Positions 1 through 64,000 of a DNA stretch of 64,000 bases are shown piece by piece. Under the pieces are notes generated by a model. It was not told the DNA's origin. It worked only from the letters and a program-made list of their open reading frames with translations, and made no database searches. The stretch comes from Halicephalobus mephisto (taxonomy: Eukaryota > Nematoda > Chromadorea > Rhabditida > Panagrolaimidae): contig SWDT01000001.1 in the NCBI GenBank assembly GCA_009193035.1, positions 1,860,001-1,924,000 on the forward strand. Direction: 5' to 3'. The number at the start of each line of letters is the position of its first letter. Positions within the stretch are counted from its first letter, which is position 1. Made by a program: the position numbers and the translations under genes.

Positions 1-2439
1 TCCTTGGGACAATGGACTCAGCTCTACCTACAATAACTATCAACAGCAACGTCGTCAAGTTCTGAATCCTTCTCTCTACGACGCCAAGTATCCCAGAGAA
101 GACGGCCTCACTAGAATGTTCCAATCTTATGGTTGTCGACAACGTTCTCCCTATAGTAATCTCGGTCTTCAATCGGGTACGATTTCAGACGTCGATCAAC
201 TCAACAGGAACTACATGTTCATCGACGGACGATAACCCTTTCTTTCTTGTTCTCTTTCTAGCGTTAAAATTCTTTCTTTTATTAAATAAAAAAGTACTAA
301 TTATTTCCATGTCTGTCGTTATCCAGAAAGAATTGCAACAATTCAGAAATTGATTTTCGGTTCTTTCATGGGAGACACAAAAGAATTGAATGAAAACCGG
401 CGCCATGGTGCCGTTTTTTCGCTTTCAAAAAAGGAAATCCATACTGAGGCAACTCTTACAAGATTGAGTACGGAAGAATAACAAACATTTTTTAAAAATT
501 GTTCCTTTTTATTTAAAGAAAACAGCATATTGCTTTTGGGTAACTGACAAGTGGCTTTATTTTGGACAAATTTAGCTCAAAATGGAGTTTTTTGCGAGTC
601 AATCTTATCTCTAGGGACTGCCAAGTCTGTGAATCGGCATGTTTTAATATAGCAATGAATAAAAAAGCAATTTATCAGACTTCTAAATGTCAAAAGAACC
701 CCAATTATTGGACATTCTTTGGCTTCAATTTCACTCAGTAAGAATAATGGCGGAGATTAGCCTTCGCTTCCTAAGTCCGTTTCAGTTATCGTTTCATGGG
801 TTGTCGTCCGTAAAATGTACAAAGTTCCCGCTGGGATGAACGACTTTTAGTTTTCTATTAATTTAAAAAGATAATTGAATTTATTTAGATTACCCTCATT
901 CGACTCAGCCACAATACACTACTTCAAGTCTCGGAAGGAATATGCGTGGACGTGCCAATAACAATTTTGTTAGTTTTCTATCTCATTTCTCTTAATGGTA
1001 ATAAATAGTTCGAATAACTGAGCTAATTCCAGAGTAGTGCACATCGTGGTCGGTCCATGACTAACATTGGGAGGGAAATCAACCAGCTTTTGAGTGATTA
1101 TCCTGAAACCAGACCGAGAAGAAGGTACCACAGCGGAAGGATAAAGAGAATCCTCCTGACGAGGAGATATAAGCACCACAACATCTACAATGGTTTGTTC
1201 ATTGGTTTTAATTAAGTTAATAGTTATTTTTAGACATCGGAATAAGAGTAACTGGCGGGAAAAGACTTCCTAATGGAGACCTCGGGGCCTTTGTAACAGC
1301 TATCAACAGGGGACGAGGCTTTGAAACTCTTGGAGAAATCCAGGAAGGAGATCAAGTTCTTGAATGGAACGGGATTCTCCTGTGTGGAAAGACATTTGAA
1401 GAAGCTGAGAGAATCATTCAAGGAAGTCATGGAGAGATTGAGATTATTGTCAAAAGTAACGAAGGTAGAACTCAGCCTATGAGTCTAGGAGCTGAGAATC
1501 TCTATGATAATGTGATTGATCATAGAATGGACAGGAGATGTAAGTTTTTAGATTCTATCAGTAAATAAATAATGACGGTTTCAGACGAACCGAGTAACTA
1601 TTGGTCTCGTTCTGATGCTCCTCCTGTCCCTGCTCATAGGTCATTGTCCCCGGCTTATGATTACCAAGGGAGATCTCTCTACAATGCAACAGGATATAAT
1701 CGGCAACCTAATTACTATGTAAGCAAGAAATGAGTTAAAATTGAGAATAAAATTTTACTTCAGCAACCCCGCCCTGGGCCCAGTCGAGAAGGTTTGGGAT
1801 CCCTTCAACTTGCCTTCACCTACGATCAAATCAATGGACTTCTTCTTGTGACTATTATTGGGGCGAGAAATCTGCGCTATCGTGATTACGATGGGGGAGA
1901 AGTTTTCCCTAATCCATTTGTCAAAGTCTATCTGCTTCCTGGCAGAAAGTAAGCTTATTGGATTATCTTCGTTTAATTACTTATTTTTCAGAGCAATTAA
2001 CAAACGACGAACAAAGTACATCTGTAACACAACTGATCCTCAATGGCATCAGACTGTCGAGTATTGTCTGTCTTACCATGAACTCCAGAATTACTACTTG
2101 GAATTCACTGTTTGGGACTACGGAAAGGAGAAAGAAAAGGGAAATGTCTGTCTTGGTCAAGTTTTCGTTAGTTTATCAGGTACGATTTGATTTTCAACCA
2201 GAGAACATTCAACAATCATGCATTTCAGACCCTGCACTGCTGAATAACATGCCCAAATCCTTTCCACTGCAAAGATCAGACCAAAATGGTATTGTTCATG
2301 GACTAAGTAACGCCCCTGCTCCTACCACTCGGTTACAAACTCAGTCTTATTATAATCCAAGTAATCGTTTAGCTTTGTTTTCATTATTTCAATGTTATTT
2401 TTAGCTTCTCTTGATCTCGGTTATCCAGCAATCTGTTAG
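1..2439 (+). CDS. PDZ + C2 active-zone scaffold protein, 3' part (Piccolo/Fife/clarinet-RIM family)
   Basis: The gene enters from the left edge, so the N-terminus is missing. Coding starts in frame at base 2; exons include 2-176, 889-968, 1033-~1190, ~1234-1540 and further exons ending with TAG at 2437-2439. A PDZ domain lies at about 1234-1470 (GDLGAFVTAIN, GDQVLEWNG, KTFEEAERII), followed by a linker and a single C2 domain at about 1775-2180 (FVKVYLLPGRK, RRTKYICNTTDPQWHQTVEY, EFTVWDYG). After the C2 only a short tail remains, ending YPAIC. RIM and Piccolo normally carry a second C2; one PDZ and one C2 at the C-terminus fits Fife/clarinet better. In the family these proteins organise synaptic vesicle release sites. 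The 712-bp intron 177-888 holds nothing I recognise. Confidence 0.8.
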
Positions 2440-2850
2440 GCAGACATTCTTTGGCTGCCAATGACATTAATGGCCTTCTCGATGTCTGCTCATTACCGTC
2501 CTGCTCACTTCCAAAAATGAAATAACTTTGTGCTAATCATGCTTATCCATGATTTTGAGATTTATCACTGTGATATTGTAGAAATATTGTTTTCGCAGAG
2601 TTAAAAACATTTTGAGATTATTTCCAGAGTTTATTTGATGAGAGAAAAGCAAATTAATAAATAGATTTAAACTTTTATTTAGAAAAATTTGAAAAAAGAA
2701 AAGTTGTAATTCTTGGCAAAGTATCCGATTTACCTACGCTATGCAAAAGTTTTCTCGACAGCACTTTTTCTCGCGTTTTCCTATGGTTTTTTAGCGTTCG
2801 TTCTTGTTTTAACCTTTATATTTTAACAGCCATCTTCACAACTTGGAATC
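2440..2850. other. Intergenic, 3' end of active-zone gene and promoter of HAD phosphatase
   Basis: AT-rich spacer with no convincing ORF. An AATAAA-like signal lies near 2655. It ends in a pyrimidine-rich stretch followed by the phosphatase ATG at 2851. Confidence 0.5.
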
Positions 2851-3784
2851 ATGCCTTCCAATTTCAACTTGAACAAATACAGAACCTTCTTATTCGATGC
2901 TGATGGAGTTCTCTGGAGAGGCCAAAATGTTATCAAAGGAGCCCCTACAGTCCTGAATACTTTGATCGAGAAAGGAAAACAGGTTTTTATCTTGACAAAT
3001 AATGCTACTAGATTCATCTCTCAAGTCGTAAACAAACTGCATGCCCTTGGGTTTCACAAGGTCACTGCTGATAACGTTATTACCTCTGGAATTGTTACTG
3101 CTAGTTATATCAAGGAGAAGGAATTCCAGAAACCCGTTTATCTCATCGGATCTTCTGGACTTGAAAAGACTCTAAAGGATGCTGGAATTGAAGTTATTGG
3201 AAGTGGACCAGATCACGTCGAAACTTACTCCAATGTAAATTCATATAAAACTTTATATCAATGAAGTTAGTCCTTTGCAGGAAATGACCCTTCCAGAAGC
3301 CCATGAACTCCCTGATATCAGTGCTGTTGTTGTCAGTTTCGACCCTCACTTCAGTTATCCGAAGATTTTTAAAGCAGTGAATTACCTCAAAGACCCAGAA
3401 GTTGAATTTATTGTTACCAACGAAGACGTCATTTTCCCTGGAGAGAAGTCCACGATTGTTTCTCCTGGTACAGGTACATTCGTTACATGCATCAAGAAGG
3501 CTGTGGAACCACGGGCTCCGGAAATTATGGGGAAACCTAGCAATCAACTCTTCAACTATATCCAGAAGACACACAAGATTGATCCGAAAGAGACCCTTAT
3601 GGTTGGTGATAACATTTTCACCGATATTTCTTTTGGCAACAAACACGGCATAGATACAGCTATGGTTTTGACTGGTGTCTCAACCAAGGCCGATGTTGAC
3701 AAAGCTGTAAATATCGGAAATACTACTATCATTCCAACGTTTACCTTCCCATCAGTTGTGGAGATGGCCCAGACTGATTCTTAA
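2851..3784 (+). CDS. HAD phosphatase, phosphoglycolate phosphatase / pyridoxal phosphatase type (PGP/PDXP)
   Basis: Two exons, 2851-3234 and 3281-3784, joined in phase 0, give 295 aa. The HAD motif I nucleophile site is FDADGVLWRG (about residues 14-23), motif II is FILTNNATR, and the C-terminal Mg site is MVGDNIFTDI. Length and motif spacing fit the C2-cap p-nitrophenyl phosphatase subfamily, which dephosphorylates 2-phosphoglycolate and related by-products in animals; the exact substrate is not shown by sequence. An AATAAA lies at about 3865, and the next gene starts only 175 bp downstream on the same strand, so the two may share an operon. Confidence 0.9.
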
Positions 3785-3958
3785 TCTTCTTATATCCTTA
3801 GCTTCTACAATTTAGACTCTAGTGTCCTTTTGGTTATTCAGCGGTGGCATGTTGTCGGTTATGCAATAAAGCCTAATATTGTTTTCGTTTTGTTCTTGGA
3901 AACTGTTCATTTCTGTAATTATATTTTTGTTTGAATCTACTGATTATCTCCTTGGTAG

Positions 3959-4762
3959 ATGAGGGTGACACAAGTTGTTCGTATCTTCCTAACACCTCTA
4001 CAATGTAGTCGTGGATTCAAGCCTATGAGAGGGACCGGAGATAAAGGTACGATGTAGATCTTCATGAATTCCATATGAACTAAATCATTCAGGCACCTCC
4101 AGTCTCTTCAACAATGAACGTCGATGGAAAAACGATGCTGCCTTCATTGCTTTGGGAAATACCGATGAGTTGTCTTCGTGGCTTGGCTACTGTAGGGAGT
4201 CTTCAACGGACCATGGATTGTCAGAAGTTGCGGAGATTTTACAGAATGTCCAAGCAAGTTTACAAGATCTTGGGTCTCATGTAGCGACGCCACCTAATTC
4301 TAATGAAAAGAAGATAGGTAAGAAAGGGTATGTCAGGAGTGAGTATATTATTAATGGTTCCAGAAAGAACAAAGTTTGACGAGAATCATTACAAATATAT
4401 TCATGGATTGATTGATGAATATGGAGAGAAGGTTCCTCCACTCAAACAATTTATATTACCAGGAGGAGGCCAAGTTGGAGCCCAACTGCAATTTGGTCGA
4501 GCTGTTTGCAGAAGAGCAGAACGGTCTCTGATTCCCCTTATCCAAAATGACGTCATTGATGAAAGTGCTCTCAAATTCCTCAATCGGTAAGCCAGTAGTT
4601 ATCTGCAGCTTTTAATTAAGATCGTTTAGGTTGAGTGATCTACTCTTCGTTCTTGGTCGATATGCTTGTTTTAAGACTGAATCCAAGGAGTTATTGTACA
4701 TGTCTCCAGTAAAGGGTATCAAGGGAGGGATTAAAACTACTACAGAGCCTAATAAGAAATAA
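3959..4762 (+). CDS. mmab-1: Corrinoid (cob(I)alamin) adenosyltransferase, mitochondrial, MMAB family
   Basis: Four exons (3959-4046, 4093-4317, 4364-4586, 4630-4762) give 222 aa. Family landmarks are the ATP-binding segment MRGTGDKGTSSLF, then LGNTDELSSWLG, and the C-terminal FILPGGGQVGAQLQFGRAVC and RRAER and LSDLLFVLGRYA. The first ~25 residues are basic and hydrophobic (MRVTQVVRIFLTPLQCSRGF), consistent with a mitochondrial targeting peptide. MMAB makes adenosylcobalamin for methylmalonyl-CoA mutase. It follows the HAD phosphatase at 174 bp on the same strand, so co-transcription is possible. The symbol is by homology. Confidence 0.92.
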
Positions 4763-5315
4763 TGATCAAATTGTAGTAGGTTTGTAGTTTCCAAAACTTC
4801 AATGGAAGCAATATTAGTCTAGTGGTAAATAAATACCAGAATAATTACTTCCTGTATGATGAGAACACTAAAGAATGAACAACACCCAAGGAAGGTTTAA
4901 AGCAGGGAGTCTAAATTTGACAAGTTTCCCAATTTTGTTAGTTTCAATTTTGTTCAGAAGAAAATCGACCGATTCTCGCAGTTGCGGTTGTCTCTTCGTT
5001 GTCATACTTGCACGTTGTTCTCAGCGGATTTCGAAACAACAGCCGTCGGACAGGGTCGCAAAATGGCGGTTTGGTCGTTAATCGGAACGACAGGGATTTG
5101 GCTCGACGAGATGTGTAGATCTGTTTCAAATTTTAAAGTTCAGCTTTGACACTTGAATTTCATAAATTGGATCAATTTGTCTTACCGCGAATGACGTCAA
5201 TCAATTGATTCAATAATTACGAAACGCGTGCTTTCTTTGTTTTTCCAAAATCGTGCTAACCATTGAGGGTCAAAAACCATGTTCCAGATCTGTAAAATAA
5301 TCAGCTTTCCTTGAA
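4763..5315. other. Intergenic, upstream of rab-30
   Basis: No supported gene. A 68-codon ORF (4875-5081) and its antisense partner lack family features. The stretch presumably holds the MMAB 3' UTR and the Rab30 promoter. Confidence 0.5.
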
Positions 5316-6080
5316 ATGGAAGATTACAAGTATTTGTTTAAAGTGGTCCTTGTTGGCAATGCTGGAGTTGGCAAGACTTGTCTTGTTCGGAAATTCACTC
5401 AAGGCATTTTTCCTCCAGGACAAAGCGCAACCATCGGGGTTGACTTTATGATAAAAACTGTTAAAGTTGGAGATGATAAGATTAAGGTGAGTCTTTCCTT
5501 TAAATACCGGCGATGATGTCTGTTTCCAGCTTCAAATATGGGACACAGCAGGCCAGGAACGATTTCGATCGATTACTCAGAGTTATTATCGGTCTGCCCA
5601 TGCAATTGTCTTGGTCTATGACGTATCTTGTCAACCAAGCTTTGATTGTCTCGCTGAATGGCTCGCAGAAATTGAAGAATACGCAAATAGGAAAGTGTTG
5701 AAAATTGTTGTTGGTAAGTTTTAAGACGAGATGATGCAATAGGGATTTCCTGCTTCAGGTAACAAGATCGACAAAGAGGATGAGCGAGAAGTTCCTGAGA
5801 GAGTCGGGAAAACTTTTGCGACTGCGAATGGATTCGATTATTTTCTCGAAACTTCTGCTTTAGATGCCACGAATGTCGAGACGTTGTTCCAGGAAGTAGC
5901 CACGAGGCTTACAGAAGCAATGAAGTTCAACGATGAAAGGTACAGAGAGTTTTATATGAAATCTTTTTTAGAAGACCTTTCAGATTCCACACGTACAATG
6001 TCAAATCCGGACAGAATCCAAATATTACCCTTCTGGATAGAGCTCAACAACAAGTAAATAACTGCTGTGCTCGGTTATGA
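5316..6080 (+). CDS. rab-30: Rab30-type small GTPase
   Basis: Four exons (5316-5486, 5530-5713, 5759-5939, 5984-6080) encode 210 aa. The P-loop is [10 protein letters not shown], switch [19 protein letters not shown], switch [22 protein letters not shown], and nucleotide specificity is set by GNKID and ETSA. The segment [20 protein letters not shown] closely follows vertebrate RAB30 as I recall it. The C-terminus NNCCARL carries a double cysteine suitable for prenylation. Rab30 proteins act at the Golgi. All GTPase motifs are intact. Confidence 0.95.
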
Positions 6081-6429
6081 AGAACGAGGATTTTCCGACC
6101 TATGCCGTCTTTCCATCTTACTATTCAGTATGTCCACCATATCATTCTGGTGTTATTATTGACTGTGATAATCACTCATTACTCGTCTTTTACTCAATAG
6201 AGGCCTTATTTAAGTGGCCCTTGTCTGTATATCCGGGGCTCTAGTCAACCTGCATTCCTCAACTTCAACTCCTGAAAAGCAAATCGGCATTTTCGTTTTT
6301 GGGTATTTCTGGTTGTGGACTAGATAAACCAAGTATTGATATATGATTTTGTTTGTATTGGTTAGCGACCATAATTTTTACTTGATCAGTTGTTGTTTTA
6401 TAAGCTTGTTGGATTTAGCTCTTACTAAA
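6081..6429. other. Intergenic between rab-30 and bZIP gene
   Basis: No ORF of note. It holds the Rab30 3' UTR and the bZIP promoter. An upstream in-frame ATG at 6343 precedes the chosen bZIP start, but the residues it would add are hydrophobic and not conserved-looking. Confidence 0.4.
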
Positions 6430-6761
6430 ATGAGTAGTCGAGGAGGTCCTCGTAAGAGGAAGGCCGCTACTTCTACTAGCGAGCCAAACAGTCCAGTGAG
6501 TGCTGATGACTATACTTTAAAAAGACAGAGGAATAATGTTGCTGTATATAAAACGAGGCAGAAGAAGCGACAGGAAGAACAAGACACCAATGAAAGAGTA
6601 CAGAAGCTGAAGGTAGAAAATGAATCACTGGAGAGGTACGCTGGCGAATTATTCTATTTCTAAACAACAGTTTCAGGAAAGTGGAAGCAATGAGGAGTGA
6701 GTTAAAGCTTCTGAAAGAAATGATAGTGGCAGTAGCACCAAAACAAAGTGAAAAGAAGTAA
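6430..6761 (+). CDS. C/EBP-type bZIP transcription factor (short, C/EBP-gamma-like)
   Basis: Two exons, 6430-6635 and 6677-6761, encode 96 aa. The basic region is YTLKRQRNNVAVYKTRQKKR, with the N-x3-A-V-x-K/R-(T)-R pattern typical of C/EBP proteins, followed by a short leucine zipper (VQKLKVENESLERKVEAMRS, then LKLLKEMI). There is no activation domain, so it may act as a dimer partner or repressor, as C/EBP-gamma does. The start was chosen at MSSRGGPRKRK because the upstream in-frame extension is hydrophobic and unlike a bZIP N-terminus. Confidence 0.88.
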
Positions 6762-7114
6762 TAATAATAAACTTTTATCAAATTGATGTGATCTACAATC
6801 ACGGCATTCACTACTCGCTCATTCGCTTTACAAACTGTTTTATGAACAGCTAAATCTCGTTCCTTACAATCTTTTTCTATTTACAGTATTTGTTTTTATA
6901 TGACAAAATTGAGATGAATGATTTAACGTTTTTTACCGAATTGATTTAAGATATTAGAGTTTTCTTATACTCACTACGTTATTTGTGTTTCTCGGTTTGA
7001 GTTTGATCGTTGATCATATGTCCGTTACGACAACAACCTGCTTATTTCCCGTTTGCTGATCAATCTGATTTGTGGTGATTTAGGCAGTCTTGATTTCTCG
7101 CCGTGTACAGGAAA
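6762..7114. other. Intergenic upstream of acdh-11
   Basis: AT-rich; no gene seen. It contains the bZIP 3' UTR and the acyl-CoA dehydrogenase promoter. Confidence 0.4.
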
Positions 7115-9149
7115 ATGTTCCAACTCAAGACTACAAATACAGTGCCCCTTTTTCGTCTCTCGCTGGGAACTCTTGGCTGCAGGTAATTGATTTTTTGATA
7201 AAAGTAATGTCAATCAAAGTCATTTGTTTTTAGAATGAGTAGTTCGGACTACAAACATGCCAAGATCGGAAAGTTTCTTCAGGAACCCCCTGTTCTCGAG
7301 AACCCATACACATCAGATCCTGTCTTGTCGAGGATCCTGAAGCAACTATTGCCTGCTACGGTACGTTGTTATTTCAGTTTGCTGCGTAAAGTGGACTTTC
7401 CAGGAATTTGCCCAAGTTAATAAAGACTTGACACGGTTTGGTGATCGTATTGTGAAAGAAATCGATAATCTCGGGCTTTTGGCAGAAAGCAATCCTCCTG
7501 TTCTGCAGCAATATGATGGATGGGGAAAGAGAATCGATAAACTCCATGTGCACCCTTCTTGGAATCGTCTGAAGGAGATTGCTGCGGAAGAAGGACTTAT
7601 TGGAATCGGCTATGATGAATCTAGAAATGCCCTGTATCGTCGTCTCCATCAATTGACCAAAATATTCTTATTCCACCCTTCATCTGGTTTGGTCACCTGC
7701 CCTTTGGCAATGACGGATGGGGCTAGCAAGACGATCAAGGAACTTAAACTGTATGATAAGCATCCCGACTTAAAGGAAGCTTATGAAAGACTGATTAGTC
7801 GAGATCCTTCTCGTGCTTGGACATCTGGACAGTGGATGACCGAGAAGGGTGGTGGATCAGACGTTGGTGGAGGTTGTGACACCTATGCAGAGCCCGTTGA
7901 TGACATCAGATGCACTCTTCATGGCTACAAATGGTTTAGTTCTGCAATTGACGCTGATGTTACTCTCACCCTTGCCCGTCCAGTAAAGAATGGCAATTCT
8001 ACCCAAGGATCCAAGGGATTATCTCTATTTTTTGTACATGTTCGTGATCCTACAACTGGGGAACTGAATGGAATGCAGATGGTCAAATTGAAGAGTAAAC
8101 TTGGTACTAGACAATTACCAACAGCAGAATTACTTCTTGATGGAGTCAAGGCCTTGAAGATGTCAGACGATGGAAGAGGGGTTCCATCAATCGCGAATAT
8201 GCTCAATATTACTCGTGTTCATAATGCTCTGGCTTCTGCAGCAGGTATTCGTCGAGTCGTCTCTTTGGCTCGTGATTACGCCACTAAGAGAACGGCTTTC
8301 GGGAAGAAACTTCACGATTGGCCCCTCCATCTAAAGGAATTGGCTGTTATTGAAACTTATGCTCGTGGAAGTTTGCTTCTAGCCTTCGAAGCAATAAGAC
8401 TTCTCGGTATTCAGGAAACTGGGGAATCTACAACAGATGAACAACATCTTCTTCGACTCATTACTCCTGTTGTTAAGCTCCACACTGGTAAAGTCTGTAT
8501 TCCAGCTATTAGTGAAGGAATTGAGAACTTTGGTGGACAAGGCTATATTGAAGAGACTGGAATCCCGAATATCTTGAGAGATACTCAAGTCACTGCTATC
8601 TGGGAAGGAACTACGAATGTCCTTGCTCTCGATGTCCTCAGAGTTTTTGCTACAACTAAATTCGAAGCTGTTTCAGCTTTTGCCAATAGGATTACTGAGA
8701 TTATCAATTCAACAAAGGGTTTATATTCTCTTTAATTATTTGAAATTAATTCTATTTTTTAGGTGCTGACGACAGAGTTGTTCAAGCTGGGGATTCTTTA
8801 CTCAGCGAGATGAATCAGTTCTTAGCCCAGCTAAAGAATGCTCAGAAAGACCCTGAATTCCCCACATCTCTCCAAAGAGGAGCTCGTGACATTGGGTTGA
8901 CAATCGGAAATATTTACACAGGTATTTACGTTATTATATCAAAGTCCATTTTTTACTGAGGCTTCTTTAGGTGCATTACTAACGTCTTTTGCCACCCATG
9001 CCGAAGCCAACGATGCCGACAAAGATGTTGCTTACCGTTACTGTGTTGGACAGAAACTCAATCTTGTTAATAACCGCTCCTTCGATAAGAAGTTGAACGA
9101 CATTGACCGTTCGATTATCTTTGAAAACTACACGGCCAGCAAATTGTAA
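7115..9149 (+). CDS. acdh-11: Acyl-CoA dehydrogenase, ACDH-11 / AidB-like branch
   Basis: Exons 7115-7182, 7234-7360, 7404-8718, 8763-8921 and 8971-9149 give about 615 aa. FAD/substrate-domain features include MTEKGGGSDVGG (the acyl-CoA dehydrogenase TE-x-x-GGSD motif), FFVHVRDP, KLGTRQLPTAEL and RTAFGKKLHDWPL; the late motif FGGQGYIEETG with RDTQVTAIWEGTTNVLALD is also intact. The length and these motifs suit the ACDH-11/AidB group rather than short matrix ACADs. In C. elegans ACDH-11 links fatty-acid handling to fat-7 expression. Exon 1 adds a 23-residue leader (MFQLKTTNTVPLFRLSLGTL). An alternative start at 7235 follows a TTTTTAG acceptor and would give a shorter form. Confidence 0.92.
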
Positions 9150-9444
9150 AATAATCTTAAGTATTACGCCAGAAGAAAATAAAATTAATACATGGTTCTG
9201 AGGAATGTAACAAGATTGTCTGTCCATAAATCTAAGGACGAAGTCAGTAGAAAAGTAGGCATTCTAAATCTTAGAGACGCGTTAATCCGTGTTAGCCAAT
9301 GAGAACGAGCTAATACTTTCACCTTTCTCCGGCTCTACGAGTCGATATCGTTATTCTTCTTCTATATCTTCACAGAGAGCAGATTATTCTAGTTTTATTC
9401 ATTTCACCACTTCTCAAATTGTTTTGGATATTCATTTTGATAGA

Positions 9445-12400
9445 ATGGACCCTCAAAACCAGACTGTTCAATTACATCTTCTAGGGGCAAGAAGGGCTCC
9501 TATGAACCAGGTGTTAAATATCTTTTTGATTTTGATGTGAAAATCTTTCCAGGATGAATTTGATACGAAGTTTAATTACATGAAGGGGACCAGGAATCGT
9601 CGGATCTCTCTAGACAGTCATCAAGTAGAGTGCTGTGTCTGCTGCAGACTTAATGTCAAGGTCCCATACAGAATCCCTTTGGAGTCTGAATCTACCATCC
9701 CTAGATCAAAGGCCTTCTTAACTAAATATCTCCCCATCGTTGGATGGCTAGGGTCTTACGAAGTCAGGAAAAATATTTCAGGAGACATCTCTGCAGGGAT
9801 TTCGTTGGGTCTTCACAGTGTTGCTCAAGGTCGAGATCAATAATTTATTAAATTTTATTTTTATACTTTTTAGGATTTGCGTTCTCTCTTCTTGCGGGGC
9901 TTCCGCCAATTTGTGGATTATATACTTCTTTTTTTGCGGCTCTTATTTATACTTTCTTCGGAACGTCTAGATTTTCGTTCTTTGGTAATTAATTTCATCC
10001 GTTTAATCCAAATCTCAAGTCCATTTTAGGCAGTAATGTGATTATTTGTTTCTTTGTCAGGAACATCATTGAGAGACATTCCGTTCCTTATGATTATATT
10101 TACCTATTATCGCCCAATTCCACGCAGAAACCCGAAGCCGATGGGATGGAGCAGATCAAAATCGCCTCTACTCTGACTTTTCTGTCAGCAGCTATTCAGG
10201 CTCTCTTATTTACCCTCAGACTTGATTTTGTATTCAGCTACATTTCCCAGCAAGTACTTTCTGGATTTTCCTTTGGGTTGGCGATAAGGATTGTTTTCAA
10301 CCAACTACAACATGTTCTCCACACCAAGGGAAACTCTTGTATTTCTGAGTTGACTGTAACCGTTGGTGTTAAAATTACATATCTCGATTATTCTTAAATC
10401 TTTCAGTTGGTATCAATGTCTTCCAAAGTCACTCCTCCATCTTATAAACAATGTGCGTTCTTAGCAGCTGAGAATAAGCTTTTGAATAAGTCAGCTACTT
10501 ATGGGTTTCCATTGTATCTAAGAAATGAAAATCCTGCAACATCCATAAATAGAGACGACGTAAGTTATAAATTTTTCCACTTATGATAATCTTAGGCCAT
10601 AGTGTCTTGTTTCCCTTTGGGATTGCTTGGATTACATAAACCTCTACACCATGGCGCTCTCTGTATGCGTAATCTTGTTTTTGCTCTTTGCGAAGCAGAT
10701 TCTCGGACCGTTGCTCCAGATGAAGGTTCACTCTCCTATTCCCTTTGAGTTCTTGCTGGTCGTGATTACATGTCTATTATCTGAATTAACGGATATCAAG
10801 GGAAGGTACTACGTAGAGACTTTGACTCATATGTCTTTTGGGTAATCGTTAATTCATTTACTTTTATTTGTTTAAATAATACTATTCAGATTCCCAATTA
10901 CAATTCCTCAACTGGACAAGTTTGATGACTTGGCCTTAGATGCCTTTGCTTTAGCAATGCTTGTTTTTGCATCACATAACCGTTTAACTCTACACATGGC
11001 CAAGGAACACAAATATATTGTTGATGTTCAAATGGTAAGTAGTTTTTTTTATCAATTAGAAAACAGTTGTTCTAGGAACAAGTAACTCTGGCAGCCATTG
11101 GGGTTACTTCGTCTTGGTTCGGGGCACATCCTCCTGGAGGTTCTCTAAACAGAAATGTAATGGCGATAAATGCAGGAACCAACTCTATGGTAAATAAAGT
11201 TGATTACAATGTTTCGGAATAATTAAATTATTGCAGTTGTCGAATGTGGGAGTTGTAATCATTATGCTACCTTTCATCTTTGGTCTTTCGACCTTATTTG
11301 TCTCTCTTCCTGTGGTAAGTTTCGTCTAAAAAACAAATTTTCAAAACCCCGAGGTACTATATTCACTAAGCAATACAATCAAAGTGTTAATAGTCCTGAA
11401 CACATTTTTATTTGAGAGAGAAGAGTTTAAGTGATTGATGTAATGATCAACAATTTAATTATCATTGAGTAGTAATTGCTCATTGAGACACAATTATAAA
11501 GCTATTTAGTAATGTCACGCAAGGTCATGATCCTTGAGTTCTTTCTATAAGATAAACGAGGGCTGAGTTAGTAAAAGCAGAAGATAAAGATTCCATGGAA
11601 ATAAGAGCTGCTTGTGGGTTATCAATGAATGAGATATTCTTTCTCTGATTAGTATATTATTAGGAAGTCACGCAAAGTATCAACTTCATTTGTGCAGGAC
11701 AAATAAATCAGATGCTTTGTAATTACAAATACAATTAGGAGTTTTCCGTAGCGCTAGAACTAGAATGCAAAATACCAAGATCACTGATTATATATCAAAA
11801 GTCTTCTGTCATCCGAAGAATACAACGTGAAGCAGCTACTGTCTCTCAGGGACTTTTGTGTTAGTCCCTACTCTCTCACAATATCTTAAACATCCATACA
11901 AGATTATTTAAAGCCATTTAATTCTTGTTCTTTATCACTGTGGAACTTCCTAGAATTTAATAGAAATTTTTGAAATTCTGCAGCACCCAGTAGAAACTTT
12001 TAAAATTAATATGACTTGGGATTTCTGACAGTTTCTAGAGCATTTTAGTAATTTGTGTCGAGGTAATTTTGTAATGTCATTTATTTTTAAATTTTATAAT
12101 AATGTGATGGATTTAAATTTAAAGTTAAATGTGACCTATTTTAGTGTGTTTTATCCTGTTTCGTCTTTTCTGCTCTCTGGGAATATTTTGGAGGGATCAC
12201 AAAATTTACAGTCCTCTGGAAAATCTCGAAACTTGATGTTTTCACTTGGATTTTCTCCTGTATCGTGGCTATAGTTATAGCCAATAGCACCATCGCTCTG
12301 CTCTCGTCAGCGTTCTTCGCTCTCTGTACCATCATCATCAGAACGCAGTGGTTAGTTCCGTTAAATTGAATTAAGTCTTCTCTTAATTCATCTGGACATT

Positions 12401-13363
12401 CAACTTTGTATAATTTAGGCCAAAATTTCAACTTCTCGTGAATGTAACAGGTTCAGGGGCATATTATGCGGAAAGAGCATATTACGGTTCCGAATTACTC
12501 GATGATTCTGGTGTAGCAGTTATGAGATTCGAGGCCCCATTACTTTTCAACAATTGTTCCCAGTTCAAGAGAGATGTGTTTTCTGTCGCTGACAATATTA
12601 AAGGGTTTGGCCAAAGAACAATGCAAAAGGCAACGAAATTATTTCAGACAAATCCTGGGGGTCGGAATAGGGACTCGGACGGGAAGTATGAAGTCTGCCA
12701 ATGCTGCCTCTTTGGCGGGAATCACGAAAGACATCCCAATGAGGTCGACTTTGCTGATATCCGGAGATATCGTTCCTAACTACGACACTATCTCTGCAGA
12801 TACCACTTTGACAAAAGTCGTAATTATCGATTTCTCGTCCATTACAATAACAGATGTTTCGGGTCTTGAAACGATGGTTGAGATCTATTCAGAACTCGCC
12901 GAACGAAAAGTCAAATTGCTTTTTGCTTCCGTCAATTGTGGGTGATTTACATGGATTTAAAGTGACATTTGTCAATTCTTTGCAGCAACGATTCGCAACC
13001 GATTCAAAGAAATCGGGGGATATGACATCGTCCCGAAGAGCAACTTCTTCCCGAGCGTTCACGACGCTGTTCTTTATTCGCAACAACTAGGGGGAATGGT
13101 GGCCCCGAGTTTCCATATGAGGTTCCAAGAATATTCAATAATCAATTAAATATAAGCATTCTAGTGTTTCGATGAATGGCTGTCGTGATCTCATAACTTT
13201 ATCCACAGCTACATCCCATCATGATATCGCACAAGGAAACACCAGTGCCGTCACCGAAACCTATCTTGGAGCTTCTCCCCGGCCCTCCTTGCCTGAAGCT
13301 CGATCATCATCCCCTCCTCTTTCACCTACCAAGTTGCGAGCGACAAGTTCTATTGGAAATTAG
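9445..13363 (+). CDS. SLC26-family anion (sulfate/chloride/bicarbonate) transporter with STAS domain
   Basis: Many small exons. The N-terminal half carries the SulP signature region ([11 protein letters not shown], then [20 protein letters not shown] with [15 protein letters not shown]), and multiple hydrophobic segments follow to about 11315. A long intron (~11316-12145) precedes the last membrane segments ([20 protein letters not shown]) and a C-terminal STAS domain (about 12540-13100: [20 protein letters not shown]). The start is uncertain: 9445 ([10 protein letters not shown]) is the first ATG in the open frame, but an upstream exon is possible. At the 3' end the transcript may stop at 13149, or use a 44-bp intron and finish at 13363 with a Ser/Pro-rich tail. 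Substrate cannot be read from sequence. The gene starts only ~300 bp after acdh-11. Confidence 0.87.
11938..12105 (+). repeat. HSE-like 10-bp-periodic array element, copy A (in SLC26 intron)
   Basis: From about 11940 to 12053 the sequence follows a degenerate TTCnnGAAnn pattern with 10-bp spacing (e.g. GGAacTTCctAGAatTTAat, then AGAaaTTTttGAAatTCT). It is followed at 12054 by a tail beginning TGTGTCGAGGTAATTTTG that matches the tails of the three other copies. It lies wholly in an intron ~830 bp long, far longer than the neighbouring ~45-bp introns. Confidence 0.6.
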
Positions 13364-16300
13364 ACACTAATCAAATCAGATTTTGATCGCTGTCAGATTC
13401 GAACTTTACTTTGCTATAGAATCCAAGTTTGCTTCCGTTTTTGTTCAATCATTTTCTTCAAAGTAAAAATGACAAGATAAAGCAAATCGCTTTATGACTT
13501 GCGAAAGCTTCTCCGGGAAATCACCGGAAGTCTTTCGCCCGCGGGGTCTCTTCTGACGGACATTCATCAGACGGAAAAAAAGTCCATAATAGAAAATTTA
13601 TAACTGTGCAGGTTTCAGAAAAAATATCTGGAGCGAGAAAATGATTTCGATAAATTGAGTCATAAATCAAATTTTGATTCTTGGAAATTAGAATTTACGA
13701 CCTCGAAAACAAGTGTGGGCGTCTTTTATTTTGATTAATCTTATAATTCTCCTTCGAATTCTCCAGACAGGACACATTGTCATTTTGAGATAATCACATG
13801 AATGAAACTAATGGAAAGTTACAAATCAAATCATGCCTCCTTCGGAGGAACAAAGCTGATTCAATTCCGTTTTGAATGACTTCCGGCCTTTTTATTCTGG
13901 ATTTACTTTTCCACTGTCTGGAAGGATCGGTAGCCTTCACAAGGACGATCAAGTCAATATCTTTCAAAGATGTTTGTAAAAAATCTGAAATCAGTCCAGA
14001 CAGAGTGGCGCTATCTGGCGACACGATTCTACACTTTCGAAAACAGCTTTATTTTTGTGAAACTCTTTCGTTCATTGTCCTTGACTCTTAAACAAAGATG
14101 GAGTAGTGAGAAAATATTACATCAAAACACTCACCGTATGCCCTCTAGAACGAATTATTTTACGTAAGCATTGACCAGAACTGAATGAAAACTTTTATAT
14201 AATTGAATCAATTATATTCCGAACAACAATGGTAAAATTAGTTATTTTTTGTATTCAAAACTGATTTCAAGTGTTTGAAAGACGAGTTCAAGTTGGTGCT
14301 TTCTATGCATTACGTGCACTTTAGAATTTTACTTCTTTACCGGAAACACTGAAATTGCCTTATAAATTTAAGTTCTCATCTTTTCATAAAAGGAAAGTCT
14401 TGGGAAATAAAAGTTTAATTCTTACAAATGACCATTCACATTAGCGGAATAGTTAGTGCTGTGGTTTCATCTTCCAAACGACACCTTGTTTGAAACCAAT
14501 TCAATTAATCTCACTCGACGTTACAACATTCAAGGCCAATGAAACTCCTTGAGAAGCTGAAATTCTAAATTTCCAAGCAGAAAAAAGAATCACAGCCCCT
14601 TGATTTAGGAGGTCAGTTGATTCAACTTGTCCTCATTTACTGAGTGCCTCCACTCATCTTGTCTTTAAAAATGACCAGAAATTGTGAATCATTTCAATTT
14701 CAAAATCCATTTGTCATTTATTTTTACGAGAAAAGGTGTGAAATTGAAGAATTTTTCTGATTATGCGGTCTTACAAGTTTTTTCGTAAAAACGCCTCCGC
14801 TTACGGAGGTTGAAATGTCCTCTTAAAATAAATGGTGATCGCTGAGGTCAGAATTTTGAACATAGATCATGTATATAAGCAACGTTTCGATTCTAATGTG
14901 GGCAGAAGACCAGCTTTTATTTGTGTTTTTAATCCCATCAAGAGAAAGCTGTTTTCGTTATTCTAAGGGTGTGGTGAATTAGAGTTCCATGATTAATTTA
15001 GTCTTATTTCATGGTTATTCCAACAGAAGTCTTGTTCTCTTAACGATCATCCTGATCTACCGATAAGGTTTCGTTTTTCTGTTGTCTTTTTGGCTTGACA
15101 TTTTGACAAAACGATTCTCCTGCCAAACTTGACATTCTCTATAGTTTTCATAGTTTTACTTGTCAAAGAAAGTATTGTCTTTTCTTTTGTTCTCTAAATA
15201 AGAAGACAGGTAAACTAACAAAAAGTCAGAAACGTCCATTTTATGATGAAAACGGTATAAGTTAACAAGGAAATGACTATCTTGTTTACAACCACAACTC
15301 AACAGTTTTTAGAGGCGAATCTCTGGCACCATTAGACGATAAAATCGAACAAGAGTTGTTTGTCATGATTCCTCTGAATTTACTTCCTTATAGCGATATT
15401 GTCTGTCACAAGGTCGGTGAATAAAGTCTCGGATATTATAATAGCAGTCCTTCTAACTGTAGATGGTTTGTACGTGCATTGGAATTCCCATTAACCTAAA
15501 GAGGAATTCTTTTATCATCAATTTCATAGATTTCCGGTATTCATTTCTACCGGACCTCCCGGGATTGATTGCTATCAGTAATGACCCCATCAACAGAGCT
15601 GATTTATGCGGTCAAATCTTTTTGAAAGAGCAGGAAAGTTTATCTAAATTTCGTAATGAACGAACTCCGTTTTCCGGCTGGACAAACAAGACAGACTTCC
15701 GGCCTGAGGCGGGCTCTAAAGGTCCTCTCAGTTTTCAGAAGATCGTCGTATTTAAAATACGTTGGATTCCTTTGAAGAAATTAAGCGTTAATGAGTTTTT
15801 GCAACGAATCAGCAACATCTCCTTCCGCTCATTAAGAAATACTCATGATAATTAAAACTTCCGTTCACTTTCCGGGAAAATTTCTCAATTTATGTTCTAC
15901 CATTCATTTTTTTTACTCTGGGAAGATTCGTGGCACGTGGTGGAGGGCGTAATAACAAAGCCCTGCCTCCATCATCTTGGCTTTCCCTATAAAAGGAAAG
16001 ACTGCCTCTCATCAGATGAGATCGGAGTGTGCCTGTCAGCACTTCTTCATTTTTCCCTTCTGTCTGGAGGATGAGTAATCTTCGTCGCACACTTTAGAGG
16101 GAAACCTTAGACTTTTCGGTTTTGATCAGAATCAAGGCTATTCTTTCTCTCAATAGACCGACATTCATTTATTTTCTTTTTCCTTTAGCGGAAATAATGA
16201 TCATGTTAGCCGTTCTTTTATTACACTTTATTAAAACAGCGACAGCAGTTGAACCTGTCTTCTTTTGACATCTCGAGGACAAATCAACTGTCTGCTCCTA

Positions 16301-16827
16301 TGTCCTTTGCTCGCCTCAGGCTTGCTGACCTTTCTCCTTTCTTTCTCATGGCTCCTCCTTGAAACTCCAGTATATCAGTTGCGACTTCCGATGGCGATTA
16401 ATCATTTGCATCCACGATCTTCATGTCTCTGCTGCTTCACGGGGATAACTTTGATATTATCACAGACACAAAAAGTAGCATGTCAGAAGTCTCTTACATC
16501 GTGATGAAAGTAGGCGGTTAGCAAGTCCATCGGTCAAGACCGGTTGTTGTAATCGGGAAGGGGGTGTGATCGATGCAGAAACGGAAAGATGCGCAGTGTC
16601 GAGGCCAGTTGATGTCGGTAAATGACGCTACTGCCAATGCCGGGTTCAGAATCTCTACCTGATGCCTTGTCCTAAGGCTTCCCCGTTGTGTCCTTTGTCC
16701 CTCCGCGATTATTCTCGATGATTATTGACGATTTTCTAGAAATTCAGTTTCAGTTTGTGATATCTTCACTCGCTCAGATATTGTGGTCACAGCACGCTTG
16801 AAGTGATTCCAAGCAATTGCTCGTAAA
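13364..16827. other. 3.5-kb intergenic region upstream of lon-1
   Basis: No gene I can support. The longest ORF (15463-15855, 130 codons, +) has no recognisable domain or splice context. The region is unusually large for this window and contains short foldbacks (13501-13537, 13835-13848, 14793-14808). It probably holds distal lon-1 regulatory sequence. Confidence 0.45.
13501..13537. repeat. Imperfect inverted repeat (hairpin)
   Basis: Left arm GCGAAAGCTTCTCCGG and right arm CCGGAAGTCTTTCGC pair over about 14 bp with single-base bulges around a 7-nt loop (gaaatca). No poly-T or other transcript signal fixes its role. It lies about 140 bp past the SLC26 stop and could be a 3' UTR structure or a small foldback element. 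Confidence 0.5.
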
Positions 16828-18973
16828 ATGGCTTATTCTGCCCTTTTCTTCGTAATCCTGGTTACAACGGTCCTCTCCGTGAGCGGCTTCACCATCAAAA
16901 CTCTTATAGGTGAAGCTCTGGTTTCACACAGTGGCCCAACTAACGCTTTATATGGACATGAAAGATTCTACGACGAACCTCATGACGAACATGACCGTGC
17001 TAAGAGAGGGATCTACTACAATCGGTTCAACAACTGGAATAATAACTTCAAGAATAATCAATGGCCTGATCTGAGGATTGCTTCCGAACCTCCAAACGAC
17101 TATTTGAAGATGTGGATCACCAGCGAACACAACCGATATCGACAACTCGTGAGTTTGTTGATCTCTTACTTAGATTATTACAGTATTCAGGTCCCAGCCA
17201 CGAACATGAGAATGCTCTATTGGTCCGAGGAGTTAGCAGCTAGTGCTCAGAGGCACGCTGATCGTTGTGACTTTAGACATTCCAGAGATCGAGTAAACGT
17301 CGGGGAAAACATTTGGGCTGCCCCCTACGCCAATTATTCGGACGCTATTACTCGGTGGTTCCAGGAGGTTAATAACCCTTGGTGTGGATGCAACCATGCT
17401 TACAAGCATTGCTGTGGACATTATATTCAAGTAGGTTTTTGGTTTTTTAAAACGGATTCAGTTTGCATCTTCAAAATCGTCAGCTCGTTTTCCAATCAAA
17501 AGGTCGTAAATAGGTTAATTAGTAGGCAAATTTGGAGGTGTTACGGTGAAAATCACTTTAATGTTCCCGACAATCTCTAATCCTCGCAATCTTTGATTGT
17601 TTTAACCGATTTATTGTTTACTATTATCTTAATGTCCATTGTCCCTCCCCTCTAACAAAAAATACCATCAATTTAATTGCAGTTCTTTATCAGATTTTGT
17701 TTTCCCTACCGTTTTATGGCGTTTAAAGATTGTAATTACAATTGAAATGGCTAAGAATCAAGTAACGCTTGATTTATGACATTGAGTTTGTCCATAAGTA
17801 GCCATAACGACTGATAGTCTGATTCCTGCCTGACCAAGTGCGTCTGTTCCCCTAAGGCTGGGCATGAACCGACCTTGAGAACAATGTCTTGGGCTGCTCA
17901 TTTGTAGACTTTGTTTCCTCGCCTTCGGTAATGGGAGTCGCCCAACCGCGCCCGCGGGCAGTGACGGTCGGAACAACTTCCGGCGACGGCAGCAATGACA
18001 CGTCAGGGGTACCAGAAGAATCGCCAGTTGATCGTTCTGTTTATTGACTTGGGTTACAGGAGATTCATTGAAAGACTGCATTCAAACGGAAAACGAGAAA
18101 AAGTTGCAATTTCTATTACGAGGGAAAGCCTCGAAAAATACAGTACTCATGGGCAGTTTTCAGGTCGTATGGGCCGAGACAAACCTAGTCGGATGTGGGT
18201 TCTCAAGATGCCGAGACATTTGGGGAATCTCCGGAAGAGGCCACAGAAACGTTTTCGTATGCCACTACAACCCCCAAGGAAACACGGTATTCGTAAATGG
18301 AAATGGACAGCTTTACGCGGTCAGTAGATGCCTGATTAATTACTAATTAATCCGCAATTGCAACTCCCCGTGAGATCTACAGAAGTAGAAAGTGGCGAGA
18401 CTAAAGGTGGAAGGAGTCTCGATGAGAAAAAAGCTCCACATTTATGTTGCAAATAACGCTTGACAGCGAATAGTCGCTTCTGCGTGTGTATTTTTGCTGT
18501 GTGCCATTTTTAATTACAGTAACAGACAGAATCAAAACTAACTAGATTCTGCTCTTTTCGGACAAAAATGATTGATTAACATCATCGAGACTAAATCCAT
18601 CTTTTATTTTTATTTTGCTTGTTTGATCTCAGCGGGGGTTGCCTCGACTGTTTACTGTAGTATTTAGTATTTTCAGGTCCCCGCGTTTCAATGGGCCACG
18701 GGCGATAAGGCCAGGTGCAGCGAATGTCCTTCTGATGCCCCTGGGTGCCACAAAGGGCTCTGCTACAAGCCTGCCCCGACGAACAAGCAACCGGCGGAGC
18801 AATCTCAGAACGAAAACGTTCAAGAAGACCAGACAACGACGACTTCTCCCGAGAACTCAAATCAATCACAAGAACAAGTTTCCGCCAGCAGGTCATTCCG
18901 GGAGAACGACCGCAGGTCCTACGAAGAAAAGGCCTACAGGAACCCCCAATCAACCAATAATATCCGTCGATAA
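16828..18973 (+). CDS. lon-1: LON-1-like secreted CAP/SCP-domain protein
   Basis: Exons 16828-17148, 17191-17430, 18164-18319 and 18677-18973 join cleanly and encode 337 aa. A signal peptide (first ~20 residues, LFFVILVTTVLSVSGF) leads to a conserved linker (EALVSHSGPTN, KRGIYYN), then the CAP domain: EHNRYRQL, MLYWSEELAASAQRHADRCD, NVGENIWAAPY, HYIQVVWAETNLVGCGFSRC and NVFVCHYNPQGN. A Cys-rich hinge (ARCSECPSDAPGCHKGLCY) and a polar Thr/Gln/Asn tail end the protein. These segments match C. elegans LON-1, as I recall it, closely. LON-1 is a hypodermal negative regulator of body size downstream of BMP (DBL-1/SMA) signalling. Intron 2 is 733 bp. Confidence 0.93.
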
Positions 18974-21924
18974 CTGCAATTAGAAAATCACCACCAATAT
19001 TTTTTGATCAATGCCGAGTCTGAATTAATCCCAGCCATAGACTTGAATGCGAAGAGCATCAGTCCGCAAAACTGTCTTTACACTAGGGTTTACTTTGTAA
19101 GACTACTTTTGACGAATCTAATGAGCAATGATTGCGTTTCTCAATAACTACCTACGTATTTTCCCTTGTTCTTTAGACAAGATCACTGTGCGCAAATATT
19201 TGAGAAGTGTGAACGGCACTTTCCACCGTATAAATTTGAAAAATCATACTGTCCTTTAGATTACGTTTATATCGTTGTATGTTGTGGTTCTCTGGAATGT
19301 GTATTATTTGTTCAAGCTTCTTCACACTTACATGTACATAAACTGCGCAACGTGATTCGTTGTTGAGATTTTGCAACAAGAAAATTGATTAATTTCTCCG
19401 GCAATTCTCAGGTTCTCTTCTTTTACAAAACTGGACAAGGGAACCGTCAGTTTTCCTTTTTTCTGTCCTCGTTTCGCTGTTCTCTCGACGGTTTTTAATT
19501 AATCAAAAACGACTTGTACTCACGTATGCGAAGACTGAACAACAGACGCATATTCATCACAGATTTAGTATGAACTTCATGGTTAGATATTGGCTTCTTT
19601 TAAGCAATAAATTATCCCACGTTAGTTCCCTTCCATCAATTATCAGGTTTTCAAGAATTGAAATCGTAAGCACAGAAAGATTAATTGTCCGTCGTCGCCG
19701 GAAATTACAAAAAGTCTATTCTGTTTACATACTTTCATTAATTTCCAAGATAATTTATGAAATGGTTAGTATCCCTGGAGAAATATAAGAACATTAACAG
19801 AAAGAGAAACGGTCATGAAGAAATACGGAAATACGTCACTTGAGAGATTTTTACGACTAAATTTCTCTGAAGGGGACTTTTAAAGCGGAATAATCCAAGT
19901 ATCTTTTCTAATTTAATGGATTTTACTGAAGAATACTGTAGTACGTGTAGCGGGGATAACCTACATTTTTCTGGAAGTTCAACAGAATCATCAGATTTCT
20001 CATTTGTTCGTTAAGATTTATTATTTTTCAGCCAAGAAGAATCATATCTATAAATTCTTCTTTATACTCCAGGAGAAAGTAAAGTTTGCTGATGAAAGAG
20101 TATTAGATGTTTAGGGGAAGAATATTAGTTTTTATAATTCCCGTTTATCTTCTTGGTGGAATAAATGCAGTATGTATAAGGTATTTATATATTATGCATC
20201 ATTGTAATACTTTGTTGGGATGGGTATTTGTATCCAACCTTGGGAATTACTCCTTCAACACGTTTACTAACTTGATTTCAGAGTCTATTAGGCAACAAAA
20301 CCTTAACAGCCAGAACCAAGATGCAAAAAGATCTGAATCTTATTAAATAATATATCCAGATCTACTCTTCCGTACTTGCATTCTTCAGGAGTTTTCAGTT
20401 GTTATATTTGATAAACGATATCTTTGTTACATACACTCCCTACCTTAAACCTTAAGAACTTAACATCCATGAGTAATCTGTTTCGTTCAATCTTTTAAAG
20501 TTTCGTTGTTTTATAACTTCTACCACAGTTTTGAAGTCAATGAAGATAAGTAAGAAATTAAGCTCGAAAGTTGGTCATAAAGTTCATATAAATTTTTTTA
20601 ACATACATTCTATAATTAGTACTGAATAACAGATGGAACCTTCACAGAAAACGTTAATCAGTTCCAGATCCAGTTGAAAAGATATGTAGAATAAGCATTA
20701 ATGATGAGGAAAAAGGGGCTAAACTGCCCCATAGAGGAAATTCAGCAACTCCTGAAGAACAGAAGCTACATGGCTTCACGGACCAACCTTACTGAATTTA
20801 TCAAACTATGAAAGATGACTATATAAGGGGTTTCAAAGAATTATGATGCATTTTAGATGAACACATTTTTAGGGTTTATAGAAAAAAGACAAAGTGCAGA
20901 AAACAACAACGAGGATATCGAAGGGAAAACAAGGAACACGACTAATTAAGTGAATCAATCTGGCACCGTGATGCAAAGAGTTTTACTCAAACTTATTGAT
21001 CCCTAGAAAGATTCTATTCGAAGTACACAATCTAAAGGGAAATATTCCTGGAGTTCTTCCACTAAAAATCTGTAAAACTGTGAGATGCTTCAAATCAGAC
21101 AATATCACAAACGAAGTACTAAAAGCAGAAAGATAAACTGTGAAAATTGTAAATTTTATTTTTTTAATGACTGTCTGCAGTAGGAAGATATATAGGATTA
21201 GTGAGAGAAACTTACCATCTTATGGTGAAGATATTTGTGAAGGAATTGGGAGAAAGCTATTAAATTGTCACTAAATACTTATATACAATATAAGATATTC
21301 AAAAAAGTAGATAAATGAACCCTATGAATACCCTGGGAGCATTTATAGAATTTCCAAGTGTCCAAAACCATGAATATAAGATATTTAGAAAAATCTGAAA
21401 ATTTGTATTATTTTGTGATAATACTCGTTTCTAAATTTTACAATGATTTAATATTCCGTTCATTTAACCATAAGATCAATAAACAGCGTGAAAAGACTTT
21501 CAAAATCAGCTATCAGTCGTGGATAAATGTCGAGAAGTACTATTTTGTATAAACAAATTAAATTTCCTTTGTGAGATGATAACGATTGGCTAAAATCCAC
21601 TTTGTGTAGAAAATAGTCTACATATAATCGATTCCATCATGTCTCTAAATCAGATTCTTTATTTGAACAAAGAGAATCATAACAATTAATAAATGCATTA
21701 ATTATTGACTCTGGATTATTTCAATCACTCTGAAATTATTATCTTTGGAGGAAGACAATGTGGAATCAAAATTGTTCAATAATACCCACTAGATTTTAAA
21801 CCACTTTAAGAAAACAAAAGTAACTGTCAGAAATAACTTCTTATGCAGTAAATAAAGGATAATAAAGATACTTTACACCATTTATTAGCAGAAATCTCAC
21901 TTCTGTTATAAAACTGTCCTCAAG
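18974..21924. other. AT-rich intergenic region downstream of lon-1
   Basis: No well-supported gene; only the small candidate at 20107-20350 deserves mention. Other ORFs here are short and of AT-rich random composition. Confidence 0.4.
20107..20350 (+). CDS. Possible small secreted peptide (two exons)
   Basis: An ATG at 20107 opens a 21-residue signal-peptide-like segment (MFRGRILVFIIPVYLLGGIN, then A). A good donor, GCA|GTATGT at about 20169, and an acceptor, TTGATTTCAG at about 20280, keep the frame and add SLLGNKTLTARTKMQKDLNL then IK and a stop at 20348-20350, giving about 43 aa. No family recognised. The intron (~111 bp) is longer than typical here. Evidence is the signal peptide plus the in-frame splice only. 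Confidence 0.3.
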
Positions 21925-22424
21925 TCAAGCAATAATTGGAAGTCCATCTTCCTGCCCATAATCTCCTCTATGGTAGAAGGAGCTAAAGATGCTAAGTCTG
22001 GGAATATATCTAATGATCCATGCACAAGTACGATCCAAAAGTTCATCCTTAATAATTTTGACCTCGTCAAAAAAAGCGTAACAAGTAGTAATGGCATTCT
22101 GCCAGCTTCTTCGGAAGTAACTTTCTTCATTATGGTAAAAGTAGGAATGTATAACCATAAAAATTATCAAAAAAATAAAAATCCCATAGAAGATCCCAAT
22201 AACAGCGGTAATAGTCATCTTAAAAAATCTGAAGGTAGAAAACTCAATTAAAATTTGAATTAAATTGAAGGAGAAATCGATAAAATTGTAAATGCAAAAT
22301 AATGTCCAATGGCCAACACAAAACAAAGGTTAGTTGAAAATATCGGACAGCTTGTTCTGCTTGATCGGATTGAGACTTCAACGAAAAGCAGACAAGGAAC
22401 AAGACTGTCTTTTGCCAGAAAGTC
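21925..22424 (-). CDS. Hypothetical small membrane protein
   Basis: On the minus strand an ATG at 22424 starts MTFWQKTVLFLVCFSLKSQS, a plausible signal peptide. A ~97-bp intron with a GTGTTGG donor and a TTCTACCTTCAG acceptor restores the frame into FFKMTITAVIGIFYGIFIFL, a strong transmembrane helix. About 70 mostly soluble residues follow (FRRSWQNAITTCYAFFDEV and onwards) to a stop at 21925. No family recognised. A weakly similar TM stretch occurs at 25350-25700 on the other strand. Confidence 0.35.
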
Positions 22425-22693
22425 ATCTTAGGACTAAAAATCAACTGCAAGATACGATCATCTGATTTTTGCGGAAAACGAACATTATTGGGGAACAGCC
22501 AATATTTTAGGACAAAGAATTCATTGTTCCGAAAATAAGATTAAAAAAGTATGTTTTACTCAGATGGTATTTTTGAATCATTGGAATGGAACAACATTTT
22601 AAAATACATTTATGAATTCAAAAAGTAATGAAATCAACATGTCTTTATTCATAGTTCGATTTTCTTCAAATTTGTGCATACAATCATTGAATT

Positions 22694-24383
22694 TTAATCA
22701 TAGTCATCAGCAATATTGAGGAAGTTTCCGATTGTTGGGAAATGTACTGCTGAGAACCCATCAGTACCGCCCACTCCTGCGGCGGGAACGGCCCAGTGAG
22801 CACCCCAAGTGATCTGACCTGATAGCCAGTCGACACCTACAGATTCTGGATGATAATACCACTTGTTGGCGTGATCTCTGTTGTGAGGGTCGTCGGGATT
22901 GGGTTCCCAAAGACCGGGTTTAGAGAAGGGTGATCTTGATCTCGGCCGAAAGAGGACTCCATTATTATTAGTGTATCCATCAAATTGATGGAAGTTGTCT
23001 CCCTGGAAGGCAGCATCCGTAGGGACAACGGGTGATTGTGGAATCTGTCTCGCCCTTTATAAGTATAATTAGTAAATGAAATGCAATAATAACCAACTTG
23101 GGACTGATATTGTGGTCTCGCAGGAACTTCTCCTTTGTCGCCTCAAATGGGTCAGGGGGACTCGTCTGCTTGTTGACTAGCTGCTTTGCTTTCTCAGGTC
23201 TTACGGGACTGGTCAATTCCCCCTTGGTGACAGGACCGGCTAATCCTCCTCTCCCAACAGGACTACTGAAGCCGCCAGGCGTGGCTCCCCCGAAGCTACC
23301 CGTTCTTGGAGGAGCTAATCCAGCGACGGTTTTTCCTTTTTCGGCCTTGGAGTACACAAATTGAGAAGCATAGTGGTACTGTTGATACTTAGGACATCCA
23401 TAATACCACAATCTACACGTATTCAAGAAGAACGGAATCGGAGGAGGGTTGCAGAACCTCTGAACGACGGGGTAAATGTAGTCGCATTTACACTCTGCTG
23501 TACAGTGTTTGTAGATTCGATGGTCACAGTCTGGGGTACACGGTCTGGCCTTCTTCAGTGCTGCTAACTTCTTCTCTGCTTCGATTTCTTCAGGACTCTG
23601 TTGAATGTGGGAAATATCAGGGAAGTCAGAACTTCCACCCGAAGATGAAGAAGAAAGAGCCGGTAGTGTAAAGGACTGTTTTGGACTAAAGTAATTCTCC
23701 TTGAAAAGAAAGTTACAGTAATAACTCACATCTGTGCGGTCTTATCTGGGCAGTTGATTTCATAACTAGGACAGAATTTGTACAAATGTTCTTTCAAACT
23801 CGGGACCTTATCTATGGAATCCCCACAGTAATAAGCGTAATTTTCGTAATACTTTTCGCAGTATACTTCTACCCTGGAACCTTCCCCGGCAGGAGCCTTG
23901 ACAAAGTGACCAGTTCTGGAAAACACAGAATCATCGATTTCTTCTCTGTTTTTGCTGCTTTCGTGGCTTTCGAAATCAACCTAAAATTTCATCTTGGGAT
24001 TTACGATTATAGAAAAGAGCTAAACCAAATCTTCATCCAATTTGAAATTATCTTCTTCACTAAATGGATTTCTGACTTTCTTTGTCTGTTCAGCTAGTTG
24101 TCGAAGAAGGATGAATTCAGATCTGGTTATATTCCCGGGTAGTGTTTTTGACGACAATTCGGATTTCAAGAGAGGTGGCAAAGGAGGAAGTTGCTTTTGA
24201 TTATTTTTGGTTTCCGGAGGACAGATTTTCAATTTTGGATTTCTCTTGCAAGCGATTTCGATCAAGTTCGACATACTGGCTCCTGAAGCGATTTAATTTA
24301 AAAGATTTAACTTACTTAAACAAACCATGAGAATCGTTGAGGATACAGAAGAGCAGTAACAGTAGGAAGAGTAATTGTTTCAT
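22694..24383 (-). CDS. Secreted Cys-rich protein of unknown function
   Basis: Start at 24383: a clear signal peptide (MKQLLFLLLLLFCILNDSHG). Further exons lie at about 24280-24026, 23980-23730, 23685-~23099 and ~23060-22694, with introns near 45 bp. The 23980-23730 and 23685 junctions preserve frame. Cysteine pairs are scattered through the middle (KICPP, YCEKYYENYAYYCGD, KFCPSYEINCPDK, RPCTPDCDHRIYKHCTAECK, YGCPKYQQYHYASQF), followed by a Gly/Pro/Thr-rich linker and a distinctive C-terminus (WYYHPESVGVDWLSGQITWG, then AHWAVPAAGVGGTDGFSAVH, ending IADDYD). The whole looks extracellular. I do not recognise the family; the ordered C-terminal block is the best search query. The junction of exon 1 to 2 is the least certain. 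Confidence 0.72.
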
Positions 24384-25968
24384 TTTCACTTTATTAGAAG
24401 AAAAGGGAAAATCGCATTACTTTCCAATAGTCAAACCTTGGGATCAAGAAGTGGGATGAGCATCATTGATTGCATAATTTTTGTCAGACGCAGATGATCA
24501 GGAGCAATAAATCTTGTCCCCATCTATATCCTGATGGAACGAACGGGTTTCCAAAAGACCAATTAAGCCTATTCTCCTTTACTTCATCAAATGATATCAA
24601 CTTTCTGAGCCACCAAAGATTTTAGTTCTGCAGTTTTTGTGAATTTTACTTTTATAAGTTTTCAACACATCTTTTAAAGTCAATGTCCTAGATCCGTTCA
24701 CCTAATCCAATATAACAGGTTCTTTTAAAAGTTGCAGGAAGCCAGTTTCGCGTTATGTGGAAGAAAATGAAGATTGATGGCTCAATCTTTGCTGTCAACG
24801 TTTTAAGCAAGTTACGTATAAAACATTAGGTACCATTTTGATACAGTCTGATAAAAACAAAAAGGAGATTTTTAATCAGTATTCAGTTTAATTACATAGG
24901 TATACTGTGGAACGCAAAATGAACTTTCATCATAAAATCTCCGACAACTATTAAGCATTCATTTGGTCTTGTAAGTAGAAATTCGCCTTAATGTTAATTT
25001 AAAAAAATGAAGTCTAATGCAAAAAGTTTACAAATAAGATTCTTTCTTATATTTCTTATCGAGTTTGTAAATACTTCTACACAGTGAGAAGTTAAAATTC
25101 CACATAGCAGGAAAACTGACTTTTAAAGATATTAAAGAAAAGATAAACTAGGAATTAAATCAAAATTATTCTAAATATTTTTTAAGTTATTATCAACAGG
25201 ATAACCAATGTACAATTTACTTGCTTAATTGTGTAAGAAAATAAACAATATACAAACTGATTCAAATATATCTGCAGCGACATTTCCTTTCTGACAAGAA
25301 TAATCAAGATGAAAGAATTCGTCGGTTTTATTTCTATCTTGTTCCACTGGTGTCAAGGAATAAAGTGATATTGACATTCATCCAAAACTTCAGAAATGAC
25401 CGAGAAGCCATCGAATCGCAACACATAACTCTGAAAATAGATGCTATATTAAACAATCAGAGAATGGCGATCAAGAATATAAGAAAAAGTACAACATACT
25501 TTACAAAACGGCATCTTAGCCATTTCGGAAGTCATGTAGTCATCGGGATCACACTATTCGTCATCTTCATATTCCTCCAAGTCTTAATTTTCATGTTTCA
25601 TATAAGGGACGAGTTCTTCTTCCATAAATATTTCAATATTTCTGAAAAAAAATTAGGAATTAAAAAATTATTTAATTCGCCAATTTCAAAATATTATTAG
25701 TGTCAAGTTCATTGATGTAAGTGGCAATGATCTCCTGGAGGTTAGAGTAGAATTTCCTTCTCAGATATCACGATGTCATCAGTAACATAATGAAGCCAAC
25801 TGAAAAGCTAAACATCATTATAAATTTGAAGAATAAAAACACACCAGCTTAATTCAAAAATAAATTGAATTCTAACGAAAGATCTCCATTTCTCAATTAA
25901 TATTCCTTGTACTTTTGTACCAATTTATTCATTTTTCAAATATATCAAACGCTATATGAGGGTTTTAT
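24384..25968. other. AT-rich intergenic region
   Basis: Holds the promoter of the secreted gene (just above 24383) and the weak ORF at 25350-25700. Nothing else recognised. Confidence 0.4.
25350..25700 (+). CDS. Hypothetical ORF with one transmembrane helix (weak)
   Basis: A 116-codon open frame without an ATG at its beginning. It contains a strong hydrophobic helix (GITLFVIFIFLQVLIFMFHI) between polar segments. An ATG in another frame at 25310 begins a signal-like peptide (MKEFVGFISILFHWCQG), but the obvious 46-bp intron joining them would create a stop, so no valid model was found. It could be a decayed gene. Confidence 0.2.
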   Translation: MSRNKVILTFIQNFRNDREAIESQHITLKIDAILNNQRMAIKNIRKSTTYFTKRHLSHFGSHVVIGITLFVIFIFLQVLIFMFHIRDEFFFHKYFNISEKKLGIKKLFNSPISKYY

Positions 25969-27511
25969 CTACAAACTCATTTTTTCTATTGTGTCTTCAA
26001 TTATTGTGTTTGCTGGTTCGATAATGTGCATAGGCGATTCGTGAGGCAAGGCATTTCTTCTAGGAAAGAATGTGTGACTGACTCCATACGGCGTCAGATT
26101 AGGCAATCTGCTCGTGTAAATATTCGCTAATCTGCTCAACCTACTGTAGAAGTAGGTCATTGTGTGGAAAGTCCTGAACATGGACCCGAATTGTGAGTTC
26201 AACAGTCCTTTGACCTGTCTCCGGAGGTGTTTTCTTTCTTTTACCCAATCTTCGATGATACTCCGAGATTCGGAATCGACATCGGCGTATTTCTGATAAG
26301 TCTCGATGAGTTGTGTGAGGGTTTCCATCCAGAGAATACTGTGTCGGAAATAATCTTCGTTCTGAACTCTGATTTCCCGTGCTAGTTCCGGAACAATGGC
26401 TGCAGTGTGCCATCCTAGTTTCAGCATCGGGTCAGCCAAATCACTGAAGATGTGATCCCCGAAATACAGTACCCCGGAGTTCTTGAATTCTGCTTTCCGT
26501 GAAAATTCCGCCATGTTACCCTAAATTGATTTAGATTACTCTAATAAATCCAAAAACACTCACTCCAGAATAGATTGTGTTCGGCTGTAGCCAGGAAACT
26601 TTCTCAAAAGACAATCCGTCATTGGACTCATTGTAAAGTCTAAAAGGAGAATTGCCGTTGAAGAATACTGGTTTTCTAGCTGAGACTATGATATACTTGA
26701 AGTAAGACCTCCAATTATCTCCTAGCATAAATCTCATTCCGGCATTCATGAAGGTGAAGGGGCTATTAGTTATCACGAAAAGTTCCTTCCCCTCCCTGTG
26801 GAGCATTTCCAGATACTCCCCAAGTCCCTCGTTCTTGTGGACGTAGTAATCCAGATTCTCAGTGACATGGGAATACATCTCGCCAGTAACATGAACTCGT
26901 CTGACACACTCAGCCACATCTTCATAAAGACAAACCGGATCAAAGGCAACTTTATTGATGTCAAAATAATTGACTACGTTGGAGAGTAATCCTGCCCAAG
27001 GTAAACTAAACAAGTCAATGAGTTGTGGGAGAGATTTCCCCTTATTATCGGGGATGGAATAATCTCCATAAATTTCCAAAACCTCTTCAGGGTCGAGTTT
27101 TCGTCGACCGCGGTAAACGGTTCCCTTTTGGATTTGGTTGAAGGCATCTACTTTCAGAAGACAGCAATGTTGGATGTCATAATGGAGTCCTCTAATAGCG
27201 AAACTCAAATCAGCAGGGATACTCAGTAAGGCTTCCGGATACTTAAGATCTCGGACCATTCTGTTCATTATCAAGTTGTAGACCAATTCGTTCAAGTTCT
27301 TCGTGTAGACAGCCAAGGTGTAGTCATAATCGAATCCATAGACTCCAATTTTCCTCAAGTCCAATTCGTTGTTAGCAAATACAGCTCTAGGATTTACTCT
27401 AGTCGAAAAGTGAAGATTAAAATTCCTCTCTTTGGCCTTATTGTGGGCTTCTTTCAACCTCGCGGCTATCAGTCCTCCCGAATACTGATACACAGCACGC
27501 GTGACCCGCAT
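25969..27511 (-). CDS. 5'-nucleotidase domain-containing HAD protein (NT5DC2/3 type)
   Basis: Two exons (27511-26564 and 26520-25969) encode 499 aa. HAD motif I is YGFDYDYTLAVY (about residues 57-68, DxDxT), motif II FVITNSPFTFMNAG, and the late acidic motif YFGDHIFSDL. These fit the cN-II-like NT5DC group, whose catalytic role is poorly known. A TTCTGTATTTAG acceptor sits one base before the ATG, consistent with spliced-leader addition. The N-terminus (TRAVYQYSGGLIAARLKEAH) is amphipathic and may be a mitochondrial presequence. Confidence 0.9.
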
Positions 27512-27688
27512 ACTAAATACAGAAATATTCTGATTTTCAAAATTAAAAGTATTTAGGATAAATAACCATAAAATACCGTGTTATTATGAGAATGATTTTT
27601 ATTTAATTTACCCGTTAAAAATAAATACCCAAATAAATATGAAAACCGGGATAACGAAAAATAAACATAAACTATTTTTAGTGTTATT

Positions 27689-29913
27689 TTAGTCTTCAGA
27701 TTCGGTCAAGTATTCCTCACTTGATGATTCGTATCCTTCAGGACGAGGAGGGGCAGGAGGATACCAATGGGAAGGTAACTTTTGAGTTTTTTCTTGACCG
27801 ACACTGAAACGGATAATACATCCATTAAGATCACGAGTTACACCTTCGTTGTGACGTAGTTCACTTGCGACTAGGGAATTGGAATGTTCAATAGCTGTCA
27901 TATGCTCTTGTTTGCGATAAGTTTCTTTATCTTGCAAGTCACTAGGATTAACTCGGTTCAATTCTGCTTGTACATCATCACTGGATGCCGTATCTTTAAA
28001 GAAAAGTAGATTGTATTTCTTATGGATCTCTGAACTTTTTGAATTAATTTCCGGATTCTCGTTATCTTTATTCTTCAGGGAATCATAGCCATCAGAGTGA
28101 CGAAGAACGTCATCAGAAACTCTAGAAGAGAAATCATTCTTCGTAACATTTTGAATATCTCCTTTATTTCGTTCATCTCCAGTCTTCGGGTTTCTATTTC
28201 GATGAAAGTCTTGACCACTATTATCCAATTCATCAGAATTACGGAAACCAGTATGTCTTGGAGGAGTATTGTGAGAAGTATTTGGATTAGAAAACAATTT
28301 GGAACTAGATTGGTCAGTATATCTGTCCTTAATGATCTTATTTTGTTTCTGGGTTCCTTCTTTACGAATTACATCATTCCCTTCGCAAACCGTTTGTTCT
28401 GTGGTACTCTTACAGCGGAAATTTTTACTTTCATACAAAGTAAGGGGATCTTTTGGTTCACGAGAATAAACCATAGTAGGTCCAGTTTGGGGTTTACTTG
28501 AAGATTGAACCAAGTTTTTAGCATCGTTTTCCACATCTTGATTACCATATCTTTCGTCACCGCCGTCAAATTTCTTGTAGTCAAGAGTATTCTGGTGATC
28601 AAGATCAAATTTCAGTGTAGGATTATTGACATCCATAAAAATAGACTGTGAACCTTGCTCATCGGCGAATTCATCATCACCTATTTTCTTCCGTATGTTC
28701 TTATGACTTATATTTCTTCTTTGACTACCTTCTTTCTTGGTATTACTTTTCTTGAAATTCTTTTCAAAACTATCCATACGAGTAGAGTTGTGATGATTAA
28801 AAGGAGCACGAGTAGTTTGTTGACTTTGATTGTTATTAAATTGAGCAATCCGATCTTTTCTGTGAAATATGGAAAAGAGACTGTTTGCAGAAGGTTTCAT
28901 CTCGGTGAAGATTTCGTTCTGACCCTCCAAATTAGAATGCTGGAAAACAGAATGTTTAGAATTTCTGTAGATCACGGGAGTTCCGTTAGTGTTGGTACGA
29001 GGGACACGGTCATTCTTGATTCCTTCGGGTTTAAAGTCACTATCTTCGTCAGTAGATGGAGTTTCACTAAGAGGGGAATTAATATCCCGAACAATAGTAC
29101 TCGCAGGATGCTTAACATGTGGGCTAGGGATTTTCTCAAGCTGAAAGATAATATGAAATATCAAAAAAATCTAGACATCTGTATTTGAAAAGAGATAACT
29201 TGCCATAGATTTGATGGAGAAACACTCTTGTTTGTATTCTACAAGCAAAGAAACTCTATCTCCAACAGCAAAGTTTCCCAGAAGACGATCACGGAAGCGA
29301 CCGAATGGAATACGACCCAAGTGTGGATGGAAGACGTCGTCAAGTTGAAGGATTCCAGCTATTTTGATCATCACGGTGTCATTCTTAACTTTGGTAACAT
29401 CAAGAGGAGTAATAGCAGAAGTATTTCTCATAGTTAATGATTCCGTATCGAGGAAACCAGCTACCCATTGTCCCAACATGACTTGATCGACCTTGTAAAG
29501 CTTATTAGAAACATATACACATCCATCATCTTTCTCCACCTGAACAACAGGTCCATTCCCGTAAATCAGCATGATTAATCTCTTAAAGAAAGAAAGATCA
29601 CCACACTAAAATTAAAACAAATATCGAACATACTCTAAATTCTCCTTAGAAGTTTCGTATTTCCTTCACGGATAATCCCATGAAGTTGATTCTCCATATA
29701 TCTTATACCCGTAGTAGAGAACTTCCCAGAACTTGGACTCTGATGTAGAATACACCTAAAAACAGAAATAAATAATCTGAAACGAATATTGTTAAAACTG
29801 AAAAAGAAAACTAGTGAGAACAAATAAACGGGCCGGGAAAATCTGGTCCTTACACGAAAAAACTGCAAATTATACGAGCCCGTTGGAAGGTCGGACGTCG
29901 TGTTCACCTTCAT
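27689..29913 (-). CDS. Long disordered polar protein with a folded N-terminal region; unknown
   Basis: The main exons are ~29572-29204 and 29140-27689, joined in phase 0 by a 63-bp intron with a GC donor (ATG|GCAAGT) and a TCTTTCAG acceptor. The first ~125 residues look folded (MLIYGNGPVVQVEKDDGCVY; TVMIKIAGILQLDDVFHPHL; GDRVSLLVEYKQECF), with beta-rich, OB- or Tudor-like spacing that I cannot assign. About 480 residues of Asn/Ser/Lys/Asp-rich, low-complexity sequence follow, ending SSSEEYLTESED. Two upstream mini-exons (29913-29854 and around 29757-29710) splice in frame and would move the start to MKVNTTSDLPTGSYNLQFFR; otherwise the start is 29572. The composition resembles germ-granule or nuclear scaffold proteins, but that is only an impression. 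Confidence 0.65.
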
Positions 29914-29948
29914 TTTATCTGAAGTTGTGATTTTGCTTCGAGTACATC
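29914..29948. promoter_or_regulatory. Very short divergent spacer (possible bidirectional promoter)
   Basis: If the minus-strand gene starts at 29913, only 35 bp separate its ATG from that of the TRAP-delta gene at 29949, so both would share promoter sequence. If the minus gene instead starts at 29572, the spacer is 376 bp. Confidence 0.35.
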
Positions 29949-30547
29949 ATGTTGAGGTCTTTCCTCTTGGTAATCGCCGGGTTGTCCGTTGTCTCTGCCT
30001 TCTCCTGTGGAAGTCCCAAGTGGTCTAGCAGCGGTTATTCCACTACAGATGGATTCTTCCACTTCGACACCACTTACATCACTGAGTTTAGCTTGCAGTG
30101 TGACAGCCCAATCAAGGTATATTTGCTTCTGGTAATCATTTTTACTCGATACTCGTGGGTTTTAGGACGCCCGCTTCTACGCCGTTGTCGGAGGCCGTGG
30201 TTACCAAGTCGCTCAGTCCGTAGAAACTTCGAAATTCCAAGTTTCTTGGCAATTGCCCCATGCCGAATCTGGAGCTCAAGACTTTAGCATCGACATTTAT
30301 GACGACGAACAATATGCTGCCCGTGAAAGTGCCCTTCGTAACGGCGATGTCAGCTCCGTCAAGCCGTTGTTCACGATCACTCAACATCACGATGTGAGTT
30401 TAATGCTTCCACAGCTTGATATATTAACTTTCTTTTTAGGGACTGACCTATCCTCGTACATACTATATCGAGACCGTCGCAACTCTCTTGGCCTTTGCTC
30501 TTCTCCATTACGCTCACTGGTGCAAGAACCAGATCAAGGACTCTTAA
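29949..30547 (+). CDS. trap-4: Translocon-associated protein subunit delta (TRAP-delta, SSR4)
   Basis: Three exons with short introns. A signal peptide ([20 protein letters not shown]) leads into a lumenal domain ([46 protein letters not shown]) and a C-terminal membrane anchor ([20 protein letters not shown]) with a short cytosolic tail KNQIKDS. This is the standard TRAP-delta layout: an ER-membrane subunit that assists protein translocation at Sec61. It is followed after 215 bp by the FAM210-like gene and then NitFhit, which suggests an operon. Confidence 0.93.
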
Positions 30548-30761
30548 GCTGATGGATGTTTGGCAGTAATTGTGGTTTATTTATTCTGTTATTTATCGGA
30601 AATTCTTCGATAATTTTACAAAGTTTTTATAACTTCCAGGATTAAAATTTAGTAACTAAAATAAAGGGTAAACTGGTAGACTGTTGTCGGTTTTGAGTCG
30701 TTAGATCTCAGGGCGAATACTTTTAGCCTTGTGTTCATATATCATTTCTTTTTCCTTAGTG

Positions 30762-31559
30762 ATGACACTGCGACAATGTTTGAGGGTTTGTTGTGCTCAT
30801 CGAGCAAATCTTACTGCCCCCTTGTCATCTAGTTCGCTTCGTTTTCTGCAATATAAACCGACGGTGCAGTACTCTGTTAGATTACTCTCGACTGCATCTG
30901 GAAATGACCCATCACATGAACCTAAGGTAATCCAGGTTAATTTTTATCCATTTCTTTTTATTCTTCCAGCGAGGGCGATTCACCAGGTTCAAGATTGCGA
31001 TGAGCCAAGAGGAGAAGGCAAGGAAGAAGAAGGAGATTGAGATTCTTCGTGCTGAGCAGGCTCCAGAAGGGTTGTTTGCAAAGTGCAAGTTCTATTTTAA
31101 ACGTTACTGGTACATTGCCGTCCCTGTACACTGTGTTTGTTCGCTTCTATGGTTCTCCACTGCTTACATCGTGGTCAAGAGCGGTATTGACATTATTGCC
31201 TTGCTTCAGATGCTCCATATTCCGGAATCTTTGATTGAGAAGGTGAAAAATACTCCACAAAGCGCAGGTGTACTGGTAATCGCATTGATTTTGTACAAGG
31301 TAAGTTATTTGGGTGGATAATATTGTTGGGATATTTGTGTGTTTAGATTGCTACTCCTCTACGTTATGCGACTACTCTCGCTGGCATTCAAGTTACTTTT
31401 TGGACTCTTAGACGTCTTGGAAAGTTGAAGACAGTGAAAGAAGTCGAGTACGGAGTTCGTTCAGGGTACGAGAAGTATCAAAGAGCAATTCATCGGCTGA
31501 ATGAACGGAGATTTGCTAATGTTACTTCAAAACCTTCCAGAAAGAAGTCAAATACATAG
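30762..31559 (+). CDS. FAM210A/B-like mitochondrial inner-membrane protein (DUF1279)
   Basis: Start at 30762, just after a TTTCCTTAG acceptor fit for trans-splicing. An N-terminal basic, Ser-rich presequence (MTLRQCLRVCCAHRANLTAP) precedes the DUF1279 core (FKRYWYIAVPVHCVCSLLWF, STAYIVVKSGIDIIALLQML), a second helix (AGVLVIALILYK) and IATPLRYATTLAGIQVTFWT. The C-terminus is basic. FAM210 proteins sit in mitochondria and influence mitochondrial translation and muscle/bone physiology in vertebrates. About 220 aa. Confidence 0.88.
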
Positions 31560-31704
31560 GTTTTAGGGGAGATCTCTAAGTACATATTTAATATCTCGAT
31601 TAGACCATGGCAGTAAAAGTGTTTTTATATGCGGTTATCATCAGATGGGATTTCCCTGAGATATTTGATTGTTGATGCTTGACTATGTGCTTTTGTTTAG
31701 GTAG

Positions 31705-33089
31705 ATGTTGGGATTAAGTCACAAAATTTCCCAAAGGATGCTCAGCACGGAGATCATGCGAAAGAGCTTGATTGCGGTCGTTCAGTTAACTTGTACCCAT
31801 GATAAGGAACAAAACTTTGCAAAATGTAAAGATATGGTAGCGAGAGCCAAGGAACTTGGATGCAAGATGATTTTCTTCCCAGAATGTACAGATTACATTG
31901 GAAGAAATCGTCAAGAAGCTTTGGACCTGGCTCAAGATGCTGAAGGACCAACAATCAAAGCCTTTTCTGAACTCGCTAAAGAACATGGAATCTGGATCTC
32001 TGTTGGGGGATTCCACAACAAACGAGATCCTTCTAAGCATCCTTTCAACACCCACTTGATTCTGAATTCCGATGGCTTAATAACTCAGAAGTACGATAAA
32101 CTTCATCAATTTAACTTGGATATCCCCGGAACCCGTCTTTTGGAGAGAGAATTTTCCACAGCTGGAGAGGAAGCAGTTCAACCCGTCACCACTCCTGTTG
32201 GAAAAGTTGGAATGAACATTTGCTACGATGTTAGATTTCCGGAAATGGGAACTTTCTATCGTTGGCGAGGAGCTCATATTCTTGCTTATCCGTCTGCTTT
32301 CACTGTCCCTACTGGAAGTCTCCATTGGGAGGTCCTTCTAAGGTCGAGAGCCATTGAGAACCAATGTTATGTTGTTGCTGCTGCTCAATTTGGAGTTCAC
32401 AACCCGAACAGAAGTTCCTATGGTCATGCCATGGTTGTGGACCCTAATGGAGCCGTTATCGCTCAGTGTTCGGACAAGGAAGGGATGATTGTTGCTAATA
32501 TCGATTTGGATTATCTCGATCTGGTTAGATCACGTTTGAATATGCTTGGTGATCGTCGAGGGGATCTCTATGCCGTTCATTTCAAGGAGAAACTCCCAAT
32601 CGAGACGCCCCAGAAACTGGGTCCTTTGACAATCGAACCTGATGTCATTTTTTACGAAACAAGGAATAGCTATGCTATTGTGAACTTGAAGCCAGTCACT
32701 GATGGACGTAAGATTATCAACTATTAAATTGTTTTTATCTTGACTTTCTAGATGTATTGGTTGTCCCGAAGAGAGTCACTCAATATTACAAAGATCTCTC
32801 TGTGGAAGAAGTCTCGGACTTGATGACAACAGTCCAAACGGTCCAGAAGATGCTTGTGGAACATCACAAAGTAACAGATTGTACAATTTCTATCCAAGAC
32901 GGTCCATTAGCTGGTCAGACTATCCCTCATGTCCACGTTCATGTCGTTCCTCGTAGACCAGGAGACTTCAAAGACGATGATATCTATCGAGAAATGGAAG
33001 ATAAGACCGATAGTCGTCAACCTCGTTCAAAGACGGAAATGGCTGATGAAGCTGCTGTTTATAGAAAAACCTTATATCCAACACAGTGA
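31705..33089 (+). CDS. nft-1: NitFhit: nitrilase-FHIT fusion protein
   Basis: Exon 31705-32707 and exon 32752-33089 are joined within codon DG|H to give 446 aa. The N-terminal half is a nitrilase-superfamily amidase with Glu (FFPECTDYIG), Lys (KYDKLHQFN) and Cys (NICYDVRFPEM) catalytic positions intact. From about residue 305 it is a FHIT dinucleoside triphosphate hydrolase (FYETRNSYAIVNLKPVTDGH; QDGPLAGQTIPHVHVHVVPR) with the histidine triad HVHVHV. Flies and nematodes fuse these two proteins, which are separate in mammals (the NitFhit 'Rosetta stone' pair). It lies 145 bp after the FAM210-like gene on the same strand. Confidence 0.96.
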
Positions 33090-34500
33090 TTAATAGGATA
33101 TGTGATTGTTACTGTGAGATTAGTATATTGCGGGATAATATTATATTAAGTGAAACGAGGTAAGAGGAGCACATCCAATTTTGAGTTACGAAAAGTTTTT
33201 AAAATCTGCGTCATTAGGGATAAATAAGCGTTAATTAAAATTAAGAGTTTAAGCATATTTACGGGAACGTAAAAGCAGCGGAATTGATGTGTCTATGACA
33301 ATGATGGCAACCAAATAGAAGTAGCATTGGGAATGGGATGAATTGGGATTGAAAGGTTGTTGTTAGATCAGAAACTGATTTCAGCAGAAATTGTCTTGTT
33401 TACTTCTATGTAGAAGCATTGGACACGATAGACTAACAACTTTCGTAACCAAATGAGACTGAATTCATTAACAAATTGAGTATCTAAAATTAATAAAACC
33501 TGACAAGTGGTGACCACTGTATTCATAACAATGACTCAAAGATCTCGTTTTGATGCCATTGTATAAACCAAAAGGGAGAGTAATTCCTACAATACTCCTG
33601 TCGTTCTTATTGCTTCGACATCTGGCTTCATCGAACAACCTCTAGAGGATTTTGATTACGATCAGAATTGTTAATTTTTGAAAATCTTCGACTTTTCAAA
33701 AGCATTAGTTCAGTTAGAGTTCGATTTTCCCAATTTTTGAATTCGAAATAGATTCAAAATCCGATTTTAAAATTTAAAATCAACACCCCTGATTATGATC
33801 TGCAAAATCAAATCATCTTGACATAGATATGACTTGCAAATGGATTCCGTGTTATAATTAAGTGATGCTAGATCCACCACATTCAGTCTCTGGTCCTCTT
33901 TCGACATCATTATTTACAAGGATTCCAACAACAGGATACAAGATGGACAGTACTGTAATCACAAGGAATCACATTCCAGAATAGTCATGTTCATTTCCTT
34001 TTTATGGGAACCAGAAGGTCCGGTTGCAGAGGAAATTAGAACAATCTGAATATGATGGTTCATTTGCTTCTTTATTCCAACCGCTGTTGAATTGGGGGAA
34101 ATATAAACTGTATTATTCCTATTTCGAAATATCCATCAAAACAATTATCATAACACTAAAAAGTAATGTTTTCATATATCAAAGTGAATTTCTCTGTATA
34201 TAGGAATATTAAACAGACTTTTCTGGAGGGTGCTATTACAGTTTTTATATTAAAACAGGTAAAATAAGAACAGCTGTTGGTTCAAAACCTTTGGGAGAAA
34301 AACAAACTGCGCAGTTTGTCCCAGCGCGAGTGAGGTTTTCCATTTATTTTAAAGTGTTCACTGGTCTGAGTCACAGTGTGATCACGTAAATAACTGCTCT
34401 AGTCTTTCATTATTGGTTCTGTTTTCATTGAAAATTATCAGTAACGAGAGCCTACAATTAGTGATTGATTTTTTCTTGCAGATTTGGAAATTGAACCAGT
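33090..34500. other. Intergenic between nft-1 and the RabGAP gene
   Basis: No ORF or repeat that I can support. AT-rich, with the RabGAP promoter at the right end. Confidence 0.4.
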
Positions 34501-37500
34501 ATGGTGTGGACAAGACCCGAACCACTGTTAGTGAGTCAACCGTTCTGGTAAGCTAACAAATCGATCGATACGATCTGAATTGATCCGTTATAGGGTGAAC
34601 GAATGTCAGAATCTCTATTTCCTGCTTCAAAGAAGAAAGGGTCATGGAACAAAGGGGATTGGATCATTATTTGTAGCTACATTGGATTCCGTTTTCGACA
34701 CTCGACCAGCTCCTTTTCGGATACTCTATCATCACGAGGCCGAGGACGTTCATGTTTCCTTTGGTAGGGATTCCATTAGCAAAAAAGTTCATATATAAAT
34801 GAGTTGTGTTTTTTCAGTTGTTGCAATTGCCGTCCATCACGCAGAGATTTTGAAAGATTGGGAATGGATCGAGAATCACATCTTGCCTACTCTTGGTTAG
34901 ATTGCTTAGTAATCGTGTTTAATAAATGCCTTGTTTTCCAGGGTCCTTTGATAACGAAGAAGACGTCAGAAGATTTGTTCTAACCAAAATCGAAGGTTTG
35001 TGTAGTCTTGAGGAAGGCGGCTTGGGGGGTGTTAATGTTGATCGAGAACATATATCAAATCACGCTGTTGTCCATAAATTCCACAAGGATTTTGAGCTTC
35101 CTGTTGATGAAAAACTTGTAAACTGTAGGTTTGTGACGCATTAGATAGCTACTTAATTTTATTTCCAGATTACTCATGTACATATTGGAAAGGTAAAATG
35201 CCATGTCAAGGGAAGATTTACTTCTCCGTCAACTTTCTCTGTTTCCATTCCTTTCTTGTGGGAAATCAAACCAAAATTAAACTCCGCTGGACGGATATTA
35301 TTGTAATGGTTCTTTAGTTAGTCATTTTCAAGATTTGTAATTTCAGAAACTTGAAAAAAATATGCCTCTACTCTTTCCCCAGTCGATTACGGTAGTCACT
35401 CGGAACGGATCTTATGATTTTTCAATGTTTATGAATTTCGAAGAGACATACAAACTGGCTTTTCAATTGGCAAATCTGGCAATGAAGCAACTGATCGAGG
35501 AAGAAGGTTTCAGCGAGGATCCTGGTCTCCGAACGAAGCACTTCTATGAGGGTTCCAAAAGGAAAAACAAGAAAAATAATGTCCCATTTGTCAAACGGGA
35601 CCTGGATGCTCGACAACGTAGTGAAGGCTACAGGTTGGTTGCTTTTATTCCAGAAATCTCGTTTTAACTGTGATTATGCTTTTCAAAATAATTGTGGAAC
35701 ATCTTCTCTGATAATATTCAGAGAGTAATCAAATGACAAATAGGATACTGTGTAATTGGCTGTGTAGTAAAGTTTGATCAAATCCTCTCTTTTCGGACCT
35801 GGCTTCATGGTATCGATTATCCACTCAATAACAGCTTCTGTCGTTGGCCCGAAATCTGAAGCATATATTTTGAACAATCTGGATAGCTGGATTGTTTGCT
35901 TTTTACAGTCGACACGGAGAACAGCGTCTGAATCTATTAATTCTTGTGCTTGTTTATGCAATTCATCAAGCACATTTTTCGATGAGTAAGCACGAATCGG
36001 CGAGGTCGACACTATATACATGTTGATTGCGAAAAGAACCAATGGTTCACCATCAGGGATTATGAACTATAATGTAATCGTATTATTTTCGGGATTTGCA
36101 TAAAAGGTCCTTACTGGTCTTCTCTTGTCCTCTTTTCCAAAAGGTTTCCAAAGCATCCTATAGCCTTTTTTGTTGCCTCTGAGAATACCATTGAGGATAG
36201 ACTGCAAAGAATAAAAATGTTCCCCAATCTTGTAGTAGATACTGTAGTGGTAACGTCTTCTTTGCCAGATGGTCTGAGGGATTCCGCACTTGAAGGTAAT
36301 ATGCAGTAATTGCATGTTGTAACAGTTGGTGAAGAAGGCTAATCTCTCTTCAATCGTAGAGTTCTCGAGATCTAGATTTACGGCCTCACGCATTAAGGCA
36401 ATGTAGTGCTTGAAATCGCTGTTGTCTTCCAGTCTGTCGATATATACACACTAAAAGTGTGGCCTTAGTTAAATCGCTAAAGATCACCTTACAGTTCTGT
36501 CTGGAGTCAAGACGTGATCATATATGGGCTCAATTAGTTGTTGCAAAAGGTCATTAAATTCTCCGACATTTCGGGTAAAATCTCCCGTGGGTGGTCTTCC
36601 GCAATTCAATGGACCTGATTCTCCTTCGTCAACTATTTGGTAATACCTAAATTGCCACTATGGTTTTTTTTATGAAAATGTCACTTACATTTCTGGATCA
36701 AAAACGACAGTGCCATCTTTGGACGATTGTTCGTTGAAGTGTTGTTCAATAAGCTCCTGACCGAGTTCAAGAGCTTCACTTCTTTCTAAAAATCATCTTA
36801 TGTTAGTTTCTTTGGGTTGTTCTTACTGATTTTCTTGGTCTTGATGATCCAGGAGATGAAATCTTCGCCTTTGAATGAATTTCGATAGGTTTTTGTCACA
36901 CTAACTCGGTTGTCTTTAATTAAATTAGCCTTCCTCATCATAGAAACCAGTTTGTCATATTCTGTCGGTATCCATTCCTTGTGGTTTTTTTTCATATCTA
37001 ATTCTGAAATTAGGAAAATTAAGTCGTTTTTTATACAATATCCTTACCATTATCGTTATTTGCGTTTTTGTCCGTTTTATTTTTCTGTTGGAGGATTTTT
37101 TGATTGCTTATGGGGAAGTGCGGGGCCATGTCTGGAGCTTCGTTCATTTTTATCAGTTCGACTATGCTTTCGAATTCCTTCTCGTTCTTTGTCTGAAACA
37201 AACGATTAAATGTTTAATGCCCTATATCTAAACTCACCAACTCCAAGAGAGCTTGGTATCCTTCGATATGTCTCTCGTTGAAGAATATATGAGGTGTCGT
37301 AATTTTGCCAGAAACAAACTTCTCAAGTTCTTTTAACGCCTAAAAATTATCAATGACGTGGAATAATTTTTCAATCATCATATTTTGAGGAATCAATAGC
37401 GCACCTAGTGATTTTCCAATCTTGTCTTGTTTACTCTTAAAATGGAGCCAGTTCCGAGCGAGCCAAGGATCAATTTGAAGTCTAACTTACTTCTTTTTCC

Positions 37501-40500
37501 TTGTCCAAGGAAACGTCAACATAGTTGATGTCTAAATCATGCAGGAGCATTTTGGCCTTCAAACTGTTGATGCAATCGATTCTCGAGAAAACGACAACAG
37601 TTCCGAGGAAATCATTTGTTTCGAGCATTGCTTGAATTCTCTTCAATAATAACATTAGGAAATCTCGTACAATGCTTGTAGGAGTCAGATTTGACGTAAT
37701 AAGTGGAAGAAATTTGATGAGAGATTGGGTTAAGCAAATGAGGGAAGAATAATGAAATGCTTAAGAGGATTAAGTACCAAGGGTGTAAAGCTATAGTGTA
37801 CCATTGATTTCCAGATTGATAACCAAGTTAAGTGATTGATGTTTTCAGATGCCGCTTCGGACTTCCCTACACCGAGAGATTGGATGGAGATACTACTTGT
37901 CGTCTGTACACACCGTATGACAAAAGACATGTTCTTGGGAAATTATATCTGTCTTCACATTTCGTCTGTTTCGCTTCGAGAACCGAGAGATTGGTGACGA
38001 TAGTTATCCTCATCCAAGATATCATATCCATTGAAGAATACAAAAACGTAGACGAAGGGTCCAAAAATGCCATAAAAATTGGCCTCAAAAACACTAATTT
38101 TATCATTTTCTCCGGCCTCCCGGATAGAGATACTGTACTCAAGAGAATTAAGAATTTCATGCTAGAAACAAGAGTGGAACGCGCAAATAGTACAAAACGA
38201 GTGAGTTTTAATTGATCGATTACAAATTGGGAAATTATTTTCTATTTAGAAACAGTCTGTCGATTCAAAGGAGGAAATAATGCGAGCCCCGTTGTGTCAG
38301 AAGTTTCCCTTCAATGATAGGAGCAATGACAAAATAAGACGTCACTGGGAAAGACTCTTTACAGAGTACGGAAGAGACATTTCAATGTATAGAACGATTG
38401 ACCTTCATAGATTACTCTTGGAAGGATTACCATTGGAACATAGGGGATGTATTTGGGCAATATGTTCTGGAGCCGCTGCTGAAATGCAGCTAAATCCCGG
38501 AGAATATGAAGCTCTTTTGAGAAGAAGTAGAGGTCAAGATAAATGCATTTTGACTATGGAAGAAATCGAGAGAGATCTCCACAGATCGCTTCCGGAACAT
38601 CCTGCTTTTCAAAATGGACCAGGAATCGATGCATTGAGAAGGATTCTAACAGCTTACTCGGTCAGGAATCCGCAAATCGGTTATTGGTATGTGCTAGGGG
38701 TGTCAAAATCCACTTATGTTACATGTTTTAGCCAGGCGATGAACATAATCGGTGCTGTTCTTCTCGTTCATGTTTCTGAGGAGGAAGCCTTTTGGATCCT
38801 TGTAGCCATTTGTGAAAGACTTTTACCTGACTACTACAATACCAAGGTTGTTGGGGCTCTGATAGATCAAGGTTAGTCTTGTTACGTCACCGAAATCAAC
38901 CATCATCTTTAGGGGTCTTCTCTGATCTAGTCTCAACTTGCCTACCTTCCCTACATGCCAAACTTACCGAAATCGGTCTCGATGACATGATTGCTCTGTC
39001 TTGGTTCTTGACCATTTTCCTGAATGCAGTCAAGTTCGATGCTGCTGTTCGCATCCTGGATCTCTTCTTCTATGATGGCTCTAAATTAATGTTCCAATTA
39101 GCTTTGGAAATTGTCAAGGAAAATGCCAAAACGATCAAAACTTCAAAAGATGAGGGAGAAGCTCTCATTGCTCTGAATAATTTCCTAGAGAAAATCACTG
39201 ATGCCAAGGTTGAAAATTCATCAGACGTAAGAAATTGAATACATCTGATTTCTTAAGGAGTGTGTAATTTAGGTTTTCATTGGACAATTATTATCCAATT
39301 CCTACAGGAATTTCGGAGAAGCTTTTGACAACGAAAAAATTGAAAAACTTCGGTTAAAACATCGACTTAAAGTTGTTCAAAACTTGGAAGATAACCAAAT
39401 GCGAAGTATCATCAAATCCGTGGGCAAATCCTGTCCTTTGACACAGGATGAACTGGAAGCATTGTACAATGTTGTCAAGGTTTGTTTTTTCCCATGGATA
39501 TCACAGGAAAACATGATTTTGTTTTTAGGAAGAACATCTTTTGTCTTGGAGATCAAGATTAACAACGGCTCAGCATAATCGGGTGAACTCTGTGATGGAA
39601 GAGAGACCCCGATTCGATCCATGTGTTCAGTCGCAGTACCGTCTCGATTTCGAATTATTTGCCCAAATCTTTCCCCGTTTATTACCATGGCCTGTTAATG
39701 AAATGTTTGTTATCCGGGCTTTTAGAGTAAGTGCGATTTAATTTCATTCCAGTAATACTTTATTTTAGTTAATGGACCTAAATATGACTGGAATTTTGAC
39801 ATTCCGAGATCTGAGTTACCTTCTGGGAATTCTTCTCAAAGGGGATTCCGTTGCCAAAGTTACTTTATTCTTCAAGTTCCACATTCCCCCTGCTTTTAAT
39901 ATGTCTGATCTGGATGAGCTTCTGAATCGACGAAGTTTGGATGAAGATGAACCGGAGTTAGGGGTTGAAGCTGCTACTGTAGTTGGTAGTGCCAAGTCTT
40001 CTCCAATGAGAGCCCCGGTTCCTCGACGTCATCCATCTAGAGCAGAAGCTACTCAAGCGGTCTACGGGGTTGATGAAACCGCTATTGACGTTGCTTCTGA
40101 AGCAGATGAATTTCTGTCTTCCGAAGAAACCACATCAGGTCCTATAGTCATTGAAAGTCCGATCTGTTCCTCTTATCCATCTTCAAAGGATTTGGAGATT
40201 GTGGATGATGAAGATCATCCCAAAAGGACTCAGCCTGTGGGATCGCCTCTCTCCGACGATTATTCCCTTCCCGATCGAGCTCCATCCGAGATCTCAGATT
40301 CCTTCTCTCTCGTGGAAGACGCTAGTGATGCGATCAAATCCCTTTCTCAAAAAATGCAGCAAACAACACTCCAAGAGGCTCAGAGAAGATCCAATAACGG
40401 AGACAATCCAGTTGAGCCAATTACACAAGTATGTTTAATTACCTTCGGACTTATCAAAGTGTTGATTTTAAGATCCAATTCATCGAGTTGTGGAAAACAT

Positions 40501-40938
40501 TTTACGAACTCATTGGACTTCGTGACGACAACCACCTTCATCATGCTCTCGTGGTCGCGGGCACTTTGCTCTTGCAATTGGGGGAAACTCAAAAACTCTT
40601 TCAACATAAAGTAGAAAAACAGATCGATGAAGCTATGAAAACAACTCTTTGTGAAAACGCCGCTGAATCGGAAACCCCAGGCTCCAGTTCGGAGGAACCT
40701 TCAATTCCCAAGAGTGCTTCCAAAATGGGGGATCTTAAATCTTGGTTTGTCTACAATTTAATTATGGACTTCAAAATAAGCTTTCAGTATCCAAGACGGC
40801 GATTGGCGACTCCAAGTAGAACACATAATCGCCACAATCCTCGCAGAACCGTCACTTTCAGAATTCTTCGAGATCAAATACTCACTGATTGATCTGATTG
40901 AACAATACCGCCAGAAACCATCAAAAGATAAATATTAA
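34501..40938 (+). CDS. TBC1D8/TBC1D9-type Rab GTPase-activating protein (GRAM-GRAM-TBC-EF hand)
   Basis: Start at 34501 ([16 protein letters not shown]). N-terminal GRAM 1 includes [15 protein letters not shown] and FRILYHH, then EEKLVNYYSC-type sequence and [32 protein letters not shown] ends the 5' exons at 35632. After a 2.2-kb intron, GRAM 2 starts at 37849 ([20 protein letters not shown]). The TBC domain keeps both catalytic fingers, [18 protein letters not shown] (Arg) and IGYCQAMN (Gln, across an intron at ~38687). An EF-hand-like stretch ([20 protein letters not shown]) and an acidic Ser-rich linker lead to a C-terminal block that ends at 40938 ([20 protein letters not shown]). All domains match human TBC1D9 in order. 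The big intron houses another gene. Confidence 0.93.
35683..37655 (-). CDS. Glutaredoxin-like + DEP + DUF547 protein, nested antisense in RabGAP intron
   Basis: Multi-exon minus-strand gene lying wholly in the RabGAP intron 35633-37848. N-terminal glutaredoxin-like fold ([34 protein letters not shown]) has CINS instead of the CPYC active site. A DEP domain follows ([31 protein letters not shown]), then a DUF547 domain ([59 protein letters not shown]). It ends [12 protein letters not shown] at 35683. The start is uncertain: 37655 gives [12 protein letters not shown], but the frame stays open upstream and reads [20 protein letters not shown], so an earlier exon may exist. DEP-DUF547-glutaredoxin proteins are known in nematodes and other eukaryotes; their role is not established. 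Confidence 0.88.
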
Positions 40939-43900
40939 AAATTCGATTTCAACAACTTTCAGATAATCTATCTTCTGTACTGTATTTGTGAAGCTATACA
41001 TGTAACCCTTTAGTTTACGGGATCTTTTACTAAGCTGGTTTTTTCATTAAGCATAATTTCGAGAATAAAGGCTGAAATTAAAACCAGGAAAATAATTGTC
41101 CCATTGTTTATTCCAAAAAGTGCCATTGAAGGTCAGGAAAAAGAAAGCTATAATACTTTTCCTAGTCTTTTCTAAAGAGTTTCGAAATTGAAAGAATGTA
41201 ACTTTGGTGTTCGAAAATTTGTCGGAGAAAAGGAATATAGCAAACTCGAAAACAATCTCCGCGGTTTAAATAAGATTTGCCGTTTGATCCCCGTTTCTAT
41301 AAAATTTGACTCTTCTTTGAGAGCTCTTTGCAGAGACTCATCCTAGTAAATTTCCGCTAATTTTTTTCAATAAGAAAATGTATATTTTGATTTGATGTTT
41401 AATTCGTCCTTCTGGAGCAGAAACCGCTCTCAGCCCGTGAATCTCCCTCCATTGAGCAGAATAGAACAAAATTGTGAGTATTACTATTTTTAATTTACAT
41501 TTATATCTGGTAGGTGGTTCCGTTTTTATTCTTCCAGCCCGGAGCAAGTAATTAGATTAGGTTGGCAGATGAGCTTCCGGAGATAATGGGATAATTAAAG
41601 GAGCACGAGGCAAATTTATGAAAACGAATGGGGTTGTTGGACATTGGTGTCAAGACAACTCATCTGTTTTTTGAAGATACTTTTCGCATTAGTCCTTATT
41701 ATGGATTTTGACGTGTTTCATTTGTCCTCCGAAACTAGATTAATGAGGTATTTCTATAGTAGATTTACTTTGTAATAGAGTCCTGGAAATGATAATAGAG
41801 GAAATCTCCATCACGGGCTCTCGCGGGCTGTACGTCGCTGTCCTGTTTTGGCACGATTTCCCATTCCCTCTTGGAAGCGAGTGAGTTCGCCATGGTCGTT
41901 AGGGGTTTCGCTGCAGGAGTTTATTACGTATTTCTCAATAATCCCAAAATGCGATTTTTCCTTGATTATAAATCCGTAAGAACTTTTAAAGCCCTTCAAT
42001 CTACCATATAAATTTCTAGGGCCTTTCAAGACCTCCATAAAAGCCTTCAGAATCTAATAAAATATCCTGAAACAGTTAAGAAACTTTATTTGAACTTTTT
42101 AGGATTTTGTAGATGTTTTTGAATTATTCCAGAATCCTCTGAGAATTTCTGAAACCAACATCTGGAATCAAAAGCTCCGGAACTTTCTAAATAGTGCCGG
42201 AAATTCATGTCGGGATAATTTCGTAACAACGCCTATTTCCGCTTTTATAGTAGTGTAATATTCGACGTCATGTATTGTTGGAAAAAATGCCAATACCAAA
42301 AAAGAGTACGGATAAATGTAATATTGAAATTTCATCAAATTATTATGGCTCTGGCAGGAAATTTAGTAACTAAGATAACTTTTGCGTGGCTTTGGGAAAG
42401 AAAATGAAAATGTTACTTAACCTCCTTTATTGCGAGAAACATGTGGTCTTGTGGTTTATTTTCTGTTAAAAGTTGTTCGGATCAGTTTACCCCTTAGTAC
42501 TCAAGGATCGTTTGCAAAGGTTGACCAAGTGACAACTGACCAAACGGGAACTGGGGGGTAAGGACGTTCGTCACAATCTGCCCGTCTTGATAATCTGTCT
42601 CTTTCTTCATTTCGGGATTTGCTATTTCTTTATAGCACCCATTTTAACACCTGCCAAATAGAAGTGACACTGCGCTTTCTGCCTTCCTATTGGTTTATAA
42701 TTTAATTTTCAATCTTGGCTTCCAATTATATTTCCAATTATCACGTACGGTGAACAAGAAAATCCAATATTACGATATTGGCTAAACGAAATTTTCAGCT
42801 CTTCGAAGACCGGATAATGCCCCTCGAATCGGGAACAGAGTGAACAGCAGTAAGCTTGTTCATTACTTGGAGAGTTCTCCAGAAGCTCTTTATACTAGGT
42901 GGGTGGTCTTGTTTTTCCGGCAAATTTGCTTCTCGTTTTGCTAAATTTGCCGAATTCAACTTGATGCTCCAATGTTCGTGTTGGTTTAACGTTTTGAGTT
43001 CTATCCAATTTTTATAGCCCATAAAAGATTTCCTCTGCACTATGTCATGCTATTATTCTCTCCAGGGACCCAAGTAGCAAATCCTATTCTAGCTTTATAT
43101 TTTTAACTTTTAATCCTTTCCACGATTTGAATGCCAAAAGCGGCTTGGGCATTTCATTTGGACACTATGGAAAACACGCAAAAGATTAGGTTGAAATGAA
43201 TCCCTGTCTCGACACGATTTCTGTTAATTATAGTTTTTAACCCGTCGAAATTTTTAGTCAGATGTTGGATATGGCTAATCTTCTTAACTATCAGAGACAA
43301 GTAATGTCTTAACGGAACTTTTATCCCGCTGTTTGACCTTTTCCGAAAATAGCGTGAGAATTTCAGATCAGGTGAATTAAATTGAATTCACAAAACCAGA
43401 TATTCAGCAAGCCTATTCTTACTTTTAGCACGTGGTGGAAAATGTTTACCCTGTTAGGAAGTTTACTTTCATTGCAAAAACAGGATACATTATCGTTCGT
43501 GGACTTTGATCTTTTCCAAACATTCTTTAATTTTCCATAAATATTTTATTTTAAGAAGGGTTATAATTTACTCAACCCTTTTTGCCACCTATGAAGCTCG
43601 TTTATCCAAACTCGTTCTGGCAAAAGTTGACAGCGCATCACATAAATTCTCTTTTGACAGAGGCTTTTGTCTGCTTGGATAAACTTTTCCTAAAAGCAGC
43701 AAAAAAGCCCATGGCATCCGAATGACCGAGTGTGGATATACTTTTCCTTCTACTCCAAAAAGTATATTGTGTGAGGAAGTAACCAGCTTGGAGAGAAAGG
43801 AAAGAAAGTGAATATTATTCCAAAGAAGCATTTCATGCCATAGAATTACGCCGCCCACATTGTTAAGCTTACCGAGGCTTTTTCAATCATTTTTATTATT

Positions 43901-44290
43901 ATGAAATACACACAACCACTTTTAAGTGTCGATTTAGGTTGGCGGTAAATCTTGATTCTCGTTGCAGAAAATTGACTATATGTCATCGGCAGTCCTTATT
44001 AAATGAAAATAACTTTTCTCCAAAAAATTGCAAAATTAAAGTAGTTTTCATTTATTCGACTTTAGTAATTTCTGATCTTTTTTTACAATTCCCCCATCTT
44101 TGAAACATTAAATGACTAAGCCAAATCCTCAACTTGTCGCCTCCTATGGCAATTTTCTAATTTTTGACGCTTTTTTGGATGAAACTTTTAGCCGTTGTCT
44201 GACTTTCTTTCATTACTATAATTCTCGACGTAATCGATTTTTGCACCTTCTGTGAGACTAATTGTTTATGGCTTCAGAAGTACTCCAACC
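40939..44290. other. 3.3-kb intergenic region upstream of Kv channel
   Basis: No gene supported; ORFs at 42795-43040 and 43589-43858 (-) lack splice context or domains. Contains HSE-like array copy B. Confidence 0.4.
41985..42265 (+). repeat. HSE-like 10-bp-periodic array element, copy B (intergenic)
   Basis: From ~41985 to 42206 trinucleotides TTC/CTT and GAA/AGA alternate at 5-bp steps, e.g. TTCtgAAAcagTTAagAAA and TTCtgGAAtc-like units near 42130-42200. The tail from 42207 (ATGTCGGGATAATTTCG, then TAACAACGCCTATTTC) corresponds to the tails of copies A, C and D. The span includes CGGAAAT-type ends. Confidence 0.6.
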
Positions 44291-46615
44291 ATGGCCTCTA
44301 CTGCAGAGGACCCTGCAGGTACCTCAATGGAAATGCATCAGCGCTCTGATAACCCGGAGGACCAGCAGACTGAAACGGCAGAAACAGACACGCTCTATAA
44401 GCGTTTCAATGAGACGGAAGACGTGGAAGCTCGGATGCCTCCGGAAAAGACCTTCAAAAGCAGTGTCAAGGTTGAGGTTAGAGTTGCAAATAATATTCGA
44501 ATAACTGACTTTTTAAAGGATGTTATTTTGCGATTGAATATCGGTGGAGCCAGCTACAGAATCAGAACAAGGTCGGTACTACGGAACGGACCGAATACCC
44601 TTCTGGGAAGACTCTGCAGGATGGATCATGAACACCGAAGACAATGGGCTGATGGGTACTTCGAAGACTCGGATGAGTACTTTTTCGAGCGAGTACCAAG
44701 GCATGATATGCGAGAACCATTCTTGTTTATCTTGAGATTTCAGATATTTTGATCCAATTTATGATTTCTATGCTGCAGGGAAACTACACGTTCCTAAGGA
44801 TTTATGTTTCGAGAAATTTATGGCTGAATTGAGGTTCTGGGCCGTCTCGAAGGCCAAAATGGATGAATGTTGTTCCCCATTTGCGCAGTATTGTCTGATG
44901 CGAAAGGCTCCCACGGACCAGCCGGTTGGTTACCCCATTTCTATTCTACCTAACTTTGAATCCAAATTAGCTAGATGAGGAAACTCTAAAAATATCAAAA
45001 TATCGCTATTTTAGGAGGAAGATGAGGATGAACTACAATTACCAAAATTCTTACGAACAAAAAAATTAGATCCAGAAAGTTTTCTTTTTCGAAATTTTCC
45101 CAAAAACCAAAAAAGTCAAAAATAACAATTGAACTAACACGTTTTATTGCTAATAAGAACCTACTGTAAAGTTGACATGTCCAGTAGATGAATAACAGGA
45201 CCTTAGATGGGGATTATTGATCATGTTTTAGGAGAAAGATCATTTCATCGGGTTACGGTGTGCCAAGATACGGAGAAGGCTCTGGTTGATCCTGGAAGGC
45301 CATTCCCATTCGAGATGGTGGAAACTCTTCGAAGTCACTTCTACGAGCTTTGTCGTCCTCAGTATCGCTGCTTTGATTTTAGGTTCGATTCCGGAATTCC
45401 AAGTGCCTGAACCCCGAATCTCAAACCCCTACGCAACACTGTAAGGAACCTGTTCTATTTAATTATTGTCTTTTTATTTCAGTGTCCCCGTTACTTATCC
45501 AACCTACCCTAAGGTCAATGGACATACTGTATCGACCACTACTGTACTCAAAGATGGGGAAGACAACAAACCGGAGATGGTGGAGCATCCCATATTCAAT
45601 TATGTCGAAAATATCTGCGTTGTTTACTTCACTTTGGAGTATTTGCTCCGTTTATGGGTTGCCCCGAGGAAATTATCTTTTGTCAAAGAGTTTTTGAATA
45701 TCATCGATCTACTCGCCATCGCCCCCTTCATGTTTGAAGTCATTCTGATTTTGGTGAGGTTTCTGAAATCATTGTGAAATCAGTCTTGAATAGAATTTCT
45801 TGAAAGTACGAAGAATCTTCCAGAACCCACTAGAGAGTTCTGAGATTTTCCAAAATCTCCTAGAAAGGTTTAGGATATTACAGGACTCAATCGGTAGTTC
45901 TGAAACTAAAAGTTTTACGGAATCTTCCAGAACATATTAGAAACTTTTGGAGTCAATATTGAAAGTCAAGACTTATAGAAATCCCTTAATGCTCTAGAAA
46001 TGTGTGTCAAGACGATTCCTTAATTATTTCTATTTCTCTAATAATATTGTTTTCCAGGTAGGAATAAGTGGGGAAAACGTAAGAAAGGTCCGATGGGCTT
46101 TCTTGACCGTCCGTCTCCTCAGAGTCCTGAGGGTTGTCAGGATAGCCAAACTCGGTCGATTCAGTCCAGGTCTCGCCAATTTTGCCTTGACTCTGAGGAA
46201 AAGTAAAAAACACACGCAGATGGTCGGTGTAGTTATGTTGACGATCATCATATTCTTCTCTACTCTGATTTACTTCCTAGAAAGAGATGAGCCAAATACT
46301 CAATTCACTTCTATTCCAGCGGCTTTTTGGTGGTGCTTGTTCTCGCAGACGAAATGGGTTCCTCAAACTGCTGGTAGGTCAACGAGACTAACACAGTAAT
46401 TTTGCAATACTATTTCAGCCGGTAAGGTCGTCGGAGGCGCTGCCATCATATCCGGAGTCCTCGTACTGGCGCTTCCCATTACGATTATGGTAAGATTGTC
46501 CATGGAGATAAAATAAAGCCAAATGTTCTAGGTGTCCAATTTCATGCAAGTCGTCAAACTCCGGGAAGAAAAGATTATCAAACGCTACGCTCAACAGCAT
46601 GGCGACCAAGTTTGA
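44291..46615 (+). CDS. exp-2: EXP-2-like voltage-gated K+ channel, with lesions in S1 and in the pore
   Basis: Nine exons: 44291-44470, 44519-44700, 44744-44924, 45015-45114, 45232-45440, 45483-45753, 46058-46373, 46419-46489 and 46532-46615. T1 domain: DVILRLNIGGASYRIRTRSV and RYFDPIYDFYAAGKLHVPKD. S2-S3 (IFNYVENICVVYFTLEYLLR), S4 (VRLLRVLRVVRIAKLGRFSP) and S6 (VVGGAAIISGVLVLALPITI) are intact, and their wording suits the EXP-2 Kv type of C. elegans (pharyngeal and gut muscle excitability). Two defects: S1 is largely missing at ~45365-45390 with a frame change, and the TVGYGD filter is absent at ~46333-46360. Exon 2 ends with a GC donor. The gene is either a recent pseudogene or affected by assembly error. 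Confidence 0.85.
45795..46050 (+). repeat. HSE-like 10-bp-periodic array element, copy C (in Kv channel intron)
   Basis: Contains canonical three-pentamer HSEs, GAAtcTTCcaGAA, twice (about 45813 and 45921). Between them degenerate 10-bp units continue in phase (TTCtgAGAttTTCcaAAA, TCCtaGAAagGTT). A tail with GTGTCAAGACGATTCCTTAA at about 46003-46022 aligns with the other copies. It fills most of the 304-bp intron 45754-46057. Confidence 0.62.
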
Positions 46616-46876
46616 TTAAAATTCCGTGTGCACTTTTGAATTCGATCTCATAGAGTGATTCAGTCTTTTCTCTAATATACAAAATAGATTATTTTCGAAA
46701 AGATCTTGAGTCGTTCTGTAAATGATTCATTATAATAAAGTAATTTTTCAGTTTTTCTATTAATTAGAAGTGTTTGAAAGTTCCTGGAAGTTTGAATGCT
46801 TGGCAAGATGATTGCACTTTGTGTCGAGTTTTGTAATTTGGAATACTGAATCGAAAAGTGTACAACATTCCAACAT

Positions 46877-47160
46877 TCAGTTGGATTTAATGTGTGAAAA
46901 ATTACTGAAAATTTTTTGCAGTTGGTCACGAAAAATTAATTTAATTAATAAGAAACTTGATATGATATTAATATATCTCTCATGAAGCCTAAGCAAATCT
47001 CCATCAAACCATATGTTAACCATCTTTTTCGCTTCTTCGTGAGGTAAGATATGACAGATTCTCATGTGACTCCCAGCATCGTTCGTATTAGGCAATCTTT
47101 CAACGTAGTACTTAAGGGCAGAGCTTTTGACATGTAGTTGAGAAACGTCAATTATATAAT
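46877..47160 (-). pseudogene. Coding-like fragment, possible relic exon
   Basis: The minus-strand frame is open from ~47160 and reads like a real protein: DVSQLHVKSSALKYYVERLP, NTNDAGSHMRICHILPHEEA, KKMVNIWFDGDLLRLHERY. It then drifts into AT-rich sequence with ISSFLLIKL. There is no start codon with a signal and no partner exons found nearby. It may be a decayed gene or an exon of an unfound minus-strand gene. Family not recognised. Confidence 0.3.
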
Positions 47161-49789
47161 CTTATGATACTAGATTGACATTTTTTAAATCTAATTTCCA
47201 AAAAAAAATTATTAAATAAGTTTAAAAATACCAATGTCATATTTTTTACAGAGTTATGTCTATTGTTTTTTTGCCGTTTTTTGTAAGGTTCAGGACATTT
47301 AATTACTTTACAAGTACGTTTATTGATAATTAATAGACAAAGACCAGAAGTTAAAAGTTACCTAAACTGAGTTTCCAATGAAAACTAGAAGTAGACCATG
47401 GCGGGTTTCTGAAAATTTCCATAATCAGCCAATTGCTTTGAAATTGAGTGTAAATAAGTTAGAAATAAGTCTAAGACCAAAAGTGAAGGAATTTCTGAAA
47501 TTAGCCAAACATTAGAAAAAAGAAGCCAGATTTAAAAATCTAGGAAAATTTTTAATCAAATAATACATTTACTATTTTTTTATATTTTTTCCAATTTGAC
47601 AGGTTTTTCTCTAATTATAATATTGATAAATGAAAAACAATGGAAAATGGAAGAAATCCAGGTTTAGTTTTCTGAATTATTTTACATTGTTCTTTTATAG
47701 ATCTTCAAGAAGAATTTTCCTTTCAAAAATGAAGACAAAGAGTTCAGTTTTTGGTATATAATTATGAAACTAATGTTACTCCATAAATTGCAGTAGATTT
47801 TAAGTGGAATCAATAATCATCGATATAAAAACTCACTTTGTAAAATCCTTTGTATAGTGAATACTTTTATCAGATAATCTATATTTTCACGTCAACGAAT
47901 TTAATGAATATTTGAGAATCTTCTTAGATTGAGTAATGAAACCAAAAGGGGAATATCTTCAAAAGTCATAGGTAACTTTGCTTTTTGGGATAAAGTTTTG
48001 GATGCCCTTAAATTTGAAGACAAATACATAGAATGAGATAATTAAATGTGTAGATTCAAAATTTAAAATCAGAATTAAGCGGGTTTTCAGAATCTTCCTA
48101 GAATATGACTTCAGAAGTTAAAAGCCATCAAAAACAGACATCACTGATCAGACACAAAAACTTTAAAATTCAGGGTACTGAATCTTCGGATTTTAAAGGT
48201 CAATTCTCAATTCTGACTCCAGATTCGGAATCTACTGGTCCGGTTACCCCACCATGATTGATTTTATTGCAGAGGTATATCTCTAGAAATGTCATTTTCT
48301 ACTGATTGTATTATCACTACTTTCCTGCGGAATTTATTTTTTTCATATAGTTGATCTTATTTGTATTCTTTTGAGGCTAATCTTTTCGATCATTCGGCTG
48401 GTTAAAAAGTCAAAAAATTATGAATCAATGCAAGTCTATGGAAACTGAATATGACACAGTTGTTTCGGGAATGGGACTAAGGCTTGGTCCATGATACTTT
48501 GATAGAGTTCATATATTGAGTCACTAAGTTTTCCTACCTCATAAAACTCTCATCTTTCCAATCGTAAAATTTATATTTTATGGACGTATTGTCTCCAAAA
48601 ATTCAAATAGAAAAGAAAGCCATATCTACTACACAGCATCAGTTATAATTCTAAATAGGTAGTTTCTACTTGAAAGGCTTCATTCTCACAAATAAAGACC
48701 TGAAACAAACGAATAATGGAATAGTTATAACTTATTGACATATAGCATAAAAGTCATTTTTCTACTTATTCTCAGATTCTAGAAATTTCAATGAAATTTG
48801 TTTTATATTGTTTTGAAAATTTCAACGGGACTCTAATTTATTGAAAATACAAATTGACGATTTGTATGGAACAAAGCTACCAAGGAAATGATTTTTTGAA
48901 TTGAAACAAAGTATCATTTGTAATTGTTAAATATGGTTTCTATTAACGAAGACTCCTCCGGAAAATTGAGAGATAATTCTATTTTAGGTTAATCCCAGGA
49001 ATACTAATGATATATTACTCCTTCCCAGACAACTACGGTAAGGTAATCCTAGAAAAATAAAGAAGGTTCCTGACGTGTTCAAATTCAATTTTATAGATGA
49101 ATTATTTTTCACATTCAAAAATTATTTTCATAATGAAAAATTGAAATTGATTTTTCAAGCTCTTTAATAAAATTTTATATAAATCAAATGAATTTGCGAA
49201 AAAATAAATTAGCATAAAGATTACCAGTTACCAAAGAATAGATTTTTCCCCTTTACTCCTCGAGAAGAATTTTCAAAATCTTATTTTTTTTAACTATTGC
49301 GGTTTTCCATCTATAAATTATTTATCTGCTGATTTATAAAATACCTATTTCATATTTCATTAATTGGTAGTTTTCGTACATTGAACAATAAGAAATTTCT
49401 CTATCAATTTCACAATATTTATTTTCCTATTATGTTATAGAAAATAATTCAATTTTGAGTCAACATCCGTAACTTACATTTTAAACTATTTTCATCAACA
49501 GGAATATTGTTGTTCTTAAAATTCCTCCAAAAACTAAAATTAATTACTTTCGCCAGTTTCTCTTTGCTCATGTTTATTCCAACCGACTGAATAATTATTT
49601 CGATTTCAACATCTTCAATCGAAGAAAGTTACTTCGAAAACACTCTGAATATTCGTCTATCCATCTCCAAACAAATCAGTTCTTTTAACCCACAGTCAAA
49701 CTCCCGATTCAGTTATTTCCGTAACCCTTCCGGCTTGTTCTAAATGACTAAACTACAGTAATGAAATTAAGATTTCGTAAAAATTTACA

Positions 49790-50150
49790 GAACACTTGGG
49801 AATCTACTAGAAAGAATGTGAAACCTTCAGGAATCTCATAGATGCTTCTGGAGTCTTCTAGAGCTCTGTAAGGTTTTTTAGACATTTTAGAATCCATCGA
49901 AATCTTTTGGAACTTTTTGGAATTCTGTAGAAATTCCCAGAATTCTATAAAAGTTCTTAAACTCCAATGAAAAACATTGGAAAGCTTATAAGATTATCTG
50001 GAGCCTTTCAGAATCTCGTAAAATTCCCAGAATATTCCAGAATCAGACATAAAATTTGAGAACTTTTTGAAACTAAAGTTTAAAAGTTTTTCGAAACTTA
50101 TGTTAATTTTATAATAACGTCTATTTTAACTTTTATTATGGTATTATTAC
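49790..50150 (+). repeat. HSE-like 10-bp-periodic array element, copy D (beside small HSP gene)
   Basis: The longest and clearest array, about 49797-50060. Consecutive pentamers run TTCagGAAtcTCAtaGATgc, TTCtgGAGtcTTCtaGAGct and continue degenerate for about 25 units. The tail at 50099-50150 (TTATGTTAATTTTATAATAA, then CGTCTATTTTAACTTTTAT) matches copies A-C. It lies about 150 bp beyond the 3' end of the small heat-shock protein gene. Confidence 0.65.
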
Positions 50151-50296
50151 TTTTTGGGAAGTCCCTGCCTCAGCTCAAAATGGAACAATGGACTAATTAC
50201 AGGTTAATGAGTTGCGTTATCGCGATGTTGTCTTTTCCATCGATTACGGGAAAATACCGATTTAATGATTCTATAAATTCTCGGCTATTTAAGTAA

Positions 50297-50834
50297 TCAA
50301 GAGGAACCTCGAAGGGCTGTGATCGTAAGCATGCCAGTTCTAGAAAAAATAAACAATTAAATAAATACCTAAAACAACTTACGAGCTGAGTTCAGTTGCA
50401 ATCATTTCTAGTCTGACATCTCCTGGAATTGAGAATTTCCGAGTAAAAACTTTAGTTATAGTGGTTTTGTTGTCCAATTTGGTTTCCTGTTCCGCTTTGA
50501 TCGTCAACAAGCCAAATTCCATGATGACTTCAATGTCTTCAGGCTTGAAATTGGACATGTCTATGATAGCAACAAACTTCTTAGGATCGTTTATAATCTT
50601 GGATGGCTTCGTTCTGATCTTCTCGAGTTGTCTGTCCATCTCCACCACGGAGTCGGTGTAATCTAAAGGATTTTTGTGGATCCGCGGCTTCTGCCAGCCC
50701 GGGGACGATGAACAGTCTCCCGGAGGAGTTGCAAAGTCAGGTTTATAGAAACCCCCATCGGAGGAATACCCGCTTGAGCTCATGGACGAGCCTGGTCTTC
50801 TAGGACTCGTTGCTGGAACAGCATTTGGTGACAT
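50297..50834 (-). CDS. Small heat-shock protein (alpha-crystallin/HSP20)
   Basis: Exon 50834-50383 plus a last exon 50339-50297 give 164 aa. The N-terminus is Ser/Gly/Pro-rich (SSMSSSGYSSDGGFYKPDFA). The alpha-crystallin domain includes FVAIIDMSNFKPEDIEVIME, LLTIKAEQE, TRKFSIPGDVRLEMIATELS and the C-terminal STGMLTITA strand, encoded across the intron. The start at 50834 sits directly behind TTTCAG, suggesting trans-splicing; an in-frame ATG at 50843 would overlap that acceptor. ATP-independent holdase chaperone. TTCTAGAA and TTCCAGAA sites lie upstream, so heat-shock control is plausible. Confidence 0.9.
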
Positions 50835-51012
50835 CTGAAACAATCATGAAAAACAATTTTCTCTCCGAATCACGTCAGGCGAAAAACTAAGGAAGACAGA
50901 AATAGGTCCAAAAAAGCCATAAGCTCGAAAACCAGTCCAGATGAGAGTCGGCGTGATCAAACAAAGTCTCCAACTCAAGTCAGCTGTCTAAAGACAGTTC
51001 TTAGGTCAAAAT

Positions 51013-51079
51013 TTCCAGAAAACTATTACCATAAATCAATATTCCCAGCCATTAAAGTCACGCCTTTAAAGTTCTAGAA
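51013..51079. promoter_or_regulatory. Candidate heat-shock elements upstream of the small HSP gene
   Basis: TTCCAGAA at 51013-51020 and TTCTAGAA at 51072-51079, about 180-245 bp upstream of the sHSP start (which reads leftward). Two-pentamer sites only; a third pentamer is imperfect. The rest of 50844-51537 has no supported gene (ORF 51066-51296 is low-complexity). Confidence 0.4.
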
Positions 51080-51537
51080 AAACACTCATAAAAACAAAAA
51101 ATAAAAATTCTTTACGACAATAGTTGCACCAATTTTTCCATATTGAAAATGACTGTGGACCGAAAAGAACGATACAATCCAATCTCTCCAGCATCTCGAA
51201 TATCGGGGAATCAGATAAGACCCACAAGCTAGAGTACTGAAAGCAAACAGTAAAGGAGGTCACGCTGGTTTCTAACAATTGAAAATTTGGAAACAAAACA
51301 CTTTTGCTCTGGAAGAAAAAGTAATTTCAATTCTTCCAGAAAAACCAAGTTCGCTAGTTCGCGAATCTCGAGTTTGATCAAGGGATTACCGCTCGTGCCC
51401 AGAGAGCAACAAGACAAATGTTTGTCTCAATTATGAATAGCTTCATCATTTGACACAAACACACAGTTATTAATAAACCTAAATGTTTATTCCAACTCCA
51501 AGGCGGACAAGGTAATTCCACAAATACTAACAGCAAC

Positions 51538-51934
<397 letters not shown>

Positions 51935-52536
51935 CTTCGTTAATCCGCCTTGGACAAGAAGAGATAAATCACTGAAATGCTAGATTAATACAAATCACGT
52001 AAGCCAGGAATCGATTCATGGATATATCGCGAGGAAAGCAGACGAGTACTCTACAACAGGGAAAGTTGCAAGGAATAAAGAATAAACTGATATAAAATCA
52101 CTGATGTTTCCTGGTTAAATTTAAGAGGAAATGAATTTCCACAGTAGATGTGATGTGTTTTGATTGACTTCCATATATAAAGAGTCGGAGAGGAGTTCAT
52201 ATATGGACTGAAAAAACGTTACAAAGTACACTAGTTGGCAGAAACAGTTATCTCTAAGGACTCAATGAGATAAAAACCTAGTCGATAATCAGTCAGCTAC
52301 ACACTAGACGAACAATCGCTAAAAAACAAAAGCTCAAATCAATAACTTAGGGACGCACATTGACGAAGAAACAAGAGCAGCCGGCGAGTTATACCGTAAG
52401 AATCACGCATCAATTTTCCCGTTGGAAACCAGCCAAGTGCATGCAATTTACATATTTCCCTTCATAACGCGCTTATATTCCTCGTGATTTACTTTTTCAG
52501 AATACTATTGATTATTAACTTGTGAATCTACTCGAA
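51935..52536. other. Divergent promoter region between ATP synthase c and PTP genes
   Basis: Shared upstream region of two diverging genes. No ORF or repeat seen. Confidence 0.45.
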
Positions 52537-53943
52537 ATGAGTGATGATGTGGCGCCAGATCAGAGAACCGCGATGGAAAACTTTGTAAAAGAGTATGAAG
52601 ATACAACAACGGACAAGCTCAACTTCCAGTTCATGGTTTGTTTTCGCTCGTGATATATGAAGTTCATCCCCTGATTACAGGATATCCGGAAGGATCAGGC
52701 AGAGTTGAGAGAAGATGACGATTATTCTTGCACTGTCGGCCAGAAACCTGGGAATTTCCTTCGGAACCGGTATCGGGATATTTTGCCCTGTAAGTTTGGA
52801 TTAGTCATGACTCTAATTCAAGTAAACTTGCTGCAGATAATTCTAATCGAGTAACGATTGACCCGACCCCCGAAAATCAAGACGGTTATATCAATGCATC
52901 ACATATCAAGTATCCCGAAACCTCAACAGTGTATATTGCGTCACAAGCACCCCTACCGGAAACTGTTGTTGATTTTTGGCACATGATCTGTCAATACAAG
53001 GTCCAAGTCGTCGTTATGTTGTGTAAATGCGTCGAAAGTTTTGCTGTAAGTTGTTTCGTTTGATTGTTACTAGGGTCGGATATTTCAGCCAAAATGCGAG
53101 CAATACTGGCCGAAGGCAGAGGGTGAAAGCAAAGCGTTTGGAGATTATACGGTTACCTTCGTAAAAGAAGACAGCTACAATGAGTTTTCACATCGAACAC
53201 TTTCCGTCAAGTCTGAGAAATACGGCGAATTCGAGGTAGAACAACTGCACTACACAGAGTGGCCTGATCATGGGTGTCCTCAAGGAGAAAAACAAGTCTT
53301 ACAACTGATCGAACAAATGAATTCATTACGAGCGTCCGATTCGCCGATTCTGCTCCATTGTAGTGCTGGATGTGGACGAACTGGCACGGTTATTGCTCTC
53401 AACATCATCCGGGAGCTGATCAATAAGAAAGTTGGTTCAAAAGTCGTTGCAAAAGTAAATACTAGTTTCAGAAAATATCCGAAATCAACGTGAAGAAACT
53501 CGTACTTGATTTGAGAAAACAAAGAACATCAATGGTTCAGACTCAAGTAAGTCTTGTGTTCTAAATTTAGCATCTACACCCATTTTCAGGGGCAGTACCA
53601 TCTGCTACACAAATGCGTTGCGGTTTATTGCAAGATGGCCCTCGGTATCGACACGGAGACCAAGTCCCCTGGAAGTTCGCCAGAATCAGTCAAGTCTTTG
53701 CCTCAGTCACAGCCTTCTCCTGATGTTCTAAAGACCCTCCCTCTTGTTTCTCCCAAACCCACTAACCCTTTCTCTTCTGCGGAGAAACCGACACTAACTA
53801 TTAACACGTCAAATGGGAGTAGTAACGAGACGCTCAGATCTACTAACCCTTTCCTTGAAGATGTCGCAAACGATGAACTGGTATGTCCGTCGACTTCATC
53901 CCCATGATCTTTCACTTTAATCCTTCAGGTTATGCGTTTGTGA
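52537..53943 (+). CDS. Non-receptor protein tyrosine phosphatase (PTPN12/PTP-PEST-like)
   Basis: About seven exons. The domain is complete: pTyr-recognition loop LRNRYRDILPYNSNRV, DGYINASHIKYP, YIASQAPLPETVVDFWHMIC, WPD loop HYTEWPDHGCPQGEKQV, P-loop HCSAGCGRTGT and Q-loop SMVQTQGQYHLLHKCV. The GCGRTG variant of the P-loop and the LRKQRTSMVQT segment suit the PEST group (PTPN12/18/22). The C-terminal tail is Pro/Ser-rich with NPF motifs (TNPFSSAEK, TNPFLED), a known EH-domain ligand. The best 3' model splices at 53880/53929 and ends MRL at 53943; otherwise it stops at 53907. Confidence 0.92.
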
Positions 53944-54323
53944 ATACTCATCTTACAATTTAATTCAGCAAATTGTACCTCTGCGCTTTAAATATCCATA
54001 TTTAGGATACTAGTTGCCCAAGAAGAACCAAACGTGTGCTTAACGGTGTTTTATTCAATCGAGTCTGTGATCATTTCTTGATTAATGCATCTATAACGGT
54101 CTCTTTCATTGTGCAGCAGGCAACTGACCTCCCGAGGTCAGTCTTTGAAATTATTTCCTTAGTGAGTTTGTAAGATTTTTCTGTCGTACCTTTAGTATCT
54201 GATACATGGCCAGGTATATCAATGTATTCTAATTTCATTCCGAATATTTTGTAGAACAAGTAAAGCGCAGTAAACTTTGACATTTCATAATTTACTTTAA
54301 AAATACTAATCTAACAGCTTCGA
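53944..54323. other. Convergent 3' region of PTP and myosin light chain genes
   Basis: Includes a 70-codon minus-strand ORF (54283-54071) 40 bp downstream of the light-chain stop: MSKFTALYLFYKIFGMKLEY onward. It could be a downstream cistron or chance; no family recognised and no acceptor precedes it. Confidence 0.3.
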
Positions 54324-54848
54324 CTAATCTTCCATGATGACACGAATAAAGTCTGAGACGTAAACACTGCCACCAGAGTCTCCCTGTCCGTGGAGAAGTT
54401 GCTCGAATTGTCTCTCACTGAGAGGTTCACCTGGAATTGAGATGATAGCGATTTGTAAAAGATAAAAGACCAACCACAGTTTGTCAAGAGATGACGAAGA
54501 TCACTAATTTGAATCATCCCATTGCCTTCTCGATCGAAATGAGTTAGTCCTTCGATGAATTCGTTCAAAGACGTATTCGAGCAGTTCTTTTTCAAGGTCT
54601 CGTAAATAGGGACAAACTCCTCAAACGTCAGCCGATAATCTGAAAAAACTGTGGATTTATATATAAACATCCAACAACTTACTCGGATTAGTCCATTGTT
54701 CGCAGCACTTCTCGATGTCGGCTTCAGTTGGGGTGAGTCCGAGGACACGGAGGAGGTCGCCGATTTGAGTAATACTAATTTTGTCGTCTTTGGAAGTGAA
54801 GGTTTGGAAAACTTTGCGACAGTTGACCAAGAAGCTATCGTCAGCCAT
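54324..54848 (-). CDS. mlc-5: Essential myosin light chain (calmodulin-like, MLC-5 type)
   Basis: Three exons from 54848 (MADDSFLVNCRKVFQTFTSK). EF-hand-like helices follow: ISITQIGDLLRVLGLTPTEA, DYRLTFEEFVPIYETLKKN, NEFIEGLTHFDREGNGMIQI and SDLRHLLTNCGEPLSERQFE, ending VSDFIRVIMED. Only one loop (DREGNGMIQISD) retains a near-canonical Ca-binding sequence, as is normal for essential light chains. C. elegans MLC-5 works with non-muscle myosin in cytokinesis and embryonic elongation. Convergent with the PTP gene. Confidence 0.9.
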
Positions 54849-57199
54849 TGTCTTCTGAAAAATCAAATTCACTGTCCGAAAACAAAAAGAGTAGGTGCAA
54901 AATCTTGAAGACTGAATTTTGAGGGAGAGGGAACGGATCAGTTCATTTTTTTACCAGTTTTTCCTATGCATTTGAAGGATTCGTTTCGGGAGCCAGCTTC
55001 TATTTTCCCGCTTGATTTCCGACTTCATTCTGTTTCGTACTTTCCCCTCCGCTTACTGCGATTCCTCGATGTTGAAGTTTGGTGGTTTGTTTGTCATCTA
55101 CATCCATGATGATTCTAAACCTACAACTACTTCCATTTGCCAGGCAAGAAGACTTGAGAGTGAATTCAAGGTAAAATCTACCGGGGGTAAGTCATTTTTC
55201 CTTCTATCATATTTTAGTAATTCCCGATAGTACACATATTTTTGTTATTTTTAGCGCCGTTTTAATTTCATCGGTCAATTAGAATTGACAATGAACAAGT
55301 GTTTGATATAAAAAAGATCAAAGGCCTGTTTGTCTGGTCGACCATTCGTTCCTGCGTCTGACTAGTCCTTGATTGGAGGGCATGTTGAATTTGCCAGCGG
55401 GCCGCGTGTCTGAAATTGGACAGACTTCAATAAGCGATATTACGAGTTATTGCCTTCTTACTCAAGGGGCAGAGATGGCTTTGAACTGGCCAAGGATGAT
55501 TGGGAATTAAATTTTCCGAATGCAACTCCTGGACTTTGCTTTTTGACTATGGTTTATCATTGGTTTTTGAGCGTTGATGAGCTTCTTTTTCTCTGACAGA
55601 CAAATCAGATGTTCCCTATCTACGGTTCCTGCGATAAACAATTCTGTCTTGGGTATGTGGCAGGGATAAAGTTTCTGTGACACTCGCTGCCTCGTTTCAA
55701 TTTCATTTAATAAAGAGCCGCCTTCTTGGCTTCAAATTGCAAGGAGCCGGTTTGCCTTTTGTATTTGCATTCGGTTTCGGACAACGAGGGATGACGAAAT
55801 GTACATCATTTCCCCCTGGGCAACGGGGCTTGTCTCCAAAGACTGCGTTAGTTGTTTTCCTCTCAATGCATATCAGTCTACTCGCGAGCATAGATAATTG
55901 ATTTGTTCTTTTGCAACGGATTTTTCGGGAATGAACCGGCCCTGGGGATAACGCAGACAGCTGTTCTCACTTAGTTGTAGCGATTAATTTTCCTCTAACC
56001 ACAATTTTTAAAATTTATATATTTATGCGTTATAGGTTCTTGGACAACGTTACCCGCGTGTAGTCACGCTAAAGTAAAATTAGTTCCCGGTCACTGTGTT
56101 CCTTTGGCATGTGGGGAATGTTGGATTTGAATTACGGCTCAGTCATATGCTTGGCAACAGTTCCCCCAGGAGTATTTTGCTGAAAAACAATTCTTTCTGA
56201 CAGACCTATCCGTGGTTTGCAACATCCAGGGAGATTTGGATGAACGGGCAAAGTTGGCACTATACCAGCTCTTCAGAAAAGCGTTGTTAAGATGGCGCCA
56301 TTGCTTGCAAGCCGGGACGCCCCGGATGCAATGAATCAATATTCGCGCAGGCTCTGAGGACGGAGCTGCAGAAAAAAGAGCAAAGCAATGGTTCCCGCAG
56401 TTATTCACAGCAAAATGCCATAGAACAGAACCTCACGCTAAGCCAAAATAGGAAAGCCATGTTTAGTGGTGTTGGCCCGGTACGGCAGTGTTCCGCTCGG
56501 ATGCACCCGTCATCAGTATGAAAGACGAGACGACACTTGCGCGACCCATTTCCGATATCCCATCAAATTTCCCTGATTTTGTACCGAAAATAAGCTGTTT
56601 GAACTTTGACTGGAATCGATTGAATCGCGATGATTAACATTAATCTTTTCGTGCGAAAACTCGTTCCATGAATCAGTATTCCAGTTAGCTGGTAATTCCA
56701 TTTCAGATTGTATCTTTCTTCTCTGAGTTACTATTTATTGACTTGTTTATATTCATGAAAAAACACGATGTCCTTTGAAGGCATGTGTCTATGTCCGCTG
56801 AAAACCCTTGAGCCTTCATTTTTATAAAAAACCGATTTTATTCTTGTTTCTTTTCCTTCATGTTCGTTGTATTTACAACTCATGTTCCAGTTGGACTCAA
56901 GTATCCAACCCTTATGTGATCGCGGAAATTGATCTTCCCCAGCCAACTTGCGCAATCATGATCCACGTTTTTTCTGCGATCGATATTCCCAATTAATCTC
57001 GCAATAAACTGAATTTTGTTCCCATTTTCTGTAAAACTGGTCAAGTTGCTTTTCTGAGTATTCGAGTTCGTTGAGAGTAATTATTGCGTTTTTCTTATGG
57101 ATTTTATCCCGAACAAATGCTCCATCCCACTTTCAGGCCACTCTATTCCTGGCCATCCCAATTAACAGCCAAATGTGGTAAGCCTCGCGCGAAGGAAGA
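54849..57199. other. 2.35-kb intergenic region upstream of IQSEC gene
   Basis: Higher G+C than neighbouring spacers, but no ORF with domains. A foldback near 56299-56333 pairs CATTGC with GCAATG and CCGGG with CCCGG. Probably regulatory or 5' UTR of the ARF-GEF gene. Confidence 0.4.
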
Positions 57200-60100
57200 A
57201 TGTTGACTGGTTACTACCCGCAAGCGCTGGACACTCGTTCTGGGAGTAACAATGAAATAACATCCAGGAACCAGCCAATGAATTCATCAGTTTATAAAGG
57301 ACAACAACCGAGCGGGGTCCTAATCTCAGCAAGTTCAAGTCGAATGTTTACTTCCTATGAAATATCAGACGAGATTGCTCGGGCCAAAGTCCAAGTAAGT
57401 TTAGCATATCTGCGTAAATTCAGAGGTTCTTTAGTGTTTGGAACGGAAGTATGGAGGGAGAATACGAGCCCATGCTGCAGCAACTCGTATTCAACGGGCC
57501 TTCCGTCGGTTCAGACTGGAACAGCAGTTTAAACAACTCTTGTCAAATCCAGGACCCCCAGGACGTCGGAGGAACCTTCAGCTCTTGCCTCCCGCATCTA
57601 GTTCGTCGTCAAACTTCGCAGGGGATCGTCAGCTGTATTTGAGGAAACTCGCGCTCTCTCAGCCTTCCTTGAGGTTTGTTTTTTGATCGACATCGGATAA
57701 ATGACAGCTATACAATTACTTTTTTGACATTCGAACTGTCAGTTGTTTACGTACAGTGTCTAACAGATTAATTGTTGGACAGAGTTCTTTTTATTCGATT
57801 GGCAATCGCTGAGAGGAATTCTGAACTGTTTGTGTTTCAGATATCAGCCGGTTACTTCACTCAGAGCACAACTTCGAGCAGAGCAATGTTCCGTGGAAGA
57901 TTCGTTCGCTAACCAACGGAGTTTTTCTGGAAGCACCGAATTTGAATCTCCTGTCCACACCAGATCCCCTCCGTCTCCCAGACCAGTTGAGCCTAATTCC
58001 CAAAGGCCGTTCATCGAGCTCATGTCTCCGAGACTTTCGCAACGGAGAGTCGTCGCCGTATCTTCTCCGATCCGAAATGGAGCCCAAATCCAACAGGTTC
58101 CGTCTGTGAGGCCTTTTGTGACCAGCACACCTAGTGGATTCTCAAGCCCACACAAGAAGATCAGTTCGCCAGGCGGAACCTTCTACGAACAATCAGGGCC
58201 AGTCGTGGTCGCAGCGGGGGTTTCTCCCTCCATCTGGGTTCCTCGTCAAGCGTCGGAGTCGGATCGAAACACTCCCCCAGATTTCCAGAAGAGACTCGCT
58301 CAGAATGGTCACGCAGTTGCTTATCACACTAACAGTCTTCCAAGATTAGATCGACGAACCCAGTCTGTTGGGCCTCACAAGACTTCAGAGAGCAGGTTGG
58401 TTTTTGCCTTTGATACATGGCTCTCAGCGAAAGTGCGGTCTGAACAGGAGGTTCTATCAGTTCATATTGCCCTTCCATTGTTGTCTTTGAATTGTTTATT
58501 TTCAAAAAGAATTACAGAATGGCGGATGTTCGTCATAGTATCGACGCTTGATTTCATTAGCTTTTCTTATTTTGGAATTCGGCTTTCGTTTTGCTTATTT
58601 CAAGGACATTTCTTTATTGAATTTGTGGAATTTAGATTTTGCGTGCTATTTTGCGCATCGAAGCTGCAATTCGGCATCCAAAGCTCTTCTTGCCAATTGG
58701 CAGTCACTGTTGACCTCAATTGTCCTTTTCCTCCGACAATCGATAATTATTTCGGCACGGGGATTGCCGCCTTCCTAATAACTGTCAGTACAGCTGGCAC
58801 TGGAAGCCCTGTTTTGTCAGGATAGCCACAACAAAGACCGAAAATGGGCGATTCTTTGTTAAGAATTGTGTAGTAATCCAGATTTGTTTGTCTCGTTGTT
58901 TATGTCAGAAAGCCAAGTATATTGTTTGATCGCTCGTTTTGCTCTTCGGCCCCCAAACGTGAATAACATCGGAAATGTACGAAATTCAGTTTTCGTTTTT
59001 TATTCATCCGGTTGCTCGTTGGGTGGAGTGCTAAGTTCCCGAACCTACTCTCGGAGTCCTCTGCCACGTAGAACTCAGGTCTTGACTTTTAGTTTTCGGC
59101 TTGTTTGATGTTTGAATTTTATTTGCAATTCTGACAAAATGACTGTCAGATTTCTTGACATGTTTGGTCTTCTCTTAATCTTGACATAATGATGGGAACA
59201 AGCAGGAGCACTTGTCCGAAAATGCATCAATTAATTGATTATTTTTTCGGTTTGTGTTCGTTGCAAATCTGGTTTCGGATTTACCAACCATGTACTATTT
59301 TGTTGCCGAATATGCTTTGTTTGCACGTAATCTTCTGCTATTTGCATATTATTTTTGGAGAGAACTCTTGTTGCTTGTTAATATTCCATTTGACGAGCTT
59401 CTCCCAGGAACAATGCATGAAAACTTGTGGAATTCCTTTGCATTTCCAAGTCTCATTATCCCACGTTATTTGAAATAAACTGCGTGAAAGCGAACTAATT
59501 GCCTTTTCACATTGGTCAGAATTTAACGATCGAATCTTGCACATTTCTGGTTCATTAGTCATGGGATGTTAACGTTTGAGAATTCGGATTTTATTGATTA
59601 TCAACTGTTTCTTAATGTACCAAGCTTATCTTTTGTTTTTCGCTCGTAGATATTTCATCCATTGATCTCCTGTTCTCACGAGTCAGCTGCAGTGGTTCTT
59701 TCGATCGCAGCGTTTGACGAACATTGCGATTGTTCCTATTCGCTTGATAATGTGACATTTTCAGAGTGGAACTCCAGGGTCCCGCTGCCTCCCAGGGCAT
59801 TCGACCAATGTGGACCGAACAACAACGTCGGCGATGGTACAGGATTGGTTTGAACTTCTTTAATAAGTGAGTTTGATTGTTTATCTGCGGGAATGAATGA
59901 TTGACTTCAGGAAACCGGATCGTGGTCTTCACTTGTTGATCAACTGGGGTTTCGTAGATGACAGTCCTCAGGCGATCGCGAAGCTCTTCCTAGGTCGTCG
60001 TGGACTGAGCAAACAGATGATTGGAGAATTCCTGGGCACGTTACATTCCCCCTTCCATTCTGCCGTTCTGGACTGCTTCATCTCTGAAGTCGACATGTAC

Positions 60101-61367
60101 AAAATGGAGATCGACGTAGCTCTGAGGCATATGCTGACCTTTTTCCGTCTTCCTGGCGAAGCTCAGAAAATAGACCACATTATGCAGGCAAGTCACGTGT
60201 CTAAGTATCACTTTGATAAATTCACGAATTTTAGTCTTTTGGAAAGAGGTATTTGGCTTGTAATCCTGACAAACTTCCCCCGGGTGTCAGTCCGGACACA
60301 ATCTATGTCATTGCGTTCGCCATAATCATGCTCAATACTGATTTGCATACTCCTTCGTTAAAGGAGTCTAGGAGGATGAAGGTCGAGGACTTCATCACGA
60401 ACTTGAAAGGAGTCGAGGGAGGAGAACTCCTCTCTCATGACATGCTCGCTGCCATGTACGAGAGGATCAAAGCCAAAGAATTCAAACCTGGAAATGACCA
60501 TATCACTCAGGTGATGAAGGTGGACCAAAGTATTGTCGGGAAAGACAAACCGGTAAGTTTCTTGTTGTGGGGCGGTGGATTGATTTCTTGTTGATTTAGA
60601 AGTTGGTGGAACCTCACAGACGTCTGATTTGTTATTGTCGGCTGCATCAGGTGATTGATGTGAATCGTAAACAAGCTTCTTCCGCGCATCAGAGGGAAAT
60701 TTTCCTCTTCAACGATTTGATGTTGGTGGCCAAGATATTCGCCAAGAAGAAGCCAACCGCTCAATATACTCTTCGATATTGGACTTCCCTCGTTGGGTTG
60801 AAGGTTTCTCCTTTTCAGACTCAGATGTACAACTTTGGTCTTCATATCCAATGTCCTGATGGCGAAGTCCTCATTTTCAATGCTAAAAATAATGATGATA
60901 GGTTTGTTTCCCTGAAGATGACTGTAATCGTCTTATTTTTCAGATGTCGCTTCCTGGCTGACATTAAGGAGTCTGTGCTAGAGTCCACTGAAATGGAGAG
61001 CGTTCGAATCGAGCTCGAACTCGACAAACAGAGTCCCCTGTCTCACTACTCCACCGTCGGAAGCAGACTTGCCAGAGTTGATAGTCAGAGGGATTCCGGA
61101 CTTCCAGAACTTGATCCCAATTCTCCCGTGACAACAATTGGGACATCTGGCTTCCTTCTCGATGGGGGGATCAGAAATGCCTCCACTGACAGTCCTGGCT
61201 CCTCCACGAAGCCTATTCAAAATGTGGTGTCTTCGTCCTCCGGCTGCAGTGGCTCAAACGCTTCTTCCACCTCGAGTAGTGGAACTCCAGCCCCGGCCAA
61301 TCGACGACTTAGCTTTAACTCCCTCGACAGCGGCATGATGGAAGAAGCTGTGGACTTGTCTGTTTGA
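57200..61367 (+). CDS. IQSEC/BRAG-type ARF guanine-nucleotide exchange factor (IQ-Sec7-PH)
   Basis: Exons begin at 57200 (MLTGYYPQALDTRSG). An IQ motif (ATRIQRAFRRFRLEQQFKQL) sits in the second exon. A long Ser/Pro-rich exon (57840-58394) is followed by a 1.37-kb intron and the Sec7 domain: MWTEQQRRRWYRIGLNFFNK, LFLGRRGLSKQMIGEFLG with the catalytic Glu, FRLPGEAQKIDHIMQ, then SFGKRYLACNPDKLP, AFAIIMLNTDLHTPSLK. The PH domain runs from KLVEPHRRLICYCRL to AKKKPTAQYTLRYW and FNAKNNDDRCRFLADI. The Ser-rich tail ends DSGMMEEAVDLSV. Intron 60188-60234 uses a GC donor (CAG|GCAAGT). IQSEC proteins activate ARF GTPases at synapses and adhesion sites. Confidence 0.92.
58395..59763. other. Large intron of IQSEC gene
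   Basis: The flanking exons join in phase (AG|A), so no exon is needed here. A short exon-like stretch at about 59025-59080 (SRTYSRSPLPRRTQ) could be an optional cassette, but no matching splice model was found. Confidence 0.4.
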
Positions 61368-61704
61368 CCAGCTACGGATGTTCTTCCCGAGCCTTTACCT
61401 TATGCTCAGTGACCGTCTACTCAATTAGTATTTATCTACTTTGTTGATTCCTGGATTCGGGATATATTGTCCTAACTTGCTTCACAATACGGGTCAATCG
61501 AATTCTTTCGGTTGTTTCCGTCTGTCTTTGTGTGCAATGCATGGAGAGCCTACATGGAAACGAGTAATGTTTGTCATATTGTCACTTATCTGTATATGAT
61601 TGAGTAAAGAGAGAATAAACAAGATTATCGAAAAAGTCGCTTCTGATAGGTATTTGACCAGTTTTCTATTCGAAGTTAGAGGAAAGAAATAAAGTCGTTT
61701 CAGG

Positions 61705-62102
61705 ATGAACAAGGATTCAAAAAAGACGGGTCAGAGTGATTTCGAACGGGCGAAGCAGGCTCTACTTCGAGAAGCTGCTCTTTTCAGCGGGACTGCTCCT
61801 ACTTCTAGGTCGTAAGGATATCAGTTGTTTATAGGGCTAGAAATAACCCTCGGGTTGGATAGCCTGGGGTTTTAGGGTCCATAAAAAGGTTCCGTTTCAG
61901 TCGTCCATCGATAAACATGAGATTCTTCTCAAGGACCTTACAATCCGCAACAAGTGCTAACCGTGATCTCAACAAAGATAAATCCGACAAACCTAAGAAG
62001 AAGAAGAAACTTAAGAAGTCGAAAAAGTCGAGCAAAGTTGAAAAGAAGGAGAAAAAGAAACTCGAAAAAAAGAAGAAATCCAAGAAAAAACACAAAAAAT
62101 AA
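61705..62102 (+). CDS. Small Lys-rich protein, unknown
   Basis: Exon 1 starts at 61705 (MNKDSKKTGQSDFERAKQAL) and joins an exon from about 61901 through a TTTCAG acceptor; a GTAAGG donor after AGGTC gives the best frame (SRSRPSINMRFFSRTLQSAT). The last 45 residues are almost all Lys/Ser/Glu and end KSKKKHKK, typical of nucleolar or spliceosome-associated small proteins. No family assigned. Convergent with the S9 peptidase gene, 52 bp between stops. Confidence 0.65.
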
Positions 62103-62154
62103 ACATTACCCTGTCTTTATCGAATAAATAATTTCAACAAATAGAAGACTAAAC

Positions 62155-64000
62155 CTAAGTAGCACTGAAAAAGCTCATGGTGGATCTAATCCAGTCAATG
62201 ATGTTCTCGGACTTTTTAATTCCGTGTCCTTCACCTTGATATTCCTTGAACAAAGTCCGGATTCCCTCTTCGGAGAGTTTCTTAGAAAGCTCAGCAGGGG
62301 CATCAGACCCAACAACAGGGTCGTCGCTGCCGTGGAAAAAGGCGACAGGGACTTTCTTCTTCAAAAGACCGCCGAGTACATCCCATCCATAGGGTGGCAT
62401 TAGGTATTTACTGTAAGCGAGTTCAAACGGAATTGACTGATCAACCACATCTTCAAGGTCGTAGAAGGAAGCTGTGATCGACGCTCCAGCAAATACGCCC
62501 TCTCGAGAACGAGCAATTGCACAAAGAGCCAAGTAGGCACCAGCAGAACTCCCAACGAGGTAGATCTTGCCAGGAAGAGCATATCCCTGGTCAATCAGGA
62601 ATGGCACGATTTCACAAACATCCTGAGCATCAGCAACACCCCATTGGCCGTAGAGTTTCCGCCGAAGATCCCTTCCGAATCCAGCAGTTCCTAAAGCAAG
62701 AATTATTAATAGTCGTAGAAGTTGAGGACATACCACTAAATGCAGGTTCAATCACGTTGAAACCTGCAGCGACAAATATTTGCTTCCTGAGGTCAAATGA
62801 AGGGGAGAGACGCATTGTGGGACCTCCATGAAGCCAGATAATCGCAGGACGAGGGACAATGTCAGTCGAAGGAGAAGTGACAAGGCCAGGAATATGATTC
62901 AACGTAACCCATGATGAAGTAAAAACACAAACTCTCGAATCCGGCTGGATAAAGTTGATCTCAAACACAGTCTCGGCGACCAATTCAGAACGACGGATAT
63001 CAATCGCTTTGATAGAAGTAGCCGTAATCCCGCAGGACTTCACATAAACAAATCGCGGTTCTTCTGGATCCATACGGATCAAATTCACATTAGCAATTTC
63101 AATGGACCGAGTTTCAGCCGTCTTCAGGAAGTGGACATACACGTGTTTAGAATCAGCAAAAACAACATGTTCGGAACTAGCTGCAATCGGCCACTGAAGT
63201 CCCACCAGCCAATTGGGCTCACCAATATCCTCAACGGCTTCGTAGATCTGTTCAAACTTTGTCCAATCGTTATCAGTCAATGATCGTCCATAGATCTTGT
63301 CGTATCCAGTACTGTCCGAAATATACATGAAATCATCGTCACTGAACCAACAAGGATACTTAACAGGACCAAAGGGGTGTGTGAATACAAGGGGCTGATC
63401 ATCATCAGTGTCAACATTACGAATGAGAACATCAGCTTTTTCAAAAGGCTAAAGTAAATTGAATTATATGAATTACAAAACAGTGGACAAACCAGTCCAT
63501 TATTCCACGAATTGAACGAGATCCGGGTTTCCGAAGGATTGACAGCGAGGTTCCCGTAGAAATATTGAGATGGCTTCTGAACAACTGTCGGTTCAACTCC
63601 ATTATTCAACTCATCGATATTCCACCGAACTATTTCCTGTTGTCCTTGAGCATCACGAACCATGTAAATGTACTTTTGAGCAATTACTGGATCTCCGTAT
63701 GTGTATTTCTCTGGGTCCGGAAGCTTATAAACGCTTTGAGTTTCTTTGTCATTAATCCTCAAGAGTTCTTTTCCAGAGAGGAAAATAGTACTATCACCAC
63801 CATGAGTCACTGTAAAAGCAGAAGCTCCATAGCAATTCACTGAAAATAAACATCAACAATGGAATCTATTATTGAAAGCTTTACATTTTGAACCAACCGA
63901 AATACCCTCTGGAGAAATCTTTGAAGCATTTCCCCCTAACTTGATTTTCCAGAGTTCCACAACGCCTGTTTGAGCGACTTGAGCAAGGAAATAAACTTGA
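62155..64000 (-). CDS. Prolyl-oligopeptidase-family (S9) peptidase, C-terminal part
   Basis: The gene runs off the right edge, so the N-terminus is missing. N-terminal propeller-like segments are seen (NPSETRISFNSWNNG, FSDDDFMYISDSTGYDKIYG). The C-terminal alpha/beta-hydrolase domain carries HGGPTMRL, the nucleophile GSSAGAYLAL, the Asp in HGSDDPVVGSDAP and the His in QGEGHGIKK, so the catalytic triad is intact. It resembles acylaminoacyl-peptidase or dipeptidyl-peptidase-like proteins; which one cannot be decided here. Introns near 62690-62735 and 63450-63492 are about 45 bp. Confidence 0.85.

Follow-up and report, generated by a model that had tools for sequence, protein, structure and literature searches.

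Arrays of heat-shock elements (HSEs) carried by Helitron transposons are known from Caenorhabditis, where they are bound by HSF-1 after heat shock, as stated in the portions of the two reports available to us (PMC6927752, eLife 2019; PMC6765114, NAR 2019). The HSE-acquiring elements named in these portions are Helitron1_CE, Helitron2_CE and HelitronY1/Y1A/Y4_CE (PMC6927752, PMC6765114), and the remark in a preliminary description of the present DNA that HSE-bearing Helitrons occur in Caenorhabditis is therefore established in the literature. Among the animals surveyed in PMC6927752, HSE enrichment in Helitrons was seen only in Caenorhabditis, and the available text suggests a possible restriction to that genus. 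Two related systems have been described in other contexts, again according to partial texts. In four Caenorhabditis species, Helitron-related satellites are built from repeats of the palindromic decamer AGAANNTTCT (PMC4595182, BMC Evol Biol 2015), and the roughly 60-Mb genome of the rhabditine nematode Oscheius tipulae contains many dispersed helitron-like sequences (PMC8022731). Our literature search, which was of partial coverage, found no report of HSE-bearing Helitrons outside Caenorhabditis.

The window analysed here is the whole 64-kb stretch of DNA, which is part of contig C55 in an assembly of 59.9 Mb and 331 contigs; all genome-wide counts given below refer to this assembly. Four loci in the window carry arrays of GAA and TTC with a 10-bp period, and we consider it probable that all four belong to a single dispersed family, likely of non-autonomous Helitrons with predicted HSF binding, whose copies have since diverged. 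Table 1 lists these copies together with a possible fifth one and the neighbouring features.

Table 1. Features of the window. Head and tail profiles are described in the text; z is the lag-10 self-match against 1000 dinucleotide shuffles for the interval in brackets.
Feature	Position	Strand	Description
Copy 1	11938..12108	-	Short decayed array; head profile 12107-11956, E 4.3e-16; lag-10 z 3.7 (11938-12105)
Copy 2	41985..42258	-	Best-kept terminus, TTACACTACTATAAAAGCGG..., with array; head profile 42258-42104, E 9.2e-28; tail-only profile E 7.7e-15; lag-10 z 3.8 (41985-42265)
Copy 3	45771..46053	-	Head profile 46037-45910, E 1.1e-9; array match 45866-45791, E 3.2e-5; lag-10 z 2.6 (45795-46050)
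Copy 4	49790..50147	-	5' terminus near 50147, long HSE-like array to about 49790; head profile 50144-50014, E 4.5e-9; array match 49956-49868, E 1.8e-5; lag-10 z 6.7 (49790-50150)
Possible fifth copy	21342..21450	-	Decayed head without obvious array; head profile E 2.7e-5 (reversed window 0.15)
Small heat-shock protein gene (Hsp20/alpha-crystallin)	50297..50834	-	Two exons, 164 aa as read; PF00011, E 3.6e-9, and exon joining
Perfect three-unit HSE GAATCTTCCAGAA	45813..45825; second copy 45920-45932	.	Exact pattern scan
Perfect three-unit HSE GAATATTCCAGAA	50030..50042	.	Exact pattern scan

From Table 1, the 10-bp periodicity noticed earlier at the four loci lies above dinucleotide shuffles at each of them (z 2.6-6.7), with lag 30 slightly above lag 10 at 45795-46050. 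When the best 25 listed 150-bp segments of the window are considered by their lag-10 match, 22 fall at 49.7-50.0, 11.8-12.0 and 42.0 kb and the remaining 3 elsewhere (22.7 and 36.0 kb), and the 45.8-kb locus is absent from these 25. Triplet and dyad counts were compared with 2000 shuffles. In-register GAA/TTC triplets are above the shuffles at all four loci, the observed value being reached in 41, 8, 8 and 0 of the 2000 at 12, 42, 45.8 and 49.8 kb, respectively; the last locus is the strongest, with 14 triplets in 49790-50090 compared to 4.7 in shuffles. Exact dyads with 5-bp spacing number 0, 2, 5 and 3 in the same order (reached by 2000, 143, 0 and 92 of 2000 shuffles), and a clear excess exists only at 45795-46005. 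The 12-kb array, which has no exact dyad, is decayed. When the window is taken as a whole, dyads show no enrichment, with 96 observed and about 94 expected. An exact pattern scan of the window gave five perfect three-unit HSEs, three of them inside arrays (45813, 45920 and 50030). Since the copies at 49.8-50.1 and 45.8-46.1 kb keep such perfect units, they are predicted to be the likeliest still to bind HSF-1.

The similarity among the loci extends to the tail that adjoins each array. In an alignment of 10 tails, the four of the window included, the mean column identity is 65%. A head profile of the first ~150 bp, consisting of the tail and the first part of the array, was built from 12 copies outside the window, which were picked via similarity to the 42-kb copy, tail-derived patterns or the HSE pattern. 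In the window its four top-scoring matches coincide with the four loci, each on the minus strand, compared to a best E of 0.15 in the reversed window; because the 12 copies were chosen partly by their likeness to the 42-kb copy, the score of that copy is expected and the other three loci are the fairer test, and because the profile includes the early array, each score is partly array-to-array similarity. With a tail-only profile the 42.2-kb locus is significant, and the other three window loci are not (E 0.41, 0.67 and 1.1, with 0.83 as the best value in the reversed window), although these three weak matches have the correct strand and lie immediately next to the arrays. The tail that the preliminary description assigned to all four loci is thus supported by the alignment and by the ranking of the head profile on a single strand.

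The family is also abundant outside the window. A 29-base tail pattern with at most 3 mismatches matches 308 places in the genome, and a 30-base pattern extending deeper into the element matches 640, the backward control being 0 for both. Together with the recovery of all four loci by a profile from outside copies, these counts agree with the single dispersed family that had been proposed. The arrays were counted with a six-unit HSE pattern, (GAAnnTTCnn)x3 with at most 1 mismatch and with overlapping sites counted separately, and 338 sites were found compared to 0 for the pattern read backwards and 2 for a 6-bp spacing. Generic richness in GAA/TTC at other spacings was rejected on the last of these values. 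There are 21 distinct loci with zero mismatches, and 20 of them were analysed (C30:87030 was left out). The register runs on for 60 bp on both sides of these 20 loci, reading A[A/G]AAnnTT[T/C]T. Outside the 28-bp cores, AGAAnnTTCT occurs 48 times compared to 3.1 in dinucleotide shuffles (15-fold) and TTCnnGAA 122 times compared to 18 (7-fold), while the corresponding values are 232 and 149 for AAAnnTTT, and 5 and 10 for the reversed AAGnnCTT. The enrichment of the decamer around the arrays of these 20 loci, with the in-register triplets in the window, bears out the earlier reading of the 10-bp unit as HSE-like.

Tails and arrays are found together at some of these sites. In 6 of the 20 six-unit loci a tail at E < 1e-3 lies within 851 bp, though tails are common in the genome and part of this pairing could be chance: loci not chosen for HSEs gave 5 tail matches at E < 1e-3 in about 30 kb, three of them in one locus (L066) that lies beside a young element of the kind described below. 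The tail adjoins the array in four of the six loci (L095, L096, L097 and L107), is intermixed with it in L089, and is present without being adjacent in L093. The converse comparison started from the tails. L026-L055 are the 30 places listed first, with the fewest mismatches, among the 308 tail-pattern matches, and are not a random sample. The overlapping L039, L043, L045 and L055 were left out of the count, as was L026, a duplicate of the 42-kb copy; 29 copies then remained, the four window loci among them. They were split into types A and B according to whether the 110 bp next to the end contain ACTACAGTA or a close variant, a criterion set post hoc after the sequences had been inspected. The 14 B-type copies have a mean of 1.86 dyads on the element side compared to 0.21 on the outer side (p 0.002). 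In the 10 B-type copies outside the window, 17 GAA/TTC dyads lie towards the element and 1 towards the outside (p 0.008), and the lag-10 match is likewise higher on the element side (p 0.01). No dyad excess on the element side was found in the 15 A-type copies. In several places (L030, L031 on C5; L054/L055 on C57; L007 on C113) the 5' end occurs in short tandem arrays with steps of about 85-150 bp.

Read on the opposite strand, the tail is the left (5') end of the element, and one tail variant starts a young family. Helitrons begin with TC and are inserted after A; their 3' end consists of a hairpin followed by CTRR, with T as the next base, and there is no target-site duplication. With a 1.2-kb query of the young family, the query and at least 16 long copies at 93-96% identity, plus one at 82%, were obtained among the 40 of 141 candidates that were scored. 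By comparison of copies, the young element is about 1.8 kb long. It starts with TC, preceded by A in 9 of the 10 copies read, and it ends with a hairpin of 8-bp stem, ten bases and CTTG, with T following in all 12 ends read (13 were found); the flanks are A/T-rich, which reduces the weight of these A and T counts. Of 8 copies in which the flanks of both ends were compared, 7 lack a flush direct repeat and the eighth has one of 2 bp. The ends of the young family are therefore Helitron-like, being of Helitron type except that CTTG takes the place of CTRR. Among the HSE-bearing copies of the window, the junction of A with TC is kept in copy 1, reads TT in copy 2 and is eroded in copies 3 and 4. 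None of the HSE-bearing copies yielded a 3' end with hairpin and CTRR, and it is by the related 5' end that they are labelled Helitrons. An all-versus-all BLAST of the HSE loci for a common 3' end gave only dominating low-complexity matches, among the matches listed, and an exact tail variant that occurs six times among the listed matches of the 30-base pattern, inspected at 3 of these places, showed short or tandem ends and no young HSE element. Exact ends, with insertion between A and T and a CTRR terminus, had been named in the preliminary description as the mark of a Helitron. For the young relative, the insertion after A, the hairpin, the following T and the lack of duplication agree with a Helitron; the CTTG in place of CTRR does not, and the HSE copies have yielded no 3' end.

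An autonomous Helitron member encodes a RepHel transposase. The interior of the young relative contains peptide pieces in a broken frame, with no single open frame across them in the loci read. One fragment of 79 aa has a sole PDB match, a weak one (E 0.21), to Helraiser, the bat Helitron transposase, and its Pfam match, below the cut-off, is to the unrelated Prok-E2_B (E 0.006). Another fragment matched nothing in PDB, a further one matched only superoxide dismutase (E 1.3), and Pfam gave no Helitron family for four fragments. A protein database search found no relative. By eye, other pieces look like the part that precedes the Rep domain in Helitrons. In the genome search, PF14214 gave one sub-threshold match and PIF1 matched at two places, on C60 and C122, with stops in frame; no intact Rep/helicase and no autonomous element were found. 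If the family moved recently, its transposase was therefore supplied in trans or escaped the search.

Other explanations were weighed against the Helitron-like family. The tail could be the terminal inverted repeat (TIR) of a DNA transposon of the MITE or foldback type with an internal satellite, the same end having been captured by a Helitron-like element. This is unlikely. Inverted tail pairs do exist at L041 and L047/L057, where they span 236 and 491 bp, but 24 of the 26 distinct tail loci (L026-L055 with overlaps merged) have no inverted partner so arranged, and the young relative has no TIR, possesses a 3' hairpin and is inserted between A and T without duplication. As the main reading, a TIR element was rejected because inverted tails occur at only 2 of the 26 loci.

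We also regard it as improbable that the arrays are satellites or PATC-like A/T clusters which grew in place without any HSF-1 role, with the 10-bp step due to DNA bending or germline chromatin. Such clusters would agree with the strong phasing of A and T in the array flanks (62-70% and 57-64% at their positions), with the predominance of A over G at the G position of GAA (40% and 28%) and of T over C at the C position of TTC (38% and 29%), and with the moderate enrichment of AAAnnTTT. However, this enrichment is far exceeded by the 15-fold and 7-fold excess of AGAAnnTTCT and TTCnnGAA, the reversal and spacing controls gave 0 and 2 sites compared to 338, and the arrays adjoin a defined transposon terminus. 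Pure chance, by which AT-rich DNA would contain unrelated GAA/TTC runs, could appeal to the 12-kb locus without an exact dyad and to the unenriched dyads of the whole window; it is nevertheless highly improbable, because the profile from outside copies gave E values of 9e-28 to 4.5e-9 and the periodicity is above shuffles. It was rejected on the head profile, which places the four loci at the top.

In the preferred reading, that of diverged copies of a Helitron-like family, each copy opens, on the minus strand, with a terminus akin to the 5' end (~60 bp) of the young element, and the array follows. The following mechanism may be envisaged. A Helitron transposase encoded elsewhere, now or formerly, would have recognised this common 5' end, and rolling-circle copying would have placed the element into A/T-rich sites, introns and gene flanks. 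Upon heat shock, cooperative binding of HSF-1 trimers to the arrays might promote transcription of the element or make its end more accessible, and an array near a gene could serve as a heat-responsive enhancer for that gene. An HSF DNA-binding domain is encoded in the genome; matches to it lie at C181:147427-147712 and 166179-166328, about 19 kb apart. The window copies are decayed, so most of them are probably relics.

The four copies lie in or near genes. Copy 1 is probably intronic in a gene for a STAS-domain (SLC26-like) transporter, whose STAS domain lies at 12526-12942. In a voltage-gated-channel-like gene, copy 3 occupies nearly the whole of a 304-bp intron (45754-46057), as judged from the intron borders and the joined reading frame, and the next exon encodes an Ion_trans domain. 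Copy 2 precedes the first recognised exon of this gene, which is potassium-channel-like, by about 2 kb. Copy 4 is in an intergenic stretch and begins 150 bp beyond the stop codon of the small heat-shock protein gene. Upstream of this gene, within the window, the exact pattern scan found no perfect three-unit HSE. That the downstream array influences the gene is a speculation.

Some observations concern the host. The 22-base spliced leader of nematodes (SL1) has 110 exact occurrences in the genome, with 0 for the backward control, which makes a nematode host likely; besides dispersed copies there are divergent pairs about 320 bp apart (C125, C216, C249 and C314). Rfam gave nothing at gathering score on the window and four SL1 loci and no 5S rRNA within 1.5 kb of the four spliced-leader copies; below the gathering score the SL1 loci gave six miRNA-family matches, all in L025. 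At 31705-33089 of the window, a Nit ORF is followed by a Fhit-like ORF (by eye), to be compared with the NitFhit fusion of C. elegans. The Nit protein and C. elegans NitFhit (PDB 1EMS) have the same residue at 171 of 320 query positions, or 53%, a value that stands without a within-Caenorhabditis yardstick. With this degree of identity, the association of HSEs with Helitrons may reach beyond Caenorhabditis.

HSE arrays in Helitrons are a known kind, and what may be new is the host. We tentatively suggest, at somewhat less than even probability, that in a nematode outside Caenorhabditis an array of the same decamer is joined, in hundreds of copies, to the 5' end of a Helitron of its own, that rhabditids at large have retained or re-invented a heat-shock switch at the end used in transposition, and that insertions, for example that next to the small heat-shock protein gene, contribute to the host heat response. 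If the host is outside Caenorhabditis, the pairing of HSE and Helitron is older or recurrent, and in that case it becomes testable whether the array is a transposon adaptation (heat-gated copying) or a by-product. Since the arrays adjoin a minimal common 5' end, a simple profile is available for finding such elements elsewhere.

When compared to the known systems, as far as the available texts describe them, the Caenorhabditis HSE Helitrons are annotated, some have a transposase and their HSF-1 binding was measured, whereas the present copies are known from their sequence, and neither a 3' end for them nor an intact transposase was found. Both consist of dense overlapping HSE arrays in dispersed, mostly fragmentary Helitron (here, likely Helitron) sequence near genes, and in both the array is within the element. 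The genome of Oscheius tipulae is similar to the present one in its size class and dispersed helitron-like sequences, with HSEs unmentioned in the available part of PMC8022731. The decamer AGAANNTTCT of the Caenorhabditis satellites is the same decamer that is enriched 15-fold around the present arrays; but in the part of PMC4595182 at hand the Caenorhabditis decamers are described as satellites, while the arrays here adjoin a common transposon 5' end.
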